A stretch of DNA of 58,037 nucleotides, taken from positions 1 through 58,037 of the forward strand of contig VHCY01000005.1 in NCBI GenBank assembly GCA_016871595.1. The letters run 5' to 3'. The position numbers and the translations under genes were made by a program. The stretch comes from Verrucomicrobiota bacterium (GTDB taxonomy: Bacteria; Verrucomicrobiota; Verrucomicrobiia; Opitutales; Opitutaceae). The stretch's first letter is position 1. Each line of letters begins with the position of its first letter. The notes beneath the pieces were generated by a model that was given only the letters and a program-made list of their open reading frames with translations, was not told the DNA's origin and did no database searches. Shown piece by piece: positions 1-58,037 of the stretch.

Positions 1-2342
1 TCACCGGCCAGGGCGGGATGGCCCGCAACACGATGCTGAACAACTTCAGCGGCACGATGCTCGAGCAGATCGAGCTGATCAAGGGGCACACGCCGGACAA
101 GGGCGCGGACTCGCTGGGCGGGACGCTCAACCTCCGCAGCCGCTCCCCGTTGAGCCTCCGCGAGCCGCGCCGCACCACCTACAGCCTCAACCTGCGGACC
201 GCGCCTTCCTTCACCGAACAGATCCCCGCGCGGGAGGCCCACCGCGTGCATCCGGTGTTCAATGTCGCCCACCAGCAGGTGTTCGCCACGCGAGGTGGCG
301 AGCGCGACCTCGGGATCTCGGTCAACGCCTTCTACAGCGAGAACGTGGTCGCGTATTTCTCCACGGTCCGGGACTTCGAGAACACGACGCGTGAGCCGGC
401 CTTCCTGTGGGATTATCGGACCAACGATTTCTATGCGAACCGCAAGCAGTGGAGCTTCAACCTCAAGGCGGAGTACCGGCTCTCGGCCTCCACGCGGGTG
501 CGGGTGAACGCGATCTACAACGACACCAACGTCACCGACCGAAAGACCCACGAGCTTCGCGCCTACACCAACCAGGTCGTCGGGACGACTGGCACCGCGG
601 GCATTCTGCCAGGCTACACCAGCCGCATCACCGAAGTGCGCCCGGTGGCCGCCTCGATCATCGAGGTGACCGGCGGGATGGTGACCACTTGGAACCGGCT
701 CCGCCATCTGGACGTTGGGGCGGAACACACCCTTGGCCGCTGGCATCTCGACTGGGGCGCGCGGCGGAGCCAGACGCGCATCAATTCCGGCAACGGCGGC
801 GAGGCGGCGACGCTGACCAACCGGCTGGCCGGCGTGGGTTGGATCCTCGACCGCACGGCCTCGGACCTGTACCCGCGCCTGATCCAAACCGCGGGGCCCG
901 ACCTCACCAATCCCGCCAACTACCGTCCTGCCCCGGCGGGCCTAGTCAACGCGAACACGGGCAACAACATCGCGGTGGGGGAGCTGTTCGGGGATGCTCG
1001 CCTGACCCTGCCGTGGAGCAGCCCGCTTGCCTTCAAGACCGGCTTCAAGCTCCGCGAGACGCGGGCTGATGACCAGAACGCGGCGCGCCGTTGGAACTTT
1101 GCGGGCACGGCGGCGTTGCCGGCCGATCCCTCGATCCGAACGTGGGCCGAGCATAAGGCCGGCCTGCGCCTGCCGCGCTGGGAGGCGGGGGCGGTCCTGA
1201 AGGCCCGCGAGCCCATCGACCCGGCCCTCTGGCGGGAGGATCTGTATTACCGCGAGCAGGTGCGGTACACGGGCACCCGCGGGGTGACCGAGCGCGTGAC
1301 GGCCGGGTACGCGATGGCGCAGGGCCGCGCGTTCGGATCCGGTTTCCTGGGCGGAGTGCGGTTGGAGCGTACCGAGACGTCCAGCTGGGGCTGGGTGCGG
1401 GCCCGGGTCGCCAGCACCGCGGCGCAGCAGGCGGCGGACCCGGTGGGGGCGGCGCAGCGCGATTACGCCGGCACGCGGCGCGAGCTCGCTGGCGGTTACA
1501 CCAAGGCGTTCCCAAGTGTCCACCTCACCCGCGACCTCACGCCCAACCTGAAGGGGCGCGTGAGCTGGTCGACCAGCTTTGGTCGGCCCGCGCTGACCAA
1601 TCTGTTGCCCAACGAATCCGTCAATGAGACCAACCAGACGGTCACGACCAACAATCCCTCCCTGTTGCCGCAGACGGCCCGCAACTGGGATGTGACCCTC
1701 GACTATTACTTTGAACCGGTGGGCAACGTTTCGGTGGGTTGGTTCCACAAGGAGATCCGAGACTACATTGTGTCGGGCATCCTCGCGGGGACGATCGGCA
1801 CGGGGGCCGACAATGGCTACAATGGCGAGTATGCCGGCTTCAGCCGGCTCTCGTCGGCGAACGCGGGGAGCGCGGTGGTGCAGGGCTGGGAGCTGGGCTA
1901 CCGGCAGCAGTTGACCTTCTTGCCGGGGTGGCTGCGCGGGCTGGCGGTGTCCGGCAACTACACGCTGCTCGACACGCACGGGGATTTTGGCGGCCGCACC
2001 CAGCTCTCGTCGGGCCAGGTGGCGGGTTTCATCCCGCGCACGGCGAATGCGGCGCTCTCGTGGCGTCACCGGGCATTCAGCGTGCGTTTCCTGCTCAACT
2101 ACACGGGCGACTATCTCCAGACTTATTCGCCGGCGAGTTTGGGGCGGAATCTGTACCGGTTCAGCCGGACCATCCAGAATCTGGGGTTCGCGTGGCAGGT
2201 GCGGCCGGAGCTGAACCTGACCTGCGACATCGACAATCTGGCGAACGAGCCGCAGCGCCGGTATCGGGGTATTCCGGATCAGCTGCAGGCGCACAACCTG
2301 ACCGGGACGAGCGTCACGTTCGGGGTGAGTGGGCGGTTCTAG
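1..2342 (+). CDS. TonB-dependent receptor, 3' part (5' end outside window)
   Basis: The reading frame is open from base 3, ahead of the first ATG at 18, so the gene enters from outside the window. The visible 5' part carries the end of the plug domain: the IELIKG and ADSLGGTLNLRSRSPL segments match the last plug strands of TonB-dependent receptors. The remainder is a long outer-membrane beta-barrel with many alternating aromatic strands. It ends in GVSGRF, a C-terminal phenylalanine typical of Bam-assembled barrels. Such receptors import siderophores, vitamins or glycans using TonB/ExbBD energy; the substrate cannot be told from this part. The signal peptide, any carboxypeptidase-like N-terminal domain and the TonB box lie upstream of the window. 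The stop region overlaps by 29 bases the 3' end of the convergent YkgJ-type gene. Confidence 0.93.
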   Translation, partial: TGQGGMARNTMLNNFSGTMLEQIELIKGHTPDKGADSLGGTLNLRSRSPLSLREPRRTTYSLNLRTAPSFTEQIPAREAHRVHPVFNVAHQQVFATRGGERDLGISVNAFYSENVVAYFSTVRDFENTTREPAFLWDYRTNDFYANRKQWSFNLKAEYRLSASTRVRVNAIYNDTNVTDRKTHELRAYTNQVVGTTGTAGILPGYTSRITEVRPVAASIIEVTGGMVTTWNRLRHLDVGAEHTLGRWHLDWGARRSQTRINSGNGGEAATLTNRLAGVGWILDRTASDLYPRLIQTAGPDLTNPANYRPAPAGLVNANTGNNIAVGELFGDARLTLPWSSPLAFKTGFKLRETRADDQNAARRWNFAGTAALPADPSIRTWAEHKAGLRLPRWEAGAVLKAREPIDPALWREDLYYREQVRYTGTRGVTERVTAGYAMAQGRAFGSGFLGGVRLERTETSSWGWVRARVASTAAQQAADPVGAAQRDYAGTRRELAGGYTKAFPSVHLTRDLTPNLKGRVSWSTSFGRPALTNLLPNESVNETNQTVTTNNPSLLPQTARNWDVTLDYYFEPVGNVSVGWFHKEIRDYIVSGILAGTIGTGADNGYNGEYAGFSRLSSANAGSAVVQGWELGYRQQLTFLPGWLRGLAVSGNYTLLDTHGDFGGRTQLSSGQVAGFIPRTANAALSWRHRAFSVRFLLNYTGDYLQTYSPASLGRNLYRFSRTIQNLGFAWQVRPELNLTCDIDNLANEPQRRYRGIPDQLQAHNLTGTSVTFGVSGRF

Positions 2343-2973
2343 GCCGGGGGGCTTTGCCCGCGGGGCGCTGCGCCGGGGTGGCTGCGGGCGGGGTGTGGAA
2401 GTGGGCGTGGGCCTCCAGCTTGAGGCGGTGCATCGCGAGGCTCAGGTCCGCATAGAGGGCGTGGGCCGCGGCGTCCGCGGGGCCGGCTTCGAGCCGCTCG
2501 GAGGTGCGGTGGAAGCGTTCCCCCAAGGCGCGTTGCTCGTCGTGGTCCCCGAGGGCGCGCAGGAGGCGCCGGACCTGGTTCGCCCGCCGTTTGGCGGTGG
2601 TCACGCGGCGGGCGGCGGCGGGGAAGCTCACGCGGCCGGCCTTCGCCTCCTGCAGGAGCCGGCATTCGAAGGCGCGGCACTGGCCGGGGCGGTCCGCGTA
2701 GACGCGGCACGAGCCGTCCGCGCAGAGGGCCGCGCAGGGCTGCGGGAAACGCGCCGCCTGCCGGCCGCGGGCGGCGGCGAGGGGAAGGCCGAGCCGGGCG
2801 AGGCGGCGGGCATCGTCCCCGGGTTCCAGGCGCACCAGATCGAACAGCGTGCCGTCGCAGCACATCCCGCAGGCGCGGCAGAGGTCTTCGGCGGGTTTCA
2901 CGGGGGGCACGATCCGCGGGCCCGGGCCGGTTTGGCAAGGCGGCGTCGCGGGCGCGGGCCGGCGAGGCTTCAC
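2314..2973 (-). CDS. YkgJ-family cysteine-cluster protein (second of a pair)
   Basis: The protein contains the CRACGMCC motif followed by spaced cysteines (PCAAL..GSCRVY, RPGQCRAFEC). This is the pattern of the UPF0153/YkgJ zinc or iron-sulfur binding family, whose biochemical role is unknown. The ORF track starts at 3015, but a GTG at 2973 overlaps the stop of the upstream gene as GTGA. I prefer it because it signals translational coupling and removes a 46-base overlap. A further GTG at 2901 would begin closer to the cysteine motif. The C-terminal 40 residues are basic, low-complexity and extend into the TonB receptor gene on the other strand, so they may be poorly conserved. Product about 219 aa. 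Confidence 0.75.
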   Translation of the reverse strand: MKPRRPAPATPPCQTGPGPRIVPPVKPAEDLCRACGMCCDGTLFDLVRLEPGDDARRLARLGLPLAAARGRQAARFPQPCAALCADGSCRVYADRPGQCRAFECRLLQEAKAGRVSFPAAARRVTTAKRRANQVRRLLRALGDHDEQRALGERFHRTSERLEAGPADAAAHALYADLSLAMHRLKLEAHAHFHTPPAATPAQRPAGKAPRPRTAHSPRT

Positions 2974-3698
2974 GGGCCGTCCGCCGCGGGGCTGGCTGGC
3001 GGCTCGGTGAGACAATCGTCGGGGAAGGCGGAGCGTTGGCGCAGCCAGTCGTCGAGGCAGCAGGGGTTGGTGAGGGCCTCGTGGAGGGCGGAGCCGAAGT
3101 CGTAGGCGCGCTCATCGTAGCCCGCGGCCTCAAAGGCTTCATCGACCCCGAGCATCACCGAGAACATCCGGGCCCGGATGGGCGAGATGTACACCTTGGT
3201 GATCTCGACCGTGGGGTCCTCCAGATGGGCGGCGCAGGTGGCGGCGTCGCTGGTATGGTGGGATCGGCAGGGCTGGGGCCGGCCGGCGTAAATCGAGCAG
3301 GACCCCGCTCGGAGCAGGGGACAGGGCTGGCGGCTGTCGTCCCGTTGGTTCCCGGTGAAGGCGGCGACCCGGCCGCGGTGGGCGGCGAGGCGCTCGACGG
3401 TGTCGGCGAGCGCCTGGGGCGAGAACGTGAGCTGCAGGTGATCGGCGGCGAAGAGGACCTCGTGGGCCCGCGCGTCGACCGGCACGTGGCAGCAGGCGGC
3501 GCAGCCCTCGCGGCAGGCGACGGCGGCGCGGGCGGCCGCGGGGGCGGAGGCGTAGGCCCGCTCCAGCTGATCCGCACTCCAGCGGAGGGTGTCCATCAGT
3601 TGCCGGGGCGAACGGAGGCGGCGCAACCTGGGTTCGAGCTGGGCGAGGGTGTGTTCGAAGAGGTCGGAACCGTCAGCGGCGGGCGAGGGGGCGGGCAT
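2970..3698 (-). CDS. YkgJ-family cysteine-cluster protein (first of a pair)
   Basis: This 242-aa protein has the sequence CREGCAACCHVPVDA near residue 65 and later cysteine groups (QPCPLL..GSCSIYAGRPQPCRSH). These match the YkgJ/UPF0153 cysteine-cluster family, thought to bind a metal or Fe-S centre. It is longer than the minimal family domain, with an alpha-helical N-terminal extension and a C-terminal segment ending in NPCCLDDWL. It is translationally coupled to a second family member by a GTGA overlap, so the two probably act together. The start at 3698 lies 32 bases from the divergent beta-helix gene, leaving little room for two separate promoters. Confidence 0.82.
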   Translation of the reverse strand: MPAPSPAADGSDLFEHTLAQLEPRLRRLRSPRQLMDTLRWSADQLERAYASAPAAARAAVACREGCAACCHVPVDARAHEVLFAADHLQLTFSPQALADTVERLAAHRGRVAAFTGNQRDDSRQPCPLLRAGSCSIYAGRPQPCRSHHTSDAATCAAHLEDPTVEITKVYISPIRARMFSVMLGVDEAFEAAGYDERAYDFGSALHEALTNPCCLDDWLRQRSAFPDDCLTEPPASPAADGP

Positions 3699-3730
3699 CG
3701 GGACCCTGAGCCGGCGCAGGAAGCGGGCGA

Positions 3731-4483
3731 ATGGCGACTGAATACCGCCGGGCGCCCGCGTTGCGGTTGCGTTCGCGGGCGCGGTGCTTCAGCTCTGCTG
3801 GCGTGCAGGCCGCCGCATTGCTCACCCTTTCCCCTTCGCTGGCCGCCTTTGCCCCGTTCTTCCGCCCCGAGGCCGCCCCGTGGGAGTGGCTGCGCCGGAT
3901 CCCGGAGGCGCTCGCGAGCCTCCCGCCGCCCCCGCCGCTCACCGGTCTGCCGCCGGGGGTCCACGTCGAGGGGCCGGTCTGGCTGGGGGAAGGGGTTCGG
4001 CTACCGCCCTATGCGACGTTGCTTGGGCCGACCTGGATCGGACCGGGGACGGAGATTCGCCCGGGGGCGTACCTGCGCGGCAACGTGATCGTCGGGGCGG
4101 GGGCGGTGCTGGGCAACGCGTGCGAGTTCAAGCACTGCCTGCTCCTCGATGGGGTGCAGGCGCCGCATTTCAACTACGTGGGCGACTCGATCCTCGGGGA
4201 GCGCGCGCACCTCGGGGCGGGCGTCATTTGCTCCAATCTCCGGCTCGACCAGCAGGAGGTCACCGTGCGCCTGCCGGAGGGCGTGATGGCGACCGGGTTG
4301 CGCAAGTTCGGGGCGGTCCTTGGCGACGGGGCGGAGGTCGGCTGCAACGCGGTGCTGAACCCGGGTACGATTCTCGGCAAGCGGGCCCTCGTGATGCCCG
4401 CCACCGCCTTCGGGGGCTTTTTGCCCGCCGCGACCATCGCCCGGACGCGCGGCGTCCTGCAGACGTTCCCGCGCCGGGACTGA
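3731..4483 (+). CDS. Left-handed beta-helix (GlmU C-terminal-like) acyltransferase
   Basis: Residues from about 75 to the end form hexapeptide-repeat turns (GPVWLGEGVRLPPYATLLGP, then IGPGTEIRPGAYLRGNVIVG), the signature of the left-handed beta-helix fold. The layout resembles the acetyltransferase half of GlmU and is often annotated as UDP-GlcNAc pyrophosphorylase-related. No nucleotidyltransferase domain with the GxGTRM motif is present, so it is not a full GlmU. The family-like N-terminal helix (FAPFFRPEAAPWEWLRRI) begins near residue 38. The track start adds a basic, Ser/Arg-rich leader, and the true start may be later, for example GTG at 3803. The substrate is unknown; sugar-nucleotide or lipid precursor acylation is plausible. 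Confidence 0.72.
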   Translation: MATEYRRAPALRLRSRARCFSSAGVQAAALLTLSPSLAAFAPFFRPEAAPWEWLRRIPEALASLPPPPPLTGLPPGVHVEGPVWLGEGVRLPPYATLLGPTWIGPGTEIRPGAYLRGNVIVGAGAVLGNACEFKHCLLLDGVQAPHFNYVGDSILGERAHLGAGVICSNLRLDQQEVTVRLPEGVMATGLRKFGAVLGDGAEVGCNAVLNPGTILGKRALVMPATAFGGFLPAATIARTRGVLQTFPRRD

Positions 4484-4545
4484 GCGGGCCCCGCCTTTCC
4501 GGGCTTGCCGGGGTTTGCCCGGGCTCCCTACCTGACTCCCCCGCG

Positions 4546-5511
4546 ATGCGCACGCTCACCGGTATCCAGCCCTCCGGCACCCTCCACATCGGCAACTACT
4601 TCGGCGCGATGCGCCCCGCCATCGAGGCCCAGACCCGGGGGGAATGCTTCTACTTCATCGCGGACTACCACTCGATGACGACCGTCACCGACCCGGAGGA
4701 GCGGCGCCGCCACACCCTTGGGGTCGCCCTCGACTGGCTTGCCTGCGGCCTCGACCCGGCGCGCAGCGTCTTCTGGCGCCAGAGCGATGTTCCGGAGGTG
4801 ACCGAGCTCGCGTGGATCCTCGGGACGCTGACGCCGATGGGGCTGCTGGAGCGCGCGCACAGCTACAAGGACAAGACCGCCCGCGGCATTTCGCCCAACT
4901 TCGGCCTGTTTGCGTACCCCGTGCTGATGGCGGCGGATATTTTGCTTTATGACACCCGGCGCGTGCCGGTCGGCCGGGACCAGAAGCAGCACCTGGAGAT
5001 GACCCGCGACATCGCGATCAAGTTCAACCAGACCTACGGCGAGACCTTAGTGGTGCCCGAGGCCGAGATCCGCGAGGACCTGGCGGTCATTCCCGGCGTG
5101 GATGGACAGAAGATGAGCAAGAGCTACGGCAACACCATCGACCTGTTCGGGGACGAGAAGGCGCTGCGGAAGCGGATTATGGGGATCGTGATGGACTCGC
5201 GCCCGCCGGCCGAGCCCAAGCCGGACGCGGACCGCAACCTGGCCCTCCAGCTCCTGCGGCTGTTCGCGCCGGCGGACGTGGCCCGTGATTTCGAGGACCG
5301 GCTGCGCGCGGGTGGGCTGGGCTACGGCGACCTCAAGAAGGCCCTGTTCGAGCATTACTGGAACACCTTCGCCGCCGCGCGCGCCCGCCGGGCCGAGCTG
5401 GCCGCGAATCGTGACCACGTCGAGGCGGTGTTGCGCGAGGGGGCCGGGCGGGCCCGGAAGGTCGCCCGCGAGGTGCTGGGCCGGGTCCGCCGTGCCAGCG
5501 GGCTCGAGTAA
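4546..5511 (+). CDS. trpS: Tryptophan--tRNA ligase
   Basis: The 321-aa protein is a class I aminoacyl-tRNA synthetase that charges tRNA-Trp. The HIGH-type motif (GTLHIGNYFGA) is near residue 11 and the KMSKS loop is present exactly (GQKMSKSYGN, near residue 190). Length and order fit bacterial TrpRS. The ORF track opens this frame far upstream (3784) inside the preceding gene. The start is placed at the ATG giving MRTLTGIQPSG, which is the usual TrpRS N-terminus. The start is preceded by a C-rich stretch (CTCCCCCGCG) and no Shine-Dalgarno. It stands alone rather than in a trp operon. Confidence 0.97.
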   Translation: MRTLTGIQPSGTLHIGNYFGAMRPAIEAQTRGECFYFIADYHSMTTVTDPEERRRHTLGVALDWLACGLDPARSVFWRQSDVPEVTELAWILGTLTPMGLLERAHSYKDKTARGISPNFGLFAYPVLMAADILLYDTRRVPVGRDQKQHLEMTRDIAIKFNQTYGETLVVPEAEIREDLAVIPGVDGQKMSKSYGNTIDLFGDEKALRKRIMGIVMDSRPPAEPKPDADRNLALQLLRLFAPADVARDFEDRLRAGGLGYGDLKKALFEHYWNTFAAARARRAELAANRDHVEAVLREGAGRARKVAREVLGRVRRASGLE

Positions 5512-5517
5512 CGCGGG

Positions 5518-6051
5518 TCAGGCGGAAACGCGCCGGCCCACGATCACGAGGTCGCGCGCCTGGCCGTCGAGGATCGCCACTCCGGGGAGGTGCGCCCACC
5601 GGGCGAAGCCCTCGGCGGCGAAGAGTTGGAGGCTCGGCTCGTTGTGGCCGAAGATGTACCCGAGGAGCGTGTGCAGCCCGAGGCTCGGCGCGTGCGCCAA
5701 CGCCTCCCGCACCAGGCGCCGGCCGAGCCCGTGGCGCCGCCAGGCAGGATCCACGTAGACGGCCACCATCGCCGTACCGTCGTAGGCCGCCCGGGGATAG
5801 AAGGCGTCAAAGCTGAACCAGGCCGCAATCGCACCGGAGGGGTCGGCGAGGACCCAGACGGGGCGACCGGCCTGCGCGTGGGCGGCGAGCCAAGCGCGGC
5901 GGGAATCGACCGTGATCGGCTCCAAGTCAGCCGTGACCTGCCGGCTGGCGATGGTCGAATTGTAGATCCTGACAATCGCCGGCAGATCGTCCGGCGTGGC
6001 GTCGCGGCGCTGAAGCGTCGCGGACCGGTCGGGCGGCGCCGGCGGGGTCAC
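5518..6051 (-). CDS. GNAT N-acetyltransferase, phosphinothricin acetyltransferase-like
   Basis: The 177-aa protein begins with RDATPDDLPAIVRIYNSTI, typical of the COG1247 (Pat-like) branch of GNAT enzymes. The acetyl-CoA pyrophosphate-binding loop is WRRHGLGRRLVREAL. Members acetylate small amines such as phosphinothricin, methionine sulfoximine or amino acids; the substrate here is unknown. The track ORF runs through an upstream shadow. I chose GTG at 6051, which overlaps the stop of the upstream secreted-protein gene as GTGA, indicating translational coupling. It is the last gene of the minus-strand run trpC, rsmA, secreted protein, GNAT, and its stop is 6 bases from that of trpS on the other strand. 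Confidence 0.85.
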   Translation of the reverse strand: MTPPAPPDRSATLQRRDATPDDLPAIVRIYNSTIASRQVTADLEPITVDSRRAWLAAHAQAGRPVWVLADPSGAIAAWFSFDAFYPRAAYDGTAMVAVYVDPAWRRHGLGRRLVREALAHAPSLGLHTLLGYIFGHNEPSLQLFAAEGFARWAHLPGVAILDGQARDLVIVGRRVSA

Positions 6052-6704
6052 TTCTTGGCCGGGGTCGCGGGCTTCAGAAAGGTGATCCTGTCCACCATCT
6101 CGAGCAGGCGCTTGCGCAGGATCTCGTCCTGCTCGGCGACGCTCTTCCCGAAGCTCTTCCCCTCGATCACCTTTTCGGCCAGCTCGATGCTGATCACGAA
6201 CACGTGCTCGTTGCGGATGAAGAGGAGGTTGCCGCGTTTGGCCACCGGCAGCACCCCGTTGGAGACGGCGGGCAGGCGGTCGGGGAACATCGTGCCGCCG
6301 GGGACCAGCAGGTAAGTGAGCAGCGAGCCATCGAGGACGCTGGGGACGAACTTGGCGCTCTCGATCTGCACGCCCTCGAAGTTCTGCCGGAAATCGGTCA
6401 GCACAAAATTGCTGAAGAAGTAGATCAGGTAGTCCTTGGCGCCGCGGGTGGAGTTCTCCCAGCGCTGGGTCGCGTCCTGCGGGAAGGCGGCGATGCTCAC
6501 GTGGACGTTGAAGTCGTCCTGGAAGGTCACGACGTTCGGCGTGTCCGTGAGGTCCCCGCCGAGCTCGGGCAGCACGGGGATCGTGACCTTGAACAGGCCG
6601 GTGGGCGAGACGTAGGTGCGGCCCTCGATGCGACCCTCGATGCCCTGGGCGGGCAGGAGGCAGGGGGTGAGCGCGAGGACCAGCGCGAGGCGGAGGCGGA
6701 ACAT
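6048..6704 (-). CDS. Putative secreted protein of unknown function
   Basis: The 218-aa protein starts with a clear signal peptide (MFRLRLALVLALTPCLLPAQG, cleavage likely after the AQ region), so it is exported. The mature part is a mixed alpha/beta domain with the motif YVSPTGLFKVTIPVLPELGG, reminiscent of small beta-rich domains seen in verrucomicrobial hypothetical proteins. No catalytic motif is recognisable. It lies 35 bases downstream of rsmA and is coupled to the following GNAT gene, so it is probably co-transcribed with both. The start is preceded by CTCCTCCCTT rather than a Shine-Dalgarno sequence. Confidence 0.75.
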   Translation of the reverse strand: MFRLRLALVLALTPCLLPAQGIEGRIEGRTYVSPTGLFKVTIPVLPELGGDLTDTPNVVTFQDDFNVHVSIAAFPQDATQRWENSTRGAKDYLIYFFSNFVLTDFRQNFEGVQIESAKFVPSVLDGSLLTYLLVPGGTMFPDRLPAVSNGVLPVAKRGNLLFIRNEHVFVISIELAEKVIEGKSFGKSVAEQDEILRKRLLEMVDRITFLKPATPAKK

Positions 6705-6739
6705 AAGGGAGGAGTAGCGCCCGGACGCGGGCTTTCAAG

Positions 6740-7570
6740 TCAAGGGTTCACGGCGGCGGCGAGCGCCTGCCAGCAGGGGATCGGAACCTGTTCCGCGCGG
6801 ACGCGCTCGTCGAGGCCGTGGGCGGCGAGAATTTCCCGCCAAGGGACGGTCGCCGGCAGCCGTTGCCGGAGGATCGCGCCGAGCTGCTTCCGACGCTGCT
6901 GGAAGCAGGCGCGCAGGAGGGCCTTGGCGGGCGCGGGGAAGCGGACGGGGGCCGCGCGGAGGCGCAGGTTGAGCAGGTGGGATTCGACGTCGGGCCGCGG
7001 GTGGAAGCAGGCGGCGGCGACGTCGTGGCCGGGGAACACCTCGAAAGCGGAACGGAGGAAGATGGAAATCGCCCCGAAGGACTTGCTCCCGGGTTCCGCG
7101 AGGTAGCGCTGGGCGGCCTCCTGTTGCAGCATCAGCACCATCCGGGAGGGCAGGGGGCCGGAGAGGACGGCGTCCATCCAGGGCGTGGCGATGGCGTAGG
7201 GGAGATTGGCGACGACCTTGCAGCCGCCGTCGGGCCCGGTCCAGCCGGCGAGCGGCAGCTCCACGGCGTCGCCCTCCATCAGGTGAAAGCGGCCGGGGAA
7301 ACGCGGGGCGAGTTCGGCGGTGAGGTGGGCGTGCAGGGCGCGGTCCTTCTCCACGGCCCAGACTTCCGCGCCGGTCTCGAGCAGGGCGGAGGTGAGCGTG
7401 CCGAGGCCGGGGCCGATCTCGATGAGGGTGTCCGCGGCGGTGACCTCGGCGAGGGCGAGGGATTTCCGGACGATGTTGCCGTCCACCAGGAAATTCTGGC
7501 CGAGGAAGCGCTTCGGGGCGTGCCCGAGGCGGGCGAGCGTCTCGCGGGTGGCGGAGGGCGACAACGGCAT
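6740..7570 (-). CDS. rsmA: 16S rRNA (adenine(1518)-N6/adenine(1519)-N6)-dimethyltransferase
   Basis: This 276-aa enzyme of the KsgA/RsmA family dimethylates two adjacent adenines near the 3' end of 16S rRNA using S-adenosylmethionine during 30S maturation. Visible motifs are the N-terminal RFLGQNFLVD, the SAM-binding IEIGPGLGTLT, the acidic EVWAVEKD, and the catalytic NLPY (VVANLPYAIATPW). Length is normal. The start codon lies 3 bases after the trpC stop, so the two genes are almost certainly one transcript. Confidence 0.96.
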   Translation of the reverse strand: MPLSPSATRETLARLGHAPKRFLGQNFLVDGNIVRKSLALAEVTAADTLIEIGPGLGTLTSALLETGAEVWAVEKDRALHAHLTAELAPRFPGRFHLMEGDAVELPLAGWTGPDGGCKVVANLPYAIATPWMDAVLSGPLPSRMVLMLQQEAAQRYLAEPGSKSFGAISIFLRSAFEVFPGHDVAAACFHPRPDVESHLLNLRLRAAPVRFPAPAKALLRACFQQRRKQLGAILRQRLPATVPWREILAAHGLDERVRAEQVPIPCWQALAAAVNP

Positions 7571-7573
7571 CGC

Positions 7574-8374
7574 TCAGGCGGCGCGGAAGTCCCGCAGCAG
7601 CGCCGCGGGGTCCGCCGCGCGCATCAGGGCCTCACCGACCAGAACCGCGTGAGCCCCGGCCGCGCGGACGCGGCGGGCGTCCGCGGCGGTGAAGATGCCG
7701 CTTTCGCTGACCGCGGTGACCTCGGCGGGGAAGCGGGGGATCAGGTGCTCGCTGAGGCCGAGGTCCGTGCGGAAGATGGCGAGGTCGCGGTTGTTGACCC
7801 CGATAATCCGGGCCCCGTGGCCGACCGCGCGGTCCAGTTCCGCCTCGGTGTGGATCTCATAGAGCGCGTCCAGCCCCGCGGTGGCGGCGGCGTCGCGGAG
7901 CGTGCGGATCTCGTCATCGGTCAGGGCGCGCACGATGATCAGGATCGCGCTGGCGCCGGCGGTGCGGGCCTCGAGCACCTGGAGCGGGTGGACGAAGAAG
8001 TCCTTCCGCAGGCAGGGCACGGCGGGGGGACGGGTGGTGAAGGCGGCGGTGACCGTGCGGAGGTCCTCGAGCGTGCCCCCGAAGTACTTCTCATCCGTGA
8101 GCACCGAGATGGCTTCGGCCCCGGCCTGCTGGTAACGGGCGGCTTGGTCGGGGGCGGAGACCCCGGCGCAGATGTCGCCGGCGGAGGGTGAGCGGCGCTT
8201 GATCTCGGAGATCACGGCGAGGCGGGCGTCGGTCCGGCGGAGGGCGGCGGCGAACGAGGGTGGGCGGGGGTGGCGGGCGTCCGCCGCGGCGAGCTCGGCC
8301 GCGGGCACCCGCCGGAGCAGGGGGGCGAGTTCCCGGCGCTTCCACGCCATAATCTCGGTCAGCTTGTCGGACAT
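7574..8374 (-). CDS. trpC: Indole-3-glycerol phosphate synthase
   Basis: The 266-aa TIM-barrel enzyme closes the indole ring in tryptophan biosynthesis. Family motifs are visible in order: ISEIKRRSPSAG with the catalytic lysine, LRKDFFVHPLQV, IIGVNNRDLAIF, and VSESGIFTAADA. Length is that of the monofunctional enzyme, so it is not fused to TrpF. It is the first gene of the minus-strand set followed by rsmA. No other tryptophan biosynthetic gene is in the window apart from the unlinked tRNA ligase. It diverges from mazG across about 95 bases. Confidence 0.97.
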   Translation of the reverse strand: MSDKLTEIMAWKRRELAPLLRRVPAAELAAADARHPRPPSFAAALRRTDARLAVISEIKRRSPSAGDICAGVSAPDQAARYQQAGAEAISVLTDEKYFGGTLEDLRTVTAAFTTRPPAVPCLRKDFFVHPLQVLEARTAGASAILIIVRALTDDEIRTLRDAAATAGLDALYEIHTEAELDRAVGHGARIIGVNNRDLAIFRTDLGLSEHLIPRFPAEVTAVSESGIFTAADARRVRAAGAHAVLVGEALMRAADPAALLRDFRAA

Positions 8375-8469
8375 CCCGAGCGACGAAACACAGCGCCCTC
8401 CGGAAAACCAGACCAGACTTCGCCGGTTTGGGCGTGAATCCGGGCGCCATTTGCCCTCTGCTGCGCGCG

Positions 8470-9141
8470 ATGAGCGCGATCGACGACCTGCGGCGGACCA
8501 TGGTGCGGCTGAGGGCCCCGGACGGGTGCCCGTGGGACCGGGAACAGACCCACGCGACGCTGGTGCGGTGCCTGATCGATGAGGTGAGCGAGCTGATTGA
8601 CACCATCGACCGCGGTGACGTGGAGCATATGCGGGAGGAGCTTGGCGACGTGCTGATCCAGATCGTCTTTCACGCCCAGATCGAGGCGGAGGCGGGGCGG
8701 TTCGACTTCGACGACGTGGCGCGGGACATCAATGACAAGCTGGTGCGGCGGCATCCGCACGTCTTTGGCGAGGCCCGGGTGGGGAGCTCGGCCGAGGTGC
8801 TCGTGGAGTGGGAGAAGATCAAGGCGCAGGAGCGCAAGGCGGGCCCGGCGCCCCGGGCGGGGGCGGTCTTCAAGGAGTTGCCGCCGCGGCTGCCGGCGCT
8901 GATGTTCGCGGAGGCCGTCTGCAAACAACTCGACCAGAAGAAATTTCCGGCGGACGGCGTGGTGGACCGCGCGGCGGTGGCGCGGCGGGCGGAAGGCCTC
9001 GAGGCGGAGCAACTGGGTCGGCAGCTCTTTGAACTGGTCGCGGCCGCGCGGGCGCGGGGCCTTGATCCCGAAGGCGCCCTGCGGCGGCACACCGCGGGCG
9101 TGATGCAGGCGGTCGAGGCGAAGGTCGCCGCGTCGGCCTGA
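8470..9141 (+). CDS. mazG: Nucleoside triphosphate pyrophosphohydrolase MazG
   Basis: The all-alpha NTP pyrophosphatase of about 223 aa hydrolyses (d)NTPs to NMP and PPi, clearing aberrant nucleotides. The diagnostic CPWDREQTHATL is followed by the metal-binding EVSELIDTI and EELGDVLIQIVFHAQIE (EExxE-type acidic residues), and the later FDFDDVARDINDKLVRRHPHVF is characteristic of MazG. I start at the ATG giving MSAIDDLRRTM. The track start at 8428 adds 14 residues not expected for the family. The xerC/D-type gene follows 7 bases after its stop. Confidence 0.95.
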   Translation: MSAIDDLRRTMVRLRAPDGCPWDREQTHATLVRCLIDEVSELIDTIDRGDVEHMREELGDVLIQIVFHAQIEAEAGRFDFDDVARDINDKLVRRHPHVFGEARVGSSAEVLVEWEKIKAQERKAGPAPRAGAVFKELPPRLPALMFAEAVCKQLDQKKFPADGVVDRAAVARRAEGLEAEQLGRQLFELVAAARARGLDPEGALRRHTAGVMQAVEAKVAASA

Positions 9142-9148
9142 CCCGGGA

Positions 9149-10090
9149 ATGAAGGCGCAGGAGATGCCGGAGGCGGTGCGGGCGGAGTGGTGGCAGCCGT
9201 TCGCGGACTTCCTGGCGGGCGAGCGGCGCTGTTCCCCCTACACCGTGCGCAATTACCGGCAGGCGTTCGCCGGGTTTCAGCGCTGGCTGGCGAGTCCGGG
9301 CGTGGACCGTTGGCGCGCGGGCCCTGGCGCGGTCAGCCCGCGGGAGGCCCGGGACTTTGTGATCGAGTCCCAGCGGCACCTGGGCCGGCGGACCCTGCAC
9401 AACCATGTGTCGGGCCTGCGGGCGTTTTATAAATTCTGGATCCGGCGAGGGCGGCTGCAGCGGGACCCGTTCGTCGGGGTGGCCCTACCGCGCCTGCCCA
9501 AGCTGCTGCCGCGGTTCCTGACCGAGGAGCAGATGAAGCTGCTGCTCCTGTCGCCGGACCGGTTGGCGGCCGCGGGTACTCTGGACCAGTGGACGGCGGC
9601 CCGGGACCGGCTCGCGCTGGAGTTGCTCTATGGGGGCGGGCTGCGCGTGAGCGAGCTCGCAGGGCTGAACCTGGGCGACGTCGTGGACTGGGACGAGGGG
9701 GTGGTCCGCGTGCTGGGCAAGGGCCGCAAGGAACGCCTGTGTCCGATCGGGGCGGTGGCCGCGGACGTGCTCCGGCGTTACCGGGCACGGTGCGCGGAAG
9801 GTGCGGGGCCCGATTCGCCGGTGTTGGCGGTGCCCGGGGGACGGCGGACTTCCGTGCGGGACATCCAGGTGCTGGTGAAGCGCCACCTCGAGGCGGCGGG
9901 TCTGCCGTTGGACCTGAGTCCGCACAAGATCCGGCACAGTTACGCCACCCATCTCCTGAATGCGGGCGCCGATTTGCGGCTGGTTCAGGAGCTGCTGGGG
10001 CACGCGCAGTTGGCGACCACCCAGGTTTACACGCACGTCAGCCTGGAGCGCCTGCGGGGCATCTACGACCGGGCGCATCCGCGGGCGTAG
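9149..10090 (+). CDS. Tyrosine recombinase XerC/XerD
   Basis: This is a 313-aa site-specific recombinase of the chromosome-dimer-resolution type. It has an N-terminal SAM-like DNA-binding domain (residues 15-105) and a C-terminal catalytic domain. All catalytic residues are visible: Arg166 (GGGLRVSEL), Lys191 (LGKGRKER), His259 and Arg262 (SPHKIRHSYATHLL), His285 (LLGHAQLATTQ) and the nucleophile Tyr294 (QVYTHVSLERL). Housekeeping context and the absence of integrase-specific domains or attachment repeats favour XerC/XerD over a mobile-element integrase. Which of the two paralogues it is cannot be decided here. It follows mazG closely and is probably co-transcribed. Confidence 0.93.
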   Translation: MKAQEMPEAVRAEWWQPFADFLAGERRCSPYTVRNYRQAFAGFQRWLASPGVDRWRAGPGAVSPREARDFVIESQRHLGRRTLHNHVSGLRAFYKFWIRRGRLQRDPFVGVALPRLPKLLPRFLTEEQMKLLLLSPDRLAAAGTLDQWTAARDRLALELLYGGGLRVSELAGLNLGDVVDWDEGVVRVLGKGRKERLCPIGAVAADVLRRYRARCAEGAGPDSPVLAVPGGRRTSVRDIQVLVKRHLEAAGLPLDLSPHKIRHSYATHLLNAGADLRLVQELLGHAQLATTQVYTHVSLERLRGIYDRAHPRA

Positions 10091-10109
10091 GTGGGTTGGG
10101 AAAAGAAGT

Positions 10110-10141
10110 GGGGGCGGCAGGCCAGCCATCCCGCCGCCCCC
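10110..10141. terminator. GC-rich hairpin between convergent genes
   Basis: Nine-base arms GGGGGCGGC and GCCGCCCCC are separated by 14 bases. The hairpin sits just after the recombinase stop and before the 3' end of the convergent exosortase-substrate gene. No T-tract follows on either strand, so Rho-independent termination is only possible, not proven. Confidence 0.45.
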
Positions 10142-10142
10142 G

Positions 10143-10156
10143 GGGACTGCAGTCCC
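10143..10156. repeat. Perfect 14-bp palindrome GGGACTGCAGTCCC
   Basis: A perfect palindrome directly follows the preceding hairpin in the gap between two convergent stop codons. It may act as a second termination or RNA-stability hairpin for either transcript. Confidence 0.4.
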
Positions 10157-10171
10157 AAAGCGTAGGGTTCT

Positions 10172-10717
10172 TTAGACCCAGCGCCGGATCAGGCCGAGGA
10201 GGCCGAGGACGGCGCCGAGCACCATCACTCCGATGCCTCCATCCGGCACCCGGGGCGGAGTGCTGGCGTCGTAGAGGCGGTAGCCGGAGAGAGCGTTCTG
10301 GCCCGGGGCGTTAAACGTCCACGTGCCGGTCATCCCGCCGATGTAGTAGGCCCCGAAGGCGCCGGGCGCGAAGCCGCCGCCCCATTTGAGGACGAGGTAC
10401 GCGTACGTGCCCATCAGCATCGCGATCGAGGTGCCGGTGTTGTCGGGGTAGCCGGGCATCATCGGGTCGTCGTTGGAGTCGAACGTCAGCGTGGCTGGGC
10501 TGGGCAGGTCGGGGTTGTTGTTGGTGTTGTAGGTGGTGATCAGGCCATTGAGCCAAGTCGCGACCGTCGCGCTGCCCGCGTCGTCGGGCACCGAATTGGT
10601 CGGATTCAGATCGATGGGCAGGCCGAAGGCCGTGGTGGCGCCGAGGAGCAGCGCGACCCAGCCGAGTTTGAGCTTAGTAATCGAGGAGTTTAGGATGTGG
10701 GCGCTAATGGATTGCAT
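10172..10717 (-). CDS. Exported protein with VPDSG-CTERM-like sorting signal (VPDGG variant)
   Basis: The 181-aa protein has a basic N-terminus and a hydrophobic signal (KLKLGWVALLLGATTAFG). It has a mature domain rich in Asn/Thr/Gly/Tyr, then the C-terminal tripartite tail PPRVPDGG, a hydrophobic helix (IGVMVLGAVLGLLGLI) and a terminal RRWV. That arrangement is an exosortase sorting signal; the VPD motif belongs to the VPDSG-CTERM class known in Verrucomicrobiota, here with Gly in place of Ser. It predicts export, membrane retention and processing by an exosortase encoded elsewhere. The mature domain has no known function; a cell-surface or matrix role is inference. It is preceded by an unusually AT-rich region with an operator-like palindrome. 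Confidence 0.82.
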   Translation of the reverse strand: MQSISAHILNSSITKLKLGWVALLLGATTAFGLPIDLNPTNSVPDDAGSATVATWLNGLITTYNTNNNPDLPSPATLTFDSNDDPMMPGYPDNTGTSIAMLMGTYAYLVLKWGGGFAPGAFGAYYIGGMTGTWTFNAPGQNALSGYRLYDASTPPRVPDGGIGVMVLGAVLGLLGLIRRWV

Positions 10718-10735
10718 CAGCGATGCCTCGATCTG

Positions 10736-10880
10736 AGCTCTAACGCTGCCACGATGCGTTAAAAATAGGTACTATAACCTATTTAAATGGGGATATTCTG
10801 GATAAAGATATCGCAAAGTTGTAAGTATTAGATTATAAAGAAATAAATACTCAAATTGGTAATAAAAAATGACAGCCGGA
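10736..10880. other. AT-rich regulatory island within a high-GC chromosome
   Basis: About 145 bases between the exosortase-substrate gene and metG are dominated by A and T (for example TTATAAAGAAATAAATAC), unlike everything else in the window. There is no credible protein-coding frame; the minus-strand ORF of the track here is a shadow. The region holds a 22-base palindrome and a second, weaker inverted repeat (AGTATT ... AATACT, near 10824-10851). It most likely contains the promoters for one or both flanking genes. Bases 10881 to 11047 return to high GC and show nothing I can name. Confidence 0.6.
10763..10784. promoter_or_regulatory. 22-bp operator-like palindrome with embedded -10-like box
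   Basis: Eight-base arms AAATAGGT and ACCTATTT flank a six-base spacer ACTATA. Read on the minus strand the spacer gives TATAGT, a passable -10 box about 55 bases ahead of the exosortase-substrate start. No TTGACA-like box is found at the expected distance. A dimeric regulator binding over the promoter would fit this geometry. Confidence 0.45.
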
Positions 10881-11047
10881 ATGGCGACTTTCGGGCATTT
10901 GTGCCGGCGTGCGTGCGTCAATCCCCTGCGGTCGAGGCGCTTGGGTACTTCAGGACTAATGTTCTGAGGGCGCGCAGGGGTTTCGGGATCAATGACATTT
11001 AATGGCGTTAATGGCCGACCGATGCGGCGCGTGTCTTTCGTCCGGCG

Positions 11048-11070
11048 GCGGCGCCTGAGGCTGGCGCCGC
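11048..11070 (+). promoter_or_regulatory. Hairpin in the metG leader
   Basis: Perfect eight-base arms GCGGCGCC and GGCGCCGC surround a seven-base loop TGAGGCT, 64 bases before the chosen metG start. No T-tract follows. It could be a leader RNA structure or simply a GC-rich coincidence; no known riboswitch or T-box motif is recognisable. Confidence 0.3.
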
Positions 11071-11134
11071 GGGGTGGTTGGGCGCCAAAGGCTTGGACAT
11101 TTGGCTGGTCCGGGCTTTGGCTGTCCGGCCGCCA

Positions 11135-12667
11135 ATGAAGCCCTGCTACATCACGACCGCCATCGACTACGCGAACGGGTCCCCGCACCTCGGCCACGCG
11201 TACGAGAAGGTCCTGACGGATGTGATCGCCCGGTTCCGTCGGCAGCTTGGCGACACGGTGCACTTCCTGACGGGCACCGACGAGCACGGCCAGAAGGTGC
11301 AGGCGAGCGCGCGGGCCCGCGGCATCGCCCCGCAGGCCTTCGTCGACGCGGTGTCGCAGGAATTCCGGGACCTGCTGCCCAAGCTCGACGTGCGGCCGGA
11401 CGACTTCATCCGGACCACCGAGCCGCGTCACCAGCGCGTGGTGCGCGACCTGTTGCAGCGGTTGTACGACCAGGGGGAGATTTACCGGGCGGAGTACCGC
11501 GGGTTCTATTCCACGCGCCAGGAGCAGTTCCTGCAGGAGAAGGACCGCAATCCGGATGGGACGTGGCCGGAGTTGTTCGGGGAGGTGACGGAGATCACCG
11601 AGGCCAACTACTTCTTCCGGCTGCGGAAGCACCAAGACTGGCTCGTTTCCTTCCTGCAGGCGCACGCGGGGTATGTGTTCCCCGCCTTCCGGCAGAGCCA
11701 GGTGTTGGAGTTCCTCAAGGAACCGTTGAACGACCTCTGCATCTCGCGTCCCCGCGAGCGCCTCGAGTGGGGCATCCCGCTGCCGTTTGACGACCAGTAC
11801 GTGACCTACGTGTGGTTCGACGCGCTGGTGAACTATTACTCGGCGGTGGTCGACCGCCCCGGCCTCTGGCCGGCCGATTACCACGTGATCGGCAAGGACA
11901 TCCTCGTGCCGCCGCACGCCGTGTACTGGCTGATTATGCTGCACGCGGCGGGCATTGCACTGCCCAAGGGGATCATCGCCCACGGCTGGTGGCTGCAGCG
12001 GGGGGCGAAGATGTCGAAGAGCACCGGCAACGCCCTCAATCCCCTGGACCTGGTGGACCAGTTCGGGGCGGACGCCTTCCGCTACTTCCTGATGCGGGAG
12101 ATGAACGTGGGGCAGGACAGCGACTTCACCCCGGAGCAGTTTTTGGTGCGCTACAACAGCGAGCTCGCCAACAACCTGGGCAACCTGGTGAACCGCACGC
12201 TCAATATGACCACGCGCTTTGCCGGCGGGGTGGTGCCGGCCGCGGAGGCGGCGGAGGAGCCGGAGACGGCGTTGCGCGAGCTGTGGGCGCAGACGGGGCC
12301 GGAGGCGGTGGCGTTGGGTGAGCGGTTCCAGTTCCACACGGCGCTGGAGCGCACGATGGCCTTTGTGACGGCGACCAACGCCTATGTGGAGCGGCGGGCG
12401 CCGTGGAAGCTGGGCAAGTCCGCCGATCCGGCGGATCAGGCGCGGTTGCGGACGGCGCTCGCGACGATGGCGGAGGCGCTGCGGCTGGCGGTGGCGGCGA
12501 TGCAGCACGTCATCCCGGGCACGGCAGCCAAGGTGAACGCGGTCCTGGGGCATCGGCCGGGCGCGGTTTGGAAGGACGAGCTGGTCTGGGGGGGGCGGCT
12601 GGCGGGCAATCCCGTGGCGCCGGCGCTGGTGCTGTTCCCGCGGCCCGAGAAGCCGCCGGCGGCGTAG
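11135..12667 (+). CDS. metG: Methionine--tRNA ligase
   Basis: The 510-aa class I synthetase has the HIGH-type motif in ANGSPHLGHAY and the KMSKS loop in GAKMSKSTGN. It is the short bacterial type: the region after TDEHGQKVQ has YSTRQEQFL where zinc-containing enzymes carry CxxC pairs, so it lacks the zinc knuckles, and no C-terminal tRNA-binding EMAP domain is attached. I start at the ATG giving MKPCYITTAIDYANG, which matches the usual N-terminus. The track start at 11078 adds 19 residues unlikely to be translated. menF follows after 14 bases. Confidence 0.96.
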   Translation: MKPCYITTAIDYANGSPHLGHAYEKVLTDVIARFRRQLGDTVHFLTGTDEHGQKVQASARARGIAPQAFVDAVSQEFRDLLPKLDVRPDDFIRTTEPRHQRVVRDLLQRLYDQGEIYRAEYRGFYSTRQEQFLQEKDRNPDGTWPELFGEVTEITEANYFFRLRKHQDWLVSFLQAHAGYVFPAFRQSQVLEFLKEPLNDLCISRPRERLEWGIPLPFDDQYVTYVWFDALVNYYSAVVDRPGLWPADYHVIGKDILVPPHAVYWLIMLHAAGIALPKGIIAHGWWLQRGAKMSKSTGNALNPLDLVDQFGADAFRYFLMREMNVGQDSDFTPEQFLVRYNSELANNLGNLVNRTLNMTTRFAGGVVPAAEAAEEPETALRELWAQTGPEAVALGERFQFHTALERTMAFVTATNAYVERRAPWKLGKSADPADQARLRTALATMAEALRLAVAAMQHVIPGTAAKVNAVLGHRPGAVWKDELVWGGRLAGNPVAPALVLFPRPEKPPAA

Positions 12668-12681
12668 TCGGGTCCCCGCCG

Positions 12682-14097
12682 ATGACCATCCTGCCGTTGC
12701 ATCCGGCGGACAACAGCTCCTCCCCGGAGGCGCTGCGGGATTTTCTGGCGCGCTGTCAGGCGGAGGTGCGGCGGAGCGGGCGGCCGCGGCTGGTGAGCAT
12801 CTCGCTGGCGGTGGAGGCGCTGGATCCGCTGGCGGTCCTGGAATCGATCTTCGATCCGCGGGCGCCGCACTTTTACGCGGAGCGGCCGGCGGCGGGGTGG
12901 GCCTTGGCGGGGGCGGAGGTTGCAGCGGCTTGCACCGCGGAGGGCCCGGAACGGTTCGCGCGGGTCAAGGCGTGGGCGGAAGCCCTGTTGGCGGACGCGG
13001 TGGCGGTGGGGGATGTGACGGCGCGTTTCGGCGGGCCGCACGTCTTCAGCGCCTTCGGGTTCCAGCCGGAGACGGAGGCGGGCCAGCCGTTCCCGGCGGC
13101 GGCGGCGTTCGTGCCGCAATGGCAGGTCGGCCTCGAGGGGAACACCACCACCGCGGTGGCGAATGTCCTGGTCACGGCCGATGCGGACCTCGAGGCGCTG
13201 GCGGTCCGGGTGTGGCGGGCGCACCGGAAGTTCCGGGCCCTGGAGCCCGCGGAGTTCCCACCGGCCGAGGCGGGCCCGGCGATCTTCCAGCGGCGCGAGG
13301 CGGGGGATTATCCGGCCGCGGCGGGTGCGGCGCTCGGGCTGATCGCGCGGGGGACGTTCCGCAAGCTGGTGCTGGCGCGGGCGCAGGATCTGCGGGCGGA
13401 CCGGCCGTTGCATCCCCTGCGGATGCTCAACGGCCTGCGGCAGCGCTTCCCGGACTGCTACGCCTTTTCCTTCGCCTGGGGCGAGGGCCCGAGTTTCATC
13501 GGGGCGAGCCCGGAGCGGTTGCTGCGGGTGCGCGGGGGGGAGCTGGAGACGGAGGCCCTGGCCGGTTCCATCCGGCGCGGTCGCGGCGCGGCGGAGGACC
13601 TGGCGCTGGCCGGCGCCCTCCTGCGGAGCGAGAAGGACCTGCGCGAGCACGCCGCGGTGGTCGAGGACGTGCGCGCGCGGCTGGCGGCGCTCGGCGTGAC
13701 GGCCGGTCCCGCGGCCGCGCCGGGCGTGCGGCGGTTGGCGAACGTCCAGCACCTGCACACGCGGCTCGCGGGCGCGTTGCCGGCCGGGGTGCACCCGCTG
13801 GACGTCGCCGCCGCCCTGCATCCGACGCCGGCCGTCGGAGGGGAGCCGCGCGAGGGGGCGGGCGAGGTCATCCGCCAGTTGGAGGGGTTTCCGCGGGGGC
13901 TTTACGCGGGGGCGCTGGGCTGGTTCGACGCGCGGGGAGAGGGCGAGTTTTTCGTCGGCATCCGTTCCGCGGTGGTCGAGGGCACGGCCGCGCGCGTCTA
14001 CGCCGGGGCGGGGCTGGTCGCGGGGTCCGACCCGGAAAAGGAGTTGGCCGAGACCGACCTGAAGTTTAAGGCGATGGTTGAAGCCATCACCGCCTGA
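12682..14097 (+). CDS. menF: Isochorismate synthase
   Basis: The 471-aa chorismate-binding enzyme converts chorismate to isochorismate for menaquinone synthesis. The conserved C-terminal catalytic domain shows RKLVLARAQDL, the IGASPERLL motif, TEALAGSIRRGRG, EHAAVVEDVRARL and RVYAGAGLVAGSDPEKELAET. Assignment as menaquinone-type rather than siderophore-type rests on menD beginning 2 bases after the stop. The frame is open upstream inside metG. The start was placed at MTILPLHP because of the tight spacing to metG and the C-rich start context shared by neighbours. Confidence 0.94.
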   Translation: MTILPLHPADNSSSPEALRDFLARCQAEVRRSGRPRLVSISLAVEALDPLAVLESIFDPRAPHFYAERPAAGWALAGAEVAAACTAEGPERFARVKAWAEALLADAVAVGDVTARFGGPHVFSAFGFQPETEAGQPFPAAAAFVPQWQVGLEGNTTTAVANVLVTADADLEALAVRVWRAHRKFRALEPAEFPPAEAGPAIFQRREAGDYPAAAGAALGLIARGTFRKLVLARAQDLRADRPLHPLRMLNGLRQRFPDCYAFSFAWGEGPSFIGASPERLLRVRGGELETEALAGSIRRGRGAAEDLALAGALLRSEKDLREHAAVVEDVRARLAALGVTAGPAAAPGVRRLANVQHLHTRLAGALPAGVHPLDVAAALHPTPAVGGEPREGAGEVIRQLEGFPRGLYAGALGWFDARGEGEFFVGIRSAVVEGTAARVYAGAGLVAGSDPEKELAETDLKFKAMVEAITA

Positions 14098-14099
14098 GG

Positions 14100-15839
14100 A
14101 TGCACCCGTTCCAGCCTGACCCGCGCAATCTGAACACCCTCTGGGCCGGCGTCCTCGTGGAGAGCCTGGTGCGGGCGGGGGCGGTGGCGGCGGTCGTGTC
14201 GCCCGGTTCCCGCTCCAGTCCCCTGGCGGTGGCGGCGGCGACCCATCCGAGCTGGGAGGCGATCCCGGTGCTCGATGAGCGCTCCGCGGGCTTCTTCGCG
14301 CTCGGGCTGGCGAAGCGCGCGGGACGGCCCGCGGTGCTCCTCTGCACGAGCGGGACGGCGGCCGCCAATTACCTGCCGGCGGTCATCGAGGCGTCCGAGG
14401 CCGGCGTGCCCTTGGTGGTCCTGACCGCGGATCGTCCGCCGGAGCTGCGCGGCTGCGCCTCCGGGCAGACCATCGACCAGCAGAAGCTCTACGGGGGCTA
14501 CGTGCGCTGGTATCACGAACTGGCGGTGCCGGAGGCGGAGGCCGCCCGGTTCCGTTACCTGCGCCAGACGATCGGGCACGCGGTGGCCCGCAGCCTCGGC
14601 AACGGCGGTGGCCCGGTGCACCTCAACGCGCCGTTCCGCGATCCCCTGGCGCCGACGCCGGACGGCGGGGTGGCCGCGGCGCTGGCGGCGACGATCGATT
14701 GGGAACGGTTCTTCCGCGGGTTGCCGGCGCCGGAGCCGGTCACCCGCCTCACGCGCCCGCCGGAAATCGCTCCCGAGGTGCACGGGGTCATCGTGGTGGG
14801 GCCGGTGCAGACCGCGGAACCCGAGGCGTTCGTGGCGGCGGTGGGCGAGTTGGCGGGGCGGCTGGGCTGGCCCGTGCTGGCGGATGCGCTTTCGCCCGTG
14901 CGGCAGTGGGCGGAGCGGGTCCCGCATCTGGTCACGACTTACGACACCATCCTGCGGCATCCCGCGGCGGCGGAGCGGTTGCGGCCCGAGTTCGTGCTGG
15001 GGATCGGCGGCTGGCCGGTGAGCAAGGTGCTCCGGGCGTGGCTGGAGGAGGCGGATGCGGACACTTGGCTGGTGACGGAGCGTGAGGACAACCGCGATGC
15101 GCTGCACGGGCGGACGCGGGTGCTGGCGCTGCCGGTCACGGTGTTGGCGGGGGCGTTGCCGGAGGTGGCCCCGGACAACGGCTACCAGCGGATGTGGGCC
15201 CGCTACGAGGCGCGGCTGCGGCCGGCGCTGGAGGGGCGGCTGGAGGCGGAGGCCGGGATGTTCGAGCCGAAGGCGGTGTGGCTACTTGGGCGCGCCTTGC
15301 CGGAGGGGACGGATCTTTTCTTAGCCAACTCGATGCCGATCCGGGACGCGGAGTACGTGTTGCCGGCGGGCAACCGGCGGCTGCGGCTCTGGTGCAATCG
15401 CGGGGCCAACGGCATCGATGGCACCTTGTCCACGGCCTTGGGTCTGGCGCACGGGTCAGACCGGCCGGCGGTGCTGCTGACGGGGGATCTCTCGCTGCTC
15501 CACGACACCAACGGACTGCTGCTGGCGCCGCGCTTCCGCGGGTCGCTGACGGTCGTGGTGATCAACAACCGGGGGGGCGGGATCTTCGAGCACCTGCCGA
15601 TCGCGCAAGTGGCGGGGGTGTTCGAGGATTTCTTCGCGACGCCGCAGGCGGTCGATCTGGGGCGGCTGGCGGCGGCTTACGGCATTGCCCACGAGTGGGT
15701 GGCCGATTGGGCCACGCTGGCGGAGCGGGTGGCGGCGCCGGCCCCCGGCGTGCGGATTTTGGAGCTGGCGACCGACCGTAAGCGGGACGCCGCGCAGCGG
15801 AAGCGCTGGTTCGCGGAACTGGCCGCGGGGCTGGGCTGA
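14100..15839 (+). CDS. menD: 2-succinyl-5-enolpyruvyl-6-hydroxy-3-cyclohexene-1-carboxylate synthase
   Basis: This 579-aa thiamine-diphosphate enzyme condenses isochorismate with 2-oxoglutarate in menaquinone biosynthesis. Visible marks are the N-terminal VSPGSRSSPLAVAA, the activating glutamate region (VLDERSAGFFALG), LTADRPPELR, NRGANGIDGTLSTALG, and the ThDP/magnesium-binding stretch GDLSLLHDTNGLL followed by VVINNRGGGIF. Length is normal. It is the third gene of metG-menF-menD and meets convergent menB at a palindromic repeat. This is one of the few starts in the window with a Shine-Dalgarno-like TGAGG just ahead. Confidence 0.97.
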   Translation: MHPFQPDPRNLNTLWAGVLVESLVRAGAVAAVVSPGSRSSPLAVAAATHPSWEAIPVLDERSAGFFALGLAKRAGRPAVLLCTSGTAAANYLPAVIEASEAGVPLVVLTADRPPELRGCASGQTIDQQKLYGGYVRWYHELAVPEAEAARFRYLRQTIGHAVARSLGNGGGPVHLNAPFRDPLAPTPDGGVAAALAATIDWERFFRGLPAPEPVTRLTRPPEIAPEVHGVIVVGPVQTAEPEAFVAAVGELAGRLGWPVLADALSPVRQWAERVPHLVTTYDTILRHPAAAERLRPEFVLGIGGWPVSKVLRAWLEEADADTWLVTEREDNRDALHGRTRVLALPVTVLAGALPEVAPDNGYQRMWARYEARLRPALEGRLEAEAGMFEPKAVWLLGRALPEGTDLFLANSMPIRDAEYVLPAGNRRLRLWCNRGANGIDGTLSTALGLAHGSDRPAVLLTGDLSLLHDTNGLLLAPRFRGSLTVVVINNRGGGIFEHLPIAQVAGVFEDFFATPQAVDLGRLAAAYGIAHEWVADWATLAERVAAPAPGVRILELATDRKRDAAQRKRWFAELAAGLG

Positions 15840-15902
15840 CTCCCCCGATCAGCCTGGGCTGGGCCCTGCAACCGGAGGCCCGCGTCAAATCACGCCGCCG
15901 GC

Positions 15903-15934
15903 CTGCCCCGAGCCTGTCGAGGGGCTCAGGGCAG
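15903..15934. repeat. Palindromic interspersed (REP-like) element encoding the 'PEPVEG' frame
   Basis: Twelve-base arms CTGCCCCGAGCC and GGCTCAGGGCAG pair with one mismatch around the loop TGTCGAGG. In other frames it reads [10 protein letters not shown] and SPSTGSGQA, the tell-tale translations of a dispersed palindromic repeat found in many bacterial genomes. It lies between menD and menB and contains the menB stop codon, so it may also act as a bidirectional terminator. Only one copy is in this window. Confidence 0.7.
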
Positions 15935-16759
15935 CCACGGATACTTCCGGGCGTCGGGCGCGCGTTTCTCCCGCTGGGCGGTCATGAAATCCTTCGCCTC
16001 CTCGCTCATATAGTAGAGCAGGGTGGCATTGCCGGCCAGTTCCTGGATCCCGGCCTGGCCGTCGAGCTCGGCGTTGAAGCCGCTCTTGAGGAGGCGGATC
16101 GCGAGGGGGCTCTTTTGGAGGATCTCGCGGGCCCATTGCACGCCCTCGGCCTCGAGGCGGTCCACCGGGACGACCGCGTTGACCAGCCCCATCTCGAGGG
16201 CTTGGCGGGCGTCGTACTGGCGGCAGAGGAACCAGATCTCGCGGGCCTTCTTCTGGCCGACCACGCGGGCGAGGTAACTGGAGCCGAAGCCGCCGTCGAA
16301 GCTGCCCATCTTCGGGCCGACCTGGCCGAAGATCGCGTTGTCGGCGGCGAGGCTCAGGTCGCAGACCACGTGCAGCACGTGCCCGCCGCCGATGGCGTAG
16401 CCGGCGACCAGCGCGATGACGACCTTGGGCATCGAGCGGATGAGCTTCTGGAGGTCGAGGACGTTGAGGCGCGGAATGCCGGCCTCATCGATGTAGCCGG
16501 CGTGGCCCCGCACGCTCTGGTCGCCTCCGGCGCAGAAGGCGTACTTGCCGTCCCGGTGGGGGCCGGCGCCGGTCAGCAGCACCACGCCGACCTTCGGGTC
16601 CTCCCGGGCGTCGGTGAAGGCGTCGTGCATCTCCTTGACGGTCAACGGGCGGAACGCGTTCCGCTTTTCCGGCCGGTTGATCGTGATGCGGGCGATGCCC
16701 TCGGCCTTGTGGTAAAGGATGTCGGTGTAGGTCTTGGCGACCTGCCAGTCTGGGCTCAT
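15926..16759 (-). CDS. menB: 1,4-dihydroxy-2-naphthoyl-CoA synthase
   Basis: The 277-aa crotonase-fold enzyme closes the naphthoate ring of menaquinone. Family motifs are [15 protein letters not shown], the oxyanion-hole [27 protein letters not shown] and the substrate-binding [18 protein letters not shown] start at [16 protein letters not shown], the usual N-terminus; an upstream ATG at 16795 would add 12 residues. It is transcribed towards menF-menD rather than with them. Its last codons lie inside a palindromic repeat, a recent-looking 3' end. menA, menC and menE are not in the window. Confidence 0.96.
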
Positions 16760-16899
16760 CGGCGCACGGTGGGGGCTTTCCGGGCAGTTGTCCACGGCGG
16801 GGGCGGTTTCCGGGCTGGGGGCGAAAGCAAGCAGTTTTCCGGCCGGCGGCCGAAACGGCTTGGAGGCGCGGGGCGATTGCGGGAGGTTGGGGGCAGATT

Positions 16900-18786
16900 A
16901 TGAAGCCATCCGCGGAAGCAGGGCAGGGGGCGGGCGCCCGTTGGGCGCTCGGGCTGGGGGCCCTGGGGGTGGTCTTCGGGGACATCGGGACGAGCCCCTT
17001 GTACACGATCCGTGAGTGCCTGCACGCGCTGCCGCCGGCGGAGCACGCGACGGCGGTGCTGGGCGTGCTTTCGCTGGTCTTCTGGTCCCTGGTGCTGGTG
17101 GTGAGCGTGAAGTACGCGACCTTCGTGCTGCGGGCGGACAACCGCGGCGAGGGTGGGATCTTCGCCCTGCTGGCGCTGGGCCGGCTCGATCAGGGCGTGC
17201 GGGCGAGTCTGAACGTGGGCACGGTCCTCGTCCTCCTCGGGGCGGCGATGTTATGTGGCGAGGCCATCATCACCCCGGCGATCACCGTGCTCAGCGCGGT
17301 GGAGGGGTTGAAGGAGGTGGCGCCGGGAATGGACTTTCTGGTGGTGCCGGTCGCCTGCCTGATTTTGGGCGGGGTCTTCGCCTTCCAGCACCGCGGCACG
17401 CGCTTCATCGGCGGGATTTTCGGGCCGGTGATGCTGCTCTGGTTCGCGGTGCTCGGGGGTCTCGGGCTTTGGCGGGTGCTCGAGAACCCTGCGGTCCTGC
17501 GGGCCTTGGATCCGTGGCTGGGTATTAACCTGCTGGTCGGGCATCCGGCGCAGGCGGGCATTCTACTGGGCGCGGTGGTGCTGGCCTTCACGGGCGTGGA
17601 GGCGCTGTACGCGGATATGGGTCATTTCGGCCGGCGGGCGATCCTCACCTCGTGGTACGGCGTGGTGCTGCCGGGGCTCGTGCTGAACTACTTCGGGCAG
17701 GGCGCGCATTTCCTCGCGGGCCGGGGCTCGGCGGCCAACCCGTTCCTCTCGATCGCCCCGGAGGGCTGGCCCCGCTACCTGTTGCTGGCGCTCTCGGTGC
17801 TCGCGGCGATCATCGCGAGCCAGGCCCTGATCTCGGGCGCGTTCTCACTTGTCCGGCAGGCGATCCAGCTGGGCTATTTCCCGCGCCTGGCCGTTCGCCA
17901 CACCAATCCGGCCCAGCGCGGGCAGATCTTTTTGCCGCTGGTGAATGTGGTCCTCGCGCTCGGGTCCATCGCCACCGTCTTCGGCTTCAAGTCCAGTTCG
18001 GCGCTCGCCGCCGCCTATGGCATCGCGGTCACCGGCACGATGATCGTGACCACCCTCGCGCTCTACGCGGTGATGGTGCGGGCGTGGCGCTGGCCGGTCT
18101 GGCAGGCGGCCGCGGTCTGCGGGGGCTTCCTGGCGCTCGACGCGGTCTTCTTCGCCTCAAACCTGCACAAGTTCCACGACGGCGGCTGGCTGCCGGTGCT
18201 GATCGCGCTGGGGGTGCTGGCGGTGATGACCACGTGGAAGCGGGGCAAGGGGGAGATCTTCCGGCGGGTCTACGCCAACGAGATCACGGAGTCCGAGCTG
18301 TGCGCCATCGCCTCGAGCCCCCACCTGGTGCGCGTGCGCGGGACGGGGGTCTTTATGGCCGGCAACCCCACCGGCACCCCCCTCGTCCTCCTGCACCACG
18401 TCAAGGCCAACAAGGTCCTGCACGAGACGGTGGTGCTGCTGAGCATCCTTACCGAGGAGGTCCCGTTCGTGCCCGAGGCGGAACGGCTCGAGGTGCGCGC
18501 CATCGGCGAGGGCATCTGGCGGGCGGTCGCGCGGTACGGTTATATGGAATCACCGGACGTGGCCGCGTTGATCGGCGGGATCCGGGACCGCGGGGTGCCG
18601 CTGCGGCCGAACGAGGCGACGTACTACTTCAACCGCGAGATGATCATCGCGGGCGGCGATTCGCGGATGTGGGAATGGCAGAAGCACTTCTACGGCTTCC
18701 TGAGCCGGAACGCGCGGCAGGCGCGCGACTACTACCAGCTGCCGCCGATGCAGATCATCGAGGTCGGCCTGCCGATCCAGCTCTGA
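16900..18786 (+). CDS. kup: KUP-family potassium uptake protein
   Basis: This 628-aa low-affinity K+/H+ symporter has about 12 transmembrane segments and a C-terminal cytoplasmic domain. The N-terminal LGALGVVFGDIGTSPLYT is the family signature, followed by LRADNRGEGGIFALLAL. Length matches Kup. The C-terminal part (VFMAGNPTGTPLVLLHHVKANKVLHE) is the conserved soluble tail. It stands alone, diverging from menB across about 140 bases. Unlike most genes here its start is preceded by a purine-rich stretch (GGTTGGGGGCAGATT). Confidence 0.96.
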   Translation: MKPSAEAGQGAGARWALGLGALGVVFGDIGTSPLYTIRECLHALPPAEHATAVLGVLSLVFWSLVLVVSVKYATFVLRADNRGEGGIFALLALGRLDQGVRASLNVGTVLVLLGAAMLCGEAIITPAITVLSAVEGLKEVAPGMDFLVVPVACLILGGVFAFQHRGTRFIGGIFGPVMLLWFAVLGGLGLWRVLENPAVLRALDPWLGINLLVGHPAQAGILLGAVVLAFTGVEALYADMGHFGRRAILTSWYGVVLPGLVLNYFGQGAHFLAGRGSAANPFLSIAPEGWPRYLLLALSVLAAIIASQALISGAFSLVRQAIQLGYFPRLAVRHTNPAQRGQIFLPLVNVVLALGSIATVFGFKSSSALAAAYGIAVTGTMIVTTLALYAVMVRAWRWPVWQAAAVCGGFLALDAVFFASNLHKFHDGGWLPVLIALGVLAVMTTWKRGKGEIFRRVYANEITESELCAIASSPHLVRVRGTGVFMAGNPTGTPLVLLHHVKANKVLHETVVLLSILTEEVPFVPEAERLEVRAIGEGIWRAVARYGYMESPDVAALIGGIRDRGVPLRPNEATYYFNREMIIAGGDSRMWEWQKHFYGFLSRNARQARDYYQLPPMQIIEVGLPIQL

Positions 18787-18852
18787 AGCCGGTTCCGGGG
18801 CCGCGCAACTTTGGTGTTCCCCCCGGGCGCGGGGCCCGCTTCGCTCGCCCCG

Positions 18853-19473
18853 ATGCACCCCACCGCCCTTCGCCTCGGCCTTGCCCTGTTCCTCGCCGCC
18901 GCCTCCGCCGCCCTCGCCGCGGAACCGCGTTTCCAGCCGCTCTTCAACGGCCGCGACCTGGCCAACTTCAAGGCCGAGGGCGCGGCGGAGTTCTGGCGCG
19001 TCGAGAACGGCGTGCTGGTCGGGGAGAACAACCAGGCCCAGACCGGCCACTACCTCTGGACGCAGAAGGAGTACAAGGACTTCGTCCTCGAGTTCGACGT
19101 CCGCTGGAAGGCGACCACCCCGCGCGGCGTCGACACGGGCATCGAGATGCGCAAGCCGAAGCTCCAGCTGCAGCTCGGCGTCTCGGGCAGCCTGCGGGTC
19201 GATATGACGGGCTCCTTCTACACGGGCGGCAAGCCGGCGTATCCCGAGTCGGGGCAGGCGAAGGACGCCAAGCGCCAGCTGAAGCCCGAGGGCGAGTGGA
19301 ACACCATCCGCATCCAGGCCAAGGGCGACACCTTCACCTGCTGGATCAACGGCCAGAAGGCCTCCGAGTACACCGACCCGAAGTTCGCCGGCGCCGCGCC
19401 GCTCGGCCTCCAGATCCACGGCAAGGTCGAGATGAAGTGCGAGTACCGCAACGTGCGGATCGCGGAGCTCTGA
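18853..19473 (+). CDS. Secreted DUF1080 (3-keto-disaccharide hydrolase-type) protein
   Basis: The 206-aa protein has a signal peptide (HPTALRLGLALFLAAASAALA) and then the DUF1080 jelly-roll domain: FQPLFNGRDLANFKAEG, FWRVENGVLVGEN, FVLEFDVRWK, EGEWNTIRIQAKGD and a final YRNVRIAEL. DUF1080 domains are abundant in Planctomycetota and Verrucomicrobiota and some are reported to hydrolyse 3-keto-glycosides. They resemble concanavalin-like lectin folds. The start was moved from the track's 18811 to the ATG that opens the signal peptide, preceded by GCTCGCCCCG. A role in periplasmic carbohydrate handling is inference. Confidence 0.88.
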   Translation: MHPTALRLGLALFLAAASAALAAEPRFQPLFNGRDLANFKAEGAAEFWRVENGVLVGENNQAQTGHYLWTQKEYKDFVLEFDVRWKATTPRGVDTGIEMRKPKLQLQLGVSGSLRVDMTGSFYTGGKPAYPESGQAKDAKRQLKPEGEWNTIRIQAKGDTFTCWINGQKASEYTDPKFAGAAPLGLQIHGKVEMKCEYRNVRIAEL

Positions 19474-19541
19474 GCGCCCCGCGCCGCGACCGGGCGCATC
19501 ATTTGGCTATCTTTCCGCCGGCCCCGGCCGCAGGCTGCGGT

Positions 19542-21290
19542 ATGGAACGACGTCCCTTTGACCAGCTCGGCCTCTCGCCCGAGATTCTCCGTGCGGTCGC
19601 CAAGCTCGGCTTCGAGGAGGCCTCGCCCATCCAGACCGTGGTCATCCCGGTCGCCCTCTCCGGCCGCGACCTCGTGGGACAATCGGCGACGGGCTCCGGC
19701 AAGACCGCGGCCTTCGCCATCCCGGCCATCGAGCGGGTGGACGCCCAGCTGAAGGCGGTGCAGGCCCTGATCCTGTGCCCCACGCGGGAGCTCGCGGTGC
19801 AGGTGGCCGAGGAGACGGGGCGGCTCGCGTTCTTCCGCCGGGGCATCCGCGAGGTGCCGATCTACGGCGGGCAGAGTTACGACCGCCAGTTCCGGGCCCT
19901 CGAGGCCGGGGCCCAGATCGTCATCGGCACCCCCGGCCGCGTCCTCGACCACCTCGCGCGCGGCACCCTCCGGCTCGACGCCCTTCGCACCGTGGTGCTC
20001 GACGAGGCCGACCGGATGCTGGACATGGGTTTCCGGGAAGACATCGAGCGCATCCTCGCCGCGGCCCCCGCCTCGCGCCAGCTGCTCTGCTTCTCCGCGA
20101 CGATGCCCCGGCCGATCCAGGAGCTCATCCAGCGTTTCAGCCGCGACCCGGCGTGGGTGCGGATCGACGCCGTCGCCCTGCAGGCGCCCCAAGTGGAGCA
20201 AACCTATGTCGAGGTGGACCGGCGCTCCAAGCTGGAGGCGCTCACGCGGCTGATCGACGTCCACGACTTCCGGTTCGGGATCATCTTCTGCGGCACCAAG
20301 GTGATGGTGGATGACCTCGACGAGCACCTCCACGCCCGGGGTTACGCGGTGGACCGACTGCACGGCGACCTCAGCCAGGCGCAGCGCGACCGGGTGATGG
20401 CGCGCTTCCGCGAGCGGAAGTTCGAGTTCCTCGTCGCGACGGATGTGGCGGCGCGCGGGCTCGACGTCGACGAGCTGGAGGTGGTGTTCAACTTCGACCT
20501 GCCCAACGACGCGGAGGACTACACCCACCGCATCGGGCGCACGGGCCGGGCCGGCCGCAAGGGGCGCGCCTTCACGTTCGTCAGCGGCCGGGAGATCTAC
20601 CGCCTGCAGGCGATGATGCGCGCCGCGCGGCTCGACCTGCACCGCGGGCGCGTGCCCTCGCTCGATGAGGTGGAGGAGGCGAAGACCAACGTCTTCTTCG
20701 AGCGGATCCGCGCCACCCTGGAAGCCCGCGACTTCAAGCCGCACGACCGGATGATCGACCGGCTGCTCGACCAGGGCTACGCCAGCACCGACATCTGCTC
20801 CGCGCTGATCCACCTGCTGCGGGCGGGGGCCGCGCCGGAGCCGGCGGCGCCGGCCCGTGGAAACACCGCGGCCAAAGGTGGGCCGCCGGAGGCCGGGGCG
20901 GAGCCGGCGGCGGCTCGTGCGAAACCCGCGCGGTCACCCGCGGCGGCGGTTGCCCGGGATCCCGCGGAGGCCCCGGAGCCGGCTCCCGTCGAGGCGCCGG
21001 ATCGTCCGGCGCGGACCGGCCGCGAACCGGGAATGACGACCCTCTTCCTGAATGTCGGCCGCAAGCAGCTGGTCCAGGTGGCGGACGTGGTCGGCAAGAT
21101 CGCGGGGGTGACCCGCCTGCCCGCGGGCGTGGTCGGGGCGATCGACCTGCACCAGCGCCACATTCTGGTGGATGTGGCCGAGGAGCACGCCGAGCTGATC
21201 CTCCGCAAACTCACGGGCGTGCGGATGAAGGGCGTGGCCCTCGCCCCCGTGCGCGCCACCCCGGGGAAGGGCGGGGCCGGCGCGGGTTGA
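19542..21290 (+). CDS. DEAD-box ATP-dependent RNA helicase with DbpA-type RNA-binding domain
   Basis: The 582-aa protein shows every superfamily 2 motif: Q motif (FEEASPIQ), Walker A (SATGSGKT), PTRELA, TPGRVLD, VLDEADRMLDMGF, FSAT, VATDVAARGLDV and HRIGRTGRAGR. After the two RecA domains and a helical dimerisation-like region (ERIRATLEARDF), an Ala/Pro-rich linker of about 75 residues leads to a C-terminal domain (residues about 498-575: TLFLNVGRKQLVQVADVVG) of the DbpA RNA-binding type. This resembles CsdA/DeaD and DbpA helicases that act in ribosome assembly and cold adaptation. The ORF track fuses it with an upstream shadow; the ATG giving MERRPFDQLGLSPE is the natural start. Confidence 0.95.
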   Translation: MERRPFDQLGLSPEILRAVAKLGFEEASPIQTVVIPVALSGRDLVGQSATGSGKTAAFAIPAIERVDAQLKAVQALILCPTRELAVQVAEETGRLAFFRRGIREVPIYGGQSYDRQFRALEAGAQIVIGTPGRVLDHLARGTLRLDALRTVVLDEADRMLDMGFREDIERILAAAPASRQLLCFSATMPRPIQELIQRFSRDPAWVRIDAVALQAPQVEQTYVEVDRRSKLEALTRLIDVHDFRFGIIFCGTKVMVDDLDEHLHARGYAVDRLHGDLSQAQRDRVMARFRERKFEFLVATDVAARGLDVDELEVVFNFDLPNDAEDYTHRIGRTGRAGRKGRAFTFVSGREIYRLQAMMRAARLDLHRGRVPSLDEVEEAKTNVFFERIRATLEARDFKPHDRMIDRLLDQGYASTDICSALIHLLRAGAAPEPAAPARGNTAAKGGPPEAGAEPAAARAKPARSPAAAVARDPAEAPEPAPVEAPDRPARTGREPGMTTLFLNVGRKQLVQVADVVGKIAGVTRLPAGVVGAIDLHQRHILVDVAEEHAELILRKLTGVRMKGVALAPVRATPGKGGAGAG

Positions 21291-21323
21291 GGCGCCCGCC
21301 CCGGCCCAGCCGGACTCAGTCAC

Positions 21324-23444
21324 TCAGCCGCTGCCCAGCACCAGCGCGCCCTTGAAGACCAGCAGCACCACGCCGACGAGCGCGCAGCAGGCGACGAAGC
21401 CCAGCGCGTCCGTGCGGTCCCAGCGGGTGAATTCCCAGTTGGAGCCGGGGAATAGCTTGAGGTGGTCGAACCGGGTCGGGTTGGCGTAGCTGAGCTCCAC
21501 CTCCCGCGCGTCGTCCTCGAGGGTCTTGGCCACCGGCGTCTTCATCCGCGCGTAGAACCGCGCGACGCGCGCGGGGTCCGTCGGCCGGGTCAGCAGGCTC
21601 ACCAGCACCAGCAGGCTGATCGGGATGAACGCGTCGACCAGATAGCGGGTGGTGAGCAGCTGGGCCGGGCTGAAACCGGCCACATCCGCCCCGAGCAGGT
21701 GCAGCAGGTAGACCTCGACCCGGAAGAGGCCCTTGCCCGTCTTGGGGGACGCGGGGTCGTTGGGGTTCACCCGGACCACGCCCTCCTCGAAGAACAACGA
21801 CACCGGCTCGATCCGGCGCGTGCGCTCGATCTGCTCCCCGGCCGTCCGGGCGCGCCCGGCGGTCACGTCCTCCGCGGTCGCCGCGACGCGTGACACCACC
21901 GTTTGCTCGCGGGTCATTCGCGTCAGCGTCTCCGAGCGGGCGAGGGCCGGCAGGGTGGGCACGATCGCCGGGATCACCGCGATGAAGACCACGGTAGCGA
22001 TTACCTGGACCTTGACCGCGGTCTCGGTGACCCGCCGCCAGAGGAAGAGCATCGTCACCGGCACGCCCCAGACGAGGAGCAGCACGATCGCAAACTTCAG
22101 GATCGCGACGATGCTGTTCATAAAGAGGCCCACCAGCACGCCGATCGCGAGGAGGGCGGGCACTGCCAGCCGGGCGATGAGCACGTAGTGCCGGTCGGCG
22201 CGGCCGGGGAAGAGCGGCTCGTACAGGTTCTTCACCACCAGGCCCGAGAGTACCACCGACTGCGCGCCGAGGACGGCGATCTTCCCGCCCAAAATGCCGG
22301 TGATCATAATCCCGATCAGGCCGATCGGGAGCAGTTCGCGGGTCATCAGGCCCCACGCCTGGTCGGGGTCGGACAGGCCCGGGCCGAAGAGGGCGATCGC
22401 GATCAACCCGCAGTAGGCCCACGCGATGGTGACGAAGCGCTTGCTGAAACCGCCCGTCACCGCGCCGAGGCGTGCCGCCATCTCGTCCTTCGCGGATCCC
22501 GAGATGGTCATATTGGCCTGGGTGCCGGCGATGCCGATCAGCTGGACCAATAGCAGGGCGGCGATCGAGTACCACGTGTATTCGGAGGCGATGTCGCCCC
22601 CGAAGAGGTTGAACATCACCTCCGGCACCTTGTCGTGCAGCGCCTCCACGCCGCCTATTCGATGGAGGCCGAAGGGGATCAGGATCACCGAGATCAGCAC
22701 CACCAGCAGGGCCTGGATCGCGTCCACCACCGCCGAGGCCTTCAGGCCCCCGAGCATGATGAACACGGCGACCAGCCCCGTGGAGACGAGGTAGAAGGTG
22801 ACCGGCTGGAGGTAGGTGACGTAGGGCTGGAGGGTGCCGCGGGTGTAGTGGTCGCGCAGGGTGTCGTAGCGCAGCGCCTTCTCCGGGGCCAGCGGGGCCG
22901 CCGCGCGCTCCTTCCGCAGTGCGATGAACTCGTGGAACTCGGCCACGCTCTGGCGCTCCGCCGCGGTGTAGACCGCGGGTTCCTTGACCATCAGGGGCTG
23001 GAGCGTCTTCAGGGCCATCACGTTGCCGCCCGCGATGACCCCGATGATCGCGATCATCAGCATCGTCACGGCATACAGGGAGGCCAGGAACTTGCTGCCG
23101 AAGCGGTCGGCGAAGAGGTCCGCCATCGTGGTGAGCCGGGCGCGGCGGAACCACACGTTCATAAACCAGTAGTACGGCGTGAGGAAGAGCGTGATCAGCG
23201 CCAGCCAGGCGCCGCCCGCGCCCTGCCGGTAGACCGAGCTGGCCGTGGTGGTGGCCTGGCCGGGGTCGGTCATATTGCCGAAGCTCAGGAAGAACTGCAG
23301 CCAGCGCCCGAGTGAACGCCCCCCGAGGAAGAAGTCCTTGTCGTTCTTCACCCCGTGGGAGAAGCGCTGCCCGATCCAGAGGACCACGACGATGTAGGCG
23401 AGGAGGATGGCGACGTCGACGAGGTGTAGCCCGAGCAGCTTCAT
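21324..23444 (-). CDS. Sodium:solute symporter family transporter (large form)
   Basis: The 706-aa membrane protein has the SSSF architecture: VDVAILLAYIVVVLWIG, then DFFLGGRSLGRWLQF and a core of about 13 hydrophobic segments. It carries an extended loop near residues 155-215 (EFHEFIALRKERAAAPLAPE) and a non-membrane segment at about 505-580 between helices, making it longer than the 500-550 aa PutP/SglT types. This enlarged form is common in Verrucomicrobiota and Planctomycetota. The substrate (sugar, amino acid, carboxylate) is not deducible. The start is preceded by CCAACCCCTT, the same bases found ahead of the glutamate dehydrogenase start. Confidence 0.9.
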   Translation of the reverse strand: MKLLGLHLVDVAILLAYIVVVLWIGQRFSHGVKNDKDFFLGGRSLGRWLQFFLSFGNMTDPGQATTTASSVYRQGAGGAWLALITLFLTPYYWFMNVWFRRARLTTMADLFADRFGSKFLASLYAVTMLMIAIIGVIAGGNVMALKTLQPLMVKEPAVYTAAERQSVAEFHEFIALRKERAAAPLAPEKALRYDTLRDHYTRGTLQPYVTYLQPVTFYLVSTGLVAVFIMLGGLKASAVVDAIQALLVVLISVILIPFGLHRIGGVEALHDKVPEVMFNLFGGDIASEYTWYSIAALLLVQLIGIAGTQANMTISGSAKDEMAARLGAVTGGFSKRFVTIAWAYCGLIAIALFGPGLSDPDQAWGLMTRELLPIGLIGIMITGILGGKIAVLGAQSVVLSGLVVKNLYEPLFPGRADRHYVLIARLAVPALLAIGVLVGLFMNSIVAILKFAIVLLLVWGVPVTMLFLWRRVTETAVKVQVIATVVFIAVIPAIVPTLPALARSETLTRMTREQTVVSRVAATAEDVTAGRARTAGEQIERTRRIEPVSLFFEEGVVRVNPNDPASPKTGKGLFRVEVYLLHLLGADVAGFSPAQLLTTRYLVDAFIPISLLVLVSLLTRPTDPARVARFYARMKTPVAKTLEDDAREVELSYANPTRFDHLKLFPGSNWEFTRWDRTDALGFVACCALVGVVLLVFKGALVLGSG

Positions 23445-23570
23445 AAGGGGTTGGGAGGGTGGGTAACGGCCGGGCGGAAACGCCCCGTCCGGGGCAGCGA
23501 CTCAGGCGCGGCTCCCCGCGGTGTCAAGCGGAGCGCCGGGCCGCGCTTCCCGCGGCCCCGCCGGGGAGGA

Positions 23571-23822
23571 TCAACCCGCCGGGCCGCGGGCGGGCCCGCG
23601 GCGGGAACCGATGCCCTCGGCCAGCCGCTCGCGCAGGGCCTCGGGCGGGGAATGGGGCGGGGCCCAATGCACCAGTTGGGAGGTCACCTCGCGCAGGACG
23701 CGGCTCATTTCGCGCAGGGCGGGGTCCGCGTGGCACTCGCGGCGGAAGCGGGCCAGTTCCTCGCCGGCGAGCAGCCCGAGAGCGTGCAGGGCGGACGATT
23801 CCTCGTGCAGTTCCCGGCTCAT
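23571..23822 (-). CDS. Short putative anti-sigma factor (cytoplasmic domain only)
   Basis: An ATG overlapping the ECF sigma stop as ATGA opens an 83-codon frame, with HEESSALHALGLLAGEELA near the start and LREMSRVLREVTSQLVHWAP further on. This helical region resembles the N-terminal sigma-binding part of RskA/ChrR-like anti-sigma factors encoded next to such sigmas. The protein stops after a basic GSRRGPARGP tail, with no transmembrane segment, no periplasmic domain and no HxxxCxxC zinc motif. It could be a minimal soluble anti-sigma or the remnant of a longer gene. The track lists a longer frame (to 24164) that overlaps the sigma gene and is not likely. Function is inferred mainly from position. 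Confidence 0.6.
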   Translation of the reverse strand: MSRELHEESSALHALGLLAGEELARFRRECHADPALREMSRVLREVTSQLVHWAPPHSPPEALRERLAEGIGSRRGPARGPAG

Positions 23823-24421
23823 AACTGCGGCCCGAGGGCTTCCCTTAACTTGAGCAGCCCGCGCCGGATGCGGGCCTTGATGGTGCCCAAGGGCTCCTGC
23901 AACCGCCGTGCGATCTCCTCCTGGGTGAGTCCGCCGAAGAAAGCCAGTTCCAGCGCCCGGCGCTGCTCGGCCGGCAGGTCGGCGATCGCCGCGCGGACCA
24001 GCCGGGCGTTGTCGCCCTGCACCGCCGCATCGTCCGCGGACGGGGCCCCGCCCTCCGTGCCGTAGCCCAGGTCCTCCGGCACCGACTCCGCCAGCAGTTC
24101 CGCCCGGCGGCGGCGCATCCGGATCCGGTCGATCGCCCGGTTCCGCACCAGCGTCACCGCCCACGAGAAGGCGCTGCCGCGGCTCCGCTCGAACGACGAG
24201 GCCTTCTCCCAGAGGGTGATGAAGGCGTCGTGCACGATGTCCTGCGCCTCCGCGGCATCCTGCAGGATATGGAGCGCCGCGCCGTAAAGGGGGCCTGAGA
24301 ACCGGTCGTAGAGGCGGGCGAACGCCTCGCGGTCCCCCTCCGCCACCAACCCCAGCAGCAATGCGTCCGTCCGGTCCCGTTCCCCGGGATCGTTGGTCAG
24401 CAGTAGAGGGGCTTCGGCCAT
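23819..24421 (-). CDS. ECF RNA polymerase sigma factor (SigK/RpoE-like)
   Basis: The 200-aa protein has sigma region 2 (FARLYDRFSGPLYGAALHILQ, then DIVHDAFITLWEKA and a SWAVTLVRNRAIDRIR helix) and region 4 (IADLPAEQRRALELAFFGGL, TQEEIARRLQEPLGTIKARI). This is the usual two-domain ECF structure. The 4-base ATGA overlap with the next gene suggests that gene regulates it. It lies downstream of dapF-like and a 30-codon ORF with a 113-base gap, in which TTGGAACC occurs at 24509-24516 on the minus strand, a possible ECF -35 element without a convincing -10. Confidence 0.94.
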   Translation of the reverse strand: MAEAPLLLTNDPGERDRTDALLLGLVAEGDREAFARLYDRFSGPLYGAALHILQDAAEAQDIVHDAFITLWEKASSFERSRGSAFSWAVTLVRNRAIDRIRMRRRRAELLAESVPEDLGYGTEGGAPSADDAAVQGDNARLVRAAIADLPAEQRRALELAFFGGLTQEEIARRLQEPLGTIKARIRRGLLKLREALGPQL

Positions 24422-24534
24422 GGGGAAGGGACCCCGGCGGGTCGCTCAGGAGGAGGCAGGTTCGGCGGTGGGGGTGGCGAGCCTAATTCCGTGGGAAGAG
24501 GGTTCGCGGGTTCCAACCGGGGCCGGCGGTGCAC

Positions 24535-24627
24535 TCAGAGGAACGCGAGGCCGAGGAGGCCCAAAATCAGGATCAGTCCGAGGCTGGCGAGGATGCGCCG
24601 CTCCTGGCGGGTCGTGGCGAAGGGCAT
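24535..24627 (-). CDS. 30-aa single-pass membrane microprotein (not in ORF track)
   Basis: An ATG 7 bases after the dapF-like stop opens a 30-codon frame: a polar, basic start (MPFATTRQERRI) followed by one strongly hydrophobic helix (LASLGLILILGLLGLAFL) and a TGA. This is the classic form of a small inner-membrane protein with a cytoplasmic, positively charged N-terminus. The start has the same C-rich context (ATGCCCCC) as neighbouring genes. Tight spacing implies co-transcription with dapF. No function can be assigned; similar microproteins often bind and tune larger membrane complexes. Confidence 0.55.
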   Translation of the reverse strand: MPFATTRQERRILASLGLILILGLLGLAFL

Positions 24628-24634
24628 GGGGGCA

Positions 24635-25495
24635 TCAGACCGTAACCTCGAACAGGTCCGGGTGCATCACGCCCTCGGCGACCTTGTTGACCGTCCCGGT
24701 CATCTGGATGGCGTAGTCCGGGCCGATGGAGATCCCGATCCGGCCGCCGGGCATATGGACGGTGACGTCGCGGTCGACGAAGCCGAGGCGGTGGGCGACG
24801 GCGGCGGAGGCGCTCGAACTGCTGCCCGAAGCGAGGGTGTAGCCGGCGCCGCGCTCCCAGATCTCGATACGGATGTTCGCGCGGTCGATCACCTGGAGGA
24901 ACTGCACGTTCGTCTTCCGCGGGAAAAGCGGGTGGACCTCGAGGTGGGGCCCGTAACGGTGTGCGAGGTCGGCGGTGATCTCCGGGAGCGGGAGCACGCA
25001 GTGCGGGTTGCCGATGGTGGCGGCGCAGAAGGTGAACTCGCGGTCGAGCACCTTCACCTTTTCGTTGAGCACCTCCCGGGCGGCACCGGGCAGGAGGACC
25101 GGGATACGGGCGCTGTCGAAGCTCACCTGCCCCATCGCGACCGTGATCAGCCGGCCATCCTCGCGGATCTCAGCGCGCACGTCGCCCCCTAGCGTCTCCA
25201 CGGTGAACACGGGCTCGCGGACGAGGCCCTGGTCCCAGAGGAAGCGGGAGAAGATGCGGAGGCCGTTGCCGGATTTCTCGGCCTCGGAACCGTCGGGGTT
25301 GAAGATGCGCAGCCCGTGCTGGCTGGAGCGCGAGGGGAGGGGGCCCCAGAGGATGCCGTCGGAACCGACGCCGAAGTTCCGGTGGCACACCACCCGGATC
25401 TGCTCGCGGGACGGCGCGGCTCCCCAGGCCGGGAAGTCCGCGGGGTACAGGACGATGTAGTCGTTGCCGAGGGCGTGGTACTTGTGGAAACGCAT
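24635..25495 (-). CDS. dapF: Diaminopimelate epimerase-like protein lacking both catalytic cysteines
   Basis: The 286-aa protein has the DapF fold signatures: KYHALGNDYIVL, GVGSDGIL, NPDGSEAEKSGNGLRIF, TIGNPHCVLPL and ERGAGYTLASGSSS. DapF normally interconverts LL- and meso-diaminopimelate using two cysteines in the motifs CGNG and ACGTG. Here both positions are serine (Ser75 and Ser223), read from TCC and TCG codons, so classical two-base thiol racemisation looks impossible. The rest of the active-site framework is intact. It may catalyse a different reaction, use serines in a related way, or be inactive for lysine synthesis. I start at MRFHKYHAL; the track adds five residues. It is followed after 7 bases by a tiny membrane ORF. 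Confidence 0.85.
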   Translation of the reverse strand: MRFHKYHALGNDYIVLYPADFPAWGAAPSREQIRVVCHRNFGVGSDGILWGPLPSRSSQHGLRIFNPDGSEAEKSGNGLRIFSRFLWDQGLVREPVFTVETLGGDVRAEIREDGRLITVAMGQVSFDSARIPVLLPGAAREVLNEKVKVLDREFTFCAATIGNPHCVLPLPEITADLAHRYGPHLEVHPLFPRKTNVQFLQVIDRANIRIEIWERGAGYTLASGSSSSASAAVAHRLGFVDRDVTVHMPGGRIGISIGPDYAIQMTGTVNKVAEGVMHPDLFEVTV

Positions 25496-25595
25496 CGACG
25501 CCGATGCCAACGGCGGCGCGGCGCCGAGGCACGGAAAAAATCGCCGTCGCGCCCCCGGATTTGCGGGCCAGCGATTGTCGCCCCGGGCCCCGGCT

Positions 25596-26516
25596 TCAGG
25601 CCGGCAGCAGGCGGCGGGCGTTGCGGTGCATCAGGGCGTGGAGCATCTCCACGTCCAGCGGCGACTCGAACAGCCGGAGCAGGCCGGTTTCCAGCGGGAA
25701 GTACGGCGCGTGCGAGCCGAAGAGCACACGCGACGCCGGCACCGGGGGCCGCGCGCCGCCCGGGCCGGGGCGGATCAGTTGCCCGAGGCGCCCGTTCCCC
25801 TCCCAGCGGGAAAACTCGAACCACGCCCCGGTGCGGTCGACCAGTGCGCGCAGGTCTGTGCCCGCCACGTTGCCGGCGAAGTGCAGGAGTTGCACCCGGG
25901 CCGAGGGGGTCCGCTCGAGCAGGGGCACGAGGGGCCGGGCGTCGATGACCGGGAGGCTGAGCAGCGGGTGGTGGACGCGCGGGTCCTCCATCTGGAACAC
26001 GATCTGGAGAATCAGGCCCCGCTCGGCGGTGAGCTGGAGGAGACGGCCAAGGTCGGGGTGCGAGAGATCGAAGGTCTGGTAGCCGGGGAAGAGGCGCACG
26101 CCGGGCATCCGGTGCTCCTCGTGGCAGCGGCGCAGGTCCTCCTCCCAGTCGGGCCAGGCGAGGTTGACGCTGCCGAAGGGGCGTAGCAGGCCGGCCCCGT
26201 GCGCGCGGCACTCGGCGGCGAGTCGTTCGTTCGCGCCCGCGAGGTCCTTGTGCAGGAGCGCCTCGTGCGTACCCGCCCACGCCTCGCTGATGCGGTGCCG
26301 GCGGAGCTTCGCGACCAGGGCGGGCGTGGTGTCGTACTTCAGGCGCCGGAAGGGCCAGCGGAAGAGGGTGACGTTGGTGTCGACGATCCCCGGAAGCGCC
26401 GCGGGGGCCGGGGCGGACGGCGAGGCGGGAGCGCCGGCCCGGACGAGGGCCGCCGCCGCGCCAGCGGCGGCGGTCTGGCGGAGGAAGCGGCGGCGGGGCA
26501 GGAGAGGAGTGTTCAC
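25596..26516 (-). CDS. Tat-exported amidohydrolase-family protein
   Basis: The 306-aa protein starts with a twin-arginine signal (LPRRRFLRQTAAAGAAAALV), then a TIM-barrel amidohydrolase_2-type domain beginning GIVDTNVTLFRWPFRRLKYD. Further features are FGSVNLAWPDWEEDLRRC, GVRLFPGYQTFDLSHPD and SRVLFGSHAPYFPLETGLL. The usual HxH metal pair of the first strand appears as DTNVT, so metal binding is altered compared with the neighbour, which has DTHFHG. The start is GTG at 26516, overlapping the upstream stop as GTGA; the track start lies inside the upstream gene. Two coupled amidohydrolases, one exported and one apparently cytoplasmic, suggest handling of related substrates. Confidence 0.8.
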   Translation of the reverse strand: MNTPLLPRRRFLRQTAAAGAAAALVRAGAPASPSAPAPAALPGIVDTNVTLFRWPFRRLKYDTTPALVAKLRRHRISEAWAGTHEALLHKDLAGANERLAAECRAHGAGLLRPFGSVNLAWPDWEEDLRRCHEEHRMPGVRLFPGYQTFDLSHPDLGRLLQLTAERGLILQIVFQMEDPRVHHPLLSLPVIDARPLVPLLERTPSARVQLLHFAGNVAGTDLRALVDRTGAWFEFSRWEGNGRLGQLIRPGPGGARPPVPASRVLFGSHAPYFPLETGLLRLFESPLDVEMLHALMHRNARRLLPA

Positions 26517-27400
26517 AGCTCGAAGGGGATGCCCTGGCGGCGGAGGATCGGGGCCGCGAGGCGGCGGAAGTTGCCGCCGAAAACCTTGAGGCGATCGGCG
26601 GGCGAAAGGTCGGACTCCAGCACCTTGGCGAGCTCGGTGGCGTAGCTGCGGCTCGGGCCGTGGCCGCCCCACACCAGGCGGTCAGCGCCGAGTTCCCGCG
26701 CCGCAAAGTCCACCGCGCCCGAGTGGGGGTCGGAGCCGGCGAACTCGAGGAGGACGTTGGGCTGGGCCCGGACGATGCGGACCCCGAGCTCCCAGTCGCC
26801 CCCGCTGTGGCCGCAGATGAAGCGCACGTCGGGGAAGCGGCGGGCGAGGGTGACGACGTCCTGCGGCGTGCTTTCCCCCGGCAGGTTGCCGCGGCCGGGC
26901 CCACGGGGCGTGCCGCCGACCTTTAGCCAGGTGTGGATGTAGATCGTGGCCCCGAGTTCTGCGGCGAGGCGGATGATCGGGTCGTTGTTCGGATGACTGC
27001 ACGAGATGCCGCGGCTGTTGCCACCGACGTACTTGATCCCAAGGCATGGCCCGCGGCGGATCCACGCCTCCATCTTGGCGCAGCTCTCGTCGGGGAACCC
27101 CGGGTCGATCGGCGTGATGCCCGAGAGCCACGCGCGTTCCTGCACCAGCAGTTCCCGGACCGCGGCGTCGTGCGCGGCGGGCTGGAGCGGGGCGCGGAGC
27201 GTGCCCCCGGCCTCAAGGGTGATCGAGCGCTCGATCCCCATCCGCCGCACGTAAAGGTTGTTGGCGTGGAACTGGCCGAGCGGGTCAGTCGTGGCGTTGA
27301 ACCCGTGGAAGTGGGTGTCCCAGATTCGGTACGCGACGAGCTCCTCGCGCGTGGGCAGGCCGTAGTCGGCGGGGTTGAGGGCGAAGGCGAGGGGGTCCAT
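26513..27400 (-). CDS. Amidohydrolase-family protein (predicted cytoplasmic)
   Basis: The 295-aa TIM-barrel protein shows the amidohydrolase_2 pattern: IWDTHFHGFNATTD with the metal-binding HxH, IYIHTWLKVGG, RFICGHSGGDWELG and RLVWGGHGPSRSYATELAKVL near the end. Such enzymes decarboxylate or hydrolyse cyclic and carboxylated substrates with a divalent metal; the substrate is unknown. There is no signal peptide. It begins 16 bases after the stop of the conserved 493-aa gene and is coupled by a GTGA overlap to a Tat-exported homologue, so the three genes probably form one operon. Confidence 0.85.
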   Translation of the reverse strand: MDPLAFALNPADYGLPTREELVAYRIWDTHFHGFNATTDPLGQFHANNLYVRRMGIERSITLEAGGTLRAPLQPAAHDAAVRELLVQERAWLSGITPIDPGFPDESCAKMEAWIRRGPCLGIKYVGGNSRGISCSHPNNDPIIRLAAELGATIYIHTWLKVGGTPRGPGRGNLPGESTPQDVVTLARRFPDVRFICGHSGGDWELGVRIVRAQPNVLLEFAGSDPHSGAVDFAARELGADRLVWGGHGPSRSYATELAKVLESDLSPADRLKVFGGNFRRLAAPILRRQGIPFEL

Positions 27401-27416
27401 CGGGCGGGAGTTGGCG

Positions 27417-28898
27417 TCAGGCGGCGAGCGGCGGATGGCCGAAGAGTCCGCGCCGCCGGATCGCGGCCGCGACCGTCGGCGGCACCTGCCGGGCCCAGGC
27501 GGGATCGCCCGCCCGGATGTGCTGCAGGACGTCCCCGGAGCGGGCGCCGAGCGCGGCGGCGTCGAAGCCCGTGAGGGATTCGATGTAGCCGTTCTGCAGG
27601 AGGTGGTCGTAGAGGTTCCGCAGGTGCGGCGTGATGTGGACGTTCCGGGCCGTGATGAGCACGTCGCGCGCGAAGGCGTGGCCGGCGATGGAGCCGTGCG
27701 GCAGCGCGGCCTCGGAAGTCCGTTCGAGGGGCTGCTGGCGCATCGGGTAGATGTAAAGCTTGACCGCGTGGCGGAACATGCGGCCGAAGGACTCGAGGAT
27801 GCCGCCCTCGAGGTGTTCGTAGTACTTCTCGTTGAACACCTCGAGCAGGTTGTCGATGCCGAGCGCCATTCCGATCATCTCGCGGGTGTAGCGCCGGAAG
27901 TAGGAGGTCAGCCGGTAATACTCCGGGTAGTTCGAGATGAGCGTGGTGAAGCCCAGCTCGCCAAGGAGGTCCACCCGGGACAGGAAGTCGGCCGCGTCGA
28001 GCTCGCCCGCGCCGGCGGCGAGCAGGTTGTTCATCGTGATCTCCATCAGCGCGATCACCTCGCGGCCCTGGACGGCGGGCTCCTGCACGAACTGGGCGGT
28101 CGCGCAGGTCAGCATATCCACGTTCGCGAGGGTCACGGGGCGGAAGCTGCCGCGCTCGACGAGCACCGCCTTGCGGTGCAGCACCTCGGAGGGCTGGAGG
28201 ACCTCCCCGCGCGCCCCGAACATCACGGCGTTGGTGAGGCCGTGGCGGACGAGGTGGAGCGCCATCAGCCGGTTGTCGACGTGCGCGAGCGCGGGCCCGC
28301 GGAAGGCGATCATATCCACCTCGAGCCGTGCCGCGCCCACGTGGTCGACGAGCGACTCGACCAGCCGCCGGGGGTCGTCGAGGTAGTAAAAGGCCCCGTA
28401 GATCAGGTTCGTGCCGGCGATGCCGAGGGCCGCCTGCTGGGCGACCGCCTCCTTGTCCCACATCCGCACGTGCAGGATGATGTCGTTGGGCTCGCCGCCC
28501 GGCGTGGCCTGGAAGCGGATGCCCATCCAGCCGTGCGCCTCGTTGTTCCCCTTGAAACCGCGCGTGGTCACGGTGTCGGCGAAGACGAAGAAGGTCGTGC
28601 GGTCGCCCCGCTGGCCGGCGAGACGCTCCTGCAGCAGCGCGTACTCGTGGTCGAGCATCAGCGTGAGGCGCTCGCGCGACACGTACCGCGGGGCCTTCCC
28701 GTAGATCGCGTCGCTGAAGGTCATATCGTAGGCCGAGATCGTCTTGGCCACGGTCCCCGCCGCGCCGCCCGCCTGGAAGAAGACGCGCGCCACCTCCTGC
28801 CCCGCCCCGATCTCCGCGAACGTCCCGTACTTCGCCTCGTCGAGGTTGATCGTGAGGGCCTTCCGGTTGGTCGTCAGGAGCTCCTTCTGTTCCGTCAT
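27417..28898 (-). CDS. Conserved protein of unknown function (TonB/nicotinate-type misannotation family)
   Basis: I recognise this as a well-conserved 490-aa protein found in Verrucomicrobiota, cyanobacteria and others. Database labels for it vary and are in my view unreliable (for example nicotinate-nucleotide adenylyltransferase or TonB-dependent receptor). Conserved-looking blocks are TINLDEAKYGTFAEIGAGQE, FFQAGGAAGTVAKTISAYDM, NNEAHGWMGIRFQ, IILHVRMWD, GTNLIYGAFYYLDDP and FNEKYYEHLEGGILESFGRM. No signal peptide, transmembrane segment or nucleotide-binding loop is visible, so it is probably a soluble cytoplasmic protein. I start at MTEQKELLTTNRKALTINL; the track start adds 16 residues. It heads the run leading to two amidohydrolases and diverges from sppA across about 96 bases. 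Confidence 0.8.
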   Translation of the reverse strand: MTEQKELLTTNRKALTINLDEAKYGTFAEIGAGQEVARVFFQAGGAAGTVAKTISAYDMTFSDAIYGKAPRYVSRERLTLMLDHEYALLQERLAGQRGDRTTFFVFADTVTTRGFKGNNEAHGWMGIRFQATPGGEPNDIILHVRMWDKEAVAQQAALGIAGTNLIYGAFYYLDDPRRLVESLVDHVGAARLEVDMIAFRGPALAHVDNRLMALHLVRHGLTNAVMFGARGEVLQPSEVLHRKAVLVERGSFRPVTLANVDMLTCATAQFVQEPAVQGREVIALMEITMNNLLAAGAGELDAADFLSRVDLLGELGFTTLISNYPEYYRLTSYFRRYTREMIGMALGIDNLLEVFNEKYYEHLEGGILESFGRMFRHAVKLYIYPMRQQPLERTSEAALPHGSIAGHAFARDVLITARNVHITPHLRNLYDHLLQNGYIESLTGFDAAALGARSGDVLQHIRAGDPAWARQVPPTVAAAIRRRGLFGHPPLAA

Positions 28899-28994
28899 GA
28901 GGCGGAGGGTGCCCCACCCGCGGCCCGGCGCAACCGCGCTTTGCACCGGGTTTCGACTGGAGGAACCGTCGAAAGCGGCTAGGGTCGCCCCCTG

Positions 28995-30830
28995 ATGAAA
29001 AACTTTCTCGGTTCGCTGCTCGGCGCGCTGGCCGCCCTAGTGATCTTCTCCGGCGCCGTCGTGACGCTCGGGTTCGGCCTGCTCGGCGCGCTGGCGGCTC
29101 TCGGCGAATCCGAGAAGTCGTCCCCCGCGGTGCTGCCCGGCTCGTACCTTGTGCTCGACCTGTCCACCAACTTCTCGGACGCCCCGCCCCACCTCGATCT
29201 CGCGGCCCTGCGCGGCCGGGAGGAATCCCTTCAACTGCGGGCGGCCACGCGCTCCCTGCGCGCGGCGGCCGCGGACGAGCGCATCGCGGGCGTCTACCTC
29301 ACCGGGGACCTCAACCCTGCGGGCTATGGCTCCGGCCACGCTGCGCTGCGGGAACTGCGCGCGGCACTCTTGGCCTTCCGCGAGGCCGGTAAGCCGGTGG
29401 TCGCCTACCTCACCTTCGCCTCGACCCGAACCTACTACGTGGCCTCCGCTGCGAGCGACCTCGCGCTCGACCCTTACGGGATGATCCTGCTGCCCGGGCT
29501 CGCGGCCGAACCGATGTTCTTCGCCGGCGCCTTGGAGAAGGTCGGGATCAATGTGCAGGTCACCCGCGCCGGGAAATACAAGTCCGCGGTCGAACCCTTC
29601 ACCCGCCGCGAGATGAGCGCGGAGAACCGGGAGGAGGTCCGCGAGCTGCTGCAGGACATCTGGGCCAGCCTCCTGGGCGAGATCGGGACCAGCCGCGGGG
29701 TCGCCGCGGCCCAGGTGCAGGCGGTCGTCGACCAGGAGGGCCTGATCCGCGCCGCGGAGGCCCTCGGAGCGCGCCTCATTGACCGGACCGCCTACCGCGA
29801 CGAGATCTACGACGCCCTCAAGGCCAAGACGGGCCGCGCCGGCTCGGAGAAGCCCTTCAAGCAGGTCACGCTCCCCGCCTACGCCCGGCAGCTCAAGCCG
29901 GCCAGCGCGCTGCCGGCCCCGCGCCCCGTCGAGGGAGTGGAGCCCGGGTCCGGCAAGGCCGGCCGGATCGCGATCGTCTACGCCGAGGGCGAGATCGTCG
30001 ACGGCGAGGGCAGCCCCGATGAGATCGGCGGCGCGCGCCTCTCCCGGGAGCTGCGGAAGCTGCGCCAAGACAAGAACGTCCGCGCCGTCGTGCTGCGGGT
30101 GAACAGCCCCGGCGGCAGCGCCGCCTCCTCCGAGGTCGTCCAGCGCGAGGTCCGGCTGCTGCGCCGCGAGAAGCCGGTGGTCGTCTCGATGGGCAGCTAC
30201 GCCGCCTCCGGCGGCTACTGGATCTCTGCCTACGCGGACCGCATCTTCGCCGAGCCCACCACGATCACGGGCTCGATCGGCGTGTTTGGGATGCAGTTCG
30301 ACGTCCAGCGCCTCGCCGACACCATCGGCGTGACTTTCGACCGGGTGAAGACGGGCCGCTTTGCCGACGCGATGACCGTCTCCCGGCCTAAGACTGCCGA
30401 GGAGATGGCGGTGCTCCAGCGGATGGTCGATTGGATCTACGGCGAGTTCCTCGCCAAGGTCGCCGAGGGTCGCAACCTGCCCCCCGAAAAGGTGGCCGCG
30501 ATCGCTCAGGGCCGCGTCTGGTCCGGCGCCGATGCGCTCGAGCACGGTCTGGTCGACGAGCTCGGCGGCCTGGATGCCGCCCTGGCTTACGCCGCGGGCA
30601 AGGCCGGCCTTGGCGCGGACTACCGCGTGGTGGAGATTCCCCGGGAGCGAGAGCTAGTCGAGGTCATCCAGGAGCTGATCGAGCAGGCCGTGCCCGGCGC
30701 CGCCCGCGTCTCCGCCGGCCCGCTCGAGGAGCTCCGCCGCCGTCTGGAGCGGGAACTGCGTGCCCTCGCGGCCTGCAACGACCCGCAGGGCGTCTACGCG
30801 CGCCTGCCCTTCACGCTCTCCGTCCGCTGA
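28995..30830 (+). CDS. sppA: Signal peptide peptidase SppA (67-kDa type)
   Basis: The 611-aa membrane-anchored serine protease degrades cleaved signal peptides. A single N-terminal hydrophobic anchor (LLGALAALVIFSGAVVTLGF) is followed by two tandem ClpP-fold S49 domains as in the E. coli enzyme. The catalytic dyad is visible: Lys196 in GKYKSAVEPF of the first domain and Ser405 in GSYAASGGYW of the second. The sequences RVNSPGGSAASSEVV and ITGSIGVFGMQF are conserved. The short sufT gene follows 12 bases later. Confidence 0.96.
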   Translation: MKNFLGSLLGALAALVIFSGAVVTLGFGLLGALAALGESEKSSPAVLPGSYLVLDLSTNFSDAPPHLDLAALRGREESLQLRAATRSLRAAAADERIAGVYLTGDLNPAGYGSGHAALRELRAALLAFREAGKPVVAYLTFASTRTYYVASAASDLALDPYGMILLPGLAAEPMFFAGALEKVGINVQVTRAGKYKSAVEPFTRREMSAENREEVRELLQDIWASLLGEIGTSRGVAAAQVQAVVDQEGLIRAAEALGARLIDRTAYRDEIYDALKAKTGRAGSEKPFKQVTLPAYARQLKPASALPAPRPVEGVEPGSGKAGRIAIVYAEGEIVDGEGSPDEIGGARLSRELRKLRQDKNVRAVVLRVNSPGGSAASSEVVQREVRLLRREKPVVVSMGSYAASGGYWISAYADRIFAEPTTITGSIGVFGMQFDVQRLADTIGVTFDRVKTGRFADAMTVSRPKTAEEMAVLQRMVDWIYGEFLAKVAEGRNLPPEKVAAIAQGRVWSGADALEHGLVDELGGLDAALAYAAGKAGLGADYRVVEIPRERELVEVIQELIEQAVPGAARVSAGPLEELRRRLERELRALAACNDPQGVYARLPFTLSVR

Positions 30831-30842
30831 CCCGATCCCCCG

Positions 30843-31376
30843 ATGTCCTCCGCCCACACCCTCGTCCAGGAAGTCACCGCCACCGCGATCCCCGCCGGGC
30901 ATCGCGCTACCCTGCCGGCGGGCACGCGCGCGCACGTGGTCCAGAGCCTGGGCGGCAACGTGACCGTGCGGACGGACGCCGGCCTGTTCCGGATCGACCG
31001 GGACCAGGTGGCCGCGCTGGCCGGCTACGAGCCCGCGCCGGAGGCCGCGCCCGTCGCGGGCGAGTTCAGCGAGGAGGCGGTTTGGTCCGCCCTCCGCACC
31101 TGCTTCGACCCGGAGATCCCGGTCAACATCGTCGACCTCGGGCTGATCTACGATCTGGCGATCGAGGCGGACGGGGCGGGCCGCCACGGGGTGGAGGTGA
31201 AGATGACGCTCACCGCGCCGGGGTGCGGGATGGGTCCGGTCATCGCCGAGGATGCCCGGGCGAAGATCGCGCAGCTGCCCAGCGTGCATTCGGCCCGGGT
31301 CCACATCGTCTGGGACCCGCAATGGACCCCGCATATGATCTCCCCCGCCGGCCGGAAAGCGCTGGGGTTGGAGTGA
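30843..31376 (+). CDS. sufT: SufT-type MIP18/DUF59 protein for iron-sulfur cluster assembly
   Basis: The 177-aa protein has an N-terminal SufT-like segment (LPAGTRAHVVQSLGGNVTVR) and a C-terminal MIP18/DUF59 domain: DPEIPVNIVDLGLIYDLAI, KMTLTAPGCGMGPVI, and VHIVWDPQWTPHMIS. The GCGMG cysteine is the conserved reactive or metal-ligand residue. SufT proteins support maturation of Fe-S enzymes under demand. No suf operon is present here; the gene follows sppA closely. The stop is followed by a perfect 16-base palindrome shared with the convergent gene. Confidence 0.92.
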   Translation: MSSAHTLVQEVTATAIPAGHRATLPAGTRAHVVQSLGGNVTVRTDAGLFRIDRDQVAALAGYEPAPEAAPVAGEFSEEAVWSALRTCFDPEIPVNIVDLGLIYDLAIEADGAGRHGVEVKMTLTAPGCGMGPVIAEDARAKIAQLPSVHSARVHIVWDPQWTPHMISPAGRKALGLE

Positions 31377-31380
31377 GCCG

Positions 31381-31396
31381 CGCGGGCCGGCCCGCG
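31381..31396. terminator. Perfect 16-bp palindrome between convergent stops
   Basis: CGCGGGCCGGCCCGCG is a perfect palindrome. It occupies all but 4 bases of the gap between the sufT stop and the stop of the facing gene. A bidirectional termination hairpin is likely, though no T-tract follows. Confidence 0.45.
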
Positions 31397-31909
31397 TCAG
31401 TCCGATTTGGGTGAGGCGGGAGCCCCCGCCTTGCCGGTGCCGTCCGCCGGGTTCTCGTCCCGCTTCTCCCGCACCTTGCGGACGCGTTCGAGCATCTCCT
31501 GGCGCATCTGCTCCAGCTGGGTGCGCTGTGCGGGCGTGAGGAGCGCGGCCACGTCGGCATACATCCGCTCGGTGGTGCGGGTGGTGTCGGCGAGGTGTTC
31601 CTTCTGCATCCGCTGCAGGTCCTCCGCGGCGCGGCTGACGATCGGCCGGATCGCCTTCTGCTGTTCCGGGGTGGGGCTCAGCCGCTGGGTGAGCTGGCGC
31701 ATCACCTGCGGGGCGATGCCCTTCGCCGGCGCCGGCGCGGCGGGAGCGGCCGCCACCGGCTTGCTGGCCGCGGCCTTGCCCGGACCGGGCTTCGGCCGGG
31801 TCACCTCGGCCACGCGGGCCGCGGAGCGCAGCGTGAAGAAGCCGCCGAAGACCGCGCCGGCGATGAACACGCCGACGAAGGCCAAAATCACCTTCCAGGG
31901 CCGGTCCAT
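31397..31909 (-). CDS. Membrane-anchored periplasmic helical protein (CpxP/Spy/CnrX-like sensor candidate)
   Basis: The 170-aa protein has one N-terminal membrane helix (VILAFVGVFIAGAVFGGFF), a Pro/Ala-rich linker, and an alpha-helical domain. That domain contains LSPTPEQQKAIRPIV and LLTPAQRTQLEQMRQEML, two LTxxQ-like motifs seen in Spy/CpxP/ZraP and CnrX/NccX periplasmic stress and metal sensors. It is the third gene behind an ECF sigma factor and a small membrane protein. By analogy it could sense envelope or metal stress and act on the membrane protein. The ATG at 31909 is the natural start, 1 base after the upstream stop. Functional assignment is inference. Confidence 0.7.
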   Translation of the reverse strand: MDRPWKVILAFVGVFIAGAVFGGFFTLRSAARVAEVTRPKPGPGKAAASKPVAAAPAAPAPAKGIAPQVMRQLTQRLSPTPEQQKAIRPIVSRAAEDLQRMQKEHLADTTRTTERMYADVAALLTPAQRTQLEQMRQEMLERVRKVREKRDENPADGTGKAGAPASPKSD

Positions 31910-31910
31910 C

Positions 31911-32234
31911 CTAGTCGGCGAGCGCCAGCACGACCGCCACAACGTCCTCGCCGATGGGCAGCGACTCCTCGCCGCCAGCCAGGCCGCCCAACCGCCGCGC
32001 GGCCTCCTCGTAGTTCAGCGCGACGGCGCAGAGCGCGAGGATGCAGGCGACGCCGAGGGCGCGCAGGGCCAGCAGGTCGAGCAGCGAAACCGGCGCGCGG
32101 CGGCCGAGGGCCAGCGCGACCACGCGGGTGCCGAAGCCCAGCGGCGCGGCCGTGGCGCGGGGGTCAGGCGCGAGACGGGCGGCGCGCACCAGACGATTCC
32201 AGACGGAGCCGGGCGGCAGGGGGGAGGGACTCAT
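31911..32234 (-). CDS. Small membrane protein, putative anti-sigma partner
   Basis: The 107-aa protein has a cytoplasm-facing basic N-terminal part (RLVRAARLAPDPRA) and one hydrophobic segment near residues 50-75 (LLALRALGVACILALCAVAL), then a short acidic tail. It overlaps the ECF sigma stop by ATGA and is followed after 1 base by the periplasmic-sensor-like gene. Position and topology match small single-pass anti-sigma factors such as CnrY, but there is no recognisable zinc-binding or RskA motif. A sequence search would be needed to support this beyond context. Confidence 0.6.
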   Translation of the reverse strand: MSPSPLPPGSVWNRLVRAARLAPDPRATAAPLGFGTRVVALALGRRAPVSLLDLLALRALGVACILALCAVALNYEEAARRLGGLAGGEESLPIGEDVVAVVLALAD

Positions 32235-32827
32235 GAACGTTCCTTTTTTCGTAGTTCCAGAAACAACTTTTGCAATTTCCGTCGCGCGCGGAAGGCCCGC
32301 ACCTTGATCAGGGACTGGTTCCAGCCGGTCAGGGCGGCGATTTCGGCGATCGTCTTCTGCTCCAGGTCCAGCAGGCGGAGGACCAGTTGGTCGTCCGGCT
32401 TGAGCTGGCCCAGGAGCTTCTGCACCAGCTCGGTGGCCGCCAGGGCGTCGTTCGCCGGTACCTCACGCTCGTTGGTGAGCACCGCGTCGAGGACGTCCGC
32501 CTCGCTCTCCGAGAGGTCCGCCCACCGGAATTCCGGGCGGCGCTTCTGGGCCCGGAGATGGTCGATGCACGTGGTCACCGCGATGCGGGAGACCCAGTGC
32601 GTGAAGTGCACGGCCCCCTGGTACTGTGCGAGGCGGGAGAACATCTTCAGGAAAACCTCCTGCGTGAGGTCCTCCTCGGCGACCCGACGGGGCAGGTGCG
32701 AGCGGACGATGCGGATGACCAGCGGGTAGAGGTGGTCGACCAGCTCGCGGGCCGCGCGCTGGTCGCCGGCCCGCACGAGCGCAAGGCAACCCGCCACGTC
32801 AAAGGGCGGCTCGGCGGGTTCAGGCAT
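32231..32827 (-). CDS. ECF RNA polymerase sigma factor
   Basis: The 198-aa protein shows region 2 (ELVDHLYPLVIRIVRSHL, then EEDLTQEVFLKMFSRLAQY and FTHWVSRIAVTTCIDHLR) and region 4 (LKPDDQLVLRLLDLEQKTI, then AEIAALTGWNQSLIKVRAFR), the usual ECF layout. It is the first gene of an overlapping three-gene operon with a membrane protein and a periplasmic-helical protein. An ECF-type promoter (TGTAAC, 17 bases, CGTC) ends 36 bases before the start, suggesting autoregulation. Confidence 0.94.
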   Translation of the reverse strand: MPEPAEPPFDVAGCLALVRAGDQRAARELVDHLYPLVIRIVRSHLPRRVAEEDLTQEVFLKMFSRLAQYQGAVHFTHWVSRIAVTTCIDHLRAQKRRPEFRWADLSESEADVLDAVLTNEREVPANDALAATELVQKLLGQLKPDDQLVLRLLDLEQKTIAEIAALTGWNQSLIKVRAFRARRKLQKLFLELRKKERS

Positions 32828-32862
32828 AGGGAAATGGAGCCGCGGCCATGCACGACACGCAA

Positions 32863-32889
32863 GACGCCCCTGCGGGCGGGTGCGTTACA
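32863..32889 (-). promoter_or_regulatory. ECF-type promoter upstream of the sigma operon
   Basis: On the minus strand TGTAAC is separated by exactly 17 bases from CGTC, followed by TT. This matches the general form of ECF-dependent promoters (an AAC-containing -35 and a CGTC/CGAC -10). It would start transcription about 30 bases ahead of the sigma gene. Confidence 0.5.
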
Positions 32890-32911
32890 GTTTGCGGGGC
32901 GGGCCCGGACC

Positions 32912-32940
32912 TTGACATTTCTCCCCCCGGCGCGGATACC
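32912..32940 (+). promoter_or_regulatory. Candidate sigma-70 promoter for leuA
   Basis: A perfect TTGACA is followed after 17 bases by GATACC, a three-of-six match to the -10 consensus. It lies in the only sizeable gap ahead of leuA, and would give a leader RNA of about 190 bases. It sits back to back with the ECF-type promoter. Confidence 0.4.
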
Positions 32941-32946
32941 GGCCGG

Positions 32947-33139
32947 ATGATCGCTCGCCGCTGGGGACTCCGACTTACGCGCGCGCACGGCCGTTGATGG
33001 CGTCCTCCGGACGCCGGTCGTGCGTCTTCCCGTGGTTCCCGCCGGCGCGGTGAGCGCCCGGTGGTCCGGCCCCTCCCGCCGCGGGGCCCTGCGCCGCTCC
33101 CGTTCCCGCCCTCCCTCCTTTTTTTCGCCTTTCCCGTCC
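32947..33139 (+). other. leuA leader region: short ORF, hairpin, polypyrimidine tract
   Basis: The leader contains a 16-codon ORF (32947-32997, MIARRWGLRLTRAHGR). A perfect hairpin follows two bases after its stop (GGCGTCC, loop TCC, GGACGCC at 32999-33015). Nearer the gene lies a pyrimidine-rich stretch with seven T (33119-33125) just before the leuA start. The order resembles a transcription-attenuation leader, but the short ORF has only two leucine codons and they are not adjacent, so leucine control is unproven. Confidence 0.35.
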
Positions 33140-34813
33140 ATGCAACCCGCGCCCATCACGAAATACCGGCCGTTCCCGCCGGTGAACCTGCCTGACCGCC
33201 AGTGGCCGGGTCGCACGCTGACCCGGGCGCCGATCTGGTGCAGCGTCGACCTGCGGGACGGCAACCAGGCCTTGGCCCAGCCGATGAGCGTCGAGGAGAA
33301 GCTCGAGTACTTCGCCCTGCTGGTGCGCATCGGCTTCAAGGAGATCGAGATCGGCTTTCCCAGCGCGTCGCAGATCGAGTTCGATTTCTGCCGGCGGCTG
33401 ATCGAGGGCCACGTGATCCCGGACGACGTGGCGGTGCAGGTCCTCTGCCAGGCCCGGGAGGACCTCATCGTGCGCAGCTTCGAGGCCCTCCGGGGGGCGC
33501 GCCAGGCGATCTTCCACCTGTACAACTCGACCTCGCCGGCCCAGCGCCGCCACGTGTTCAACGCGTCGCGCGCGGACATCCTCCGGATCGCCACGCAGGG
33601 CACGGCGTGGGTCCGCCAGCACGCCGCGCCGTTGGTGGCGGCGGGTACGCGCGTCCGGTTCGAGTACTCGCCGGAGAGCTTTACCAGCACGGAGCTGGAT
33701 TACGCCCTCGAGGTCTGCGAGGCGGTCACGGATGTCTGGCAGCCGACCGCGGCCGAGCCGATCATTCTGAACCTGCCGGCCACGGTGGAGTACGCTTCGC
33801 CCAACGTGCACGCCGACCAGATCGAGTGGATGTGCCGGCACCTCACCCGGCGGGACCGCACGCTCGTCTCGCTGCATACGCACAACGATCGCGGCACGGG
33901 CGTCGCCGCCACCGAGCTGGCCCTGCTGGCGGGGGCGGACCGCGTCGAGGGGACGCTCTTTGGCAACGGCGAGCGTACCGGCAACCTCGACCTCGTGACT
34001 TCCGCGCTGAACCTCTACACCCACGGCATTCATCCGGGGCTCGACTTCAGTAACATCAACGAGATCCGCGAGGTGTACGAGCGCACGACCCGCCTGGAGG
34101 TGCCGCCGCGGCACCCCTACGCGGGGGAACTGGTGTTCACCGCCTTCAGCGGCTCGCACCAAGACGCGATCAAGAAGTCCTGGGCTGCGCGCGACCCGGC
34201 CCGGCCCGATGAACCTTGGGACGTGCTCTACATCCCCATCGACCCGGCCGACATCGGCCGCAGCTACCGCGCGATCATCCGCATCAACGCGCAGTCCGGC
34301 AAGGGCGGCGTCGCCTATATCCTCGAGCAGGAGTTCGGCTACAGCCTGCCGAAGGCGATGCACCGCGAGATCGGCCGCCTGATCAACGAGGTCGCCGACA
34401 CCCGCGGCACCGAGCTGACCCCGGCGGATGTGCACGAGGTGTTCCGCGAGGAGTACATTGAACGCCGGGCGCCCCTGGCCCTGCAGCACTTCAAAACGAC
34501 GGAGCGCGACAGTGAAGTGACCTGCGTCGCGACCCTCCTGATCGACGGGGTCGCGCGCGAGCTGACCGGGCAGGGCAACGGCCCGATCGACGCGTTCACG
34601 CGGGCCTTGGCCGCGACCACGCTGCCGCGGTTCGAGGTGCTGAGTTACGCGGAGCATTCACTCGGCAAGGGTTCCGAGGCCCGGGCGGTAAGCTACATCC
34701 AGATCAAGACCGACCGGGGCCAGACTCTCTTCGGCGCGGGCATCGACACCAACATCGAGCTCGCGTCGATCAAGGCGATCGTCAGCGCCCTCAACCGCGC
34801 CCTCGCGCGCTGA
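33140..34813 (+). CDS. leuA: 2-isopropylmalate synthase (long LeuA2-type)
   Basis: The 557-aa enzyme catalyses the first committed step of leucine biosynthesis from acetyl-CoA and 2-oxoisovalerate. Motifs include IWCSVDLRDGNQAL at the start of the TIM barrel, GFKEIEIGFPSASQ, the metal-binding SLHTHNDRGTGVAATELA and GNGERTGNLDLV. The C-terminal regulatory domain (about residues 430-557) would bind leucine for feedback inhibition. Length and motif spacing fit the LeuA2 class. I start at MQPAPITKYRPFPPVN, the conserved N-terminus; the track start at 33020 is too early. No other leu genes are adjacent. Confidence 0.96.
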   Translation: MQPAPITKYRPFPPVNLPDRQWPGRTLTRAPIWCSVDLRDGNQALAQPMSVEEKLEYFALLVRIGFKEIEIGFPSASQIEFDFCRRLIEGHVIPDDVAVQVLCQAREDLIVRSFEALRGARQAIFHLYNSTSPAQRRHVFNASRADILRIATQGTAWVRQHAAPLVAAGTRVRFEYSPESFTSTELDYALEVCEAVTDVWQPTAAEPIILNLPATVEYASPNVHADQIEWMCRHLTRRDRTLVSLHTHNDRGTGVAATELALLAGADRVEGTLFGNGERTGNLDLVTSALNLYTHGIHPGLDFSNINEIREVYERTTRLEVPPRHPYAGELVFTAFSGSHQDAIKKSWAARDPARPDEPWDVLYIPIDPADIGRSYRAIIRINAQSGKGGVAYILEQEFGYSLPKAMHREIGRLINEVADTRGTELTPADVHEVFREEYIERRAPLALQHFKTTERDSEVTCVATLLIDGVARELTGQGNGPIDAFTRALAATTLPRFEVLSYAEHSLGKGSEARAVSYIQIKTDRGQTLFGAGIDTNIELASIKAIVSALNRALAR

Positions 34814-34836
34814 GGCTGCGCATCCGCGGGGCCGGC

Positions 34837-35280
34837 TCAGGCGCCGCGGAAGTGGCGGGGGAAGAGCGGCACGTTCTCGAAGTGCCGCAGGGCCGGCTCG
34901 CCGGGGCCGCCGGCCGGTCCCTCCGCCCCCAGCGCCACCTCCACCACGTCAAAGCGGACCGTGCGGGGAGGGTGGCGCAGGCCGCGGAGATAGGCGCGGG
35001 CAGCTTGGAGCAGCACCTTCTTCTTCCGCCGATCCACTGCGAAGTACCCCGGCACGAGCGCGCGGGCGGACCGCGCCTTGACCTCCACGAACACCAGCAC
35101 GTCGCCGTCCGCGCAGACGAGATCGAGTTCCTCCCGGCGGTCAGCCGGGTTACGCCAGTTACGGGCCAGCACCCGCCAGCCTTGGGCCGCGAGCGTCTCG
35201 GCCGCCAGGGCCTCCGCGCGCGCCCCGGACGACGGCGGCGCGGGCACTAGGCCGCGGAGCCTCGCTAGCAGCGCACGCAT
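34837..35280 (-). CDS. YraN/UPF0102 endonuclease-like protein
   Basis: The 147-aa protein has the UPF0102 core: GARAEALAAETLAAQGWRVL, the acidic DLVCADGDVLVFVEVKARS (matching the D-ExK nuclease-like motif) and VDRRKKKVLLQAARAYL. The fold is related to Holliday-junction resolvases, but the role of the family is not established. I start at MRALLARLRGLVP; the track start at 35385 extends into smc. It follows smc after 10 bases and is probably co-transcribed. Confidence 0.9.
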   Translation of the reverse strand: MRALLARLRGLVPAPPSSGARAEALAAETLAAQGWRVLARNWRNPADRREELDLVCADGDVLVFVEVKARSARALVPGYFAVDRRKKKVLLQAARAYLRGLRHPPRTVRFDVVEVALGAEGPAGGPGEPALRHFENVPLFPRHFRGA

Positions 35281-35290
35281 CGGTGGGGGC

Positions 35291-38200
35291 TCAGGCCGGG
35301 CTGCCGGCAGGCGCCGGGCTCTCGGACCGCACCCGGGCGCCACGCACCGACTCGGCCACGTTGGGCGCCGGCGCCTCCGCCTCACCTCGGTCCGCGTTGA
35401 AGCGCATCGAGACCGTCTTGGAGACGCCGCGCTCCTCCATCGTCACCCCGTAGATCGCCTGCGCGGCCGAGACCGTGCGCTTGTTGTGCGTGATGATGAT
35501 GAACTGCGAGTCCTTGACGAACTTGCGCAGCAGATCGGTGAAGCGTCCGATGTTCGACTCGTCGAGCGGCGCGTCCAGCTCGTCGAGCAGGCAGAACGGC
35601 GAGGGCTTCACCATATAGAGCGCGAACAGCAGCGCGACGGCGGTGAGGGTCTTTTGGCCGCCGGAGAGCAGCGTGATGCCCTTGAGCTTGGTGCCGGGGG
35701 GCTGGGCGACGATCTCGATGCCGCTCTCGAGGATGTCCTCGGCCTGGATCAGTTCCAGGTGGGCGCGTCCGCCGCCGAAGAGGGTTTGGAAGGTGTACTC
35801 GAAGTTCTTCCGGATCTGCTCGAACGTGATCTGGAACTGCTGGAGCGAGGTCTGGTTGATCTCGTCGATCGCCTTCACCAGCTCCGCCTTGGCCGTGTTC
35901 AGGTCGTTGACCTGCCCCGCGAGGAAGTCGTAGCGCTGCTTCAGGTCCGTGTACTCCTCGATGGCGACCAGGTTGACGGCGCCCATCCCGAACAGGCGCT
36001 GACGGAGGGCGTCCACCTCCGCCTTGATCGGGGGCCATTCCGTGGCGTCGAGCGCCGCGAGATCGGCTTCGGTCGGTTCCCCGCGAGGCTCCTTGCGGCG
36101 GCGCCCCCGCCGGGTGCCGGCCGCGGCTTCACCCTCGGCGGACGTTTCCGTTGCGGGGGTGGGGGACGGCTCCTCGTCCTCCTCCTCGAGGTCGAGCGGC
36201 TTCATCCCCTCGGGCTCGTCGTCCGCGCGCCAGAGTTGCCGGCGCCAATCGACCGTCGCGACCGCCACCTGGAATTCCCGCAACACCTCCTCGTCGAGGA
36301 ACCCGAGGCGCTGGCGGGTTTCCGCGAGTCGGACCTCGTGCGTGGCGAGCTCGCTCTGAGCCGCCTCGGATTGCTCGCGCACCGCGTGCTGGGCGGCCTC
36401 AAGGCCGGAGATCGCGCGTTCGACATCGGCCAGTTCCACCCGTGCCTGTTCCACCTGATCCTGAGCCACGGCGAGGGTTTCGGCGAGCTGGGCGGCGCGG
36501 GCCCGCTGGGTGCCGGCCTCGCGTTCAAGGTCGGCGGTCTGCTCGGTCCACGACTCGATCTCGTGCTGCCGCTGGGCGAGCAGTTCGCCGAGTTGCTGGC
36601 GGCGCCGTTCCATCTCCCCGAGGCCGCGGTCGATGACCTCCACCTTCTGGCGGCGTTCGGCGAGCTCAAGGCGGGCCTGCGCGAGCGACTCGCGCTTCAC
36701 GTCCCGGTCCGTGCGGAGCTCGGTCAGCCGCAGTTCCTGCTGCCGGATGGATTCCCGGTGGCCGGTGACGGCGGTCTCGGCCGCGGCGAGCCCGGCCTGA
36801 GCCTTCTCCCTGCGCGCGTGAGCCTCGTCGCGGGCGCGCTCGAGCGCGGCGACCTCGTTCTCCATCCGGGTGATGCGCTGGCTCACCTCTTCCGCGTTGC
36901 GCCGCGTGTTCCGCTCCTCGGCCTGCACGGTGGCGAGCTGCTGGGTGGCGGCCAGGACCTCGGCGCGGCGCTCCTCGAGGGCCTGCTCGGCCTCGGTGAG
37001 GCGGGCGGAGAGGGCATCGATCACCGCCTTCTGGGCGTCGTGAGCCTGCTGGTCCTCGGCGAGGGCCCGGCTGGTCTCGCGCAGATCGATCTCACGTTGG
37101 ACGATGCTCTGGGCGGCGCGTTTGCCGTTCTGATGGCCGCCGAAGATCAGGCCGCGGCGGTCGACGAGATCGCCCTTGCGGGTGGCGACGGCGAGGAAGG
37201 GGAAGGCGGGATTCTCCTTCCAGAAGGAGAGGAAGGCGCCGAGGTCCTCGGCGATGTAGGATTCCCGGAGGATGCCGAGGGCGGGGTGTCCGGCCTCCAC
37301 GGCGTCGAGCCCGCTCGTCGCAGGCACCAGCCCCGGTGGCAGCTCGTGGTAGCCCTCGGTGCGGAGGCCGATCTCCGTGACGCGCAGCACGGCCGAGCCG
37401 ATCTGCTCGGCCTCCAGCTGGGCGAGAATGCGCTGGGCGGTCGCGAGTTCGGCGACGCTGATCGCCTCGGCGGCCGAACCGAGGATCGCCTCGATCGCGC
37501 GGGCGCAGCCGGGCTGCACCGCCAGGCCCTGGGAGATGGGGACGGCCTTGCTGCCGGCCAGCGCGGCGTCGAGCCGGCCCTGGAGGACGGCCTTGGCCCC
37601 CTCGCCGAAACCTTCCCAGCGCTCCTGCAACTGCTGGAGCAGGCGGAGGCGGGCCGTGCGCTGGACGAGTTGGCGGTCGATGTCCTGCAGGCGGCGCTGC
37701 GCCTCGCGGAACTCGCGGGTGAGGTCGGTGATCGTCTGCTGGGCGGTTCCGGACTCGGCCTGGGCGCGCGACTTCGACGCCAGGGCCTCCTCCGCGCGGG
37801 ACTCGGCCTCGGCGACCTGCTGTTTCGCGGAGGCGCGGAGCTGGCGGCCCCCCTCGAGCTCCTGCGCGAGCGTGTCGTGCTTGTGCAGGCTCGTCTTCTG
37901 GTCGACCTCGTAGCCGGAGCAGTCGGTGCGGAGGCGGGCCACCGAGCTCTCAAGCTGCAGCAGCTCGAAGCGGGCCTGACCCAACGCGGCCTCGAGGCGG
38001 CCGAGCTCGCCCTCGACGATGCCCAGCTCGCGGTTGCGCTGCTGGTAGACCGCGTCGCTGCCGCCGAGCAACTCGAGCTGGAGCTGCTTGTCCTGCGCGC
38101 CGGTGTCCACCTGGGCGGACACCTCGCGCACCTGCATTTCGACCTCGGCGAGATTGTCCCGGGAGGAGGCCAACCGGTCCTCGAGGCCGCCGCGGCGGAT

Positions 38201-39124
38201 TTGGGCTAGGTTGGCGGCGTTCTCCGCGGCCTCGCGCTGCGAGCGCACGTCAAAGACGGCCTGCTGGGCGTCCTGGACCCGTTGGCCGAGGCGGCTGCGG
38301 GCGGCCCGGCGGGCGGCCAGGGTGGCCTCCTGCTCCTCGAAGTGGGCGCGGCGTTCCTCGGCCGCCCCGCGCAGGCAGCCCACCCGGGCCTCCAGCTCGG
38401 CGAGGCCGGCGGCGAGCGTCGCGTGCTGGCGGCCGCTCCACGCGAGGGAGAGGTGGCGCAGACGGTGGTGGAGCCGCTTATAGCGCACCGCCTTCGCGGC
38501 CTGGCGGCGCAGGCTGCCGATCTGGCGCAAGACCTCGCCGATCACGTCCGCCACGCGGGCGAGATTCTGGTCGGTGAGCGCGAGCTTCTGCAGCGCCTCG
38601 CGCCGCTGGGACTTGTACTTGGTGATCCCGGCCGCCTCCTCGAACACCGCGCGCCGCTCCTCGGGCTTCGAGGACAGGATCTGGTCGATCTGGCCCTGGG
38701 CCATGATCGAGTAGCTGGTCCGGCCGACGCCGGTGTCCATAAAGAGCTTCTGGATGTCCTTCAGACGGCAGGGCTGCCCGTTGAAGGCGTACTCACTCTG
38801 GCCGTCGCGGTGCACGCGCCGGGTGATCTCGATCTCGTGGTACTCGCTGCCCAGCTGCTGCTCGCACTCGGTAAGCAGGAGGGAAACCTCGCAGAGCTGG
38901 GCCGGCTTGCGGGTGTCGGCGCCCTCGAAAATCACGTCCTGCATCTTGCCGCCGCGCAGCGCCTTCGCGCTCTGCTCGCCGAGAGCCCAGCGAATGGAGT
39001 CGGCGATATTGGACTTGCCGCAGCCGTTCGGGCCCACGACGGCGGTCACCCCGGGTTCGAAGCGGAGGGTGGTGGGGTCGGCAAAGCTTTTGAAGCCGTG
39101 CAGCTTGAGCGCCTTGAGATGCAT
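35291..39124 (-). CDS. smc: Chromosome segregation protein SMC
   Basis: This 1277-aa SMC ATPase condenses and segregates chromosomes with ScpA/ScpB. The N-terminal head has [18 protein letters not shown] and Walker [17 protein letters not shown]. Two long coiled-coil arms flank a hinge near residues 510-640. The C-terminal head has the ABC signature [17 protein letters not shown] and Walker [16 protein letters not shown]. It is longer than the usual 1150-1190 aa. Part of the excess is an acidic, then basic low-complexity insert at about residues 975-1018 ([27 protein letters not shown]) between the second arm and the head, plus a disordered tail. A single long gene, intact. Confidence 0.97.
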
Positions 39125-39262
39125 GCAGCGAGGAAGGGGCCGTTACAACGGCAGGCTGGGGGTCCCGCAACGGAAAACCGAGCGTAAGCAGGCCCGAAAA
39201 AACGGGGCCGGCCGGCGCCGCTTGGGCGTTGCCGTCGCGGGCCCGAAGCGCACGCTGACCCG

Positions 39263-41950
39263 ATGCGTTTTCCCCTGCACGCGGTGGTGGCGGTGCTGGC
39301 CGGCGGGCTGGTCGTGGCGCGGGCCGCGGACCCCGCTGCGGGGCCGCTGCTCGCCGAGGCAGACCTGCCCGCCTACGAGCGGAATCTCGATCACGCCGGC
39401 CTGATCCGCGCGTGGAACCCGGCCGCCCGTGCGCGGGGCGAACGGGTGTACCAGCTCGTGTGCCACGCCTGCCACGGTGACCTCAACCTGCCCGGCTCCC
39501 TCCCCGACGCCCCCCGCTTCGGGGAACACCCCTTCCCCCGCGGCGCCGATCCGTTCGCCCTCTACGCCACGCTCACCCGGGGCTGGGGACGGATGCCCCC
39601 GCAGACCGGCCTTACCCCGCGCGAGAAGTACGACGTCATCCACTACCTCCGGGAGACGTTCCTCGCCGGCCGCGGGCCGGCGGTGCGCCCGCCGGTCGAT
39701 GACGCTTACCTGGCCTCCCTGCCGCCCGGCCGGGAGCGCGGACCGGATCCGGTCCGCCGCGAGCCGTGGCGGGAAATGGACTACGGCCCTTACCTGATCG
39801 GGACCTATGAGTTGGCGGACGAGGCGCGGCGCGCCGCGGCGGCCGGCATCCGCGGGCCGCAGCTCGACCAAGTCGCCCCGCGCGCGAATCTCGCCCAGAA
39901 GGGCATCGCGATCCGGCTCGACCGCGGACCGGGCGGGGTCGCCGCCGGCCGGGCCTGGGTGGTCTTCGAGCACGACACGCTGCGGCTCGCGGGCGGCTGG
40001 AGCGGCGAGGGGTTCATCGACTGGGAAGGCATCAACTTCAACGGCCGCCACGTGGTGCGGCCCCGGACGGTCGGCACGCTGCACTTCGAGAGCGCGGACG
40101 CGCCCGGCTGGGCGGATCCGGCGACGGGTCGCTTCGAGGACCGGCGCATCGTCGGCGTGGACGGCCGCCGGTTCGGGCCGCTGCCGCGCGACTGGATGCG
40201 TTACCGCGGCCTGCACCGCCACGGGGAACGCGTGGTGCTGGAATACGAGGTGGGCGGGACGATGGTCCTCGAGACCCACGACCTCGAGGGGGATCCGGCG
40301 CAGCCGGTGTTTGTCCGCACCCTCAACGTGGCCCGCTCCGCGCGGGACCTCCTGCTGCGGGTGGCCGACGAGGGCTTGACCGTCGGCTTGCGCGGCGGCC
40401 CCGGGCTCGAACTGGGCCGGGGCGAGGGCTTCGTCACCCTACGCATCCCGGCGGGCGCGACCCCGGCGCGGTTGGCGTTGCGGTTGGCGCGGTCCGGCGC
40501 CGCCGAGCCCACCGCGACGGGGGAGCCGGCGGATCTCGCGCGCTTCCTGCGGGGCGGGCCGTCCCGCTGGCCGGAGGAACTGGCTGCGCCAGTGGTCGCC
40601 AGCCCGGCGGACGGCGCCTTCGCGTGGGAGCGGCTCTCCCTCCCGGTGGACAACCCGTGGCGGGCGCGCGTCCGTCCGGGCGGCTTCGACTTCGCCCCGG
40701 GCGCCGCGGAGGCCTTCGTGTGCACGTGGGATGGCGACGTCTGGCGGGTGGCGGGCCTCGGCGACGCGACGGGTGCGGTGCGCTGGCGGCGGATCGCCGC
40801 GGGCCTGTTCCAGCCGCTCGGCGTGCGCGTGCGCGACGGGGAGGTGTTCGTCACCTGCCGGGACCAGCTGGTGCGGCTGCACGACCGCGATGGCGACGGG
40901 GAGGCGGATTTCCTGGAGAACTTTAACAGCGACCACCAGGTGACGGAGCACTTCCACGAGTTCGCGATGGGCCTTCAGACTGACGCGGCGGGCAACTTCT
41001 ACTACGCGAAGAGCGCCCGCCACGCGCGGACCGCCCTCGTGCCCCACCACGGCACGCTGCTCAAGGTGAGCGCGGACGGCCGGGGCACGGAGATCCTCGC
41101 GAATGGCTTCCGCGCCGCCAATGGCGTGTGCCTCAACCCGGATGGCAGCTTCTACGTGACCGACCAGGAGGGCCATTGGATGCCGATGAACCGGATCAAC
41201 CGGGTGGTCCCGGGCCGCTTTTACGGCAACCAGTGGAGCCACGGCGCGCCCGCGGACACGTCCGACGCCGCGATGGCGCCGCCGGTGTGCTGGATCGACA
41301 AGGCCTTCGACCGCTCGCCGGCGGAGCTGATCGCGGTGAACGGCCGCGGCTGGGAACGCTGGGCGGGCACGCACCTGAATCTTTCCTACGGCGTGGGCCG
41401 CCTTGAGGTGCTGATCAGCGAGCCGGGTGACGGTGAACCCCAAGGGGCGGTGTGCGCGCTGCCCGTGCCGGACTTCCCGACCGGGATCATGCGGGCGCGC
41501 TTCCACCCCGGCTCCGGGAACCTCTACCTCGCGGGCCTCTCGGCGTGGGCGACCTCGCAGACGCTGCAGGAGGGCGGCTTCTACCGGCTCCGGCCGACGG
41601 GCCGGCCCGCGCTCCTGCCCGTGGGATGGCACATCCGGGCGGACGGGGTGGACCTGACCTTCAGCGACCCGCTGGGCGCGGTCGCGGCGGGTGACTTCAC
41701 GGTGCGGGCCTGGGACCTGCGGCGGAGCGCCAGCTACGGGAGCCCCCGCCTCAACGAGCGCACGTGGCCCGTGGCCGCCGCCGTCACCGCGGAGGATCCG
41801 CGGGCGGTGCGGTTGGTCATCCCCGGGCTCACGCCCGCGCAGGTGGTCGAGTTGACCTGCCGCCTGCGCGACGCCGACGGCCGCGAGGTGGTGCGGGTGA
41901 TCGCCGGCACCGTGCACCGGGTTCCCGGCCGCGTGGCCGCGGCGCCGTGA
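39263..41950 (+). CDS. Exported c-type cytochrome with DUF6797-like and beta-propeller regions
   Basis: The 895-aa protein has a signal peptide ([19 protein letters not shown]) and one class I cytochrome c domain with the haem motif CHACH at residues 67-71 (and a likely axial Met in GWGRMPPQT). Next comes a region like DUF6797 ([22 protein letters not shown]) and a six-bladed-propeller part of the PQQ/sorbosone-dehydrogenase type ([10 protein letters not shown]-like blades; [17 protein letters not shown]). Such proteins are abundant in Planctomycetota and Verrucomicrobiota and are thought to be periplasmic sugar-oxidising or electron-transfer enzymes. The next gene overlaps its stop as GTGA. 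Confidence 0.85.
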
Positions 41951-42576
41951 GCCCCGCGGGAGACGGGGCGCCCGGAGGGCCGGGCTGGGGCCCGCACCTG
42001 CGCGCCGCCGGCGTGCGGCAAGCGTTGGTCGCGGAACCGGGAGCCGTCCTGCCTGCAGCGCACGCGAGCCTGTGGGCGGACGGGCCAGGCGGCTGGGCGC
42101 GGAGCTGGGCCTGCAGCGAAGCGGTCGCGGGGCGAGCCGGTTTCGCCGCGCCCGGGGCGAAGCGCGAGGGCGATGGCAAGTCCCCCTCCGGCAGCTTCGG
42201 GATCAGCCTCGCCTTCGGCTACGCGCCGACGGGCGACACGGCGCTGCCCTACCGGGCCTGCACCGCGGCGGACCTCTGGGTCGACGACCCGAAGTCCCCC
42301 GATTACAACCGCTGGGTGACCGCGCCCCATCCGGCCCGCGGCGTGGAGCGGATGCGCCGCGAAGACGCCCTCTACGAGTTCGGTCTGGTGCTGGATTACA
42401 ACCGCCACCCGGTGGTCCCGGGGGCCGGCAGCGCGATCTTCGTGCACGTGCGCGACGACCGGGGAGGGGGCACCGCGGGGTGCCTGGCGCTCCCGCGGGC
42501 GGAGATGGTCGCGCTGCTCCGCCTGCTGCGGCCCGGGGCGTTCGCGGTGTTCAACCCGCGGGCGCTTTCGTTCTAA
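41947..42576 (+). CDS. L,D-transpeptidase (YkuD-superfamily) protein
   Basis: The 209-aa protein carries the COG3786-type YkuD pattern: KREGDGKSPSGSFGI, the catalytic His167 (IFVHVRDD) and Cys179 (GGGTAGCLALPRAEM). These enzymes cross-link peptidoglycan or attach lipoproteins by L,D-transpeptidation. No signal peptide is visible, although one is expected for a periplasmic enzyme. The start is GTG at 41947, which overlaps the upstream stop; the track frame starts inside the upstream gene. Coupling to the cytochrome c protein is odd and may be incidental. Confidence 0.85.
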   Translation: MSPAGDGAPGGPGWGPHLRAAGVRQALVAEPGAVLPAAHASLWADGPGGWARSWACSEAVAGRAGFAAPGAKREGDGKSPSGSFGISLAFGYAPTGDTALPYRACTAADLWVDDPKSPDYNRWVTAPHPARGVERMRREDALYEFGLVLDYNRHPVVPGAGSAIFVHVRDDRGGGTAGCLALPRAEMVALLRLLRPGAFAVFNPRALSF

Positions 42577-42606
42577 GCCAAAAGCTGAGGCGCGCCGCGG
42601 GGCGGT

Positions 42607-43881
42607 TCAGGGGAACAGCCCGCGGCTCTGTTTGGCGTCGGCCACCCGCTGGATGCCGAGGGTGAGCGCGGCGAGGCGGCGGCTGAACTTGAATTTCCGG
42701 CGCTGCACCTCGACCGCGTCCTTCGCCCGGTCGAGCATCGCGAAGAGCTTGGTCAGCACCTCGTCCCGGTCCCAGTAGAAGTTGGAGAGGTTCTGCAGCC
42801 ACTCGAAGTAGGAGACGATCACGCCGCCGGAATTGCAGAGCACGTCGGGGATCAGCTCGATGTCGCCGCGCTCCTCGAGGATGCGGTCGGCCTCGTTGGT
42901 GGTGGGTCCGTTGGCGCCCTCGGCGATCAGGCGGCAGCGAAGGCGCGGGGCGTTCGCGGCGGTGATCACCCGCTCGAGCGCGCAGGGCGCGAGGATGGTG
43001 CAGGGTAGCTCAAGGAGTTCCTCGTTGGTCACGGCCTCGCCGCCGTCGAAGTCCCGCAGCGTGCGCTGGGTCCGGACGTACTCGAGGGCCTGGGTGAGGT
43101 CGATGCCCCGGGAGTTGTGGATGCCGCCGGTGTAGTCCGAGATGGCGATGATCCGGGCGCCGGCGCGCGCCAGGGCGAGCGCGGTCTCGCTCCCCACGTT
43201 GCCGAAGCCCTGGATCGCCACGGTGGCCTGGGTGACGGGCAGCCCGAGGTCCTCGAGGTAGCGGCGGGCGAGGTAGGCGACGCCGGCGCCGGTGGCCTCG
43301 CGCCGCCCCTGCGAGCCGCCGAGGGAAAGCGGTTTCCCGGTGACGACCGCGCTGGCCACGTGGCCCACGTGGTTCGAATAGGTGTCCATCATCCAGCCCA
43401 TCACCTTCTCGTTGGTGCCTACGTCCGGCGCGGGCACGTCCACCTGCGGGCCGACGAAGTTGACCATCTCCTGCATATACCGCCGCGAGAGGTGCTCCAG
43501 TTCCCCCTCGCTGAGCTGGTGCGGGTCCACGATGACGCCGCCCTTGGCCCCGCCGTAGGGCAGGCCGACGAGGGAAGTCTTCCAACTCATCCACATCGCG
43601 AGCGCGGCCACCTCGCCAAGGGTGACGTCCTGGTGGAAGCGGATCCCGCCCTTGGACGGGCCGGTGGAAAGGTTGTGCTGCACCCGGTAGCCCTCGAAGA
43701 CGGTGACGCTCCCGTCCCGCCGGCGCACGGGCAGCGAGACGGCGAGGCAGCGGCGCGGGTACTTGGTGCGGTCGCGGATCGCGTCCGGCAGGCTGATGGC
43801 GTCCGCGGCCTGGTCGAACTGGCGGCAGGCCATCCGGAAGACTTCCGAATCGTAGAGCGAGGAGACGATCGCCTTGGACAT
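42607..43881 (-). CDS. Glu/Leu/Phe/Val family dehydrogenase, likely glutamate dehydrogenase
   Basis: The 424-aa oxidoreductase interconverts an amino acid and a 2-oxoacid with ammonia and NAD(P). Motifs are GYRVQHNLSTGPSKGGIRFH, the catalytic-lysine PYGGAKGGVIVDP, VDVPAPDVGTNEKVMGW, and the nucleotide-binding IQGFGNVGSETALAL. Length and motif set fit the short hexameric glutamate dehydrogenase. The track opens an extended frame to 44397; the start is set at the ATG giving MSKAIVSSLYDSEVF, preceded by AACCAACCCCTT. Confidence 0.93.
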   Translation of the reverse strand: MSKAIVSSLYDSEVFRMACRQFDQAADAISLPDAIRDRTKYPRRCLAVSLPVRRRDGSVTVFEGYRVQHNLSTGPSKGGIRFHQDVTLGEVAALAMWMSWKTSLVGLPYGGAKGGVIVDPHQLSEGELEHLSRRYMQEMVNFVGPQVDVPAPDVGTNEKVMGWMMDTYSNHVGHVASAVVTGKPLSLGGSQGRREATGAGVAYLARRYLEDLGLPVTQATVAIQGFGNVGSETALALARAGARIIAISDYTGGIHNSRGIDLTQALEYVRTQRTLRDFDGGEAVTNEELLELPCTILAPCALERVITAANAPRLRCRLIAEGANGPTTNEADRILEERGDIELIPDVLCNSGGVIVSYFEWLQNLSNFYWDRDEVLTKLFAMLDRAKDAVEVQRRKFKFSRRLAALTLGIQRVADAKQSRGLFP

Positions 43882-43990
43882 AAGGGGTTGGTTACAGTGA
43901 TTTTGGAGCGGTTGGCCGCGGGTGGCAAACGGCATCCGGGCGGCGTGGCCCCGGGATTGAATCCCGCGCCGGCCGCGCCGAGGATGGGGA

Positions 43991-45382
43991 ATGCACGCCC
44001 TCCTGCTCCCCCTCGCGGCCGCCCTCGGCCGCCGGCTGGGGCTGGCCCTCGTGATCGTCGCGCTGGCGGTCGGCGCGAGGTTGGTCTGGACGCTGGCCGG
44101 CGAGGAAACAGTGCGGGAGGGCGAGCGGCGGGCGCGGGTGGAGGCGGGACGACAGGAGGAGATGCGGTTGCTGGCGTGGCGCGCGGAACTGGCCGGACGT
44201 CTGGCCGGGGCGCGCCGCGACCTGGAGGAACAGCAGGAGCGGCTGCGCCGCGCCGCGCGGGTGCTGGCCGCGCTGGAGGAGGCCTCCGGCTGGTGGGAAC
44301 GCTGGTTCGGCGATCCCGTCCAGCTCGCCACCAACGCGGAACGGCGCCGGCGGATGGAGGAGATGCAGGCGGAGACGCGCCGCCGGATCGCGGTCACGGA
44401 GGTCCTCCTCGGGAGCCTCGCGGGGGAGGATGACCAGGCGGAGCAGGCGCTGGGACGGGTGCGGCGGGAACTGGCGGTGGCCGAGGCCGGACAATCGCCG
44501 TTCTGGCGGCGACTGGAAGCGGCCTGGACCGCGGTCCGCGTCCCGGTGGCCGTGACGCTATTCCTCCTGTTCGCCGGCCCGACGCTATGGGCGCTGTTCG
44601 CTTACTTCGTGCTGGGCCCGTGGATCTCGCGGGGGCGCCCGTTGCGGCTGGGATCGGAGGCCCCGGTGTCGCCCCGGATCCGGGCGGAAGGGGTGGTTCT
44701 GCGGTTGCCGGTCGGCCCCGCCGAGCGCCTGTGGGTGAAGCCGGAATACCTGCAATCGTCGGACGACGTTTTCCGCCGCCGGACCCGCTGGCTGGTCGAT
44801 CCGGGCGCGCCACTCACGAGCCTCGCCGCGGGTTGGCACGAGTTGCAGGAACTCCGTCCGGAGGCCGGACCAGGGGCGGAGGTCACCTTGGCGAGCCGCG
44901 AGGATCCGCAGCAGGAACTGGCGGCGGTGGAGGTGCCCGCGGGGGAGGCCCTCGTCCTGAGCCCGCGCCACGTCGTGGGCGTGCTGGCGGCCGTCGAGGC
45001 GCCGGTGCGACTGCGGGCCCGCTGGCAACTGGCATCGTGGCAGGCGTGGGTGGGCGGGCGCTTCCGCCATTTCGTGTGGAGGGGGCCCTGCGTGCTCGCG
45101 GTGGCCGGGCGGCGGGGCATCCGGGTGGAGGCCCTCGCGGGGGGCGTCCGCCGGATGCAGGCGGATCTCGTCATCGGCCATTCCCTCGGCGTGGCGCGTC
45201 GTCCGGTTCGCGCGGAGACCTTCTGGAGCTACTACCGGGGAAGGCATCCTTTGTGGGACGAACAGCTCGCGGGTTCGGGGCTCATTCTGCTCGAGTCCGT
45301 GGCCTCCCCCGGGGCGGCCGCCGCGGCCCGCCGGTGGTGGGAGCGGGCCGCGCAAGGCGTGCTGCGGGTGCTTGGACTGTAG
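43991..45382 (+). CDS. Membrane protein with coiled coil, unknown function (AIM24-like tail possible)
   Basis: The 463-aa protein has two hydrophobic segments: an N-terminal one (LGLALVIVALAVGARLVW) and a central pair of helices (VAVTLFLLFAGPTLWALFAYFVLGPWI). A charged coiled coil (ARRDLEEQQERLRRAARVL) lies between them. The C-terminal half is soluble and beta-rich (VLSPRHVVGVLAAVEAPVRL, and near the end YYRGRHPLWDEQLAGSGLI). The latter recalls AIM24/TIGR00266-type beta-helical proteins, but I cannot confirm that. It stands alone between glutamate dehydrogenase and a secreted protein. Confidence 0.65.
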   Translation: MHALLLPLAAALGRRLGLALVIVALAVGARLVWTLAGEETVREGERRARVEAGRQEEMRLLAWRAELAGRLAGARRDLEEQQERLRRAARVLAALEEASGWWERWFGDPVQLATNAERRRRMEEMQAETRRRIAVTEVLLGSLAGEDDQAEQALGRVRRELAVAEAGQSPFWRRLEAAWTAVRVPVAVTLFLLFAGPTLWALFAYFVLGPWISRGRPLRLGSEAPVSPRIRAEGVVLRLPVGPAERLWVKPEYLQSSDDVFRRRTRWLVDPGAPLTSLAAGWHELQELRPEAGPGAEVTLASREDPQQELAAVEVPAGEALVLSPRHVVGVLAAVEAPVRLRARWQLASWQAWVGGRFRHFVWRGPCVLAVAGRRGIRVEALAGGVRRMQADLVIGHSLGVARRPVRAETFWSYYRGRHPLWDEQLAGSGLILLESVASPGAAAAARRWWERAAQGVLRVLGL

Positions 45383-45427
45383 CCCGCGGATCGCGGTCGG
45401 AGGCGGAGTTCCGGGATCCCGTGCGGC

Positions 45428-47044
45428 CTACCAGGTGGCGGCGCGGTTTACCGGCTGCAGTTCGCCGCGGGGCAACGGGAGCTCGAGGCGCACGATCACG
45501 TGGTCAAAGAGGAGGCGGCGCTGCTCCGGGGAGAGTCCCGGGGCGAAGAGAACCGTGCGGTAGTCCCGGTAGACCTCGAGGGTCTCGCGGGCGTTGGCCA
45601 CGCGCATCGCGGTCTGCAGGGCCTGGTCGAGCCGGTCGGCGCGGCCCAGCTGGAGCAGGGCGCCGGCCTCGGTGCGGATCGCGTCGCGCTCGTTGATGAA
45701 GCCGGCGAGGCGGCGGCCGTAGTCCTCGGCCACGGCGCTGATCCCCTCGCGCAGGGCGGTGATGCGGGCGGGGGTGTCCGGGGCGGTGGGCTTCGCCCCG
45801 CGCTCGCTCCGGAGGGGCACGACGACGAAGCGGATGCCCTCGGAGTCGAACCGGTAATTGGCCTGCACCGGCAGGTCGCGGGCGCCGGCGAGCAGGGCCT
45901 CGATCCGCGTCACCGCGGACTGCTGCGCGGCGGCGACCTCACGGAGCAGCGCGGCCACGCGTTCCTGGAGGACGGGCGGCAGCGGGGTGCGTTCGGCGAG
46001 GGGTGCCGGCTCGGGGTTACCGGCCAGCCCCTGCCGGATCTCCTCGGCGAGCCGCTCGAGTTCCGCGAGCGGAACCTCCTGGCGGCGGGCGAGGGCGGAC
46101 ATCGTGTTGCCCCGGAGCCACGGGAACGCCTGGCCGTCGTGCGCGTGGACGGCGTCGAACAGCTCCTTCTTCAGGGCGGCCTTGCGGGACTGGTACTGCG
46201 CCAGGCGGGTGGCGACCTCCGGGGGCAGGTCGTCGGGGGGCAGGACGCGTGCCGGTTCCGGCGGGAAGAACAGGTGCGGCTGGTTGACCGCCGCCGCCTC
46301 GGCGGTCTCGCCCGCGGCCTGCAGCTCCAGGGCGATCTCGCGCAGCAGCCGGCGCTGCGCCGGCAGGAGGCCGTTCTGGTAGTAAGCGTACGACCGCATC
46401 ACCTGCGCGATCTCCAGCGGGGAGAACCCGCGGCGCTCGTCGTTGCCGAGGCGCCACTGCCGCAGCGCGCCCCAGGTCTGGTCGCCCACCTGCAGGTCGC
46501 GACGCAGCTCCTCCGCCTCCGCCTCGAGGGCGCGGAGTGGCTCGCGCTGCCGGACGGCCAGCCTGCCGAGCGCGGCCGCGCGTTCCGCGGCGGGGAGCGC
46601 CTGCGTCCGCCCGAGTTCCGCGCGCAGTTCCTCGGTCAGCTTCGCCTTGCGCTCCCGGTACGCGTCGACGCGCTCGCGCAGGCGCGCGGAGAGGTTCTTC
46701 GTAGCCAGCCGGGTGGCCAGTTGCGGGTAGAACGGCTCGTTGACGTGGGCGGCCATCTCGGCCGGGGCGGCGAGGCGGCCTTCGGCGGGCGGGGTGGGGG
46801 GGAGCGCGCGGCCCAGCGGCGGCGGGGTGGGGGGGAAGAAGATGGGGGCCCGCTGGACGTAGCCCCGTTCCGGTCGGCCGAGGTCCGCCGGCGCCCCGTC
46901 CTGCGCGAGGAGCGGGGCAGGCGCGGCCGCGAGGAGCAGGGCCAGCGGCCAAGCGCGGGGCGGGGCCTTGGGGCGCGGGGGTTGTCCCGGGGTCTGGTTC
47001 ACCGCCGCCGACGCTCGCCGGCCAGGCCGCGGAGACAACCGCAA
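45428..47044 (-). CDS. Putative secreted helical protein of unknown function
   Basis: The 538-aa protein has a hydrophobic export signal (AWPLALLLAAAPAPLLAQD), then a Pro-rich segment and long charged helices with heptad-like spacing (for example RERVDAYRERKAKLTEEL and AEELRRDLQVGDQTWGALRQ). No catalytic motif is recognisable. The track ATG at 47044 puts about 30 residues ahead of the hydrophobic stretch; a GTG at 47002 would give a more normal signal peptide. It lies 19 bases downstream of the phosphate transporter gene, but no functional link is evident. Confidence 0.65.
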   Translation of the reverse strand: MRLSPRPGRRASAAVNQTPGQPPRPKAPPRAWPLALLLAAAPAPLLAQDGAPADLGRPERGYVQRAPIFFPPTPPPLGRALPPTPPAEGRLAAPAEMAAHVNEPFYPQLATRLATKNLSARLRERVDAYRERKAKLTEELRAELGRTQALPAAERAAALGRLAVRQREPLRALEAEAEELRRDLQVGDQTWGALRQWRLGNDERRGFSPLEIAQVMRSYAYYQNGLLPAQRRLLREIALELQAAGETAEAAAVNQPHLFFPPEPARVLPPDDLPPEVATRLAQYQSRKAALKKELFDAVHAHDGQAFPWLRGNTMSALARRQEVPLAELERLAEEIRQGLAGNPEPAPLAERTPLPPVLQERVAALLREVAAAQQSAVTRIEALLAGARDLPVQANYRFDSEGIRFVVVPLRSERGAKPTAPDTPARITALREGISAVAEDYGRRLAGFINERDAIRTEAGALLQLGRADRLDQALQTAMRVANARETLEVYRDYRTVLFAPGLSPEQRRLLFDHVIVRLELPLPRGELQPVNRAATW

Positions 47045-47063
47045 ACCTTGGCCGCGCCCGGGT

Positions 47064-48125
47064 TCAGAAGCGGAGGAACAGGCGCTCCAGCAGGTAGCCG
47101 AGCAGCGCGGTGACGGGGATCGTCAGCACCCACGCCCACAGGATGCGCTGCACCACGCCCCATTTGACGGCGCTGAGGCGCTTGGTCGCGCCGACGCCCA
47201 TAATCGAGGTCGAGATGACGTGCGTGGTGGAGACGGGCACCCCGAGGGTGGCGGTGCCGTAGAGGATGGCTGCGGCGGTGGTCTCGGCGGCGAAGCCGTG
47301 GACGGGCTGCATCTTCACCATCTTGTGCCCCATCGTGCGGATAATGCGCCAGCCGCCCGCGGCGGTGCCGGCGGCCATCGTGATCGCGCAGAGAATGACG
47401 ACCCACATCGGGATGTCCTTGAACTCGTTCACCCGCAGGAAGCCCGCCCATTCGGGGAGGTCATTGAACACGCCCGTGGAGGTGCCCGTGAACAGCGCAA
47501 GCGTGATGATGCCCATCGCCTTCTGCGCGTCGTTGGAGCCGTGGCTGAAGCCCATAAACCCCGCGCTGACCAGCTGGGCCTTGCCGAAGATCATCCCCAC
47601 CAGCCGCGGGGTCATCCCGCGGAGCACGATCAGCAGCAGTCCCATCAGCAGGGCGCCGGCGATCAGGCCGATCAGGGGCGAGGTGAACATCGGCAGCACC
47701 ACCTTCGGCCACAGGCCCATCGACTTTCCCTTGGCATCCTGCGCGTGCCAGATGAGCACGTCCCACTTGCCGGCCGCGGTCGCGAGGGCGGCGCCGCACA
47801 GGCCCCCGATCAGCGCGTGGCTGGAGCTCGAGGGCAGCCCGAGCCACCAGGTGAACAGGTTCCAGATGATCGCCGCGAGGAGGGCAGCCAGCACCGTTGT
47901 CATCGTCACCGCGGAGGCGTCGACCAGCCCCCCGCTGATCGTCTTGGCCACCGCCGTGCCCACCAAGGCGCCGATCAGGTTCCAAAAGGCCGCCCACATC
48001 ACGGCGGCCCGCGGGGTCATCACCTTGGTCGAGACGACGGTCGCGATCGCGTTGGCGGTGTCGTGGAAGCCGTTGATGTACTCGAACGTCAGCGCGGCGA
48101 GCAGGACCAGCAGGAAAAGCGTCAT
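47064..48125 (-). CDS. Inorganic phosphate transporter, PiT family
   Basis: The 353-aa permease takes up phosphate or metal-phosphate. The family repeats are visible: GFHDTANAIATVVST near the start and FSHGSNDAQKAMGIITLAL in the second half. Between them come about ten hydrophobic segments. I start at MTLFLLVLLAALTFEYINGF; the track start overlaps the upstream gene. It lies 25 bases after the DUF47 gene, the usual Pit partner. Confidence 0.95.
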   Translation of the reverse strand: MTLFLLVLLAALTFEYINGFHDTANAIATVVSTKVMTPRAAVMWAAFWNLIGALVGTAVAKTISGGLVDASAVTMTTVLAALLAAIIWNLFTWWLGLPSSSSHALIGGLCGAALATAAGKWDVLIWHAQDAKGKSMGLWPKVVLPMFTSPLIGLIAGALLMGLLLIVLRGMTPRLVGMIFGKAQLVSAGFMGFSHGSNDAQKAMGIITLALFTGTSTGVFNDLPEWAGFLRVNEFKDIPMWVVILCAITMAAGTAAGGWRIIRTMGHKMVKMQPVHGFAAETTAAAILYGTATLGVPVSTTHVISTSIMGVGATKRLSAVKWGVVQRILWAWVLTIPVTALLGYLLERLFLRF

Positions 48126-48150
48126 CGCGGGCGGGGCCGTCCGGGCGGGC

Positions 48151-48795
48151 TCAGGAGTGCTTGAGCACGATCTGCACAACGATATTGCCGGCGTTGCGGC
48201 AGCGGTCGATCGCCTGCTCCACCATCTCGAAGAGGTTCTGCAAGATCACCAGTTCCTTGGCGTCGTACGGCCCCTGGTAGAGCTCGCGCAGCAGCTGCAG
48301 CATCACCTTGTCCGCCTCGCCCTCCGCGTGCTGCAGCCGGTGATTGGCGTCGCGGATGCGCTCCACGTTGGTGCCGCCGCGCAGCTGCTTCACCATAAAC
48401 ACCAGCGCCTCCGCCGCCTGCGTCATCAGCTGCGCCTGGCGCTCAAAGGCCGCGTACGGGATGCGCCCGGGGTAGATCGACAGCCGCTCGGCGATCTTCT
48501 CCACCTGCTTCGGCACGCGGTACAGGGCGAAGGAAAGCTCCTCGATGTCCTCGCGCTCCAGCGGCGTCACGAACGTCCGGCTCAGCTCCTCCGTCATCTG
48601 GTCCCGGATCCGCTTCTCCTTGCGCCGGGCCTGGATGAACTCGTCGAGCGGCAGGTCGGCGGGGTTGCTGCCCGCGGACAATTTCCGTAGCGCCGCCCCG
48701 AACAGGGTCACACTCACCTTGGCCTCCTCCGCGCCCGCCTCCAGCAGGTCGAAGAACTTCTCCTCTTTGCCCAGCAGTTTTTTCAGGGAAAGCAT
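48151..48795 (-). CDS. DUF47/PhoU-like Pit accessory protein
   Basis: The 214-aa helical protein of the DUF47 family is typically encoded next to Pit transporters and thought to adjust phosphate uptake. The sequence has LLGKEEKFFDLLEAGAEEAK, EFIQARRKEKRIRDQMTEEL and RIRDANHRLQHAEGEADKVM, matching PhoU-like helical bundles. The track frame starts at 49089; the ATG giving MLSLKKLLGKEEKFF is the family start. It diverges from the sugar-binding gene across about 170 bases. Confidence 0.93.
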   Translation of the reverse strand: MLSLKKLLGKEEKFFDLLEAGAEEAKVSVTLFGAALRKLSAGSNPADLPLDEFIQARRKEKRIRDQMTEELSRTFVTPLEREDIEELSFALYRVPKQVEKIAERLSIYPGRIPYAAFERQAQLMTQAAEALVFMVKQLRGGTNVERIRDANHRLQHAEGEADKVMLQLLRELYQGPYDAKELVILQNLFEMVEQAIDRCRNAGNIVVQIVLKHS

Positions 48796-48966
48796 CGCCG
48801 AGTGAATGACCGGGCGGCTTGCCGGGGGCCAAGCTTTTTCTTGCCCGCGCCGCGATTTCGCGGGGGCGCGCCTTGACGCCGGCCCGGCCCGCGGCCCACC
48901 CTGCTGCCCTTCCGGCCCCCGTCCCGCGGGTGCGCCGGCCACCCCGTCCCCGCCCCCTCCCTGCCG

Positions 48967-49941
48967 ATGAAACTGTCCCTGTTCACCGTCCTCGCCGCGC
49001 TCGCGGCCGCCCCATTGGCCGCCGCCGAGGCCTACAAGATCGCCGTCATCCCGAAGGGCACGACGCACGAGTTCTGGAACGCCATCCACGCCGGCGCGCG
49101 CAAGGCCGAGCGCGAGCTCAAGGCCGAGGGCGTCAACCTCCAGGTGATCTGGAAGGGGCCGCTGCGCGAGGACGACCGCGAGCAGCAGATCCAGGTGGTG
49201 GAGAACTTCGTCGGCCAGCGCCTCAGCGGCCTGGTCCTCGCCCCGCTCGACCGCCGCGGGCTGGTGGCGCCGGTGGAGACCGCCGTCCGCGCGAAGATCC
49301 CCGTGGTACTAATCGACTCCGACCTGGACTCAAAGGCCCCGGCCAGCTTCGTCGCCACCGACAACCGGGAGGGCGGCCGCATCGCCGCCCGCGAGCTCGG
49401 CCGGATGCTCGGCGGCAAGGGCAACGTCATTATGCTCCGCCTCCAGGTCGGCTCCGCCAGCACCGAGGCGCGCGAGGAGGGTTTCCTCGAGGTGATGCGC
49501 AAGGACTTCCCCGGCATCAAGCTGCTCTCCACCGACCAGCACGGCGGGGTCACGCGCGACACCGCCAAGCGGGCGAGCGAGAACCTGCTCAACCGCTTTG
49601 GCCGCCAGGTGAACGGCATCTTCTGCTGCAACGAGTCCACCGGCGTCGGGATGCTGCTCGCCCTGCGCGACGCGGGTCTGGCCGGCAAGGTGCGGCTGGT
49701 GGCCTTCGACGCGGGCGAGACGCTGATCGCGGGCCTCCGCTCCGGGCACGTCGACGGCCTCGTGGCCCAAAACCCGATGCGGATGGGTTACCTCGGCGTG
49801 AAGCATATGGTCGACGTCCTCCGCGGCCGCCCCGTGCCCGCCCGGGTCGACACCGGCGTGGGCTTCGTGACGCGCGCCAACCTGGACGCCCCGGAGCTGG
49901 CGGAGTTCGTCCGCCCGCCGCTTGACCAGTACCTGAAGTGA
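48967..49941 (+). CDS. Sugar ABC transporter substrate-binding protein (ribose/xylose type)
   Basis: The 324-aa periplasmic type I binding protein has a signal peptide (SLFTVLAALAAAPLAAA) and then YKIAVIPKGTTHEFWNAIHAG. This is the start of the RbsB/LacI-like fold, followed by VENFVGQRLSGLVLAPLDRR, ATDNREGGRIAARELGR and GIFCCNESTGVGMLLAL. It heads an operon with the ATPase and permease in the classic order. The sugar is unknown. The upstream gap contains GC-rich dyads but no convincing promoter. Confidence 0.95.
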   Translation: MKLSLFTVLAALAAAPLAAAEAYKIAVIPKGTTHEFWNAIHAGARKAERELKAEGVNLQVIWKGPLREDDREQQIQVVENFVGQRLSGLVLAPLDRRGLVAPVETAVRAKIPVVLIDSDLDSKAPASFVATDNREGGRIAARELGRMLGGKGNVIMLRLQVGSASTEAREEGFLEVMRKDFPGIKLLSTDQHGGVTRDTAKRASENLLNRFGRQVNGIFCCNESTGVGMLLALRDAGLAGKVRLVAFDAGETLIAGLRSGHVDGLVAQNPMRMGYLGVKHMVDVLRGRPVPARVDTGVGFVTRANLDAPELAEFVRPPLDQYLK

Positions 49942-51443
49942 TGAGCGTCGCGCCCGCGCTCGAGCTCCGCGGGATCCGCAAGCGCTTCGGGGCCACCGAG
50001 GCGCTGCGTGGGGTCTCCCTCGCCGTCGCGCCCGGGGAGGTGCACGCGCTGATCGGGGAGAACGGCGCGGGCAAGAGCACGCTGATGAAGGTGCTCAGCG
50101 GCGCCCATCAGCCGGACGCCGGGGAAATGGCGCTCGCAGGCCAGCCCTACCGCCCTGCCGGCCCGCCCGACGCCCGCCGCCGCGGCGTGGCGATGATCTA
50201 CCAGGAACTCACCCTCGCGCCGCACCTTTCCGCCCGGGAGAACATCCTGCTCGGCCTCGAGCCGGCCCGCGCCGGCTGGATCAACGTCGCCGCTGCGCGC
50301 GCGGCGGCCCGGGACGCGCTCGCCCAGCTGGGCCACGGGGAGCTCGACCTGGAGCGCCCCGCCGGCGCCTTCGGCATCGCCGAGCGCCAGATCATCGAGA
50401 TCGCCCGTGCCCTCGTCGGCCGGCCGCGGGTGTTGATCCTGGACGAACCCACGAGCAGCCTGACCGGCGCGGATGCCGAGCGCCTGTTCGCGGTCATCAC
50501 CCGCCTGCGGGACCAGGGGGTGAGCATCATCTACATCTCCCACTTCCTGGAGGAATGCCGGCGCCTCTGCGACCGCTACACCGTGCTCAAGGACGGCGCC
50601 TCGGTCGGCGCGGGCCGGATGGCGGAGACCACGCCGGACGAGCTCGTCACGCGGATGACCGGGCGCGAGGTGCGGGACCTCTACCCCCGCCACGCGCGGG
50701 CGGCGGGGGAGCCGCTGCTCGAGGTGCGCACGCTCGCGGCCGGGCCGCGCCTGCGGGGCGCGGACTGCGTCGTGCGGGCGGGGGAGATCTTCGGGCTCGC
50801 GGGGCTGATCGGCGCCGGCCGCACGGAGCTGCTGCGCGCGGTCTTCGGGCTCGATCCGCGGAGCGCGGGCGGCGTGCGGTTCGGCGGGGAGGAGGCCGCC
50901 GCCCGTCCGCGCGGCTGCTGGGCGCAGGGGGCGGGCTTCCTCAGCGAGGACCGCAAGGAGGAGGGCCTGCTGCTCTCGCAGCCGCTGGGCGACAACCTCA
51001 CCCTCACCAAGCTGGGCGCCTTCAGCCGTGCCGGCTGGATCGACACCGGGCGCCAGACGGCGGCCGCGGCGCGCTGGATCGCGGCCCTGCGGATCCGCTG
51101 CCTCGGCCCGGGTCAACCCGTGGGCCAGTTGTCTGGCGGCAACCAGCAGAAGGTGGCCCTCGCCCGGCTGCTGGAGCACCCGGCGCGCATCCTGCTCCTC
51201 GATGAACCCACCCGCGGCATCGACGTCGGCAGCAAGGCCGAGATTTATACCCTCATCGGCGAGCTCGCCGCGTCCGGCAAGGCCGTGGTGGTCGCCAGCA
51301 GCCACCTGCCCGAACTGCTCGGCCTCTGCGACACCATCGGCGTGATGTGCCGGGGCTCCCTCGTCGCGGTGCGCCCCCGCGCCCAATGGTCCGAGGCCGA
51401 GCTCCTGCGCGTGGCGACCGGCGCCGCCGCCCCCTCCTCCTGA
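49941..51443 (+). CDS. Sugar ABC transporter ATP-binding protein (RbsA-type, two ATPase domains)
   Basis: The 500-aa protein carries two tandem ABC domains. The first has Walker A GENGAGKSTLMKVLSG, a signature variant (GIAERQIIEIARAL) and Walker B VLILDEPTSSLTG. The second has a degenerate Walker A region (FGLAGLIGAGRTELLRAVFG), signature LSGGNQQKVALARLL and LLLDEPTRGIDVGS. This asymmetry is normal for the RbsA/XylG/MglA family. The start is ATG at 49941, overlapping the upstream stop as TGATG; a GTG 3 bases earlier is also possible. Confidence 0.96.
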   Translation: MSVAPALELRGIRKRFGATEALRGVSLAVAPGEVHALIGENGAGKSTLMKVLSGAHQPDAGEMALAGQPYRPAGPPDARRRGVAMIYQELTLAPHLSARENILLGLEPARAGWINVAAARAAARDALAQLGHGELDLERPAGAFGIAERQIIEIARALVGRPRVLILDEPTSSLTGADAERLFAVITRLRDQGVSIIYISHFLEECRRLCDRYTVLKDGASVGAGRMAETTPDELVTRMTGREVRDLYPRHARAAGEPLLEVRTLAAGPRLRGADCVVRAGEIFGLAGLIGAGRTELLRAVFGLDPRSAGGVRFGGEEAAARPRGCWAQGAGFLSEDRKEEGLLLSQPLGDNLTLTKLGAFSRAGWIDTGRQTAAAARWIAALRIRCLGPGQPVGQLSGGNQQKVALARLLEHPARILLLDEPTRGIDVGSKAEIYTLIGELAASGKAVVVASSHLPELLGLCDTIGVMCRGSLVAVRPRAQWSEAELLRVATGAAAPSS

Positions 51444-52408
51444 TGAACCCCCGCCTGCCCGCCCTGCTCGCGCGTCTCGGCCCCTTCCTCGGCCTGCTGC
51501 TGGTGACCGCCCTCTTCGCGCTCCCCGCGGAGACGCGCGAGCACTTCCTCTCCTACGGGAACCTCAAGATCGTCCTCACCCAGACCGTCATCGTCGCGAT
51601 CGGTGCCCTCGGAATGACGCTCATCATCGTCAGCGGGGGCATCGACCTCTCCGTGGGCTCCAGCATCGCGTGCACCAGCGTCGTGGGGGCCCTCCTGCTG
51701 CAGCGCGGCTGGGGTCCCTTGCCCGTGGTCCTAGCGATCGTGGGCGCCGGCGCCGTCCTTGGCCTCATCAACGGCCTGTCGATCGCCCTGCTGCGGGTCG
51801 TGCCCTTCATCATCACGCTGGGCACCCTCGGCGTGGCGCGCGGGGGCGCCAAGTGGCTCGCGGACAACCAAACGGTCAATTACGAGTCCTCCCCGATCAA
51901 CGGCTGGATGACCACCGCCGACCCGTTCGGTTACGCGCTGCCCGCCGGGGTCTGGGTCGCGGGCGGGCTCGCGCTGGTGATGGCGGCGGTGCTCCGGCGC
52001 ACGGTCTTCGGGCGCCACGTCTTCGCGTTGGGTTCGAACGAAGCCGCGGCGCGCCTCTGCGGGGTCGAGACCGCCCGGCTCAAGGTGGCGATCTACGCCG
52101 TGGCCGGCGCCACCTTCGGCGCGGCGGGGGTCTTCCAGCTCGCCCGGCTCCGGCAGGGGGACCCGACGGTGGCCGTGGGGCTCGAGCTGGACATTATCGC
52201 GGCGGTGATCATCGGCGGCGCCAGCCTCAGCGGGGGCGTGGGCACGGTGCTCGGCTCGATGATCGGTGCGCTCATCATGGCCGTCCTCCGCAACGGCTCC
52301 CAGCAGATGGGCTGGCCGACCTACTTCCAGGAAATCATCATCGGTCTGGTCATCATCGTCGCGGTCTTCGTCGACCGGCTCCGCCAGGGCCGCGCGTCCG
52401 CCGCCTGA
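51443..52408 (+). CDS. Sugar ABC transporter permease (RbsC-type)
   Basis: The 321-aa membrane protein has about 8-10 hydrophobic segments and the family marks TLIIVSGGIDLSVGSSIA, NGLSIALLRVVPFIITLGTL and IIGGASLSGGVGTVLGSMIGA. It completes the transporter. The start overlaps the ATPase stop as TGATG, so the three proteins are coupled. The hybrid histidine kinase follows after 55 bases. Confidence 0.95.
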   Translation: MNPRLPALLARLGPFLGLLLVTALFALPAETREHFLSYGNLKIVLTQTVIVAIGALGMTLIIVSGGIDLSVGSSIACTSVVGALLLQRGWGPLPVVLAIVGAGAVLGLINGLSIALLRVVPFIITLGTLGVARGGAKWLADNQTVNYESSPINGWMTTADPFGYALPAGVWVAGGLALVMAAVLRRTVFGRHVFALGSNEAAARLCGVETARLKVAIYAVAGATFGAAGVFQLARLRQGDPTVAVGLELDIIAAVIIGGASLSGGVGTVLGSMIGALIMAVLRNGSQQMGWPTYFQEIIIGLVIIVAVFVDRLRQGRASAA

Positions 52409-52463
52409 GCCGCTCCGCGGGCCCGGCATTGCCATCCGGGGCGGCCTCGCCTAGCGCAGGGTG

Positions 52464-54536
52464 ATGCCGTCGCGTCCGCCCTTCCGCCATCCGACCAAGG
52501 TCCTGCTGGTCGATGACGAGGCGCTGGTCGCCACCGCCGTCCGGGCGGCGCTCGCGGACCTGCCCGACCTCGAGTTCCACTTCTGCCAGGATTCGCGGCA
52601 GGCTCTCGCCGAGGCCCGTCGGCTCGGCCCCACCGTCATCCTGCAGGACTTGCTGATGCCGGATGTCGACGGCCTCGAGCTCCTCCGGCGCTACCGGGAG
52701 GACGAGGTCTTGCGCGGGGTTCCGGTGATCGTCGTCTCCGCCAAGGAGGACGCGCGCAGCAAGGCCCTCGCCTTCGAGCTCGGCGCGAGCGACTACCTCG
52801 TCAAGCTGCCCAACCGGGTCGAGCTGGTCGCACGGGTGAAGCACCACTCGGGCGCCTGCGTCAGCCGCCGCCAGCGCGACGAGGCGTTCGAGGCCCTGCG
52901 CGAGAGCGAGCAGGAACTGGCCGCCCGCAACGCGGAGTTGGTCGCGCTCAACGCCCGCCTCGAGGAGGCTACCCGCGCGAAATCCGAGTTTCTCGCCAAC
53001 ATGAGCCACGAGATCCGCACCCCGATGAACGGGGTGATCGGGATGACCGCGCTCCTGCTGGAGACGCCCCTCACCGGCGACCAGCGCACCTGCGTGGACA
53101 CGATCCGCAGCTGCGGTGAGAGCCTGCTCACGATCATCAACGACATCCTCGACTTCTCGAAGATCGAGGCGGGTCGCGTCGAGGTGGAGCAGCACCCCTA
53201 CGACCTCCGGCAGTGCATCGAGGACGCCTGCGAGCTGGTGGCCCCGCGCGCCGCGGAGAAGGGGCTCGACCTGGTCGTCCTCATCGCCCCGGGTACCCCG
53301 GAAACGGTGATTGGCGACGGTACCCGCCTGCGCCAGATCCTCGTCAACCTCGCCGTGAATGCGGTGAAGTTTACCCCCCGCGGACAGGTCGTGGTCGAGG
53401 CGCGAGCGGAGCCGGGGCCCGCGGCCGGCGCGGCGACGCTGCGCTTCGCGGTCCACGACACCGGCATCGGGGTCCCGGCGGACAAGCGGGACCGGCTCTT
53501 CCGCTCGTTCTCGCAGGTCGACAGCTCCACCACGCGCCAGTACGGCGGGACAGGCCTAGGCCTCGCGATCTGCAAGCGCCTCGCGGAGCTGCTCGGCGGC
53601 GGCATCGGCTTCGAGAGCGAGGAGGGCAAGGGATCCACGTTCTTTTTTCATGTGCAGGTGCGCCTCGGCGAGCCGCAGCGGCCGGTCTGGCAGACGGCGA
53701 CCGACCCGTTGCGTGGCCGGCGGATCCTAGTGGTGGATGACAACGCGGCGCAGCGCCGGCTCGTGCGCGAATGCGCCGGGATCTGGCAGGCCGAGGTCGT
53801 GGAGGCCACCAGCGTCGAGGAGGCCGCGGGCCTCCTGGCCCCGGCCGGAGACCGTGCGTTGGATGCGGTGGTCATCGACGGGGAACTGCTGGGGGCGGAT
53901 CCCGCCGCTGGCCTGGCTCGCCTCCGCGCCGGGGCGGCCACGGTACCCCCCGTACTGCTTTCCCTCGCGCGTCACCCTCGGGCAGGAGAACCGGGGGCCG
54001 GCGGCAGCGAAGTGTTTCTCGTCCGACCGGTGCGCCCCGCGGTGCTGTACGAGTGCCTGCTCCAAATGCTGGCGGAACGGTCCGCCCCCGCGGGCGGCGA
54101 TGGCGCCGCCAGTCGACCGCCCCGGCCGCTCGCGGCCCAGTTGCCGCTCCGCGTCCTCGTGGCGGACGACAACACGGTGAACCAGATGGTCGCGGTGATG
54201 ATGCTGAACCGGATGGGCTACGCCGCCGACGTCGTCGCCAACGGCATCGAGGTGCTCCGGGCGCTCGAGGTGAAGGTCTACGACCTCATCTTCCTCGATA
54301 TCCGGATGCCCGAGCTCGACGGCTACGATGTCGCCCGCCGGGTGCGGGAGCGCTGGGCCTCCCAGCCCGCGGGCCGTCCGCGGCTGGTCGCGGTCACCGG
54401 CAACGCGATGCAGGGCGAGCGCGAGCGCTGCCTCGGGGCGGGGATGGACGACTACGTTGCGAAGCCCTTCCGCCTCGATGACCTGCGCGTGATGCTCCAG
54501 CGCTGGGGGCGCCGGCCCGTCCCGGGCAAGCCCTAG
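52464..54536 (+). CDS. Hybrid histidine kinase with three receiver domains
   Basis: The 690-aa protein has, in order: a receiver at about residues 10-130 (LLVDDEALV; Asp62 in [15 protein letters not shown]), a short coiled coil, and the dimerisation domain with phospho-His182 ([12 protein letters not shown]). Next come an HATPase domain ([29 protein letters not shown]), a second receiver at about 415-540, and a third at about 565-685 with Asp612 ([11 protein letters not shown]). The second receiver keeps its acidic residues but has Arg (LVRPVRP) where the conserved Lys-Pro is expected, so it may be degenerate. There is no sensory or membrane domain; input probably comes through the N-terminal receiver. 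It may be co-transcribed with the sugar transporter. Confidence 0.92.
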
Positions 54537-55618
54537 CGGGTGGCGGCTGCGGCCGCCGGGAATCGGAGCTGGCTGAGGCGCACGGAGGTCTTGGCGCGGA
54601 CGCGGCCCGTGCCGTCGCGCACCTGCAGGGCCACCCGCGGGTCCGCCTGCTGCCAGTCGATCTCGATCCAGCCGAAGTGGTGGTCCATGCAGGCCTGGCC
54701 GATGCGGTTGCGGTTGGGCTCGAGGTTGTCCCACTCGGAGTTGATGCCGCTCGCGGTGAGGTCGTGGAGGGGGTAGCACTTTGGCGCCTTCAGGACCGAG
54801 ATCTCGCCCCAGTGCACGTCGCCGGAGAGGAACACCACCCCCTGCGCGCGCGTGCTGACGATCAGGTCCACCATCCGGTCCACCTCGGTGGGGAAATTGG
54901 TCCACGACTCCCAGCCGTTGTACTCGTGGCCGAACTGGATGCTGGTGCCGATCAGGCGCAGGTCGGCGGGTTCCTGCAGCCGCTCGCGCAGCCACGCCCA
55001 CTGCTCCGCGCCGAGAAAAGTGTTCTCCGGATTAGAGTCGGGCCGGTAGTCGTTCTTGTAGGAGGAGGTCGTGTTGCGGGTCAGCGGGCTGCGGAAAGTG
55101 CGCGTGTCGAGGAGGATCACCTGCAGCGTGCGCTTCCCGGCCGGGTCCGTGAAGCGGTAGCTCGTGTGGATGCCCGGGCGAGCTCGGCGGGGGCTGTCCG
55201 CCGGCTCCTGCCAGAAGCGCAGGAACACCTCCTTCGAGGCCTCCTTCATCGGATACTCGCGCCCGCCGTCATTCACCCCGTAATCGTGGTCGTCCCAGGT
55301 CGCGATCATCGGGACCTCCGCGCGGAGGGCCGCGAACGTGGGCTTGGCCGCGACCTGCCGGTACTTGGCCTCCAGGACCGCCATATCCTGGGTGTCCCCG
55401 TAGACGTTGTCGCCGAGCCAGATGAAGAGCTCCGGCTGGAGCTCGCGCACCATCTGCAGCACCGGCGCGGGGCGGTCCTGCTTCATGCACGAGCCGAGGG
55501 CGATCCGCGAGACGAGCGGATTCACGGCGGGGGCGGGCGCGGGCACGGGTGGCGTGGCGGCGGTCGCGGCGGCGAAGGAGGTCAGGAGCAAAAGGGCAAG
55601 GTGGGGGCGGGCGCGCAT
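54533..55618 (-). CDS. Alkaline phosphatase D-type metallophosphatase, secreted
   Basis: The 361-aa protein has a signal peptide ([19 protein letters not shown]) and the PhoD-like catalytic set: [57 protein letters not shown]. The Asp/His residues would bind metals. PhoD enzymes hydrolyse phosphomonoesters or diesters outside the cytoplasm. I start at [11 protein letters not shown], preceded by GTCCCCG. Its TAG stop overlaps that of the facing kinase gene within a single CTAG. Confidence 0.92.
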
Positions 55619-55746
55619 CGGGGACGAGGGGGAGTTCGCGGCGGAGCTTTTCCCCCGGGCGGCCACGGTGCAATCCGAACCACGCCGCGCGCGCGGTCAG
55701 CGGCGGCTTGCCGGCACCGGGGGGATCCCGCTTGCTCGGCGCCACT

Positions 55747-57390
55747 TTGGACACGCCCGCGTTCCCCCTCCCGCCGGATACCGCGACCGCCCCCCGCCCC
55801 CGCCGCGCGGGCTGGGCGGCCGCCGCCGTGCTGGTCGCGACGGTCTCCCTCACGGTGCTCGCCTTCCCGCCCTTCCGGGTGCCGGAGGCGGCCTACGCGT
55901 TGCTGTTTCCGGCCCTCTTCTGGGCCTACCACCGCCCGGCGTGGCGACTCTACCTGGGCACGATGTTCGCCGCCCAGGCGCTGGCCTGGACCGTGCTGCT
56001 CGGCTGGCTGCACCACGTCACCTGGCTGGGGTTGCTGCTGCTGGGGCCCTTCATCGGGGCGTGGGTCGGGGTCTGGTTCGTGGCGGCCCGCTGGGTGATG
56101 CCGCGCCTGCCGGGCCAGACCGCCCCGGTGCGTCTGCTGGCGGTGCTCGGCCTCGCGGGCGGCTGGGTGGTCGTGGAGTGGACCCGCTCCTGGCTGCTCG
56201 GCGGGTTCCCGTGGTTGCCGCTCTCCGCGAGCCAGTGGGAGCGGGTGAGCATCCTCCAGGTCGCACCGTACACGGGCGCCTACGGCATCTCCTTCGTGCT
56301 GGTGATGATGAACCTCGGTTTCGCCGCCTACGCGCACCGGCTCTTCCGCGAGCGCGCGACCGGCATCAACAAGCGGAGCCAGGAATTCTTCCTCGCCCTG
56401 TTCCTCCTCCTCACCTGCGTCTCCCTCCACCTCACGGAGGCCTTCAACCGCCGCGGCCAGACCGTGCCCGTCGGGCGCGTCGCGATCGTGCAGCCGAAGA
56501 TCGCCCAGGAGATCAAGTGGGACCCGCAGCGCGCGCCCGCCATCCTCGAGGTGCTGCGGCGGGTCACGCTCGAGGCCGCCGCGAGCCGGCCGGACCTCAT
56601 CCTGTGGCCGGAGGCGGTGACGCCGCTCGCCGTCCGCGGGGACGAGACGGTGCGGTTGTGGGTCGAGGGGCTGGTGCGCGAGGCCCGGGCGCCGCTGGTG
56701 CTCGGCTCGATCGCGATCGAGCAACCCGGCCAGCCCGGCGAATCCTGGCGCAACGGGGCGTTCCTGGTGACCCCCGCCGAGGGCGTGGCGCCGAACTATT
56801 ACGTGAAACGGCGGCTGGTGCCGTTCGGCGAATACGTGCCGCTGCGCCCGCTGATCGGGTGGATCGGCAAGTTCGTGCCCATCGGGGGGGACTTCGCGCC
56901 GGGCGAGACCTCCTCGCCCCTGCTCACGCCGGTGGCCGGGAGCGCGTTGGCCGCCGGGCCGCTCATCTGCTACGAGGATATTTTCCCGGGCCTCGCGCGG
57001 GGCAGCGTCCTCGGCGGTTCGGACCTGCTGGTCGTGCTGACCAACAACGGCTGGTTCGGCGAGGGCGGCGCGGCGGAACAGCACGCGGCCCACGCGGTGC
57101 TCCGGGCCGTCGAGACCCGGCGGCCCGTCCTGCGGTGCGGCAACGCCGGCTGGAGCGGCTGGATCGACGAGTTCGGGGTCATCCGCGCCCGGCTCACGGA
57201 CGAGGCCGGCAGCCTGTACTTCCGCGGTTTCCGGACCCTCGTGGTCACCCGTGATCCGCGCTGGATCGGCCGCTCCACGCCCTATGTCGCGTGGGGCGAC
57301 TGGTTCGTCCTGCTCAGCGCGGCGCTGGCGGCGGGCGCGGGGCTCCTGCTGCGGACCGCCCCGCGACCGCCTCCGGCCGGCGGCGCCTGA
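55747..57390 (+). CDS. lnt: Apolipoprotein N-acyltransferase
   Basis: The enzyme of about 547 aa transfers a third acyl chain to lipoproteins in the inner membrane. Several N-terminal membrane helices are followed by a nitrilase-fold domain with the catalytic triad Glu289 (WPEAVTP), Lys354 (YVKRRLVPFGEYVP) and Cys408 (ICYEDIFPG). Other marks are TRSWLLGGFPWLPLSASQW and a last helix near the C-terminus. The track ATG at 55549 overlaps the divergent phosphatase gene, and no later ATG precedes the first helix. I propose a TTG at 55747 (another TTG is at 55732), so the exact start is uncertain. Confidence 0.9.
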   Translation: MDTPAFPLPPDTATAPRPRRAGWAAAAVLVATVSLTVLAFPPFRVPEAAYALLFPALFWAYHRPAWRLYLGTMFAAQALAWTVLLGWLHHVTWLGLLLLGPFIGAWVGVWFVAARWVMPRLPGQTAPVRLLAVLGLAGGWVVVEWTRSWLLGGFPWLPLSASQWERVSILQVAPYTGAYGISFVLVMMNLGFAAYAHRLFRERATGINKRSQEFFLALFLLLTCVSLHLTEAFNRRGQTVPVGRVAIVQPKIAQEIKWDPQRAPAILEVLRRVTLEAAASRPDLILWPEAVTPLAVRGDETVRLWVEGLVREARAPLVLGSIAIEQPGQPGESWRNGAFLVTPAEGVAPNYYVKRRLVPFGEYVPLRPLIGWIGKFVPIGGDFAPGETSSPLLTPVAGSALAAGPLICYEDIFPGLARGSVLGGSDLLVVLTNNGWFGEGGAAEQHAAHAVLRAVETRRPVLRCGNAGWSGWIDEFGVIRARLTDEAGSLYFRGFRTLVVTRDPRWIGRSTPYVAWGDWFVLLSAALAAGAGLLLRTAPRPPPAGGA

Positions 57391-57411
57391 ACCCGGGGGC
57401 TTCCCGCCGGC

Positions 57412-58037
57412 TCAGCCCAGGGTGATCTCGCCCCGGGAGAGCCGGAGCAGGAAGAGCGCGGCGACCTGGGCCCGCGGCGCGATCGTGTCGGTGCGGATGA
57501 ATTCCCGGCTGCTGTGCAGGTGGTCGCCGATGGGCCCGAGGCCGTCGAGGTTGGGCAGGCCGTCGGCGGAGAGGAAATTGCCATCCGAGGCGCCGCCGGT
57601 GTGCACCCAGTCGAACGGGGGCAGCCCGACCGTGGCGGCGGCGTCGCGCCAGGCGGCGAACGCGCGTTCCTCGCGCGGCCCGCACTCCTTGGGCGGGCGG
57701 TTGAACCCACCCTTGAGCTCGAGGCGGAGCCCCTCCCGCCGGTTGACCTCGCCCGCGAGCTCGCCGAGGCGCCGCAGGAGGGCGTCGCGGTCGGCGGCGG
57801 TGGTGACGCGCAGGTCGAGCTCGGCCGCGGCCAGGTCAGGCACCACGTTGGTCGCGGGGCCGCCCCCGCGGATGTTGCCGACGTTGACCAGCACCCCGGG
57901 CAGTTCGGCTGGGAGGCGGCTGGCGGCGAGGAGGAATTCGGCGAGCGCGAGGATCGCGTTGCGGCCGTCGTTCGGGACCTTGGCCGCGTGGGCGGCGCGG
58001 CCGTGGGCGGTGGCCAGCATCCCGCCGGTGCCCTTCC
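57412..58037 (-). CDS. M20-family metallopeptidase (5' end outside window)
   Basis: This is the C-terminal part of an M20 peptidase or amidohydrolase. The frame is open to the window edge (EGTGG before the first visible Met), so the start is beyond it. Visible are the dimerisation-domain motif GRAAHAAKVPNDGRNAI, NVVPDLAAAELDLRVTT and the metal-ligand region TGGASDGNFL with GPIGDHLHSSREFI at the end. This looks like a glutamate-carboxypeptidase-type subgroup. The N-terminal metal ligands are not visible. Confidence 0.88.
   Translation of the reverse strand, partial: KGTGGMLATAHGRAAHAAKVPNDGRNAILALAEFLLAASRLPAELPGVLVNVGNIRGGGPATNVVPDLAAAELDLRVTTAADRDALLRRLGELAGEVNRREGLRLELKGGFNRPPKECGPREERAFAAWRDAAATVGLPPFDWVHTGGASDGNFLSADGLPNLDGLGPIGDHLHSSREFIRTDTIAPRAQVAALFLLRLSRGEITLG

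Follow-up and report, generated by a model that had tools for sequence, protein, structure and literature searches.

A clade of diaminopimelate epimerase (DapF) homologues in Verrucomicrobiota with serines at both catalytic cysteine positions and a probable role in meso-diaminopimelate supply

In the textbook chemistry of diaminopimelate (DAP) epimerase, DapF, a cysteine thiolate and a cysteine thiol act as a pair. Replacing cysteine by serine, a much weaker acid, is the usual crippling change. Single engineered Cys-to-Ser changes greatly cut turnover in a DapF-like histidine racemase (PMC11602996). In the proline racemase superfamily, B9JQV3 uses Ser93 together with a Cys to epimerise 4-hydroxyproline, and one Ser/Thr member is a dehydratase (PMC4113996). 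A His and a Glu of DapF have been called essential for epimerase catalysis (PMC5885031). DAP is bound by corresponding Asn, Glu and Arg residues in the Corynebacterium glutamicum enzyme, which loses nearly all activity when these are changed to alanine (PMC5296763). No published description of a DapF with serines at both catalytic positions (Ser/Ser) was found in the open-licence literature.

The window analysed here, a stretch of 58,037 nucleotides from a member of the Opitutaceae (Verrucomicrobiota), carries such a dapF homologue on its minus strand. The ATG-started reading frame (24635-25495) encodes 286 amino acids, and a TTG-started version of the same frame extends to 25510. Residue numbers of the window protein start at the Arg following the Met, so that adding 1 gives full-length numbering. 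The gene is identified by its open reading frame, by a TIGR00652 score of 218.6 bits (cut-off 114.65), by a match to PF01678 (Pfam), and by its AlphaFold model and fold matches. Its active-site motifs read EKSGNGLR and YTLASGSSSSA. Ser74 (codon TCC, 25271-25273, minus strand) and Ser222 (codon TCG, 24827-24829, minus strand) align exactly with the catalytic Cys73 and Cys217 of E. coli DapF. A preliminary description of this DNA had reported that both catalytic cysteines are replaced by serines with the codons TCC and TCG; the alignment confirms this and adds the strand, which had been left unstated.

Scans of the protein against Pfam and NCBIfam return DapF models only, with none from the proline racemase superfamily, and the model for bifunctional DapF/glutamate racemases, NF038284, gives 56.4 bits against a cut-off of 350. 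Because serine occupies both sites of the thiol/thiolate pair, the protein is classed here as a DapF variant on the grounds of homology and likely role, and is kept apart from the classical thiol enzymes. Automatic annotation does not reveal the variant, since its score exceeds the cut-off of the DapF model.

The closest 80 loci in public genomes, which come from separate assemblies, are all Ser/Ser. When loci from elsewhere in the order and phylum are added, the set reaches 283 distinct proteins: 196 Ser/Ser, 82 Cys/Cys and 1 Ser/Cys form, and four fragments in which one of the two sites is absent. The earlier view that the serines are not a reading error is borne out by these independent assemblies, and with 196 distinct Ser/Ser proteins and open frames, sequencing error and pseudogene formation were both rejected. 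A maximum-likelihood tree of 104 rows, computed with the trait columns left out, places 63 Ser/Ser rows on one side of a branch (support 100/88) and 40 Cys/Cys rows on another branch (98/91). A Ser/Ser clade, the existence of which the preliminary description had raised as a question, is thus present, and scattered convergent mutations were rejected as its origin since a single clade is recovered even without the trait columns.

Within the window's order the clade reaches most families, and its members include proteins from 0.8-1.3 Mb genomes that are 37-47% identical to the window protein. Ser/Ser DapF is also found in other Verrucomicrobiota families (f19, f28, f35, f38, f44, f54, f59, f68, f77 and f78), and sister groups have Cys/Cys DapF instead. 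Outside Verrucomicrobiota, where plasmid records were covered, the best matches are at most 40% identical, in a comparison by identity only. The only Ser/Cys DapF seen is that of a 1.0 Mb genome of the order (G407; L224 and L321), with the motifs EMSGNGVR and TKSCGSG. Its branch in the tree is very long, and it may represent either an intermediate type or a change that arose independently.

Ser74 and Ser222 are kept in 196 of 196 clade members, and site 74 is Cys in all 82 Cys/Cys proteins. The Ser74 codon belongs to the TCN family in 107 of the Ser/Ser proteins and to the AGY family in 89, the corresponding numbers for Ser222 being 188 and 8. At least three switches between these families are found on the tree for each serine site. 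No one substitution can convert TCN to AGY, or the reverse, without another residue in between, which argues that selection acts on serine itself.

The residues that match N11, N64, N75, N157, H159, N190, E208 and R209 of the E. coli enzyme are invariant, with one row gapped at N11, and the window protein thus has the DAP-binding Asn, Glu and Arg residues together with the catalytic His. His164 (25001-25003, minus strand; E. coli His159) and Glu213 (24854-24856, minus strand; E. coli Glu208), the proposed helpers of Ser74 and Ser222 respectively, are present in 196 of 196 Ser/Ser and 82 of 82 Cys/Cys proteins. Three further positions distinguish the clade. Lys73 occurs in 192 of the 196 Ser/Ser proteins, and 78 of the 82 Cys/Cys proteins have Met there. 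Tyr218 is clade-specific (195 of 196), as is Ser225 (codon AGT, 24818-24820, minus strand), which is Ser in 195 of 196 Ser/Ser proteins and Gly in 82 of 82 Cys/Cys proteins (Gly220 in E. coli). An obligatory role for Lys73 as serine activator was rejected because Ile replaces it in four members. The earlier claim that all other active-site motifs persist holds as far as the catalytic helpers and the residues that bind substrate are concerned; it misses, however, K73, Y218 and S225, which are fixed co-changes beside the serines.

An AlphaFold model (pLDDT 92.0, pTM 0.87), for which 27 sequences from relatives of the window's organism were used, places each serine immediately before a helix (75-87 and 223-235). 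Each catalytic position thus sits at the N-terminus of one of two central helices, as is characteristic of the DapF fold. The top Foldseek matches in the PDB are DapF structures, among them Haemophilus influenzae DapF mutated to C73S or to C217S; the structures of proline racemases are matched only remotely (13-17% identity).

The window's own genome (G000) is a 3.6 Mb metagenome-assembled genome (MAG) that is 89.7% complete. The window protein is its sole DAP_epimerase protein, and it also encodes a plant-type DapL (562 bits) and LysA (445 bits). Neither Ddh nor a second, canonical dapF was found in this MAG. DapL and a second dapF had been named in the preliminary description as genes worth looking up, although it considered a second dapF irrelevant. 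This was mistaken, since the absence of a second gene bears on the role of the first and is among the strongest arguments that the window protein makes meso-DAP. The gene set is the same in two relatives assembled as one contig each (G088 and G091), with the LysA of G091 just under its cut-off, and a further route to meso-DAP was not found in either. Their MurE carries the DNPR motif, a known mark of meso-DAP ligases. A maker of LL-DAP and a user of meso-DAP are therefore encoded, and other sources of meso-DAP were not found, which is the pathway position of DapF. No lysine or wall genes were seen beside dapF in the window, and its genomic context is thus uninformative about its role. Also in the window, upstream of two amidohydrolase genes, is a gene for a 509-aa protein (27417-28946, minus strand) that has no Pfam match at E 0.001.

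Ddh is an unrelated oxidoreductase that bypasses LL-DAP. In a tally of 105 genomes from the order, 79 have Ser/Ser DapF only, 10 have Cys/Cys DapF only, 1 has both forms, 2 have Ser/Ser DapF and Ddh, 6 have Ddh only, 1 has the Ser/Cys form and 6 have none of these; a few rows of this tally are fragments, and weak PF16654 matches of 43-54 bits in G018 and G080 were not counted as Ddh. Five of the six genomes with none are 0.8-1.0 Mb in size; the sixth, G432, produced no match in any search and may be unreadable. Ddh is present in the order's DapF-less genomes that have readable sequence above 1.3 Mb. Within genus g32 there are genomes with Ser/Ser DapF only (G408, G417 and G424), with Ser/Ser DapF and Ddh (G439 and G456), and with Ddh only (G343 and G449). 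The Cys/Cys form is the only DapF of genus g15, which belongs to the window's own family. In another family of the phylum (f22), a Ddh match was obtained for 12 of the 13 genomes without DapF that were tested, and one of these matches is partial.

These swaps among Ser/Ser DapF, Cys/Cys DapF and Ddh have the look of exchange between equivalent suppliers of meso-DAP. Few independent exchange events underlie the pattern. One genome (G348) carries both the Ser/Ser and the Cys/Cys form, which implies that the two are not always interchangeable. Another (G284), from the window's own family and 97% complete, has LysA and MurE, and neither type of DapF nor Ddh was found in it, reflecting either an assembly gap or another source of meso-DAP.

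A DapL-like aminotransferase scores 342-376 bits on TIGR03540, well under the 593-bit cut-off of that model. It is present in all ten Ser/Ser genomes tested that are without plant-type DapL (G408, G417, G424, G439, G456, G433, G102, G299, G001 and G039), and it is absent from the four Ddh-only genomes tested. This protein may be an unrecognised type of DapL.

The best explanation of these observations, to which we assign a probability of roughly 0.7, is that the window protein is the organism's LL-diaminopimelate 2-epimerase and uses a predicted Ser/Ser acid-base pair. Comparative genomics supports the role in meso-DAP supply, and we infer the Ser/Ser chemistry from the position and conservation of the two residues. 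DapL would produce LL-DAP, Ser/Ser DapF would convert it to meso-DAP, and LysA would take meso-DAP for lysine. In near relatives, meso-DAP would also enter the wall through the DNPR-type MurE. DAP would sit in the canonical pocket as the two domains shut. Ser74 with His164 and Ser222 with Glu213 would form two acid-base units, dyads in which the serines transfer protons during turnover of DAP. Formation and relay of the alkoxide would be aided by His164 and Glu213, and perhaps also by the clade-specific Ser225.

That the conserved His and Glu assist the serines is probable. A single Cys-to-Ser change greatly slows a relative, so the natural Ser/Ser form presumably relies on second-shell changes, for which S225 is the best candidate. 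The suspicion of a changed mechanism voiced in the preliminary description holds up as a likely reading. The nearest biochemical precedent is the Ser/Cys epimerase B9JQV3. We also lean, with somewhat less assurance, towards the broader proposal that the clade consists of thiol-free, cofactor-independent epimerases with a two-serine acid-base pair (Ser-His and Ser-Glu at helix N-termini) and provides the meso-DAP enzyme of most of the order.

Other explanations were weighed against this one. The protein might make meso-DAP with other groups as its bases, such as His164, Glu213, Lys73 or a bound water, or with a cofactor such as PLP. This is unlikely, because bystander serines would not be expected to stay invariant in 196 proteins despite switches of codon family. 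The invariance of His164 and Glu213 speaks in its favour, but Lys73 gives way to Ile in four members. The chlamydial DapF does racemise Glu in a PLP-dependent manner (PMC5885031); no PLP fold or lysine site was noticed in Ser/Ser DapF, however. Even less credible is a dead DapF retained for a non-enzymatic role, for example binding an RNA-processing partner, as E. coli DapF is described as binding RppH (PMC4227774). Engineered Cys-to-Ser mutants of relatives are indeed poorly active, but the whole catalytic and substrate pocket of the clade is invariant, even where identity falls to 37-47% in the 0.8-1.3 Mb genomes, and one-contig genomes such as G088 and G091 yielded no other meso-DAP route.

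The preliminary description also suggested a different reaction. Glutamate or ornithine racemisation or elimination from a hydroxylated amino acid could be considered, with meso-DAP coming from an enzyme not found here. Among DapF homologues there are racemases of His, of O-ureidoserine and of 2,4-diaminobutyrate; in the proline racemase superfamily, Ser/Thr members act as dehydratases (PMC4113996); and many PVC bacteria are said to be without MurI (PMC5885031). Cultured Opitutaceae contain little DAP (3-7 nmol/mg, versus 63 in E. coli), with no DL-DAP by TLC, and notable ornithine (6-18 nmol/mg) (PMC5303756). Against this, the DAP-binding residues are invariant, DapL and LysA are present, the Ser/Ser form swaps with Cys/Cys DapF and Ddh, and the DapL-like gene is jointly absent in Ddh-only genomes. 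The suggestion is thus unsupported, and we consider another substrate or reaction improbable.

The cell wall genes of the window's own lineage show an unusual pattern. A cluster in its genome (G000:C45, L366) has the order mraW-like, ftsI-like, MurE-like, murF, mraY, LysM-like, ftsW-like, murG-like, murB and ddl-like, with murD missing after mraY and murC missing before murB. Several of these names were assigned by synteny and reading; MurF, MraY and MurB are above their model cut-offs. In near relatives (L368-L371 for comparison) the cluster is likewise without murC and murD, whereas a genome placed in the same genus (G010, L367) has murD and a murC-murB fusion in its cluster; G000 has lost the murC half of this fusion. 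In the MurE-like protein of G000 both the NLTRDHLDYH block and the lysine segment are missing, and ADSR stands in place of DNPR. The same kind of decayed MurE is found in G457-G461 (L329-L332 and L334), and other stages of decay occur in G465 (L327), G463 (L328) and G462 (L333). This decay is graded: at one extreme a single motif has gone, at the other most of the central domain, and the frames remain open. Mur-ligase-domain proteins number four each in G000 and G457-G462, versus seven in G010. The own genome also encodes Mpl (G000:C34, L349; 401.6 bits against a cut-off of 388.7). In these incomplete MAGs, the pattern suggests a free-living lineage that either makes its wall only from salvaged L-Ala-D-Glu-meso-DAP via Mpl and MurF or is losing it. 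With a salvage-only wall, DapF in this lineage would serve lysine alone.

The Ser/Ser form may be relevant to the low DAP content that has been reported in walls of Opitutaceae. An annotated DapL-DapF route has been described for Lacunisphaera (PMC5303756). More generally, Ser/Ser DapF would challenge the view that DapF needs two thiols. If the proposed chemistry is correct, two hydroxyls suffice for cofactor-free 1,1-proton transfer at an amino-acid alpha-carbon, and second-shell changes would be what permits it. Such a DapF would have no oxidisable catalytic thiols and is predicted to be insensitive to thiol-directed DapF inhibitors.

Four known systems stand closest to the clade. Ddh (PF16654) resembles DapF as an alternative source of meso-DAP. 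B9JQV3 likewise has a serine for a catalytic cysteine in a two-base epimerase of the same general fold (PMC4113996), but only one of its cysteines is replaced, and it belongs to another family with another substrate. The C73S and C217S forms of H. influenzae DapF (PDB 2q9h and 2q9j) have serine at the same positions, singly; these are laboratory mutants of a Cys/Cys enzyme, without the second-shell changes of the clade. Canonical DapF (EC 5.1.1.7; Pseudomonas aeruginosa 8qzy, Anabaena 9mro, Arabidopsis thaliana 3ejx and E. coli 4ijz) shares the fold and domain duplication, the DAP-binding residues, the catalytic His and Glu, and the pathway position. In contrast to it, the window clade has serines for both catalytic cysteines, accompanied by K73, Y218 and S225.
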